Origin: Pelagophyceae sp. CCMP2097
Taxonomy: Eukaryota; Sar; Pelagophyceae
Direction of reading: 5' to 3'
Length of the DNA stretch: 34,319 nt
NCBI GenBank assembly: GCA_026770575.1
Contig: MU657174.1
Coordinates: forward strand, 726,738 to 761,056
Part shown: positions 1 to 34,319 of the stretch, piece after piece
Layout of the letters: each line of letters begins with the position of its first letter
Position numbering within the stretch: the stretch's first letter is position 1
Notes under the pieces: model-generated
What the model was told of the DNA's origin: nothing
The model's database searches: none
Seen by the model: only the letters and a program-made list of their open reading frames with translations
Translations under genes and position numbers: made by a program

Positions 1-1023
1 CGACGTCGCCTACGCGCGGGGGCGGTGGCGGCAGCGCGTAGCTTTAGCCTGCGACGGCGCGACGCACCGCCGATGATCTGACGGCTGATGCGGTGGAACG
101 ACTGGCCAAAGTAGTTCTGAGAGCCGCTGCCCGTGTAGCCCTGCACGTAACCGGTGTAGCCCTGCCCGTGGCCTACACGCGCGGGTCGAGAGGGAAGGGA
201 CCGGCGAGGCTTGTAGAGGGTCCGTCGAGGCGTACTGAGGCACCGTCCAGAGAGACCGCGCTTCTGTAGTTTTCGAAGCGATTCTTCGGCGCCGCCTCAG
301 CGCCGTCTTTCGGGAGGTGCTTCATCTGCGCGAGGCTTTCATCCTCGGCGAGCCCTGGCCCCTCGCGGAAGCGGTGGCCCGTCGCGAGCGCGGCGCGCGA
401 CGACTCGCCGTACGTCGTCCCGTAGTAGTGCATGTTCGACCGCACGAAGCCGGCGTAGCCGGGGATGTGGCCGTGTTCGGCCGTCGTCAGCGTCTCCTGC
501 GTCCGAACCGTCTCGCCAGAGCTCGGCACCTGCTCCGCCGCAGACGCCTCGGAGGACAGCTCCGCCACCGTGTTGCCGAACCTGCGGTTCTCGGTCCGCC
601 GCCTTGTCTGTAGGTCCGTCTCTTCGGTCGCGCGGGCGCCAAGAGTCCTCACGTGTTGGCGTACTTGAAGCGATGGCCCTTGAGGTAGCCGCCGTAGCCG
701 GGCACGTTGGTGCGCGGCGACGAGGGGGTCCGGTTCCGCGGCGAGTCGCATCCGCCGGGCGCCGGCGTATTCGGCTTGGTCGGCGACGCCAGGCTTTTGG
801 CGGCAGTCGTCGTCTGACCAAAAGACATGCCGTAAAAGTTCGACGCGCCGGAGACGTAGCCGCTGTAGCCGACGACGTGGCCGTCCTGCGACCCGGCGTC
901 GGGGCCCGGCCCCGCCTCAAAGGCCGTCCAGGCCCGCTCCTGCGACTGCGCCGACTTGGGAGGCGACGCGAGGCGCAGCGTCGGCAGCGCCAGGGCGCCG
1001 GGGGCGGCGGCCTCGCCCCTCAT
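1..1023 (-). CDS. CIMIP2/FAM166-like repeat protein (3' end outside window)
   Basis: The protein carries spaced copies of a motif of the form (H/N)-V/I-x-G-Y-x-G-Y/F followed by an aromatic-rich tail. Copies begin at HVVGYSGYVSG (about residue 49), NVPGYGGYLKG (about 107), HIPGYAGFVRS and GYTGYVQGYTG near the left edge. Two copies end in YGMSFG and YGTTYG. This pattern is typical of DUF2475/FAM166 (CIMIP2) proteins, which bind inside ciliary doublet microtubules. The start is the ATG at 1023; the reading frame upstream of it has only a GTG. Exon 1 ends at 653, and a 71-nt intron (652-582) restores the frame in phase. A second intron is needed between about 245 and 162 (acceptor CAG at 164-162), but its donor is not certain. 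The last part continues past base 1. Family assignment rests on motif spacing only. Confidence 0.6.
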
Positions 1024-1368
1024 GCTGATTGCCGCCGCGCAGCGAGCCACCCGGGAGAGCTACGAGAGAGGCGTCGAGAGCAGCTGACGAGAGCTCTAGC
1101 TATACTAGCGCGCGTTTCACACAAAGAAGAGAGAGACGTGTGTCATCCTGCTCAGTGTCGCAGACCGGTGACCGCACCGCGGTGCACGTGCAAGAAGTTC
1201 GGCCGTACCATTTTCTCTCGGCGTCGCGGGTGTCGACGCTGCTGGGCGGGCCCGAGGCGCGACGGCAGACGGGCTACAGCAGGGGTCCCTTGATGAGGCT
1301 GCTCAAACCAACAGGCGAACCATCCGCGGCTGGATCCACACAATTGCTTCTACACTGTATTGAGTAAG
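1024..1368. other. Intergenic spacer between two minus-strand genes
   Basis: About 345 bases lie between the stop of the ABC1 kinase gene and the start of the CIMIP2-like gene. It should hold the 3' UTR of the former and the promoter of the latter. I see no RNA gene, repeat or convincing TATA box in it. Confidence 0.5.
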
Positions 1369-4003
1369 TTATACCAGGGGTCGGAGGCGGTCTGCGGCCT
1401 GTTCGCTGAGGCGGCTTGTCAGTTTGGCCGTGGCGGCGCGGAGGTTGCCGAGTTCTTCCTCGTGGAGCTCGCCGAGGATGTCGGCGAGCGGCGACGCGGG
1501 CGAATCGGAACGCGGCAGCCGCTGCAACGCGTCGGCGAGCGCGGCGGGCAGGCGCGCGGACAGGGAGAAGACGTCGTTGGCCAACGGTGCGAGCCCGAGG
1601 AGCGTGCCGACGGCCGACGTCGCGGGCACGCGGCCCTCGAGCGGCGCCAGGAGCAAAGCGCGCGTGCCGGCGTCGAGGAGGTCGGTGGTCTGGAGCACGT
1701 TGACTAGATCCAGCGCGAAGAGCTCGTCGTCGCGCGTCAACGCAGGCGCCAGCAGGTCCACGAGCTCGCGCGGCGACGTCATCACGAGTCTCGGCATGGT
1801 GCCCGCCGCGGCGCCGGAGAGCTGCGGCGGGATCAGCAGCGGCCCGCGCTGCGTGGCCGGGTTCGGGAGGAAGTCCAGCGTGCCGAAGAAGGGCAGCGAG
1901 GGCTGCGCTGCGGCGGCGAAGCGGTCGAAGAGGCGGCGCGCCGCCTGCCTCGAGAGCACGTCGGCGGCGATGACGGCCTCGTCGACCAGGAGGTCGCGCA
2001 GCTGCTCGGCGTCGTCGGAGAGGACGTACTTTGCGAGCTGCGTGGCGTTGGCGGCGTAGGCGTCCAAGTCGATGAAGGCGCGCTCGACGCCGTCGTCGCG
2101 CTTCTCGTTGAGCGCCGACGAGACTAAAGCGACGAGGCGAGTCAGGTCGAGCTTCTTGGAAGCCTTTGCGTCGTCGCCGTAAAGGGCTTCACGCAGCGCC
2201 GAGCGCAGCGCGGGCCGGTCCGAAGATAAAAGCTTCCGGGATACAAACGGAAACGCCTCCATGATCAAAGCGTAGTCGGCGTCGCCCGTCAGCGCGATAC
2301 CCTCGAGGGTGATGACCGCGCGGCCGAGGAGGGCGAAGTAGGGCGGGATGGAGAAAGGGATGTCATTCAACACCGTCAGCGCATCCTGCGTCATCGCCTG
2401 GAAGCCCCCAATCGCCGCCGAAGCGCCGTCGTCCAGGCCGTAAGAAGCGCGGACTCTTTGCTCGAATTTCTTGGCACCACCGCCCGCGATGTACGGCGAT
2501 AGGGCCTTGTCCATCAGCGGAATCACCGTCTTGCGGGAGGTATCCTTAGGCAGAATCTCGAGCTGGATGAAGTCGTCTACTAAAGAAGCAAAATCCTTGT
2601 TGGCGAGGTGGATGATCGTGTTGACCATGGCGTCCTGGTCGTCGGGCCGGACGCGCGCGACGAGGCCGAAATCCAGCAAAGCCAGGCGGCCATCGCGCAT
2701 CTTGAAGAGATTGCCCGGGTGCGGGTCCGCGTGGAAGACGCCCGCCTCCAGGAGCTGCACTAAAAACGCTTCCTGCGCGATGGGCGTCAGAGCCTTGACC
2801 TCGCCTTGCGTACATTCCGAAAGTTTCACTCCGTCGATCCACTCCGTCACCGCGACTCGCGAAGTGGAAAGCTCGTCGTAGATCTTCGGGACGTAGACGC
2901 CCGCGACCTTTGTAGAGTCGTCCTCGACGAGGATCTTGCGGATCTGCCGCTGGTTTTCAACCTCTGAGCGAAAGTCGAGCTCCGTGTAAAAGCCGATGCT
3001 CCACTCGTTCAGTAAAGCGACGTAGTTCGTCCGCTGCTGCGGCGCGAACTGGTCCATCAGGCGCTGGTAGACCTCGACGGCGCGTCGGAGGACGTAGAGG
3101 TCTTTGGAGACCGTCTCCACCACGTTCGGCCGCTGGACTTTCACGGCGACCCACTCCGCCTCTGTGTCATTCTTGGCGTAGCGGCTGACGAGGCGCGCTC
3201 GGTAAACTTGGGCCAGCGACGCGGCGGCGACGGGCTCCGGGGAAATCTCCGCGAAGAACTCGGAGACTGGGCCGAGTTCCTTCTCGATCAACTCGATGGC
3301 CAGCGCCGTCTCAAAGGGCTTGACGTTGTCCTGCAGCACGGCCAGTTCATCTAAAGCGGCCTGGGGCAGCACGTCAGGCCGCACGGAGAGCGTCTGGGCC
3401 AACTTGATGAACGTCGGGCCCAACTTCTCGCAGATCTCGCGCGCGTCTCTGGCCAGCTCGGCGTCGTTGGCGCTCAAAGCGTCAGAGCCGCCCTGGACGA
3501 GGAGGGTGGCGACCTTGACGAGGAACGGGACCGAGACCTTGAGGAAGTCGCCCCAGCGCTGCTGCAAAGCGTTGCCCTAAGAAAGCCGTGGTCAGAAGGC
3601 CAGATCGAATTCGGCGGCCGCGATCAAACGCGGAAAGGCCGACAAGGCGCACCTGCGACTTCCAGTAGACCTCGATGGCCTCCTTGTTGTAGGACATTGG
3701 GAGGCCCGTCTCCGAGTCGAGCTGCAAGGCGTCGGTTCGGATGGCCACGTACGACTTCCCCACGTCGGGGGCCGAGAGGTCCGTGTTCGAGATGGCCTGA
3801 TTCACCGCCGACGCCGCGATGGTGGCCGCCGCGAGGAAGCCAGTAGTCTTGACCTGGTCCGCGGCAGACTGCTTCTTTTCTTTCGTCTTCGTCTCCGTTT
3901 CAGCCCTTAGAGCGCGCGCCGATGGGCCGCGGCGAACCTCGTGCACGAACCCTTCGACGAGGCCCGAGGCCAGCGCCAGCGCGACCACGACGCGCCGCAT
4001 CAT
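1369..4003 (-). CDS. ABC1/UbiB-family atypical kinase, probably plastid-targeted
   Basis: About 847 residues in two exons (4003-3653 and 3561-1369) around a 91-nt phase-0 intron. Kinase motifs appear in order: a KxGQ-like motif read as KLAQ (about K170-Q173) followed by SVRPD, the Ala-rich nucleotide loop PVAAASLAQVYRA (about 227-239), the VAVK lysine (about K258), ELDF as the ExD motif (about 311-314), HADPHPGN (about 394-401) and DFG (about 414-416). Known ABC1K proteins in plastids act in prenylquinone metabolism and plastoglobule function. About 430 residues follow DFG, a long C-terminal extension. The N-terminus has a hydrophobic stretch ending ASGLVEG then FVHEVRR, resembling a bipartite presequence with Phe at the signal-peptide cleavage site, as in stramenopile plastid proteins. 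The start could be either of two adjacent ATGs (4003 or 4000). Ala in place of Gly in KxGQ is unusual. Confidence 0.92.
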
Positions 4004-4244
4004 TCTTCCCACTGAGTCACTCTTCGACGAGTCTTCGTTCCTTCGTCGTGTGAAGTTTTCTTTCGCCAAAATGTGACGTCCCGACTTGTGATCGCCATAA
4101 TGGGTCCTCGTCGATGAAGGCTTGTCCACGCGCGGTGCGCGACGACCTCCGACTGAGGATAGATCATGATCTTTTCTACTTTTCTTAAAACACGGATCCA
4201 CCCAGGTTTTATAAAACTCGTCGGAAACTCAGTCGGCCGGCGGC
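4004..4244. promoter_or_regulatory. Shared divergent promoter region with TATA box for the plus-strand gene
   Basis: The ABC1 kinase (-) and the kinase-isomerase fusion gene (+) start 241 bases apart and diverge. A TATAAAA sits at 4210-4216, 29 bases before the ATG at 4245, with a TCAGTC-like initiator around 4229-4234, which would give a very short 5' leader. No clear TATA box is visible for the minus-strand gene. Function is inferred from position and sequence only. Confidence 0.5.
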
Positions 4245-6377
4245 ATGCGGGTCCTCGGCTTGGCGCTGCTGGCTCTGGGCGGGGCCATCGAGCATCGCGG
4301 CGACACCGCGCTGCGGCCGCGACTTTTAGTCGTGGGTTCGGCCAACGCCGACGTCCTCGTCGAAGTCCAATCGCTCCCGCGCGCCGGCGAGACCGTCGTG
4401 GCCCTCTCCGAGGCCCGCGTCTGCGCCGGCGGCAAAGGGGCGAACCAGGCGTGCGCGGCGTCGAAGCTCGGCGCCGAGTGCTCCTTCCTCGGCCAATTCG
4501 GAAGCGACGCTGACGGGGCCATGCTCGTCAAGGCGCTGGAGAGCGACGGCGTCGCGCTGCACGCTTTATCCGGCAAGCACAAATGCGCCTCTGGCCGCGG
4601 CTTTGTCTTCATCCGAAAAGGCGACGGCGCCGTGGCCAGCGCGGTGTGCGCCGGCGCCAACGCGATGTGGGACGCCGACGCCGTCGGGTCGGCGCTGTCG
4701 AAGATGACCGAGAAGCCGGCGGTGGTCATGCTGCAGCGCGAGGTGCCCGAGGCCGTTAACGTGGCCGTCGCAAATGCTTTCAAAGGCGGCACCATCATCT
4801 TCCTCGACGCCGGCGGCGAGGATTCGCCAGTCTCCGCCGAGCTGCTGGCGCTCGCGGACTACGTCGCGCCGAACAGGCTCGAGCTCGCCAGACTCCTCGG
4901 CGAAGAGCCCGAGGCCGTCGACTCGGACGTCGTCGCCGCAGCGAAGCGGCTACAGTTCTTGGGCGCGAAGAACGTCCTCGTCACGCTGGGCTGCGACGGC
5001 GCCGTCCTCGTTTCCGCAGACGGAACCGTGCACCATCAGCCGCGCGTCGACCCGAAATGCGCCGTCGTCGACGAGACGGGGGCCGGCGATGCGTTCAGAG
5101 CCGCCTTTGCCGTCGCGCTCGCAGAGGGCCGCTTAATATGCGACTGCCTCTGCTTCGCCGCCGCCGCCGGCGCGCTCGCGGTGACTCGCGTCGGCGGCGC
5201 CGCCGCGGCGCCGACGCGCGACGACTGCGAAAAGCTCCTCGCTGCCGCGGCCCCGTCCACCGCCGCGGACCCCAGCGCGGGCGGCGCCGCGGAAACCCCG
5301 ACCGGCCTCGCGGCGCGCGGCGGCGCGGAGGCGTGCCCGTGGAAGTTCGCTTCGCGATTGAATTCTATGAAGGACCGACGCGACCTCGCCGGCGACTCGA
5401 CGAACGACCTGCTCGGCTGGATCAAACGCCAGGGCACGATTCAGGGCCTCAACCTCGTCGATTTCAACTTCCCAGAGCACCTCCAAGGCTACACCGTCGG
5501 CGAAGTGAAGCAGGCGCTGGACGAGGCCGGCCTGGCTTGCGGCGCCGTCTGCCTGCGGTACCCGGCGTCAAAGTTCCGGCGCGGAGCAATGACACACCCC
5601 GACGCCGAAACTCGCGCCGAGGCTATCCAGCTCACAAAGGACGCCTGCGCTTGGGCGCGCGACCTCGGGGCAAGCGAAGTCGTCGTCTGGTCCGCGTGGT
5701 GCGGTGCGTCACCCCTTGCCTTGCTTTTACCCCTGATGCCGCTGCCCCTTTGACGCCGTCGCACGTCCGCCGTAGGCTACGATTACTCGTTCCAGGTCGA
5801 CTACGCGGTGCTGTGGGCGCGCGTCGTCGAGGCTTTTCAACAAGTCTGCGACTCTGCGCCGGACATTAAGGTCTCGCTCGAGTATAAACCTACGGACGAG
5901 AACACGCGCTTCTTCATCGTCCCCTCGACGGGCGCGGCCATGCTGCTCTGCGACGACGTCTGCCGAGACAATTTCGGCCTGACGCTGGACGTGGGCCACT
6001 GCCTCGCTGCCGGGGAGAACCCGGCCCAGAGCGCCGCCCTCGTCGGATCGCGCGGCAAGCTCTTTGGCGTCCAGCTCAACGACGGCTACCAGCGCATCGG
6101 CGCCGAGGATGGGCTGGTCTTCGGGAGCGTGCACCCTCTGATGGCGCTGGAGATGACCCTCTGGTTGGTGAAGACCAACTTCCCGGGTCACGTCTACTTT
6201 GACACATTCCCGCGCAACGAGGACCCCGTGCGAGAGGCGCAGTTCAACATTCGGCGAACGAAGCACTTTTGGCAACGCGCCACGGCGCTGCTGCGGACCA
6301 ACCTCGGCCAACTCGTCGAAAACCACGACGCCATCTCCATCCTCGAACTCCTCGAGGACCGAGGAGACATCGACTAA
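4245..6377 (+). CDS. PfkB sugar kinase fused to a sugar-phosphate isomerase/epimerase-like TIM barrel
   Basis: Two exons (4245-5703 and 5776-6377) flank a 72-nt intron and encode about 686 residues. The N-terminal half is a ribokinase-type PfkB kinase: GSANADV near the start, GGKGANQ at 62-68 and ETGAGDAF with the catalytic Asp at about 282. It would phosphorylate a sugar or related small molecule. From about residue 355 a xylose-isomerase-like (AP_endonuc_2) TIM barrel follows, with candidate metal ligands E522 (LEYKP), D558 and H561 (LDVGH) and D629 (YFDTFP). The intron falls inside this barrel at AWC-GYDY, so both halves belong to one message. The substrate is not evident; closely similar bacterial barrels are annotated as sugar-phosphate isomerases/epimerases. 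The first 15 residues are mildly hydrophobic and could be a weak targeting signal. The fusion suggests consecutive steps of one sugar pathway. Confidence 0.88.
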
Positions 6378-6407
6378 CACGTCTCGCAGGGATACATCGA
6401 TCCACCG

Positions 6408-6546
6408 GAAGCGCCCTCGAGACGGACCTGCCCATAGAAGGGTTAGTTGAGCATACCCTATTGGGCCAGCCCCACCCAGGGTGGATCTTAAGCAGGCAAG
6501 CGCCCTCGAGACGGACCCGCAGTTACCGCAGGCGCATAGAAGGGTT
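6408..6546. repeat. Two-copy repeat with dispersed-repeat core
   Basis: AAGCGCCCTCGAGACGGACC occurs at about 6408 and again at about 6497. Each copy is followed by CATAGAAGGGTT, at about 6432 and 6535. Between them, 6455-6502 holds a core (TTGGGCCAGCCCCACCCAGG, then GTGGATCTTAAGCAGGCA) that recurs at 21059-21106 and in diverged form at 13589-13717. It reads as a piece of a dispersed, partly tandem repeat family in the spacer between two genes. Confidence 0.7.
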
Positions 6547-6718
6547 TCGCTCGGAAGGATTTCGGTTTCCAAAACGGATTTCTTCGGTTTCACCTTGCAC
6601 ATTGGGTCCGTCAGTTGTAGTCAGTTGTGGTTCCGACTTCGCCTCCGCGCGGAGGGAGGCGGGCGGATCGCCGCGGTCCAGTCCGGCGCAGCGGCGCGCC
6701 GCCGCGGCCGACGCGGCG

Positions 6719-8632
6719 ATGGCGCGCGCCTCTGCGGACGGCGTCGCCGAGGCGCTGGAGGGCCTTTTGTGCGTCGAGGCCGCGCGCGAGGCCGCGCACC
6801 GGCGGCTCGAGGCGCAGGCCTCGAAGCTGACGGCGCTGCAGGACACCGTCGAGGCGCTCGAGGCGACGGTGGCATCGATGCGCGGCGCCGCGCAGAGGGC
6901 ACTCAAGGCGGCGCAGAAAAATCTCGCGGCCGAGCGGGCGCGGGGCGAGGGCGAGTTGGACGCGGCCCGCGCCGACCACGCCGAGGAGATTAGCGCGGCC
7001 CGCGCCGAAGCGGCGACGCTGCAGCGCGACCACGCGGCGGCGATGGACGATGCCGGCGGCGAAGCGGCGACGGCGAAGGCGCTGGACGCGGCTCGCGTAG
7101 AGCACGCCGAGGAGCTGGACGCGGCTCGCGCCGAGCACGCCGAGGCGCTGGACGCGGTTCGCGCAGAGCACGCCGAGGCGCTGGAGGCTACGCGGTCGGA
7201 GCACGCCGAAGCGCTGGACGCGGCGCGGTCGGAGCACGCCGAGGCCGTAGAGGCGACGCGCGGCGCCGCGCAGAGGGCTCTCGTTGCGGCGCAAAAGGCG
7301 CTCGCTGCCGAAAAGACTCGATGCGAAAGCGAGCTGGACGATGCTCGCGCAGAGCACGCCGAGGCGCTCGACGCGGTGCAGTCGGAGCACGCCGCGGCCG
7401 CAGAGGCGACGAGCGGCGCCGCGCAGAAGGCCCTTGCCGCGTCGCAGAAAGCCCTCGCGGCCGAAAAGGCGCGGAAGAAGGGCGAGTTGGACGCCGCGCA
7501 ATCCGAGCACGCCGAGGAGATGGACGCGGCGCGATCGGAGCACACCGAGGCGCTGGAGGCTGCGCGCCTCGAGGACGAGAAGCGCACGGGCGCCGAGATT
7601 GCGAGCAAATTGGCCGCTTCGCGCGACGACAGCGACGCGCTCCGGGCGCGCATCGCGCTGATGGAGGGCCAGCTCGCCAAGGAGTCTGGCGCGCGGCGCG
7701 CGGCGACGGAGGCGCTCGCCGCGGCGGAAGAGGAGCACGCGGCGGCGGCGGAGTCGGCGGCGGCGACGCGGGCGCAGCTGGAGGTTTCGCGCGACGGCGC
7801 GGCGGCGCTGCGGCGCGACGTCGGCGCGGCCCTCTACAAGGTCGCTGAGGTGGAGGCGGCGCGCGCGGTGCTGGTGCGCGAGCGCGCGGCGGCGCATCGG
7901 GAACTCGACGCGGCGCGCGCCGACGCGGCGCGGGAGCGAAAAGCGGCGGCGGCGCTCCGGGTGGAGGCCTTCCGGCAGGCGGAAGAGGCGGCCGAGGCGG
8001 CGGCCGGGCGCGCCGTCGCCGAGGCGGCGGCGGAGACCCGGGCCGAGGGCCTCCAACGCGCGTCGCGGCGGTCCGCTGCCGCGGGCGACGCGGCGCGCGA
8101 CGACTTGGAGCAAGAGCGCGAGTCTCTGGAGGTCCGCCGCAAGGCGTACGACTTGGAGCAGGAGGACCACGTATCGCGGCTGACGCTCGGCGAGCGCGGC
8201 TTCTACGACAAGGCCGTCGTGGAGCGCGTCGCCGCCGCCGAAATCGTCGAGAAGCAACGCGCGCTCGAGCGCGCGCGGCATAGAGCCCTCCACTCGCAGT
8301 TCCGCGACCTCGAGAGCACGCTCGACGAGGCCAAGCTGCTCCTGCGGGACCCCGCCTCGCGCGCGCGGCCGCAGACCGCGGCGGCCACGCGCGGCGCGCT
8401 CCGCGCGCTGCCGCCTGCGCGGCCGCGTTCGTCGCCGGCGACGCGCCGGAAGCCGTTCACGTCGACGAAGATCCGCGCCGACGAGATCTCCGGGCCGCCG
8501 CGGTACGCCGCCCTGTTGGCGCCCGCGGAGCCGCGCGGCTCGCCGCATAGGCCCCTCTCCGCCTTCTCGGCACACGACCGCGCAAACGCCCCGAGAGCGC
8601 CGTTCCGCTACGACATGATAACAGCGACATGA
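6719..8632 (+). CDS. Long coiled-coil protein with hendecad repeats
   Basis: The protein has 637 residues. I start it at the ATG at 6719, because the open frame upstream overlaps the previous gene and runs through repeat DNA. From about residue 30 to 560 it is nearly all Ala, Glu, Arg, Leu and Asp in coiled-coil order, with almost no Pro or Gly. The core has tandem 11-residue units of the type LDAARAEHAEA. A longer segment (GAAQ-ALxAAQKxLAAEKAR) occurs three times. The C-terminal 80-100 residues change to a Pro/Arg/Ala-rich basic tail (RPQTAAATRGALRALPPARP) and are probably disordered. A structural role (cytoskeleton, basal body or scaffold) is plausible, but no family can be named. Low-complexity composition explains the long open frames on the opposite strand. 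Confidence 0.75.
   Translation: MARASADGVAEALEGLLCVEAAREAAHRRLEAQASKLTALQDTVEALEATVASMRGAAQRALKAAQKNLAAERARGEGELDAARADHAEEISAARAEAATLQRDHAAAMDDAGGEAATAKALDAARVEHAEELDAARAEHAEALDAVRAEHAEALEATRSEHAEALDAARSEHAEAVEATRGAAQRALVAAQKALAAEKTRCESELDDARAEHAEALDAVQSEHAAAAEATSGAAQKALAASQKALAAEKARKKGELDAAQSEHAEEMDAARSEHTEALEAARLEDEKRTGAEIASKLAASRDDSDALRARIALMEGQLAKESGARRAATEALAAAEEEHAAAAESAAATRAQLEVSRDGAAALRRDVGAALYKVAEVEAARAVLVRERAAAHRELDAARADAARERKAAAALRVEAFRQAEEAAEAAAGRAVAEAAAETRAEGLQRASRRSAAAGDAARDDLEQERESLEVRRKAYDLEQEDHVSRLTLGERGFYDKAVVERVAAAEIVEKQRALERARHRALHSQFRDLESTLDEAKLLLRDPASRARPQTAAATRGALRALPPARPRSSPATRRKPFTSTKIRADEISGPPRYAALLAPAEPRGSPHRPLSAFSAHDRANAPRAPFRYDMITAT
7082..7246 (+). repeat. 33-bp tandem repeat array coding hendecads
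   Basis: Five near-identical 33-nt units begin at 7082, 7115, 7148, 7181 and 7214, each starting CTGGACGCG or CTGGAGGCT and coding an 11-residue LDAARxEHAEx unit; a diverged unit follows at 7247. The array lies inside the coiled-coil gene and keeps its frame. Confidence 0.85.
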
Positions 8633-8877
8633 GTCCCCCCCTCGAAGCGTGGGGGAGCCCCGATCGTCCTCGGCCGGGCCCCTCTCAGCCTGGGCCGGCG
8701 CCGGTGCCGCGGCGCGCGGCGGACCTCGGTTATAGCGAAGTCGCGACGTCGACTCCTTACCGTTCAGCGATCATAAACGTTGCCAGTGCGTCGCGCGACG
8801 GGGAACGGGGTAGACAGGCGTTGTTTTCGTGACCTGAGCCTCGTCTCCTCCGCTCGCTTCGGCGCGCGGCTCCGGGT

Positions 8878-10013
8878 ATGTCGTCGAGGCGCGAGAAGAA
8901 GAAGCAGCCCCTCGACGCGAAGGTCCGCGCGGGCCTCGAGGCGCTCGTGCAGGTGCCCGCCCTCTCCTCCCGCTGCGGCTCCCCAAGCTGCGGCTCCCCG
9001 GGGCGCGCGTCCTCCAGACTGCACGGCGTAGGACAACGAGGCCGAAGTCGCGGCCATGCTCTCGCTGCCGGCGACATCGGACGTGAGCCGCATCCCGTGG
9101 GACGAACGAGGCGTATCCCTTTGATGCATCCCTGTGTCCAGAGTTGCGCCAACTGCCCTCGCCTTGCCGCAGTCCATGGCGCGGTTTCGAGGTGGCGGCG
9201 CTGACGGACGCGCTTGGCGACTGCATGGCCGTCAACGCGCTTTCCGCGGAGATGCTCCTCGCCCGCTTCTTCAGCGACGAAATGCTCGCCGCCTACTGCA
9301 CAAGCCTCGGCGTCTCGGCAAAGGGCTCCACCGCGACGCTGGCGGCGCGCGTTTCGCGCGAGTGGCTGCGGCCGCCGAAGCGTGCGAAGCGTGCCAAAAA
9401 GGTCGCCGCAGATTGGCGAACGCCGCTCTTCTTCTGGCGCGGCCGCCTCGCCGTCGAAGACGGCGCGGCAGCGTGGACGGGCACGTGGGTCGCAGCCGAC
9501 GCGCTGCCCACGGCCGCGGAATTTAAAGCGTCGGGAAACATGTTCGATGTCCGCGCGTCGACCGGCGCCGCGCCCCCCGCATGGCTCGGCGACACGGACG
9601 CCGCGCCTGGCGACGCTGACGCGGCGCCCAGCGACGCAAACGCCGCGCCCGGCGACGCGGACGCACCCGGCGACGCGGACGCGCCCGGCGACAGCACTTG
9701 GAGCTTCACACAAGGTTCGTACCTCCTCGACAACGGCGGCGGCCTCAAGGCCGTCGAGGACGATTCGCACGAGTGCTGCGCGCGCGGCGGCGTCGTGGCC
9801 GCGTGTGGGGCGACGCCGTTCGGAAGGTTCGTCTCGCTCGGCGTCGTTTCCAAGACGGACTCTGGGTGGCACCTCACGCTGGCAAGGCGCTACGTCGACG
9901 AAGCCGACGCGCGCTGCGAATGGACGGCGCTCAACGTACTCGACCAAGCGCCATGGCTTCAAAGCGCCACCGAGCCCTGGACGGCCATCCCCTGGAAGCA
10001 GTCAAGACCCTAA
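8878..10013 (+). CDS. SAP-like domain protein of unknown function (exon model tentative)
   Basis: A start at 8878 gives a basic N-terminus (MSSRREKKKQPLD). Exon 1 ends at 8952, a 79-nt intron follows (8953-9031), and exon 2 begins DNEAEVAAMLSLP. A second intron ending between 9143 and 9191 leads into the last exon; GTATCC at 9113 or GTGAGC at about 9083 could be its donor. Early in the last exon, ARFFSDEMLAAYCTSLGVSAKGSTATLAARV fits the helix-extended-helix SAP pattern (nucleic-acid binding) with a short basic PPKRAKRAKK patch after it. The C-terminal half (FFWRGRL, WTGTWV, GSYLLDNGGG, FGRFVSLG) alternates aromatic and Gly residues as a beta-rich domain would; I cannot name it. A low-complexity GDADAAP linker splits that half. 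Confidence 0.5.
9588..9692 (+). repeat. Short in-frame repeat coding (G-D-A-D-A-A/-P) units
   Basis: Degenerate units of 15-21 nt containing GGCGAC and GACGCG code successive DAAPGDA and DAPGDA stretches inside the SAP-like gene. This is a minisatellite-like linker, likely to vary in length between strains. Confidence 0.7.
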
Positions 10014-10142
10014 GACCATCTGCGCCACGAAGAAGCCCGCCGATCGACGGCGCCCCCCGGGCCCGGCCCCTGCCAACAAGGGCTTCGACCGACCCGATGA
10101 CGTTACGTGGCGGAGGACGTCGTCGGGCGTTTATAGCGCGTG

Positions 10143-13073
10143 TCATTCAGAGTCGCGCATCCACGGCGGGAGGGGCGGGCACTCCGGCTGCGAGACTCGC
10201 ACGACGCGGCCCTTGAAGCGTGGCTCGGTGCTCGCCATCTGGCAGATGCGCGCGTGGAGCCGCCGGATCGTGATGGACTTGGAGAGTTGGCCACTCGCGC
10301 CCGCGGCGCGGTACTGCACGAGGTCGTCGGGCGCGTCGTTCGCCGAGACGACGAAGATGAGCCGGTCCGGCACGCCGGCGGCCCGGTCCTGCTCGCGGAT
10401 CGCGCTCACGAGGTCCGTGCCGACCTTGGTCGCGTGGACGCTGCCGAAATGTTGGTCGACGAAGACGACGTCGACGTCGGCGGCGATGCAGGCCCGCGGG
10501 AAGGCCTCGATCGAATCGTGCGATTCGCCGGCAAGGACGGGTGGCGCCGACGACGTGAACGCGCGGGCGATGCGGCGCGTCCACATCTTGCGCTGCAGCG
10601 AACTGTCCTCGACGAGCGCCGTCGTGAGCCCCGGGATGTCCATGACCGCAAACTGCTCCGTCGCGTCCAGCCGGACCCGCGGGAGCGAGAGCACCGCGAT
10701 CACCTCCGTCGGCGTCGTGCGGAGGCGCAGCGTGCCCCCGAGCGCGACGGCGCTCGCGACAGCCATGGGGAACCCATCGCCGGCGCTCGTGCTCGCGCCG
10801 TGCGCGCCGTGCGCGCGCCGTCCATCCGTCGCGGCGATGACGTTGAGTTCCTCGTCACCGAGCGCGAGGAGGCGCTTGTGGCCCGGCCCGGCCACGTTGC
10901 GCACGACGAGCATCAGGCGCACGATGCCGTCCTCGACGGGTTCGACGCACACCGCGACCGAGGGCGGCTCCGCATCGCCCCCGTACTTTATGGCGTTGCT
11001 CAGCAGGTTGTCCGCGACGATGTTCAACAGCAGCGGGTCGAGGAGCAGCGAGGCGGCGGAGTCTGCCGCCGCGCCGGCACACGGGAGCATCACCACGTCG
11101 CGGCCGCACTCGGAGAGGCGCGAGAGCCTCGTGTTGAGCAGCTGCGAGATGTCCGTGTCCTCGAGCTGCGGCTCGTAGACGCCCGTGGCGAGGTGCAGCA
11201 GCACGCTCTTGCGCACCGTCGTCTCGAGGAGCTCGTTGGCCATGCTGGTGAGCGTCGCGAGCCGGGCTCGGATCGCGCCGGGCAGCGGCGTCGCCGTAGA
11301 GTGCGTCTCGGCGCAGCGCAGGCTGAGCTCGACGAGGACGATGATGCGGTTCTTCAGCTCGTGGCTCAGGTACTTCTCCGTCTTGAGCTCGTGGTTCAGG
11401 TGCTCCTCGGCCCGCGCCAGGGCCTTTGCGGCGCAGAGCGACTCCTCCTCGCGCTGCACCCGCAGCAGGACGTCCCTGAAGATGCAGATGCGCTCGCCTC
11501 GCGGGTGCTTCGAGGCGACGACGGGGCTCAGGGCAACTTCGTAGGGGATGGCGCGGCCGCAGACGTCGTCGACGAAGCGGCTTTCGAACTGCGTGGCGCG
11601 AGAGTTGGGGTCCTCCAGGAAGGTCCAAAGTCGAGCGACGTCGTGCGCCGAGACGACGTCGGAGAGCGGGATGGTGGACGTGTTGCCTTGGAACCGGCGG
11701 TCACCGCCCGGGTTCAAAATTTCCATCTTTGGGATTTGGGCGCCGTCCCTGGAGAGCGTCACGCTCACGATGGCGTCGGGCGACGTGTTCAAGATGCCAA
11801 ACTGCCTGCGCGCGGCCCGCATGAACTGCATTCGGTTCTCGAGGAGGTGCCCGAGGACGACTGCGACAGCGAAGATTAAAAGGCCGATGGCGCCGAGCCA
11901 GAGGTAGGGCACGGCGGTATTGAAGATGCCGCGTTTCTTGAAGTAGCAACGGAGGCTGAGCTCGAGTTGGTGCTCGCGGGCGCGGACGCGGTCGTTGAAC
12001 TTCGCCTTGTCCACACTTTTGACTTTGAGCCCGGTCAGCTGCGTCACCACTTCGACGTTTGCGGGAAAGAGCGAATCCCACAGCTCCGCTTCCAACCCGA
12101 GAGCAGAGACGCCGAGGACCTCTGCATCTTCGTCGGCGCAGCCCGCGGAGCCGCAGTACGGGATGATGACGAGCAAGACGTCGTCGACGATGGCCTCGCC
12201 GCTCTCCAGGTGCGAGGGAAACACGGCGGCGCGCCTTTGCAAAAAGACGCGGTCAGAGGCCTGACGCCAGAGAGGGCGGTCGTTGTTGCGCATGTTAATG
12301 CCCAGAATGCTGGCGAGGAGCGCAGGGTCTTTCGACAAAGCGTCGTCGAGGACGGACCACGCCGCCGTGACGGGGTTGTAATCTTCTTCATCACCCTCGT
12401 TGATACGAGACACTTTGACAGGGAAGCCGTTTGTGGTCGTCATCAAAGCCTCGAAGGCGCCACGGTCGTGGCGTTTCACCGTCGGCGCCCAAATCACGGA
12501 AGGCGTCGCGAACGAGGCGCCGCCGTGCAGGGCCTTTGCATAGTTCATAGTGTCATAAAAGACATTGTACGACGTGTTGCCGGGCACTAGAAAAGGCAGG
12601 CCTCGCTCCTCTGCCGCCATGGCTCGGCCGAGGCCGTAGACGGAAACGGCCTGCTTCTTCGCCCAGGCGGAGATAAAGTCGCGCCTCGTCGCGCACTTGT
12701 CCTCTTGCTCCTGGCGATGGAACTGCTGCTCCGTGCGCATGCCGAAGACGAGGCCGACGACTAACGCGCCGAGGAGGCCCGCCAAGGAGATGATGCCCAG
12801 GGCGAGTAAACATTTCGGACAAGCCCGCTCAGAATCCCCTTGCGTCAACGAATCCCGCGTCAGCGAGACATCGCGCAGCGACCCGGTCTCCTCGTCGGTG
12901 ACGTAGCTCTTGCGCTCCTCGTCGCTTCCGTTCCCCTTTAATTCCCTGCGCAGAGTTTCCGGCGACTCGGACGGCGCGCGCCGCGGGGGCCTAGAGACGG
13001 GCCCTCTATACGGCTCCTCCAGAGGGGCCCGGGCCCGATGCGATGGCGCCACGCACTTGCGCGCGGTTGACAT
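10143..13073 (-). CDS. CHASE-domain hybrid sensor histidine kinase
   Basis: One intronless frame of 976 residues from an ATG. A polar N-terminal tail (1-87) is followed by a membrane segment (88-111), an outside domain (about 115-385) with CHASE-like features (AFEALMTTTNGFPV, YNPV, DDVLLVIIPYC) and a second membrane segment (386-411). A PAS-like region (about 425-540) leads to the phosphoacceptor box YLSHELKNRI with His571. The ATPase domain has its N box at NIVADNLLSNAIKYG (684-698) and a GDGF glycine box (765-768); the usual DxGxG is read as NVAGPG. The C-terminal receiver has E822-D823, phosphoacceptor D873 (VVFVDQHFG), S910 and K932. The protein should sense a ligand outside the membrane and pass phosphate from His to its own Asp, then to a phosphotransfer protein. 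CHASE domains bind cytokinins in plants; the ligand here is unknown. Confidence 0.9.
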   Translation of the reverse strand: MSTARKCVAPSHRARAPLEEPYRGPVSRPPRRAPSESPETLRRELKGNGSDEERKSYVTDEETGSLRDVSLTRDSLTQGDSERACPKCLLALGIISLAGLLGALVVGLVFGMRTEQQFHRQEQEDKCATRRDFISAWAKKQAVSVYGLGRAMAAEERGLPFLVPGNTSYNVFYDTMNYAKALHGGASFATPSVIWAPTVKRHDRGAFEALMTTTNGFPVKVSRINEGDEEDYNPVTAAWSVLDDALSKDPALLASILGINMRNNDRPLWRQASDRVFLQRRAAVFPSHLESGEAIVDDVLLVIIPYCGSAGCADEDAEVLGVSALGLEAELWDSLFPANVEVVTQLTGLKVKSVDKAKFNDRVRAREHQLELSLRCYFKKRGIFNTAVPYLWLGAIGLLIFAVAVVLGHLLENRMQFMRAARRQFGILNTSPDAIVSVTLSRDGAQIPKMEILNPGGDRRFQGNTSTIPLSDVVSAHDVARLWTFLEDPNSRATQFESRFVDDVCGRAIPYEVALSPVVASKHPRGERICIFRDVLLRVQREEESLCAAKALARAEEHLNHELKTEKYLSHELKNRIIVLVELSLRCAETHSTATPLPGAIRARLATLTSMANELLETTVRKSVLLHLATGVYEPQLEDTDISQLLNTRLSRLSECGRDVVMLPCAGAAADSAASLLLDPLLLNIVADNLLSNAIKYGGDAEPPSVAVCVEPVEDGIVRLMLVVRNVAGPGHKRLLALGDEELNVIAATDGRRAHGAHGASTSAGDGFPMAVASAVALGGTLRLRTTPTEVIAVLSLPRVRLDATEQFAVMDIPGLTTALVEDSSLQRKMWTRRIARAFTSSAPPVLAGESHDSIEAFPRACIAADVDVVFVDQHFGSVHATKVGTDLVSAIREQDRAAGVPDRLIFVVSANDAPDDLVQYRAAGASGQLSKSITIRRLHARICQMASTEPRFKGRVVRVSQPECPPLPPWMRDSE

Positions 13074-13324
13074 GGCGGCGCGTCAACGACACCCCGCGTT
13101 GTCGGGCGAGATTGTTCCAGATCCTTCCTCGGACCCTCCTCGGACACCAGACCCATTTGAAGGCTAATGAAGGACACCGCCTTCAAAAGTCATATCTTGG
13201 ATTGTTGAAGTGAACTTAAACCGCGAAACGATCAAGTTTTGAATAGATAAAGGTAAATTGACAGCAAGTTACAGCTGCTGAAAGAATGATGCGAGTGTCG
13301 AGGAATTCCGATTTGTTAATCGAG

Positions 13325-13386
13325 ACGTGGCCCGGTGCAACTCGCGGAACGCGGGACGTGGCCCGGTGCAACCCACGGAACGCGGG
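13325..13386. repeat. 31-bp tandem duplication
   Basis: Two direct copies start at 13325 and 13356, each opening ACGTGGCCCGGTGCAAC and ending GGAACGCGGG. They differ at two positions near the middle. Confidence 0.85.
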
Positions 13387-13460
13387 GCGTCGAGCAGGAG
13401 AGGCGTTCCAGCTGGTATTAAATTTTGTTGTTTTGTTTGTTGGGTTCTTTCTGATGTCAA

Positions 13461-13573
13461 CTAGGAATCCTAGTAGGAATTCCTATCAAGAGTATCCTGA
13501 AGGATTCCTATAGGAATTAATATTCCTCGCCTAGGAATTCCTAGGTTCCTAGGAAATTCCTAGGAATTCCTAT
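13461..13573. repeat. Cluster of AGGAATTCCT palindromes
   Basis: At least five overlapping or adjacent palindromic units of the type CCTAGGAATTCCTAGG lie in 113 bases, several with one-base changes. The same motif recurs singly at 21108-21121 and 34161-34174, so it may mark ends of a dispersed element. Confidence 0.8.
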
Positions 13574-13588
13574 ACTTCCAGAAGACTT

Positions 13589-13717
13589 AGTGGATCTTAA
13601 GCAAGCACAAGACGGGCCTCGCGGCCCAGGTGGCCACGCTCGGCTTCGCGACGGCACGACAGTCTTACCCTTTTGGGCTCGCCTCACCAGGCGTGGAAAA
13701 CAAGCACGCGACTGGGA
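13589..13717. repeat. Diverged copy of the dispersed repeat core
   Basis: GTGGATCTTAAGCAAGCA at about 13590 and CCCTTTTGGGCTCGCCTCAC at about 13668, followed by GGCGTGGAAAACAAGCACG, match the cores at 6455-6502 and 21059-21106 with changes. Confidence 0.6.
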
Positions 13718-13759
13718 AGCAGTTTGTAGACCCTGTCGTTATCGATGCTCGTCTGCGGT

Positions 13760-14936
13760 TCAGAGGCGCGGCTTCTTGGCGGCGTGGTCGTCGGCCCCGT
13801 CGGCTTCGCTGAAGAACGGGTCGTCTGGATCGAAGTCCTAACGTCGCGGGGTTAGATGGCATCTACGAGTCGGTCGACAGATTCAAGGAGGCGCGCAACG
13901 ACGCGGGCAGCGCGCGGGATGCGCGGCGAGCTCGTTCTGCGGGCCTACGGGCGGCGCGGTCCCCGGGCTGCGGCTTTCCGGCCCTCGGGCGGCGGCGGCC
14001 TGCACCGTTCTTCAGGACGATGACGTAGCCGGCCGGGAGGCCCTCGATGAGCTGGGTTGTCTTGCCGCGGAGCGGGAGCTTCTTCTTGTACAGCTTTTCG
14101 TAGGCAGAAGCGAGCTTGAACAAATTCAGCGTCTTGGCCCCGACGAGCAGCGCCAGCTCGCGGGCGAGGCCCTCGTTCGGCCGCAGCCGCCGCGCGGGCG
14201 GCGGCGGCGGCGCGGCGGGCGCCGGCGCGACGACCACAGCGGCGGGCCTGCGGGCGCCAAACGTCGAACGTGACGGCGGATGCGCAGTAAAGGCTCACGC
14301 CGGAGGCTCCTGCTTCGGGGGCGGCGCCTTTGGCCGGAGCTCGTCGCGGAGGGACGACGGTTTCGCGCCCCACATGGGAGACGCCGACGAAGCACAGGCG
14401 ATGTACGCCGCCGCCGCAGAAGGCGCCTTTCCGTCCGCCGCGGCCGGCAGAGGGCAACACGGACCTTCCTGCGGCAGCGCGTACCGCATAGGGTCCACGC
14501 CAGAGAATTCGTCATCCTCCGGGGCTGTGCTCGACCGCGCGGTCGCAGCCTCGGCTGCCCAGGCAGCGTCCTGCGCCGCCCGAGCGTCGGCGGGAGCGCC
14601 CGATGCCGACGTCGCGGCGCCGTGGGGCGCCGACGTTTCGGCGTCGGCGGACGCGCCCGGGCCCTGCAGCGCCGCCGCCGCCACCTAATTCGCGCCTGCG
14701 CGGGGCCGACGGCACGGACGGCCACGCACGCGCGCGGCGTGGGCGAGGCGCGCGTTGGCCGTGGGCTGCTTGGTTGCGTCGGGCGCGTCGTAGATGGACC
14801 GCGTGGGCTTGAAGTCCATGCCGCCACCGAGGTTGCTCACCGCGTCGGGCGCCACCGCCGCCGCGGCCCGGTTCCCTTTCATTTCGCGCGACTTGTCATA
14901 GATTTCCTCGTCCAGCGTCCGATAGACGATCACCAT
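13760..14936 (-). CDS. LOTUS/OST-HTH-like protein (3' exon structure partly unresolved)
   Basis: Exon 1 (14936-14730) begins MVIVYRTLDEEIYDKS. A 45-nt phase-0 intron (14729-14685) leads to exon 2 (14684-14299), an Ala-rich linker with a DDEFSGVDPMRY segment. A 51-nt intron (14298-14248) leads to exon 3. That exon has a Pro-rich start and then a segment from GLARELALLVGAK through NLFKLASAYEKLYKK to LIEGLPAGYVIVL, which fits a LOTUS (OST-HTH) winged helix, an RNA- or protein-binding fold. Beyond about 14010 the open frame becomes Arg-rich and unconvincing. A more believable tail is an exon at 13837-13760, coding an acidic end (DFDPDDPFFSEADGADDH) and a basic KKPRL terminus, preceded by a TAG acceptor. 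An amphipathic RVVARLLESVDRL segment at about 13922-13875 may belong to another exon. The donor linking these is not settled. Confidence 0.5.
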
Positions 14937-15042
14937 CGCACGCGTCGCCGATGCGGAAACACCGCGGCCGCCGGCGTCGCCGGCGCGGTGGGCCCGAATT
15001 TCCAAACTTCAGCGAAAAACTCGTTGCAAAAAAACGCCTCTC
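14937..15042. promoter_or_regulatory. 106-bp shared divergent promoter region
   Basis: The LOTUS-like gene (-) and the Mad3/BubR1 gene (+) start 106 bases apart in opposite directions, so both promoters must fit here or overlap the first exons. I see no TATA box. Confidence 0.4.
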
Positions 15043-16350
15043 ATGTCGGCCCTCGACGAGGCGACGCCGGCGTGGGAGCAGTGCAAGGAGAACGTGGCGC
15101 CGTTGCGGCGCGGCCGCAACGTGAATCAGCTCGCCAAAGCGTTTGGGTCCATGGCCGCCTTGGAAACGGGCCCCGTCGATGTCGTATCGGGCTACGAGGC
15201 CGACATTTCCGCGGCGGCGGCGGGCGCAAACGCGCTCGAGCCGTGGCTGAAGTACATCCGCCACCTCGAGGACGACTGCGTCTCCGACGGCGCAAAGGCC
15301 TTTGAGGTGCCGCCAAAGCCTCGCTTTTCGCCCTTCTTCATCGCAAAGGCTAGGCGCGCGAGCGGTGCGCGCGGCTGTTCAAGGACTCGGAGCAGTACCG
15401 CAACGACGCGCGGTACATATGCGTCTGGCTCGGCTACGCGGCCCAGCTCGAAAAGGTGCGCCCTACCCCTTTGCGCGACGAAAGGTCGCCCGCTTTGCGT
15501 GAATAGGGGCGCCACGCGGCCAGAGGGACTGCCACGCAGGCGGAGGAGGCCTTCCGGTACCTGCACAAGAAGAAGATTGGCGAGGAGGTGCACGAGTTCT
15601 GGGCGGCGTGAGTACCATCTGGCCTTTGTCCAGAGGCGCGCTTTGGAGCCGCGCCTCGCAGGTGGGCGCTGGACGCGGAGCGGAGCGGTAAGCGCAAGCT
15701 GGCCTCGGACCTCTATGACAAGGGCGTATCCAAGTGCGCCGAAACGGGGCTGCTGGAGCGCAAGCGGTCCGATTTCGAAGCTCGAATCGCGCGCCGCATC
15801 GCCGCCGACCTCGCCGCGGGCGCAGACGCAGCGCCCCGGCCGGCCGCGCGCCCGGCCCTCGCAGCGCAGCCCGTGCGCCGGCGCGCGCAGCCGGCCGCGC
15901 CCAACGAAAACGGCGCCGACCCAACTGCGGCGCCGCGGTGGCCCGCGCCCGCGCCGTCCGCCGTGCCGTCCGCCGCGCCGCCCGCGGCGGCTCCCACGGG
16001 GCCGGCGGCGACGAGCGCCGGGTTTATCGTCTTTGTGGACGACGAGCCGGACAAGCCCGTGCCCGTGCTGCTCGACACGGCCGTCGACGTACGTGTTCGG
16101 GGAAGGGTTGTCAAAGACGCTCGTGAAACGCGCCGAAGACGCGCGCGGAGGCGCCGCGTAGGACTGGCCGGACTTTGGTTCGCGAGCGCAGCGCGTCAAG
16201 GAGAACTCTGCCGAGTGAGTCGAACCCCGGTTCTCAAAGGCCTTTCGGCGAACCGCCGTCTCGCGCAGGCCCGCGCGCTGGACCGACTCGGCCCTCGGCG
16301 AGTTGTATTCGCCGCAACGTTACCGTGCGCCCTCTGGACCGCTCCTGTAG
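15043..16350 (+). CDS. Mad3/BubR1-like spindle checkpoint protein
   Basis: Six exons join in phase: 15043-15306, 15354-15455, 15540-15607, 15662-16088, 16162-16214 and 16269-16350, giving 331 residues. Residues 15-25 (KENVAPLRRGR) are the first KEN box in its usual Mad3/BubR1 setting. The Bub1/Mad3 TPR region follows, from LEPWLKYIRHLED across the splice to ERCARLFKDSEQYRND, ARYICVWLGYAAQLEK and HEFWAAWALDAE. A disordered Pro/Ala linker leads to FIVFVD (266-271), which fits the ABBA motif, and a second KEN box lies at 300-302. The protein ends at SGPLL with no kinase domain, as in yeast Mad3. In other species this family inhibits APC/C-Cdc20 within the mitotic checkpoint complex; the two KEN boxes and the ABBA motif contact Cdc20. 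I see no clear GLEBS (Bub3-binding) motif. The phase match at all five introns makes this model strong. Confidence 0.9.
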
Positions 16351-16650
16351 GCAACAAGCTCGGCGCTGCGCCGAAGACGTCGGCCGCGGCTATCGCCATC
16401 TTCGACGACGCAGACGGCTTCGACGACGCGACCGCGCATTCGCTCACGTGACGTCGTCAAACGCGCGCGATTATGACGGCGCCATCCGCCTTTGCCGAGA
16501 CGACGTCCGACGACGGCGGGACCGCCTGATAAGTTGAGCCGTCTGCCGGTGCTCCGCCTTCTTGCACGCATCCGATCCGGACTCGACGCGCCGAGGGGCC
16601 CTCGTGCAAAAGAGGACGCTCAAAGGTCCCCGGTGGTTTCGATTCGTATC
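16351..16650. other. Convergent intergenic region
   Basis: 300 bases separate the stops of the Mad3-like (+) and IQ-motif (-) genes. It should hold both 3' UTRs. I see no repeat or RNA gene. Confidence 0.5.
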
Positions 16651-18714
16651 TTAGTCGTCTTTGGCCAGCCGCGGGTCGACCCTTCCCCTTGTCGGCGGGC
16701 TCCTCATGATCCGCGATGCCGCGCGGGGCGTATTTGCGGGGGATTGGAGAGGCGTGCCCACGGTCAATTGTGAGTCGATGAGGGACCAAGGGGGCGCGAA
16801 GAACTCGCGGACATCGTGGACTCTGCGCGTCTCGACCTCGGCCGCCTCGAGGATGGACCGCGTGCTCACAATCATCATCGAGTCGACGAAGGACCACGGC
16901 ACCGGCAAGGCGGCGGCGGCGGGCGCCGCGGGCTCTCGCGCTTGCACGCTACGCCAGCACCGCTGGATGCGCGTCGCCGATTCGTGAGCCTCGAGCGCGT
17001 CCGCGGCCTTGAACGCTTCGAGGCGCTCGAGCGCGTCCGCGGCCTTGAACGCTTCGAGGCGCGCGTGGAGCGCGTGCAAGCTCGCCACCGCGCCGGCGCG
17101 GCGCTGCTGCTCGCGCAGGCTTGCGAACTTTGCCGCGAGGCGGGTCCACCGGTGCTGCAATAGCCCATCGCGCGGCGGCGGGTCGCGCGAAGGCGGATCG
17201 CGAAAAGGCTTGGCGCGCGCGCCCGCGGGTCCCGGCCGCGCCGAGCCCGCGGTGCCCGGCCGCGCCGTCCCGGTGCCCGGCCTTTGGCCGGCCGTCGCGG
17301 GCCGCGGCCTTCGGAGCCTCGACGACGCTGGTCGGCTCGGTGATGCGCGCAGCGTGGCGCTGCGGTGGCCGTCGAGCGATGCGACGTGCGAGTAGGCGTG
17401 GTCGGTGATGTCCTGGGCTTTGGTGATCTTCTTGCCAAAGTATTTCTCCAAACGTTCGAAACGCGTGTCAAACGGGCGCGCGGCAAACGACTGCGCGTCA
17501 AACGACGGCCGCGCCGGCGCCTCGCGCTCGGCGGGCGCAGCGGCACCGCGCAGCGGCCGAGACGTCGTCTGCTGCGGCGCCGACGGCCGCGGTACCGTCG
17601 GCGGCGCCGCGTAGCCCTCGAGCAGCCTGACGCCGTCGGCCTCGGCGCGCGCGATCGCCGCGAGCGTCGCGAGGTGCGCGTCTCGTCCGGTGGGCTCCTT
17701 GAGCTCTGGCGTTCGATGCGCCGCGGGTATCCACGCCGGCCGGCCTTTGGTTCGCTTCGCCGTGGCCGGCCTTCGCAGCAGGTCGAGGCCCGGCTCGGTA
17801 CTGAGTTGCGGCTCGGTTGCAAAAGCGATTCCGGCGCCGAACTTTTCGCCGCTGCCAGACTGGCCGAACCTCGCGTCCACAAACCTCGCGTCCACAAACC
17901 AGAGGAGGAAAAGTTCAGAGTGCGTACTCTGCTTGAAGACGGCCTCGAAGGAGAGCACGACGTCGCCGGACCGCGTGCCTCGCGCGAGTTTGTCTGCGAT
18001 TGCTTGGCATGCCGCGGCGAGGTCGTCAAGGAGCCAAGGAGTGCCCACGGGCACGGGCGCCGCGAACGACTCTTCTGCGCGCGTCGTCGCCGCGGGCGGT
18101 GCCGTCGCGGGCGGCGTCGCCTCGGTGCCGGGCCGCTCGGGGATCTGCAGCGGCGGCGCGGTGACGTACGCCGCCTCGAGAGGTTCTCCGCGGCGCCAGT
18201 TGCAGGCAATGTGGAAGTCGTCCACCGTCCGCGGCGGCACGCGCCGCTGCACGAAGAGGGCCTCGCCGTCTTTGAGTTCTGAAAGGCGCGCCTGGAGGCC
18301 GCGCACGTCGAGCGTTGCGGCGCCGACGAACGCGGCGCCGTCGCCGTCGTCCTGCCGCCAGTCGGCCGTCACCGCACACCCGCGCAGCGCGTCGTACTGC
18401 TCCAGCCTCGGCGCCTTTGAGACGACGTCTTTCACTAAGTTCAGGAAGAAAGCCTCTCCGCGGCCACTCCGGCACGCGTGCACGACCCACCGCGTTCCTA
18501 CTCTTGCAAGAACCAACGTCTCGGGGACGTGGAAGAGGCGCCGCTTCGCCGACGCTCGCCGCGCCGCCACGGAAAGCAGCGCCAGGGCGACGCGCGCCGG
18601 CGCACGCCTATGAGGCGATGACGCCACAGGCAAACACAGACGTTTAGGCTCATCGTACCTCGAGTCGTCCGGCGACGGGGGCGCGCCGACGCCTCCCGGA
18701 AACTCGGGGGCCAT
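16651..18714 (-). CDS. Unrecognised 687-residue protein with IQ motif and internal repeats
   Basis: The frame opens at 18822 with GTG; the first ATG in frame is at 18714 (MAPEFPGGVG), used here. The first 200 residues look globular (VGTRWVVHACRSGRGEAFF, DFHIACNWRRG) but match no family I know. The middle is Pro/Ala-rich with scattered charged segments. Near the C-terminus lie a coiled-coil stretch with a 12-residue duplication (LEAFKAADALER), an IQ motif at about 580-594 (ATRIQRCWRSVQARE) that could bind calmodulin or a myosin-type light chain, and a duplicated PWSxxDS motif (about 606 and 642). A 5-residue FVDAR duplication lies further upstream. Together these suggest a calcium-linked structural protein; that is inference. 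An upstream exon cannot be excluded. Confidence 0.65.
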   Translation of the reverse strand: MAPEFPGGVGAPPSPDDSRYDEPKRLCLPVASSPHRRAPARVALALLSVAARRASAKRRLFHVPETLVLARVGTRWVVHACRSGRGEAFFLNLVKDVVSKAPRLEQYDALRGCAVTADWRQDDGDGAAFVGAATLDVRGLQARLSELKDGEALFVQRRVPPRTVDDFHIACNWRRGEPLEAAYVTAPPLQIPERPGTEATPPATAPPAATTRAEESFAAPVPVGTPWLLDDLAAACQAIADKLARGTRSGDVVLSFEAVFKQSTHSELFLLWFVDARFVDARFGQSGSGEKFGAGIAFATEPQLSTEPGLDLLRRPATAKRTKGRPAWIPAAHRTPELKEPTGRDAHLATLAAIARAEADGVRLLEGYAAPPTVPRPSAPQQTTSRPLRGAAAPAEREAPARPSFDAQSFAARPFDTRFERLEKYFGKKITKAQDITDHAYSHVASLDGHRSATLRASPSRPASSRLRRPRPATAGQRPGTGTARPGTAGSARPGPAGARAKPFRDPPSRDPPPRDGLLQHRWTRLAAKFASLREQQRRAGAVASLHALHARLEAFKAADALERLEAFKAADALEAHESATRIQRCWRSVQAREPAAPAAAALPVPWSFVDSMMIVSTRSILEAAEVETRRVHDVREFFAPPWSLIDSQLTVGTPLQSPANTPRAASRIMRSPPTRGRVDPRLAKDD
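16990..17061 (-). repeat. 36-bp in-frame tandem duplication
   Basis: Two identical 36-nt units start at 16990 and 17026 and code the doubled LERLEAFKAADA segment of the IQ-motif protein. A separate 15-nt duplication at about 17867-17896 codes FVDAR twice in the same gene. Confidence 0.85.
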
Positions 18715-19620
18715 CCGGAGCGCGTCGACTAGAGGAACATTGCCGCAGGCGGGCGCAGGCCGATTCGTTTCGTCTTTGAGAACGGAAAACCCAAAACTTT
18801 GAGATTGGAGGTCATACCCCACCTGGGGCGGGCCAGGAAGTGGGCCAGGTCACGAGAACGGGCGGCGGGGCTCGCTCGCTCGCTCAGTGAGCCCCCCGCG
18901 GCCTCCCGGCTTGCTCGCTCGCTTCCATCCACTCGATTTTGGGGTATATAGGGTATGTGGAGGTATTGTGAAGGTATAATGAGTCGAATCGCGGTATGGA
19001 CCGGCTCGTATGAAGCCGCTCGGTCGCTCTCAACACACTCGCGACCTGCGTGTGCTCATTTCATGATCACAGAGGCGGAATCGAGTGGCATGCCGATTAC
19101 CGCGGGCCGCGCCGCCGCGGAAGCCACGGGCCGTTCCGGCGGCGCGGCTCTTCGGCTCCTGCGAGCGCACGTGTCGGTCCGTGCGCGGCTCACGGCGCGA
19201 GCGCGGCGTCGACGCGGAGCGAGCGCGGCGTCGAGCGGCGCTCGGCCGCTCGCAAGCGCGCCGTCGGTTCCTCACGGGCGGTGCTCCACAGAACGGCCTG
19301 CCGTGGTCCGGCGCCAGCCGCCGCGCGGGCGCCTACGTGGGTTCCCACGAGCCTATACGGGCGCAGCCGGAGCCCATACCCGCGCGGCGGCCTGTTTGGC
19401 GCGCGGCGCCTCCGTGAAGACGGTGCCCTTGGATAGAGAATGTGATGGAGACATTAAGACAAGTTCGCAGTTTGGGAGCGTGCTGCTCCCGCGAGGACCT
19501 CGGTGGGCCTGGGCGGCGCGCGCGTGGGCGCGCGCGCTCTTTTTTTGCGCGCTTCCGCGCGGGCGCGTGCGCTGTCTTGCGAGCGGCACGCTTGCGCGGA
19601 CAAAAATATCGCGGGCGCGC
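18715..19620. other. Intergenic region, mostly unassigned, with TATA-like site
   Basis: About 900 bases lie between the IQ-motif gene start and the secreted-protein gene stop. On the minus strand a CTATATAC element at about 18944-18951 could serve the IQ-motif gene, leaving a leader of some 200 bases. An open frame at 19085-19417 (+) ends in a Pro-rich segment (SHEPIRAQPEPIPARRPVW) that looks slightly coding, but the rest is Arg-rich and typical of GC-driven open frames, so I do not call a gene. The end (19515-19600) is a run of GCGC-rich sequence interrupted by T7. Confidence 0.4.
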
Positions 19621-20001
19621 CTAGATGGCCTTGCAGTTGCCGCCCTTGAGCTCGTTGTAGGAGAACTTTGGGTTCTTCTTCAGGTCGGATTCCTTGAGCA
19701 TGCTTTTGAAGCACTTGACCGCCGGCTTGGTTTCGCACTTTGGGTACGAGACCTTGCACTGGCCCGAGGCGAGCTGCTGCGCGACCTTGATCTCGTTGAA
19801 GTTGGCGTCGTGCATCGTCTGCGCCAGCTTCTCCGGCTTCTCGTTCATAAACTTATTCCGCACGTCCGTCACCAGGCGGATCCAAGACGTCTTCGACTTC
19901 TTGTCGCAAGTCTTCCCGGACTTGACCACGCAGGGCAGGTCCGAGGCGCCCGACGCCGTGCAGGCCATCAGCGCAACCAGCGCGCACCGCAACAGAGTCA
20001 T
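19621..20001 (-). CDS. Small secreted cysteine-containing protein
   Basis: The protein has 126 residues. The ATG at 20001 opens a clear signal peptide (MTLLRCALVALMACTASGAS), so I prefer it to the in-frame ATG 15 codons upstream. The mature part has about 106 residues with six Cys (in LPCVV, KTCDK, GQCKV, PKCET, VKCFK and GNCKAI), which could form three disulfides, and is Lys-rich. A central segment (WIRLVTDVRNKFMNEKPEKLAQTM) looks helical. I know no matching family. It should pass into the secretory path; whether it is exported, on the surface or in a compartment cannot be told. Confidence 0.7.
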   Translation of the reverse strand: MTLLRCALVALMACTASGASDLPCVVKSGKTCDKKSKTSWIRLVTDVRNKFMNEKPEKLAQTMHDANFNEIKVAQQLASGQCKVSYPKCETKPAVKCFKSMLKESDLKKNPKFSYNELKGGNCKAI

Positions 20002-20068
20002 CTCGACGCCAACAGGGCAATAATAATCCCAGCGGACTGATCGCAAAAATTCAGCGCGAGGGTTATTG

Positions 20069-20131
20069 AGGACCCGAAGGGTCCTTGCCGTTTATTCAAC
20101 GTCAGTTTACGGCAAGGGCCCTTCGGGTCCT
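20069..20131. repeat. Near-perfect 23-bp inverted repeat (hairpin or cruciform)
   Basis: Left arm 20069-20091 and right arm 20109-20131 pair with one mismatch around a 17-base loop. Within the left arm, GGACCC-GAA-GGGTCC is itself a small palindrome. It lies upstream of the secreted-protein gene and just before a microsatellite, and may be the end of a mobile element rather than a gene signal. Confidence 0.85.
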
Positions 20132-20159
20132 TTGATTGAAGGATTACCAGGGGCAATTA

Positions 20160-20215
20160 TGTCTGTCTGTCTGTTTGTCTGTTTGTCTGTTTGTCTGTCT
20201 GTCCGTCCGTCCGTC
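20160..20215. repeat. TGTC-type tetranucleotide microsatellite
   Basis: About 14 units of TGTC grade through TGTT-TGTC mixtures into CCGT/CGTC at the right end. It lies 65 bases before the assembly gap and probably contributed to the break in assembly. Confidence 0.9.
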
Positions 20216-20280
20216 GCCGGGTCCATCCGTGAGGTTCCACCTTTGGGAAGAAAAAAACAGCAACTCGGCCGATTTAGCGA

Positions 20281-20937
20281 NNNNNNNNNNNNNNNNNNNN
20301 NNNNNNNNNNNNNNNNNNNNNNNNNNNNNNNNNNNNNNNNNNNNNNNNNNNNNNNNNNNNNNNNNNNNNNNNNNNNNNNNNNNNNNNNNNNNNNNNNNNN
20401 NNNNNNNNNNNNNNNNNNNNNNNNNNNNNNNNNNNNNNNNNNNNNNNNNNNNNNNNNNNNNNNNNNNNNNNNNNNNNNNNNNNNNNNNNNNNNNNNNNNN
20501 NNNNNNNNNNNNNNNNNNNNNNNNNNNNNNNNNNNNNNNNNNNNNNNNNNNNNNNNNNNNNNNNNNNNNNNNNNNNNNNNNNNNNNNNNNNNNNNNNNNN
20601 NNNNNNNNNNNNNNNNNNNNNNNNNNNNNNNNNNNNNNNNNNNNNNNNNNNNNNNNNNNNNNNNNNNNNNNNNNNNNNNNNNNNNNNNNNNNNNNNNNNN
20701 NNNNNNNNNNNNNNNNNNNNNNNNNNNNNNNNNNNNNNNNNNNNNNNNNNNNNNNNNNNNNNNNNNNNNNNNNNNNNNNNNNNNNNNNNNNNNNNNNNNN
20801 NNNNNNNNNNNNNNNNNNNNNNNNNNNNNNNNNNNNNNNNNNNNNNNNNNNNNNNNNNNNNNNNNNNNNNNNNNNNNNNNNNNNNNNNNNNNNNNNNNNN
20901 NNNNNNNNNNNNNNNNNNNNNNNNNNNNNNNNNNNNN
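20281..20937. other. Assembly gap (657 N)
   Basis: Unknown bases. Sequence on both sides is repeat-like, and each flank contains CCGTGAGG shortly after a CCAT (20223-20234 and 20949-20964). Open frames crossing the gap carry no information. Confidence 0.95.
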
Positions 20938-21058
20938 TGATTGGTGGACCATACCTCCGTGAGGAGACGCCGCGCTTCATGTGCTGACGCGATCTCCGAA
21001 GCTTGGCACCGGGCCTCCGGGCCTGGAAGCCTACCTTTGATTCGGGTTTGACGGTCAT

Positions 21059-21121
21059 TCCCTTTTGGGTCAGCCCCACCCAGGGTGGATTTTAAGCAAG
21101 CAACGCACTAGGAATTCCTAG
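21059..21121. repeat. Dispersed repeat core with adjacent AGGAATTCCT palindrome
   Basis: TTTTGGGTCAGCCCCACCC, then AGGGTGGATTTTAAGCAAGC, closely matches 6455-6502. It ends next to CTAGGAATTCCTAG (21108-21121), the palindrome found clustered at 13461-13573. Confidence 0.8.
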
Positions 21122-21301
21122 AGACGTAGACGTCTCACGCAAGCTAGAGATAGAGTTGTTTTGGCGTTCGGTTTTGTGCAAGGTCAATTTTGAGGTCATT
21201 CTTCGGGCGCCTCGCGCGCGCGGGCACCTTTGCCCCAGGCGCCGACGTTTGCCGGCGGCCGAGTCCGCCGACGGCTTTGCGCCGGCCACAGGAAGCGCTT
21301 G

Positions 21302-21643
21302 ATGGCGCAGCCGCCGCCGCGGTACAAGCCCGGCGCGCTGGCCAAGGACCTCGTGGGCATGATGTACGGCTTCGGCGACGCCGAGGCGCCGTTCCGCGAG
21401 AGCGTCGACGTCGTCGAGCAGCTCTTGGCGCACCACGTCGAGGCGCTGTGCCACGACGCCGCGCTCGTCAACGAAATCAAGAGCCCCGCGGGCAAGCGCA
21501 TCGAGCCGCAGTCCTTCCTCTACACGGTGCGGTCGCAGCCGCGCAAGTTCGACCGCGTCATGGAGCTCCTGGAGATGCGCGAAAAGTTGAAAAAGGTGCG
21601 GAAGATTGACGTCGACGACGGCGACGTCTCCCGCAACGCCTGA
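21302..21643 (+). CDS. TAF13: TFIID subunit TAF13
   Basis: A single exon of 113 residues with a short N-terminal tail and then the TAF13 histone fold. The signature MMYGFGDAEAPFRESVDVVE opens the fold, followed by the LLAHHVEALCHDAA helix and the conserved end DRVMELLEMREKLKKVRK. TAF13 pairs with TAF11 in TFIID and takes part in core promoter recognition by RNA polymerase II, in the nucleus. The length agrees with compact TAF13 proteins, and the ATG at 21302 gives a family-typical start. It converges with the depolymerase-like gene, leaving only 35 bases between stops. Confidence 0.93.
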   Translation: MAQPPPRYKPGALAKDLVGMMYGFGDAEAPFRESVDVVEQLLAHHVEALCHDAALVNEIKSPAGKRIEPQSFLYTVRSQPRKFDRVMELLEMREKLKKVRKIDVDDGDVSRNA

Positions 21644-21678
21644 CGAAAACCGGGGCTCGCATAAGGGAAAAGAGGCTT

Positions 21679-24051
21679 TTATGACGCGTGGCTCGAGTCG
21701 AGACGCGCTAAATGCGCGAGCATTTTCCAGGCGGCGGCCATGTGCGGCGCGTCCTGGAGGGCGTAGCCGGCGCCGAGCTGGCCGTAGCCGTCCCAGCAAC
21801 CCCGCGCAATCTCCTTGCAGTTGCCGGCCATCGCGTCGCCCGTGTGGCACGTCGACGTGGCGTTGTTGCCGACGGCCACGCTCGGGTGCAGCAGCGCGAC
21901 GCGCCGCGCGTCCGCGAGCTGCATGTCCGCCGCGCTCGGCGGGGAAACGGACCCGCAGCCGTGGAACCGCACGACGGCGCCGCAGGAAGCGCCCGCGGCG
22001 CAGGCGGCGGGCACGTACACGTAGCCCCAGGCGGCGAGGCCGGCGCCCGCGTCGTCGATGAACGGCCGCTGGTCGAAGCGCCGCAGGCCCGCCGAGGCCG
22101 CCTCGGCTGGCGGCCGGGCGTCTTCGTCTTTGGGTTGCGCGGGGAGCACGTGGTCGAAGCACATTTTCGTCGCGTCACTATGGCTGCCGGGCTTGCGGCT
22201 CCCGTCGGCCTCGCACTGGTCGAAGTATTTTACGTTGCGCGAACCGAGGCTGGTGAAGAAGTCGCGCGTGTTTGAAACGGCGGCACCGGTATATGTGCGG
22301 CACTCGCCGCGCGCGAGGAAGACGTTTCCGCTTTGAACGTGCTTCGGGTCGTCGATGCAGTGGCCCGGCGATTTATTGTTCTTGCACGTTGGCCGCACGC
22401 GCGTCGCGGAGACGAGCGCGGCGACGTTTACGTCTGCGGCGTGCGACTTACACTTGTCGTACGAAAGCGTCTCGCCCTCGGCGCAGCCGACACAATGCGG
22501 CACGGAAGACTGCGGCGTCTGCACTACCGTGGCGTCGCGGTTGAAGCGCACCACCGCACATCCGACGGGCTGCGCGTCGAAGCCGCACGCGCCGCCGACG
22601 TTTGATGAGTAAGCGACGTAAAACTGTACGGCAACGTCCCCGCCGCTCGACGCGCCGACGGAGACGATTCGCCGCGCGTCCACGTGGGGCAGCCGCTGCA
22701 GTTGGCCGACGCGCTTCGCCGCCGAAACGGCAGCCACCCACCGCAGCGGCCCTGTCTCGCGCGTCGACGCGGCCACCGCCGCGGCCGGTCGTCGCGGCGT
22801 CGAGGCGTGCGCCGCCGCTGCCGGTCGCCGCGTTTGCGGCGCCCGATGCGCGCCGCCGAGGAGCGCGTCGACCATGCGCTTGATTGGCCGCGCGTGCGGC
22901 GCACCCTGGAGGGCGTAGTCTTTGCCGAGTTGGCCCCAGACGTCCCAGCAGCCGCGCTTTACGTCCGGCCCGTCCGAGTCCGATGCCTGAAGGCGCGGCA
23001 GCAGTAGGACGACGCCGCGTTTATCGGCGGCGGCCGCGTACGCTGCCTCGCCGAGCGTCAGCTTGAGGCCCGGCGGCGGTAAAGGGTTCTCGGAAGTGCC
23101 GCAGTCGTGGAGTAAGACGTGGAGCGCGCAGTGCCCGGCGGCGCAGGCGCGCGGCACGTAGAGTAGCCCCACGTTTGCGAAGAGGGTACGCGCGCCGGCG
23201 GTGTACAGCGTCTGGTCAAAGGTGTAGAGCGTCTGGTCGAACGTGGCCAGCGTCTGATGGAACGTGATCACCGCCGCCGCGTCGACGGCGGCCGCGCTCC
23301 CGTCGCCGCGTCTGGTGATCACCGCCGCCGCGTCGATGGGAGCGGTCCAATCGCCGCGTCTGCCGACGTGGTCGAGGCAGGCTTCGGGCGTCGCGTTCAC
23401 AGCGTACTTGAGCTGGGCTCGCGGGTCGTCGAGCATCTGCGCGAGGAAGGCTTGCGTGTTGGCCGAGTTGCCGTCTACAGCCTCGAGCCAGACGCGTGCG
23501 CCGTTCCGCCTCGCGAGGTGCCGAACGTCGTCGAGGCACCGGGGCCGCGGCGGCGCGCCGCAGTGGCGCCGCGCGTAGTCGGGCAGCTTGCCGACGTCGA
23601 CGACGCGCGGGTCGCTTCGGCAGTGGTCCGCCGCCGGTTTCTTCTCGCCGGTAAAAATGGTCCCAGCGCAGAAGAACGGCTGCGTGCCCCCAGAGGCGCA
23701 GAGGCCCGTGAACGTCTTCGAATAAGATACTAGGAGCTGCAGCGCCATGTCGCCGCCGACACCGCTGCCGCCAATTGTCACTCGAGACGCGCGCAGTTTG
23801 AGGCCCGCTGGGAGGCCCGGCGGCCCGGCGGCCCGCACGGCTACGAAAGCGACGGCGCAGGCGGCCAGGCCGGCGCTGAAGCAGCGCGCGCGCACGCTTG
23901 CGCGCCTCGCGAGCCACGCCGCCACGGCACCGCCGGCCCGGCGCGCCACCGGGCCGTGCCCCGTCGCAGACTCGAGGCCGCCACCCAACCCAGACTCGAG
24001 GCCCTTCCGCGGACTTAGGCCGACGCTCCCGCAACTCCGCGCCTCGGGCAT
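21679..24051 (-). CDS. Tandem PHB-depolymerase-like alpha/beta hydrolase with N-terminal signal anchor
   Basis: The protein has 790 residues from the ATG at 24051; the open frame above it has only a TTG. A hydrophobic segment (about 58-75) would anchor it or target it for secretion. Two related domains follow. Domain 2 has the lipase box GASSGG with nucleophile S468, a PGSH His (about H623) and an HGCG oxyanion-type motif (about 697). Lipase box first and HGC last is the permuted order of type II and fungal PHB depolymerases. Domain 1 keeps the same layout but reads GSGVGG, with Gly where the nucleophile should be, and HDCG in place of HGCG. Many Cys suggest an oxidising location. Likely activity is hydrolysis of a polyester or carbohydrate ester, from domain 2 only; its Asp is not clear, so activity is uncertain. 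Confidence 0.75.
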   Translation of the reverse strand: MPEARSCGSVGLSPRKGLESGLGGGLESATGHGPVARRAGGAVAAWLARRASVRARCFSAGLAACAVAFVAVRAAGPPGLPAGLKLRASRVTIGGSGVGGDMALQLLVSYSKTFTGLCASGGTQPFFCAGTIFTGEKKPAADHCRSDPRVVDVGKLPDYARRHCGAPPRPRCLDDVRHLARRNGARVWLEAVDGNSANTQAFLAQMLDDPRAQLKYAVNATPEACLDHVGRRGDWTAPIDAAAVITRRGDGSAAAVDAAAVITFHQTLATFDQTLYTFDQTLYTAGARTLFANVGLLYVPRACAAGHCALHVLLHDCGTSENPLPPPGLKLTLGEAAYAAAADKRGVVLLLPRLQASDSDGPDVKRGCWDVWGQLGKDYALQGAPHARPIKRMVDALLGGAHRAPQTRRPAAAAHASTPRRPAAAVAASTRETGPLRWVAAVSAAKRVGQLQRLPHVDARRIVSVGASSGGDVAVQFYVAYSSNVGGACGFDAQPVGCAVVRFNRDATVVQTPQSSVPHCVGCAEGETLSYDKCKSHAADVNVAALVSATRVRPTCKNNKSPGHCIDDPKHVQSGNVFLARGECRTYTGAAVSNTRDFFTSLGSRNVKYFDQCEADGSRKPGSHSDATKMCFDHVLPAQPKDEDARPPAEAASAGLRRFDQRPFIDDAGAGLAAWGYVYVPAACAAGASCGAVVRFHGCGSVSPPSAADMQLADARRVALLHPSVAVGNNATSTCHTGDAMAGNCKEIARGCWDGYGQLGAGYALQDAPHMAAAWKMLAHLARLDSSHAS

Positions 24052-24204
24052 GGCCGACAGCGCCTTGAAACCGAGCGACGCTGGAAGACGGGGCGTGTTC
24101 CAGGGACCCTCGGCAGAGGGGCGCAGCACGCCCAAACGCCCGGCCAATCGCGCGCGAGTGTTTGGCGACTACTTGTTGCGCGCCTTTCGTGGCTCGAGCG
24201 TGGC
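24052..24204. promoter_or_regulatory. 153-bp shared divergent promoter region
   Basis: The depolymerase-like gene (-) and the metallocarboxypeptidase gene (+), both coding products that enter the secretory path, start 153 bases apart in opposite directions. I see no TATA box. Shared control is inferred from position. Confidence 0.4.
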
Positions 24205-26579
24205 ATGTGGGCCCCGGCGTGGCTGCGGCGCGCGCTGCTGCTGGCCTGGCTGGCGAGCGCCGCCGGTCGCGACATGAACTACGACGAAATGTCGACGGCG
24301 CTTTTCGCCCTCGCGCGCGACCACCCGAGGTGCGACGCCCGTTCGGCCGGCGCGGCTCGTCGGCTTGTCGGCGACGGCGGGCCCAGGTACGCGCGCGTGT
24401 TCTCGGCCAACGAGGCGTACAAGATAAAACCTGCGGCGGGCGGCTGCGGCCTGCGCAACAGGTGCGCATCCGACGCGCCGCGCGGCATCCGACGCTTCCG
24501 CGCGCGCCAGGCCCTGCGAGCAGCTCGTCGTCGTCGTGTCGCACTTTCCGTCGCTGCCGCAAAACTTTGCAGACGCCGGCACGGCCAGGTGCGTCATAGG
24601 AATCGCAGCGAGGTCCCTCGACGGCCGTCCCCCGACGCGGCGCTATAGGCACGAGGCGCAAGAGGAGCGCGCCACGGTGGGCCAGCGGGAGTCAGCGACG
24701 CGGCCGCACGTTTTTGTCTCGGGCGCACTCCACGGCGACGAGCGCGTCGGGCCGCTGGCGACGCTGTGGGGCCTCGAGATTTTGGTCCACGCGGCCGCGT
24801 GCACGGACGCGGGCCACGCCGCGGCGGAGTGTCCGTTCTTCTCTGACGCGGAGCGGCGCGCCGTGTCGCACGGCGGCCGCGCCGCGGCGCGATCGCGCGT
24901 CAAGTGGCTCGCGCGCCTCGTGCGCAGGCGCGTGGTCTACGCCATGCCCATGACCAACGCGCGGGGGTTCTCCACGAACCAGCGCACCGAGAACGGCATC
25001 GACACGAACCGAGACTTCCCCATCGACACCACGCCAACCGCATGCATGCGCTCGGTGAGCCTGCGCCCCCGTCTTGTTGGCGCCTTCCGACGCAGAAGCG
25101 TAGGTGACTGCGCGGTGCGTCAACGAGCTGTGGCGGCGGCACGTTTTTGTCCTGGCGCTGACGTTCCACGGCGGCATGGAGGCCCTCGCCTACGAGTGGG
25201 GCGCCCCGTCGCACAATTCGCCGCGGGGCAACGTGCGCGGCGCGAGAGCCTCGGGCGACACTTCGCCCGACGACGCCTCCCAGCGCACGACGGCCGAGAT
25301 GCTCTCCGCGTACGCGGGCCGCTTCGGCCGCGTGCCAAATTACGCCTCGTCTCGCATGAACAGCATCGTCTACCCGGTGCACGGCGGCATGGAAGACTGG
25401 GCCTACGCAGCCTCGTGGGACAAGCCGTTGAACGTGCGCGGCGGCTGCTCTGTCGAAGGGTACGCCGCGCAACGATCGGCGCAGTACGCCAACGCAACGC
25501 ACCGCGCGTTTATGCTACTCGTCGAAACGTCCAACGCCAAGGGCGGCGCGCCCATGGGCGCGCGGGGCGCGCTCTTCGACGCCGGCGCGGCCGACGCCGG
25601 CCACGCGCCGCGTAACGTTCGCCTCATGCTCGCCGCGCTCGACGTCGTCGAACCCTACGTCCGCTGGCGCCACGCCGACGGCGCGCCGCGCCCCGCAGCC
25701 GGCGAGGCAGGTTCCGCGGCCGCCGGCTGCGTCGGCGCGCTCCCGGGCGCGGGCGCGTGGCTCGTCGATGCGCTCGACCCGGAGCCCGTGCGGCGCCTCG
25801 AGGGAGACGGCGTGCTCCGCGTCGAGGTCGGCGGCGCTTTACACGTCGACGCGGCCAAAATCTCCTGGGGCTGCTGGGACGCCGCCGCCGCGCGGCGCGC
25901 GGCGTGCGCGGGCGCGCGCGGCCTCGCCTCTGCGCCCGGGCCGGGTAGCGCGGTGCCCCTTGTTTTGGCGCAGCTCAATTCGTCGGCGCCGGCGGCCGAC
26001 TCGCCGCAGACGCGGCACGCGCTTATGGGCTTTTTCCCCTACGACGACGCGGCGCAACTCTGCGGGCCCGACGGCCGCGCGTGGGCCGTGGCGCGCGCCA
26101 GCGTCGACGCGGACTGGGGCCGCGTGCCGCGCGCGGGCGCGCAGCCGCCAGGATCGGCGCCGCAGACGCACTTTGCAAACGTCCGGTCCAACGCGGAATG
26201 GGCGCACGCCCACAACGGGCACGTCGTCCTCGGCCGATCAGAGTGGTTCGCCGCGCCTTTGCTGATTGACCTCGGCCGCCGGCCGCCGACCAGGACGCTC
26301 GCCAACGCCGAAACGCCGCGCGTGCTACCGACGCTCGGCCTCGCCGGCGCCGCAGGCGCCGCGGTCAGTCCACTTGTTCCCGCAGGGCGGGGCGGGGCGG
26401 GAGACGCCGCCAGACGCCGCCAGACGTCAGACGCCCGTCTTCGCCGCGACGACGACGCACGCAGGCCACCGCCACAGTCCGCGCGCGGCGCCGAAGGGCC
26501 TCGACGCGCGCCGCGATGCGCGCACACTGAGTGGCCGGCGCCTCGTGACGTCGCACTCGGAACGAAGCCGCCACGATAG
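24205..26579 (+). CDS. Secreted M14-type zinc metallocarboxypeptidase
   Basis: Three exons (24205-24461, 24511-25054 and 25104-26579) join in phase through introns of 49 nt each and give about 758 residues. MWAPAWLRRALLLAWLASAAG is a signal peptide. The M14 zinc site is complete: HGDE (H160, E163) and FHGG (H289). NGIDTNRDFP supplies the Asn-Arg pair for the substrate carboxylate, VHGGMEDWAYAASWD is the usual segment after the active-site Tyr, and LLVETS carries the catalytic Glu (E408). It should remove C-terminal residues from peptides outside the cell or in a vacuole. Some 340 residues follow the catalytic domain: a possible beta-rich domain, then from about 26380 a low-complexity Arg-rich tail that may be intron or UTR, so the true stop may differ. 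The first exon junction (GLRN-RPCEQLVVVV) is well supported by phase. Confidence 0.9.
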
Positions 26580-26675
26580 ACGTACGCACTTGAGTGCACC
26601 CTCTGGATTTATACATAAAGCGCTGGTGACCACACTTGTTTCCACGACGCCGCCGACTCTTCGGTCCGCTGGCAC

Positions 26676-26738
26676 GGCTCGGTGTGCTTCCAGAGTGCAT
26701 CCAGGGACCCTTTTAGGCTCGGTGTGCTTGCAGAGTGA
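26676..26738. repeat. Two-copy 23-bp direct repeat in a 3' spacer
   Basis: GGCTCGGTGTGCTT-C/G-CAGAGTG occurs at about 26676 and 26716. The spacer 26580-26865 lies between the convergent stops of the carboxypeptidase and the cyclase and shows nothing else. Confidence 0.75.
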
Positions 26739-26865
26739 GAGGCAGGAGCGTACTTTGGAGGTCCCCATTTCGAACCCAGCCTCGAAGGGCGCTCCTCGGG
26801 AGGCCTGCTTCGTAAAACTTCCTTAGACATTTCCACGGGGCGTCTCCCGTTTGGCGCCCGGGTTG

Positions 26866-29800
26866 CTAGTCGGCGGCGGCGGTCTCGAGGGTGCTGATCT
26901 GTAATTCGAGCTTTGCCAATTCATTGACAGACTCTTGATACTTGACGTGCCCCGGCCCGAGCGACTTGCGCGCGACCACCGCCCGCGCCACGAGCTTCGC
27001 CGCCTGGCGCAGCATGATCACGCCCGCCTCGCGCGCCGACGCCTGGCCGCGGGACTGCGACACGGCGCGCCGCCGCGACTGCGCTGCGGGGCCCGAGGGC
27101 GGCGCACGGTCGGCGAGGAGGCGCGAGCCCTCCATGCGCATGACGCGCGCGAGGCCCGTATACGCGTGCGCCGTGCGCGGGTGCTCCGCGCCGAGGCGCA
27201 GCGTGTAGAGGTCCATGGCCTGCGTATAAAACGCCCGCGACGCTTCAAACGCGGCGCGCTCAAACGCCAGAGACCCGAGCGACATGGACGCCTGCGCCAG
27301 CTCCAAGCCCTCGGGCGCGAACCTGGCCGCGATGCGGTACGCGGCTGTTAAAGTCTCGTCTGCCAGGTCCCAAAAGTCGTCTTCGGAACGCTCGGCGTCG
27401 GGCCTTGAAGACGGGCCAGAGTACAGCGCCGGCGCCGCCTCCGTATCCACGACGGAGCCCATGGTCTTCATGGAAGAACGTTGCACCTTGCGCATGTCGC
27501 CGGGGCCCGCGGTCCGCTTGCCCAGCGGCACGGTCGCGCCAGCCTTTGCCTGCCTTGCGAGCTCTAAAGCGCATTCCGAGAGGAAAGTACCCTGGCCGTT
27601 CAGCGTCTCGGCCAGCGTCAGCGGCACGTCGCCGAGCTGAGTGAGGTAACCCACGGCGGTGGCGAAGCAGGCCTCTGCGAGCTGGATCGTGAACTTCGAC
27701 TCGAGACCGAATTTGATGTGGTACCACCCCAAATTGCGCAGCGACGTCGCCACGAGCAAAACATCAGCCCTGTCCAGATCGGCTCGGAGCCGAGGCTTGC
27801 GCGGCGAGAGAGCCTGGACGTCGATCTCGTAGCCGCGTAAAACATGGTGCAGAATCGTATTCGAACCTCCACCCAGAGGCGCGCACTCGCCGGCCGCGCG
27901 CGGGAGCGGGGCCATGTCGTATCTCGAATACAGCTCGGACAAGCCGCACAAAAGCGAGAGTGCGATGCGCGGCGGTGGCGGCGGCGGCTCTGCGGCGGCG
28001 GCGCCGGCGAGTCTCGGCGTCACGGCGGCGACGGCGAGTCTGTAAAGTCGTTCGGCCTCTCTGTACGACCCGAGCATCATCTGGTCCGCCGCAGCAAGAG
28101 TACAAAAGTCGACGACCTTGACCCCAGCTGAGAGCGGGTGCGCTCTCGCAAAGTGCACCGCCGCACGCGACCGCAGGTCGACGGCGGTGAGCTGCCAGCA
28201 TTTCAAAACGGCGTCCACGGCCGACACCTCGCGCGCATTCGGCACGGGCGACTTTTCCCGAGATTGCGGTGGCGGCGACTGGCTGCCGAGGGACCGCACC
28301 GATCCAGACGGAGACTCGGATTCCCGGTCCTCGACGCGGCTCAGCAGCTCTTCGCGGTCCAAATCTCGCTTGCGCGAGTGGCACTCCTCGAAGAACTCGC
28401 CGATGGCCAGGTGCGACTCACGCTTTTGCTCCACGAGGATAGTCCCGTAAATGACCTACGACGCAGCGTATACGGCCGTCGACAAGGGCTCAACGACGTA
28501 CCTCGTTGGCCGTCGTCGTCGCGAAGCGGTAGAGGCTGCCGCAGTCGTGCAGCGCCGCGTCGCTCGGGTCGCGCTTCAAAAGGCCCGCGTCGACCTAGGG
28601 TACGAAGGTCTGGGGTTACGCTCTGGGGTTCTCAAGACGCGCGCTCCGTGACGATCTATCCGAGGGCCTCTGCCTCTGCGCCCCGGTCTCTGCTCAGTCG
28701 TTGTCCGGGGTTGTCGGGCGCGGGTTTGCGCGAGTTCTCCGAGCGCCTCGTCGACTCTGAGTCGGAGCACGCCTCTGTAGCAGTGCTTCACTGCTCGGTC
28801 GTGGAAAACGGCACCGAAGCAGGAGGCGAGCTTGGCGAGGGCGGTGGCCTGGAGCGATAAAGCATCGAGACGGTGTGTGACGTTCCCAGCCATTGACGAC
28901 GGTAGTCCAACGCGCATCGCAATCGCGTCGCGCCCGGCACCGGACAAGTCGCCCAAAGCCTCGATGAGCTCGTGCTCGCGCTGGGCCTCGCCGGCGCCGG
29001 CGAAGCGCGTGAACCTCAGCCAAGCCTGCGAGTCTGCGACCGTCACCGCCCAGAGCACCGCATCATCTAACGCGACGACGGTCGCGGCTCTCCGCGCGAC
29101 GGCGCCGCCGATGATGGCCGCCTCGCCGACGACGTCGCCGGTTCGCGAGACGTTGACTTCCACGCCATCGACGGAGCACTCGAGAGACCCGCTGACGACT
29201 ACGTAAAGTAAGTTTGCCTTTTCGCCCTGCGTCATCAGGGCGGTGCCGGCGGTGCAGTCCACGCGCCGCATCGACGAAATGATGGCGTCGACGGCGCACC
29301 GCTCCGGTAAACGCCCGCTCTGCCTGCCCGCGCATGCCAAGAGGGCCTTTGCCACGATCGCTTCGACGGCTTCGCTCATGTCTAGAGGCCGGCACCGCTT
29401 CTCCACAAACTTGCCGCCGTTCGCCAAAGCCGCCGACTCAGCTAATGCAGCCGCCTTGCGCACCTGCAGCGCCAGGCCTAGAAACGCAGGGTATGAAAGT
29501 GGCACTCTGGGATCCTTTGGCGGTGGGACGCGGGCGTTTCACCGTCTGCGAGGGCTCGAAGGCGCATGGGATGGCCGCCGCAGGCGTCTAGGGCGTCGCG
29601 AACGCGGTCGATCTGGACATTGTCTCGGCGGACTTTGAGCCTCGCGCAGATGAGCGAGCACGCGGCATCCGCATTCAAAACCTGAAGCGTCACGGCGAGC
29701 GCCGGCGGCCCTTCGGGCAAACGCAGGTCGTTCTCCGCCTTTGTCCGCGTGGCAGCGGGCGTGGGCCTCGAAGCGAGGATGACGGCGAGGCGCGGGCCGG

Positions 29801-32571
29801 CGACGCGGGCGTTCAAAGATGTCGCTAAAGAGCGAAACAAGTCCCAGCCCTCCACAGACAAGTCCTGCGCGTCGTCCACTAGTAGAACGACGTCTGTGGC
29901 GGCCTGGCAAACTAAAGCTTTGAAAGTCGTCGCGAGGACTTCATTCTCCGGTGCGCGAACGGGAGGCGTCTCCCACATGGAAAGCGCGTCGTCGACCAGC
30001 TCGGCGCCGTGGCGAACAAAGCCCCGGGCGAGGGTGAAAGACTGTTCTCGGAGCCGCGTAGAGTTTATCACCATGGCCCCTCCAAAACCTGAAGACGCCG
30101 ACGCCGACATTGCCAGCTTGCCGCCGCCCTTGGCCTCGGGCGCCGGCTCCGCGTTTTCGGTCCCGGCGCGGAAGCCCGCGCCGGCCTCTCTGTTGAGTTC
30201 CGTGAGCGACGTCACGAGCGTGCGCCACAAGTCATCAGCCTTCGAATCGGCATTGGCGTCGACGACGGTGTGCGTCGCCGAATGCGAAAAGCCGAGCTGC
30301 CGCAGCAGCGCCGTCTTGCCGAGGCCGGCGTCGCCGTCTACGAAAATGAAGAAACAACGGTCGGTGGCATCCGCAATCTTCTCATAGATATCCGCCAGCG
30401 CCGAATCGCGGCCGAAGCACCGCGAGTGGTCCGCCTCATCTTCGGCGTCGTCCACCTCCAAGCGGACGTGCGAGCTCCACCTCGTCTCCGCCGCCGGCGA
30501 CGCGCGGTCCGGCGCGCCTGCGGGAGACCCGGCCACCTCCTCCTGCTTCGTCGCGAAGACGCGCACGGGTTCCGCAAAACCCTTTGCGGAGATGGGCGCG
30601 CGCGCCTCGAAGTGTAAAGTGCCGCCGTCGGCAAACTCGAACGTCGAAGCTCTGGCGCGAGTCGGGCCCGCCCCGTCGCGGTCCACAGCGTCGCGGACAC
30701 GCTCGTCGACCAGGATGCAATCGCCGAGGTTCGGCTGCTTCGACGCCGCCGCCATCAGCCTTGCTGCTAAGTTCACGCTCGGGCCCATGACGGCGTACTC
30801 GCATCTGAACGGAGCCCCAACCAAACCGCAAAACGTCACTCCGACGGTGATGCCGCAATACGCCGCAATGTTCTGCTTCGCCAGGGCGCGCACCAAGGCG
30901 TGCGCATACAGCACCTACAGCGACGCCTCGGAAAAATGAGGCGTGGCCTCAAAAGGGGCCGAATTTAAAATTTCGGCCCTTATTGCTCCATTTTTCCATT
31001 CTCCATTTTTCCATTCAGCGGACGCAGGTGTTCAACGGCGCGGCGCTCGTTGTCCTCGAAGGAGCTGCCCCGGACGCCGAAGCACGTGATTGCGACGCAA
31101 CCCTTATCGTCGACAATGAATTGCCGTACCAAGCCGCCCCGCTTGGCGGCGGCTAATTGCACCGTACCAAAACACTCTTGCACCGTGGCGAGGTCGCCCT
31201 GCCGCAGCGCGGCGGAGAATTCCGTCCCGACGAGGTTTGTGAAGCACGTGGTACACGTTCTTTGCTCGGCCAGGTGCGACTCGAGCACACCAGTCGAAGT
31301 GCGCCGCGCGGCGCCCAAAGCGCCCTCGCCGACGAGCGACTCAATCGCACCGAGGACGGGCGGCAGCGCGAATCCGCGGAGGACGTCTGCGGACTTGTCG
31401 TCTCGCAGTTTGATTGACGTACGGCCGCGCCTTTGCAGATAAAGCACTTGGCCCATGGTCAGCGCCCCGGTGCCCTTTGGAGCGCCGCCCGCGGGGCCCG
31501 CGATGACTAAAGTGCGAGTGGACGAAGCAGCGGACCTCAGCGACTGCAGTTTTGTCGGCGGCACGAGCAAAGTGACGCCGTTGGAGCCGCTCTTTTTAGG
31601 CGGCCCCGTGCGCAGCGGCGGCAGCGACCCGGCGGGCCGCGGCGCTGCCGCGCGCAACGCCGCCGCCTCGTGAATCAGCTCCGTCGCCTCTCGGGATAAA
31701 GACGTCTCGCTGGGCCCTGCGAACGGCTCCGCCAGCCGAATCTGCTCCAGGGGCGCTCCAGCCACGACGAACTCCCACCTATGCGCGTCGCCAACGCGGT
31801 AGACGCACGTGTCGCCGCAGCCGATGGCGCAGTGCATGTTAAGGGTCACGTCGACACTTTCTTCGACGACGCGGTGCTGCGCGCCAGGCGCGTGCTGCAG
31901 CGCCAGCGCGCACCTCGCCGCCCTCTCCACGCACTCCGCCAAACCCGCGCGGTCCTGGGCCACCCAGAGGACGAGCATGGCGTCGCCGGCGTACTTCAAA
32001 ACGTCGCCGTCGTGCGAGACGATGATCTCCACCGCGCGCGTATAGATCCGGTTCATGTGCCGCTGCAGAGCCTCGATGCCTACAAAGCAGCGTCGCGCGC
32101 GGCGCGCCGAACGCGGGGAGGAGAGCCTCTGGCCACAGGGGAGTATAGGCCGCGGGGGCGCCTGGCCTTTTCCTCGTTGCGCATGTGTATCTCACCGAGG
32201 CGCGTGGAGAGCCGGGTGAAGCCTGAGATGTCGACGAAGAGGATGCAGCCGAGGACCTTGTCGACGCAGGGCTCGCGCCACTTCTGGACGGCGTTTCGTC
32301 CGGTGGGTCGGTCCGCCTCGTCCTTGGCAAGCCCGAGATGGACATACCCCGGCGAGAACCGCGCGAGCTCGTTGACGAGGCCGCTGCTGTCTCGGTAGTC
32401 GTCCACCGCCGCGGGCCGCCGCCGCAGCAGCGTGGCCCACGTCGCCGAAAACCAGGCCTTTTTCCCGGGCGCCCGGGCCAGCGCAGGGTCCTGCGAGTGG
32501 CTCGAGTCCGCAGAGTCCGAGCTCGCCACCTTGCCGGTGCCCCTGAGGCTCTGCGCCCGCTGGCGCGCCAT
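26866..32571 (-). CDS. Soluble adenylyl cyclase: C1-C2-NTPase-cNBD-TPR
   Basis: Six exons (32571-32196, 32079-31037, 30914-29543, 29477-28771, 28594-28502, 28455-26866) join in frame and code 1726 residues. C1 has FVDISGFT with D114 and KYAGD with K154 and D158; the two Asp bind catalytic metal. QIRLAE has R240; K154 and R240 align with the bicarbonate-binding Lys and Arg of mammalian sAC. C2 keeps the Asn-Arg pair (N521, R525 in SVNLAAR) used in catalysis. A P-loop NTPase follows (GDAGLGKT at 667-674, VVLLVDD at 815-821). A cNBD spans about 991-1086, with GE at 1048-1049 and an Arg at about 1060 in its phosphate cassette. TPR-like helices fill the rest. Converting ATP to cAMP, probably gated by bicarbonate, is the likely role. 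The donor of intron 2 (GTTGAA) is atypical, and that of intron 4 could instead be at 28755. Confidence 0.88.
30935..31016. repeat. Inverted repeats and short tandem repeat inside a cyclase intron
   Basis: Within the intron that splits the C2 domain (31036-30915) lie TGAGGC-GTG-GCCTCA, then GGGGCCGAA and TTCGGCCC around an AT-rich loop, then two copies of TCCATTTTTCCATT. The block is much richer in A and T than the exons and looks like a small inserted element. Confidence 0.7.
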
Positions 32572-33152
32572 GGCGCCGGCGTCGCCGCGCTAGGAAGCGC
32601 GGCGGACCGGAAGATGACGCGCGCTGGGAATTGAGTTGGGAGAAAAAGGTGTTTGCACCCTACCCTTATTTACGGTAATTTACCTTTAGGATTCAATTGC
32701 AAAGTCTTTTACTGGCAAGGAAAATTTCCCAAATTTCTAAAGTGCACTCTACGAGATCTTAAAAGTCTCAAATATTGCAAAAGTCGCGATTTTCGTACTT
32801 ATTGCAATTTCTTGAATTGGGGGGGTCAAATGTACTTTAGGAAATACACATCACTAGACCGCCCGCGTGCCCTCGGGTCCGCGGGTCGGCTTGATCCTCC
32901 AACAGCAAGAGATGCTGTCGTCGAGCTTCAGGGGAAGAAGAACGTTGTGTCCTCGTCAACGCACTTGCCCATTGGATTTGATGGGAAAGTCAGTTCCCCT
33001 TTGGGGAGGGGAAATTCTTAGATTGAACTTCAAGTGAAACCGCAGCACAGTTTTCCGATTTTACATGACAATTTGTACGATCGCGCGATGACTTCGAGAT
33101 GACCGACTTTTACTTTCACCGCGGGCCGCCTCCGGCGCGCGCCTCTTTGCGG
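32572..33152. other. Intergenic region with AT-rich island
   Basis: About 580 bases lie between the ITPase stop and the cyclase start, both on the minus strand. From about 32640 to 32850 the base composition drops sharply toward A and T. Two related segments, ACCTTTAGGATTCAATTGCA at about 32683 and GCCCATTGGATTTGATGGGA at about 32967, each followed by AAGTC, look like diverged copies of one sequence. No gene is called. The cyclase promoter should be at the left end. Confidence 0.5.
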
Positions 33153-34004
33153 TCACGCGTCGTAGAGCTTGGATTCGTCGTGCAAGAACGGCGCGAGGGC
33201 GCAGAGCAGCGCGTGCTCGTAGAGCGCCGTGCGGTCGATGGCGCCGTTGGTGGCTTTGGCCACCGTGCCACCTTTTTGCTTCGAGTTGGAGTCCCCGAAG
33301 ACGATGTCGTCGGCGTCGCCCAACTCCATGGCACCGTGGCCGGCCTCGCCGCCGCGCATGAGGCGTACCACGCGTGGCGGCAGCAAAAACGTCGCCGACC
33401 GCGACGTGCTTAAACGTGCATCGCGCGTCCGGAGGACGGCCATGACAGCAAAGCACTCGACGCCGTCAAAAGCGCCGCCGTCGGCCGCGCAGTCGCCGAC
33501 GCCGCCCTCGAGGCCGACAGAGTAGTCCGCCTCTGCGCCGTCGGCGTGCGCCGCCGCCGCGGCGCGGCACCGCGTCACCGCGCCGCACCGCGTCTCCGCG
33601 TCGCCCCAGGGCTGGTCTTGGACGCCGCTGGCGACTGCGCGCTCGACGACGATGATGGTCAACTCCGGGAACGCGGCGGTGAAGGCGCGGCGCACAGCGT
33701 TGACCTTGACAGGATTCGTCGACCCGACGGCGACGACGATCTCCTTGCCGTCTGAGGAGTGCACCGCCACCTTGGCCTTGCCGTGCTCGTCGAAGCACGC
33801 GCCACCGGTGGATGGCTTGGGCTTCTTCGCCGGCGGAGACGCGGCCGGCGGCGCCGCGGCCGGCTCCGGCTTGGCGTGGTGGGGCGCCGGCGGGGTCAGA
33901 TCGAGGAAGCGGCGCTTTTGGGTCTCGAACTCGGCGAGAGTGAGGATCCCGTTGTCCAGGAGCCTCTTGAGGTGTTCCAGCTGGAACATCGTCGAGGTGT
34001 CCAT
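33153..34004 (-). CDS. Inosine/xanthosine triphosphatase (YjjX/DUF84) with N-terminal SHOCT-like motif
   Basis: The protein has 283 residues from the ATG at 34004; the open frame above it has only a TTG. Residues 1-40 (HLKRLLDNGILTLAEFETQKRRFL) fit the SHOCT helical pair found at protein ends, mostly in bacteria. A Pro/Ala/Lys linker follows. The rest is a complete YjjX-type NTPase: VAVGSTNPVKVNAV, SGVQDQPWGDAETRCGA, ADYSVGLEGGV, ATFLLPPRVVRL, GGTVAKATNGAIDRTALYEHAL. This family hydrolyses ITP and XTP to monophosphates and so keeps damaged purines out of nucleic acids. The linker may place the enzyme in an oligomer through the SHOCT helices. A single exon is enough. Known YjjX proteins are about 170-180 residues, so the N-terminal addition is about 100 residues. 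Confidence 0.9.
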   Translation of the reverse strand: MDTSTMFQLEHLKRLLDNGILTLAEFETQKRRFLDLTPPAPHHAKPEPAAAPPAASPPAKKPKPSTGGACFDEHGKAKVAVHSSDGKEIVVAVGSTNPVKVNAVRRAFTAAFPELTIIVVERAVASGVQDQPWGDAETRCGAVTRCRAAAAAHADGAEADYSVGLEGGVGDCAADGGAFDGVECFAVMAVLRTRDARLSTSRSATFLLPPRVVRLMRGGEAGHGAMELGDADDIVFGDSNSKQKGGTVAKATNGAIDRTALYEHALLCALAPFLHDESKLYDA

Positions 34005-34319
34005 CTGCCCACCACCGCAGCCGGCGAAGCCGGAGTTAGAGCGCGAGGCCGCCAAATTGTATAACGAGGCGCGCGCGGGTTCTAGGAGTCTCGCGAGCTC
34101 GGAGGGGAGACCGAGCTCCCGCGGCGCCGTCGAGATGGCGCCTCGCGTGAGCGCGGCCGTCCTAGGAATTCCTATTGAACAAAAAAACTTGGGATCGCCG
34201 AGAAGCCGAGATGCAAGGTCACGACGCCTTACTGAATTACAATTGCTCTGTAATGCAGTTTGTTTCAGTTGGCTCGTCCGTTGGCTTTTTTCGAGTGCGC
34301 TTACGGGGGTCCTATGATC
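34005..34319. other. Right-edge region upstream of the ITPase gene
   Basis: It should hold the ITPase promoter. It carries CCTAGGAATTCCTA at 34161-34174, the palindrome seen in clusters at 13461-13573, and becomes AT-rich toward the right edge. No exon recognised. Confidence 0.5.

What the first reader, a model, noticed from the sequence alone, without database searches (positions are those of the whole stretch)
26866..32571. Soluble adenylyl cyclase carrying its own cyclic-nucleotide-binding domain
Six exons in different frames join in phase into C1-C2-NTPase-cNBD-TPR. Mammalian sAC is C1-C2-NTPase-TPR; a cNBD between NTPase and TPR would let the product cAMP act on the same chain. The cNBD phosphate cassette keeps its Gly-Glu and Arg. 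I know of no described sAC with this order, but could not search.
Basis: partly seen in the sequence, partly recalled or inferred. Interest (0 to 1): 0.85.

Follow-up and report, generated by a model that had tools for sequence, protein, structure and literature searches.

The report
Algal cyclase with built-in cyclic-nucleotide sensor
A marine alga carries a soluble adenylyl-cyclase-type enzyme with a cyclic-nucleotide-binding domain set into its control region, so the enzyme could sense the kind of messenger it makes; a second alga has the same arrangement, but its function is untested.

Summary

Function is inferred. Metal-binding residues, Asn/Arg and the bicarbonate Lys/Arg pair are kept. 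Both base-recognition residues are changed (Lys to Gln, Thr to Ala), so cAMP as product is not established. The cNBD keeps Gly-Glu-x-Ala and Arg but has a two-residue insertion and lacks a coupling glycine that Aureococcus keeps. Best reading: a cyclic-nucleotide-gated sAC, probably by product feedback; a new variant of a known kind.

The parts
26866..32571 (-). whole gene, six exons, 1739-aa sAC-type cyclase with inserted cNBD (public model M885DRAFT_612931)
32196..32571 (-). exon 1 (start ATG at 32571; first part of C1 with metal Asp114)
31037..32079 (-). exon 2 (rest of C1 with Lys154, Asp158, Arg240; linker; first part of C2 with Gln445)
29543..30914 (-). exon 3 (rest of C2 with Ala514, Asn521 and Arg525; NTPase with P-loop GDAGLGKT)
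28732..29477 (-). exon 4 (linker, cNBD, first part of winged-helix region); ends at 28732 with a GC donor, not at 28771
28502..28594 (-). exon 5 (winged-helix region, continued)
26866..28455 (-). exon 6 (end of winged-helix region; TPR region; stop codon)
31670..32271 (-). C1 cyclase domain, residues 101-262 (interrupted by intron 32080-32195)
30534..31294 (-). C2 cyclase domain, residues 388-600 (interrupted by intron 30915-31036)
29544..30425 (-). P-loop NTPase (AAA_16) and lid, residues 637-930
28999..29316 (-). cNBD, residues 985-1090 (Pfam cNMP_binding core at 29032-29253)
29077..29127 (-). phosphate-binding cassette GEAAIIGGAVARRAATV, residues 1048-1064
28321..28902 (-). winged-helix-like part of the STAND-type module, residues 1123-1255 (interrupted by two introns)
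   Evidence: alignment and helices in the model; no family model matched
26869..28185 (-). TPR region, residues 1301-1739

Best explanation
This is a single-chain sAC-type class III cyclase in which a PKA/PKG-type cyclic-nucleotide-binding domain has been inserted between the NTPase and the winged-helix region of its STAND-type control module. Shown by computation: the gene, the domain order, its presence in two pelagophyte genera, the cNBD fold, and the retained metal, Asn/Arg and bicarbonate-pair residues. Inferred: a cyclic nucleotide, most simply the enzyme's own product, binds the cNBD; this moves the winged-helix region and TPR arm relative to the NTPase and so raises or lowers cyclase activity. 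The sign of the feedback is not known. Bicarbonate activation through Lys154/Arg240 is a further prediction.
Against: The human base-recognition Lys334 and Thr405 are Gln445 and Ala514 here, and the pyrophosphate Lys144 is Asn206, so activity and product are open. The phosphate cassette is two residues longer than canonical and Ala1018 stands where the coupling glycine sits. In the exon-4 model the cassette is the least certain part of the beta roll (pLDDT under 50 at model residues 119-129); with the insertion, which of two neighbouring Arg is the phosphate Arg is a judgement. In the 1196-residue core model the cNBD blocks have pLDDT about 32-66, so its placement against the other domains is unknown. 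No transcript, binding or activity data.
Confidence: 0.5

Rival explanations
1. Cross-talk rather than self-sensing: the cNBD reads a different cyclic nucleotide from the one the enzyme makes, for example cGMP from another cyclase gating cAMP synthesis; or the enzyme itself makes cGMP.
For: Aureococcus has a PKG-like cassette (GERAMLTNSARTATV), close to the consensus that PMC2246266 Table 1 gives for parasite PKGs (GERALLYDEPRSATIKA) and PKG (RTATV). Base-recognition residues are Gln and Ala. The Dictyostelium sAC homologue is a soluble guanylyl cyclase (passage of PMC6660944). The own genome holds one further cyclase match at the threshold used (C66).
Against: The CCMP2097 cassette ends RAATV, the PKA-type consensus in the same table. 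The Gln-type base site is common among the retrieved relatives (RQ motif in 49 of 229, NK-type in 86, neither pattern in the rest), so it says little about this enzyme in particular.
Confidence: 0.25
2. The cNBD is a vestigial or purely structural insert that no longer binds a ligand; it acts as a spacer, dimerisation or docking module.
For: In CCMP2097 the cassette has a two-residue insertion and the coupling glycine is Ala1018; the cNBD is less conserved between the species than C1, C2 or the winged-helix region (40% against 61%, 64% and 55%); the cassette is modelled with low confidence.
Against: Gly-Glu-x-Ala and Arg are kept in both species, the Aureococcus cassette is canonical in length, and the domain is more conserved than its flanks.
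Confidence: 0.2
3. Gene-model artefact: a cyclase gene and a neighbouring cNBD gene wrongly joined.
For: No transcript was available; the NTPase-cNBD link depends on splicing one 65-nt intron (29478-29542).
Against: Aureococcus, a separately sequenced genome, has the same join, and P0001 and P0002 align across it without a gap. The cNBD and the start of the winged-helix region lie in one exon, and that region is the continuation that relatives without a cNBD have directly after the NTPase.
Confidence: 0.03

Closest known systems
Human soluble adenylyl cyclase ADCY10 (PDB 4clf, 4cm2, 4usu)
   Same: C1-C2 pair with both metal Asp, Asn/Arg and the Lys95/Arg176 bicarbonate pair in register; NTPase and TPR region after the cyclase pair (human domain order recalled)
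   Different: No cNBD known in the human protein (recalled); base-recognition Lys334/Thr405 are Gln/Ala here; PPi Lys144 is Asn
Aureococcus anophagefferens AURANDRAFT_63788 and strain copies (P0002, P0003, P0004, P0121; the last three carry the name cGMP-dependent protein kinase)
   Same: cNBD between NTPase and winged-helix region (P0002); cNBD present in all four rows
   Different: Canonical-length PKG-like cassette and intact coupling glycine; longer inserts in the NTPase region
Bacterial C1-C2-AAA_16-TPR cyclases (for example Acaryochloris P0123; Chloroflexi, Planctomycetes)
   Same: Cyclase pair, NTPase, and for many TPRs; winged-helix stretch aligned for P0007
   Different: No cNBD in the longest ORF of any of the 79 loci kept
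PKG/PKA regulatory CNB domains (human PKG I CNB-A 7mbj, Plasmodium PKG 5dyk)
   Same: cNBD fold and Gly-Glu/Arg cassette; the closest cNBDs found in the own genome are tandem ones, some read in one frame with what looks by eye like a kinase domain
   Different: Single cNBD, in a cyclase and with no kinase; cassette two residues longer

Membership tests
soluble adenylyl cyclase (sAC, ADCY10-like) | two class III catalytic domains without transmembrane segments plus a P-loop NTPase (definition used in PMC6660944, passage) | tested here: met
   C1 and C2 both align to human sAC; AAA_16 with P-loop. Transmembrane segments were judged only by a simple hydropathy scan: one 19-residue window reaches 1.6 and it lies in the C2 core
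soluble adenylyl cyclase (sAC, ADCY10-like) | two metal Asp, and the Asn/Arg pair of C2 | tested here: met
   Asp114, Asp158, Asn521, Arg525
soluble adenylyl cyclase (sAC, ADCY10-like) | ATP base recognition by Lys334 and Thr405 | tested here: not met
   Gln445 and Ala514; an RQ motif at the Lys334 site is found in 49 of 229 retrieved relatives. So it is filed as sAC-type by descent and architecture; 'makes cAMP' is not claimed
soluble adenylyl cyclase (sAC, ADCY10-like) | bicarbonate pair Lys95/Arg176 | tested here: met
   Lys154/Arg240; Arg at this site in 7 of 224 aligned proteins (P0001 included), the full D-K-D-R set in 5
soluble adenylyl cyclase (sAC, ADCY10-like) | cyclase activity stimulated by bicarbonate | not testable with these tools
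   needs purified protein
PKA/PKG-type cyclic-nucleotide-binding domain | beta roll with cassette helix | tested here: met
   Pfam E 1.6e-11; AF2 strands and helices in cNBD order; Foldseek and VIA-align 2. Model from five sequences, mean pLDDT 52.7
PKA/PKG-type cyclic-nucleotide-binding domain | cassette Gly-Glu-x-Ala ... Arg | tested here: met
   Gly1048, Glu1049, Ala1051, Arg1060; Arg1060 chosen over Arg1059 because it precedes AATV
PKA/PKG-type cyclic-nucleotide-binding domain | canonical cassette length and beta2-beta3 coupling glycine | tested here: not met
   two extra residues and Ala1018 in CCMP2097; both features are canonical in Aureococcus; glycine position mapped from PMC2246266 with recalled RI-alpha numbering
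PKA/PKG-type cyclic-nucleotide-binding domain | binds cAMP or cGMP | not testable with these tools
   needs a binding assay
STAND NTPase module | P-loop NTPase | tested here: met
   AAA_16 over its cut-off; P-loop GDAGLGKT at residue 667. The nSTAND6 and nSTAND_NTPase5 models match below their cut-offs
STAND NTPase module | winged helix and repeat arm after the NTPase | tested here: inconclusive
   a stretch aligns with relatives directly after their NTPase and is helical in the core model, but no family model names it; TPR_12 is at its cut-off

The most novel reading that the evidence does not exclude
A self-sensing cyclase: one polypeptide makes a cyclic nucleotide, binds it at a cNBD placed in the hinge of its STAND-type switch, and also reads bicarbonate through the Lys/Arg pair, so that inorganic carbon and messenger level are combined on one chain in a marine photosynthetic alga.
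Probability: 0.3. Interest if true: 0.8.

Novelty: new variant of a known kind. Interest (0 to 1): 0.52.

Why it matters
The 30 CNB families tabulated in PMC2246266 (section read) include kinases, channels, exchange factors, transcription factors and bacterial AAA-ATPase and histidine-kinase families, plus two catch-all classes; none is described as a cyclase, and the word does not occur in its main text. In mouse sperm, sAC is functionally coupled to a separate protein with a cNBD, the exchanger sNHE (PMC6660944 passages); here the sensor is on the same chain. If it works, it gives a single-protein feedback circuit that can be tested with purified protein. The bicarbonate pair in a marine alga also bears on PMC12867704 (passages), which reports that this pair occurs in only a few non-mammalian animals.

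Tried and rejected
Artefact of joining two genes: rejected on the public model and the Aureococcus alignment.

Introner element in intron 30915-31036 (low GC, inverted repeat): the genome search found only the intron itself (that search skips simple repeats and very common words), so not supported.

cNBD in other sAC-type proteins: among 229 retrieved proteins only the five pelagophyte rows have PF00027 in the listed Pfam domains. A local profile built from P0001 and P0002, which match it by construction, finds the same five and nothing else under E 0.1; a broader profile, with 16 cNBDs of the own genome added, gives the same five. In bacteria, 0 of 79 longest ORFs has a cNBD; 74 of them match the C1 domain. 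The broader profile does find cNBDs in separate flanking ORFs of five of those loci, so it can see bacterial ones. A first version of that bacterial test left out seven loci through a motif filter and was repeated without it.

Limits: searches found 174 and 351 proteins but list 120 each; one search listed all 5; only candidates sharing most words were scored. P0122 and P0177 (unnamed, 51% and 53% identical to P0002 over the aligned part) end before the cNBD position and say nothing either way.

The own-genome search for the cyclase family did not list this gene at its threshold, probably because the exons are split; it listed one other place (C66), not followed up. No Rfam match in the window at gathering scores. 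Pelagophyte or dictyochophyte genomes other than those in the protein database could not be searched: the whole-genome collections are of prokaryotes.

Full report
What was checked. The finding describes six minus-strand exons between 32571 and 26866. A search of public proteins returned the same gene as hypothetical protein M885DRAFT_612931 of Pelagophyceae sp. CCMP2097, on a contig of 804,976 bases, the length of the contig that holds the window. Exon 4 ending at 28732, with a GC donor, reproduces it exactly, and those residues align with Aureococcus without a gap. The numbering below is that of P0001.

Where the cNBD sits. In alignment with relatives that lack it, the insert falls after the end of the NTPase (the GG/GNP stretch) and before the stretch SSMAGNVTHRLDALSL, which corresponds to LPDTVQGVIVSRIDRL of a bacterial relative (P0007). 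By analogy with STAND proteins I call the latter the winged-helix region; no family model named it. The cNBD therefore divides the control module and is not just upstream of the TPRs.

Is it more than chance or a modelling error? Aureococcus anophagefferens carries the cNBD in four retrieved rows (P0002, P0003, P0004, P0121), three of them named cGMP-dependent protein kinase, although none has a kinase among its listed Pfam domains. Between P0001 and P0002, C1 and C2 are 61% and 64% identical, the winged-helix region 55%, the cNBD 40%, the NTPase 27% and the linkers on either side of the cNBD 28% and 26%. The two align across the NTPase-cNBD join without a gap. This is evidence from two species, not five.

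How widespread. In the 229 retrieved proteins only the five pelagophyte rows have PF00027 listed. A profile built from two of them finds the same five (E below 1e-60) and nothing else under E 0.1. In 79 bacterial loci, the best of at least 520, none of the longest ORFs has a cNBD, while a broader profile does find cNBDs in separate neighbouring ORFs of five loci. The searches list only part of their hits and may hold few algae, so a wider spread is possible. Of 53 cNBD matches in the own genome, 30 were read as loci; the closest to this cNBD are tandem ones, some in one frame with what looks by eye like a kinase domain. This suggests, but does not prove, that the insert came from a cyclic-nucleotide-dependent kinase; no tree was built.

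Catalytic residues. Mapped through the printed human alignment: Asp47, Asp99, Asn412 and Arg416 are kept as Asp114, Asp158, Asn521 and Arg525; Lys334 and Thr405 are Gln445 and Ala514; Lys144 is Asn206. The roles of these human residues are taken from passages of PMC12867704 (its Table 1) and PMC12250328. An RQ motif at the Lys334 site is found in 49 of 229 relatives and an NK-type motif in 86, so the Gln is a feature of a large group. What base it selects is not known to me. The sAC homologue of Dictyostelium is a guanylyl cyclase (PMC6660944 passage). The product is therefore open.

Bicarbonate pair. Lys95 and Arg176 of human sAC are Lys154 and Arg240. Among 224 proteins aligned over C1, P0001 included, Arg stands at this site in 7, and the full D-K-D-R set in 5; 24 have D-K-D and a gap there. 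P0004 also keeps the Arg but is not among those 7. P0122 and P0177 have Thr. PMC12867704 reports that non-mammalian animals mostly lack one or both, and that restoring the Arg in sea urchin did not give bicarbonate sensitivity (passages). The pair is thus suggestive, not sufficient.

Ligand residues of the cNBD. CCMP2097 reads GEAAIIGGAVARRAATV and Aureococcus GERAMLTNSARTATV. PMC2246266 Table 1 gives RAATV for PKA, RTATV for PKG and GERALLYDEPRSATIKA for parasite PKGs (section read). So CCMP2097 looks PKA-like but with two extra residues, and Aureococcus PKG-like. By the criteria in PMC10959531 (passages) both keep the Ala and Arg that mark cyclic-nucleotide rather than nucleoside binding. 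The glycine that PMC2246266 links to allosteric coupling (passages) is Ala1018 in CCMP2097 and glycine in Aureococcus; its position was assigned with recalled RI-alpha numbering. Ligand and strength of coupling may differ between the two species.

Mechanism. The simplest reading is a cyclase whose STAND-type switch is gated by a cyclic nucleotide, most likely its own product. The steps from binding to activity are inferred, and the sign of feedback cannot be told from sequence. Rivals are cross-talk with the other cyclic nucleotide, and a cNBD that no longer binds.

Literature. Searches that combined sAC, adenylyl or adenylate cyclase with terms such as cyclic nucleotide-binding domain, domain architecture, diatom, stramenopile, pelagophyte, Aureococcus, Pfam names and feedback listed no paper whose title or abstract start describes such a protein; two further searches served other questions. 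The library holds open-licence papers only, and five papers were opened, by passages or one section. Class III cyclases fused to a cNBD in bacteria are recalled to exist; that was not tested here.

Surroundings. Upstream on the same strand lies an ORF matching NTPase_I-T (33153-34319), and downstream on the other strand one matching Peptidase_M14 (25104-26579), so the gene stands between separate neighbours.

Verdict. A real arrangement, shared by two species and apparently undescribed, in a well-known enzyme family; function untested.

Noticed in passing
window 30915-31036: Intron of 122 nt with GC 0.48 holding a near-perfect inverted repeat and a short tandem repeat; a genome search found only itself.
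   Followed up: yes
window 20001-22000: A 2-kb stretch of GC 0.42 in a window whose other 2-kb bins are 0.60-0.73, with overlapping ORFs on both strands.
   Followed up: partly
L042 6529-8280, L043 10302-12038, L061 10090-11787: In three Chloroflexi loci an ORF of about 570 aa with a C-terminal cNBD, alike by eye, starts about 1 kb downstream of the sAC-type match, same strand. A separate cNBD protein beside the cyclase is reminiscent of the algal fusion; whether this is more than chance was not tested.
   Followed up: partly
proteins P0067, P0125 and P0140: Other relatives list further domains: PF00169 (PH, name recalled) in P0067 and P0125, PF00415 (RCC1, name recalled) in P0140, so accessory domains may be gained often.
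   Followed up: no
proteins P0003, P0004, P0121: Aureococcus sAC-type proteins are named cGMP-dependent protein kinase in public records although no kinase family is listed for them.
   Followed up: yes
window 33153-34319 and 25104-26579: Neighbouring ORFs match NTPase_I-T plus SHOCT (minus strand) and Peptidase_M14 (plus strand); further off lie ORFs matching PfkB and ABC1.
   Followed up: partly
L095, L100, L109: Three contigs with long sAC-type cyclases come from a metagenome-assembled genome labelled Klebsiella pneumoniae, which looks mislabelled.
   Followed up: no
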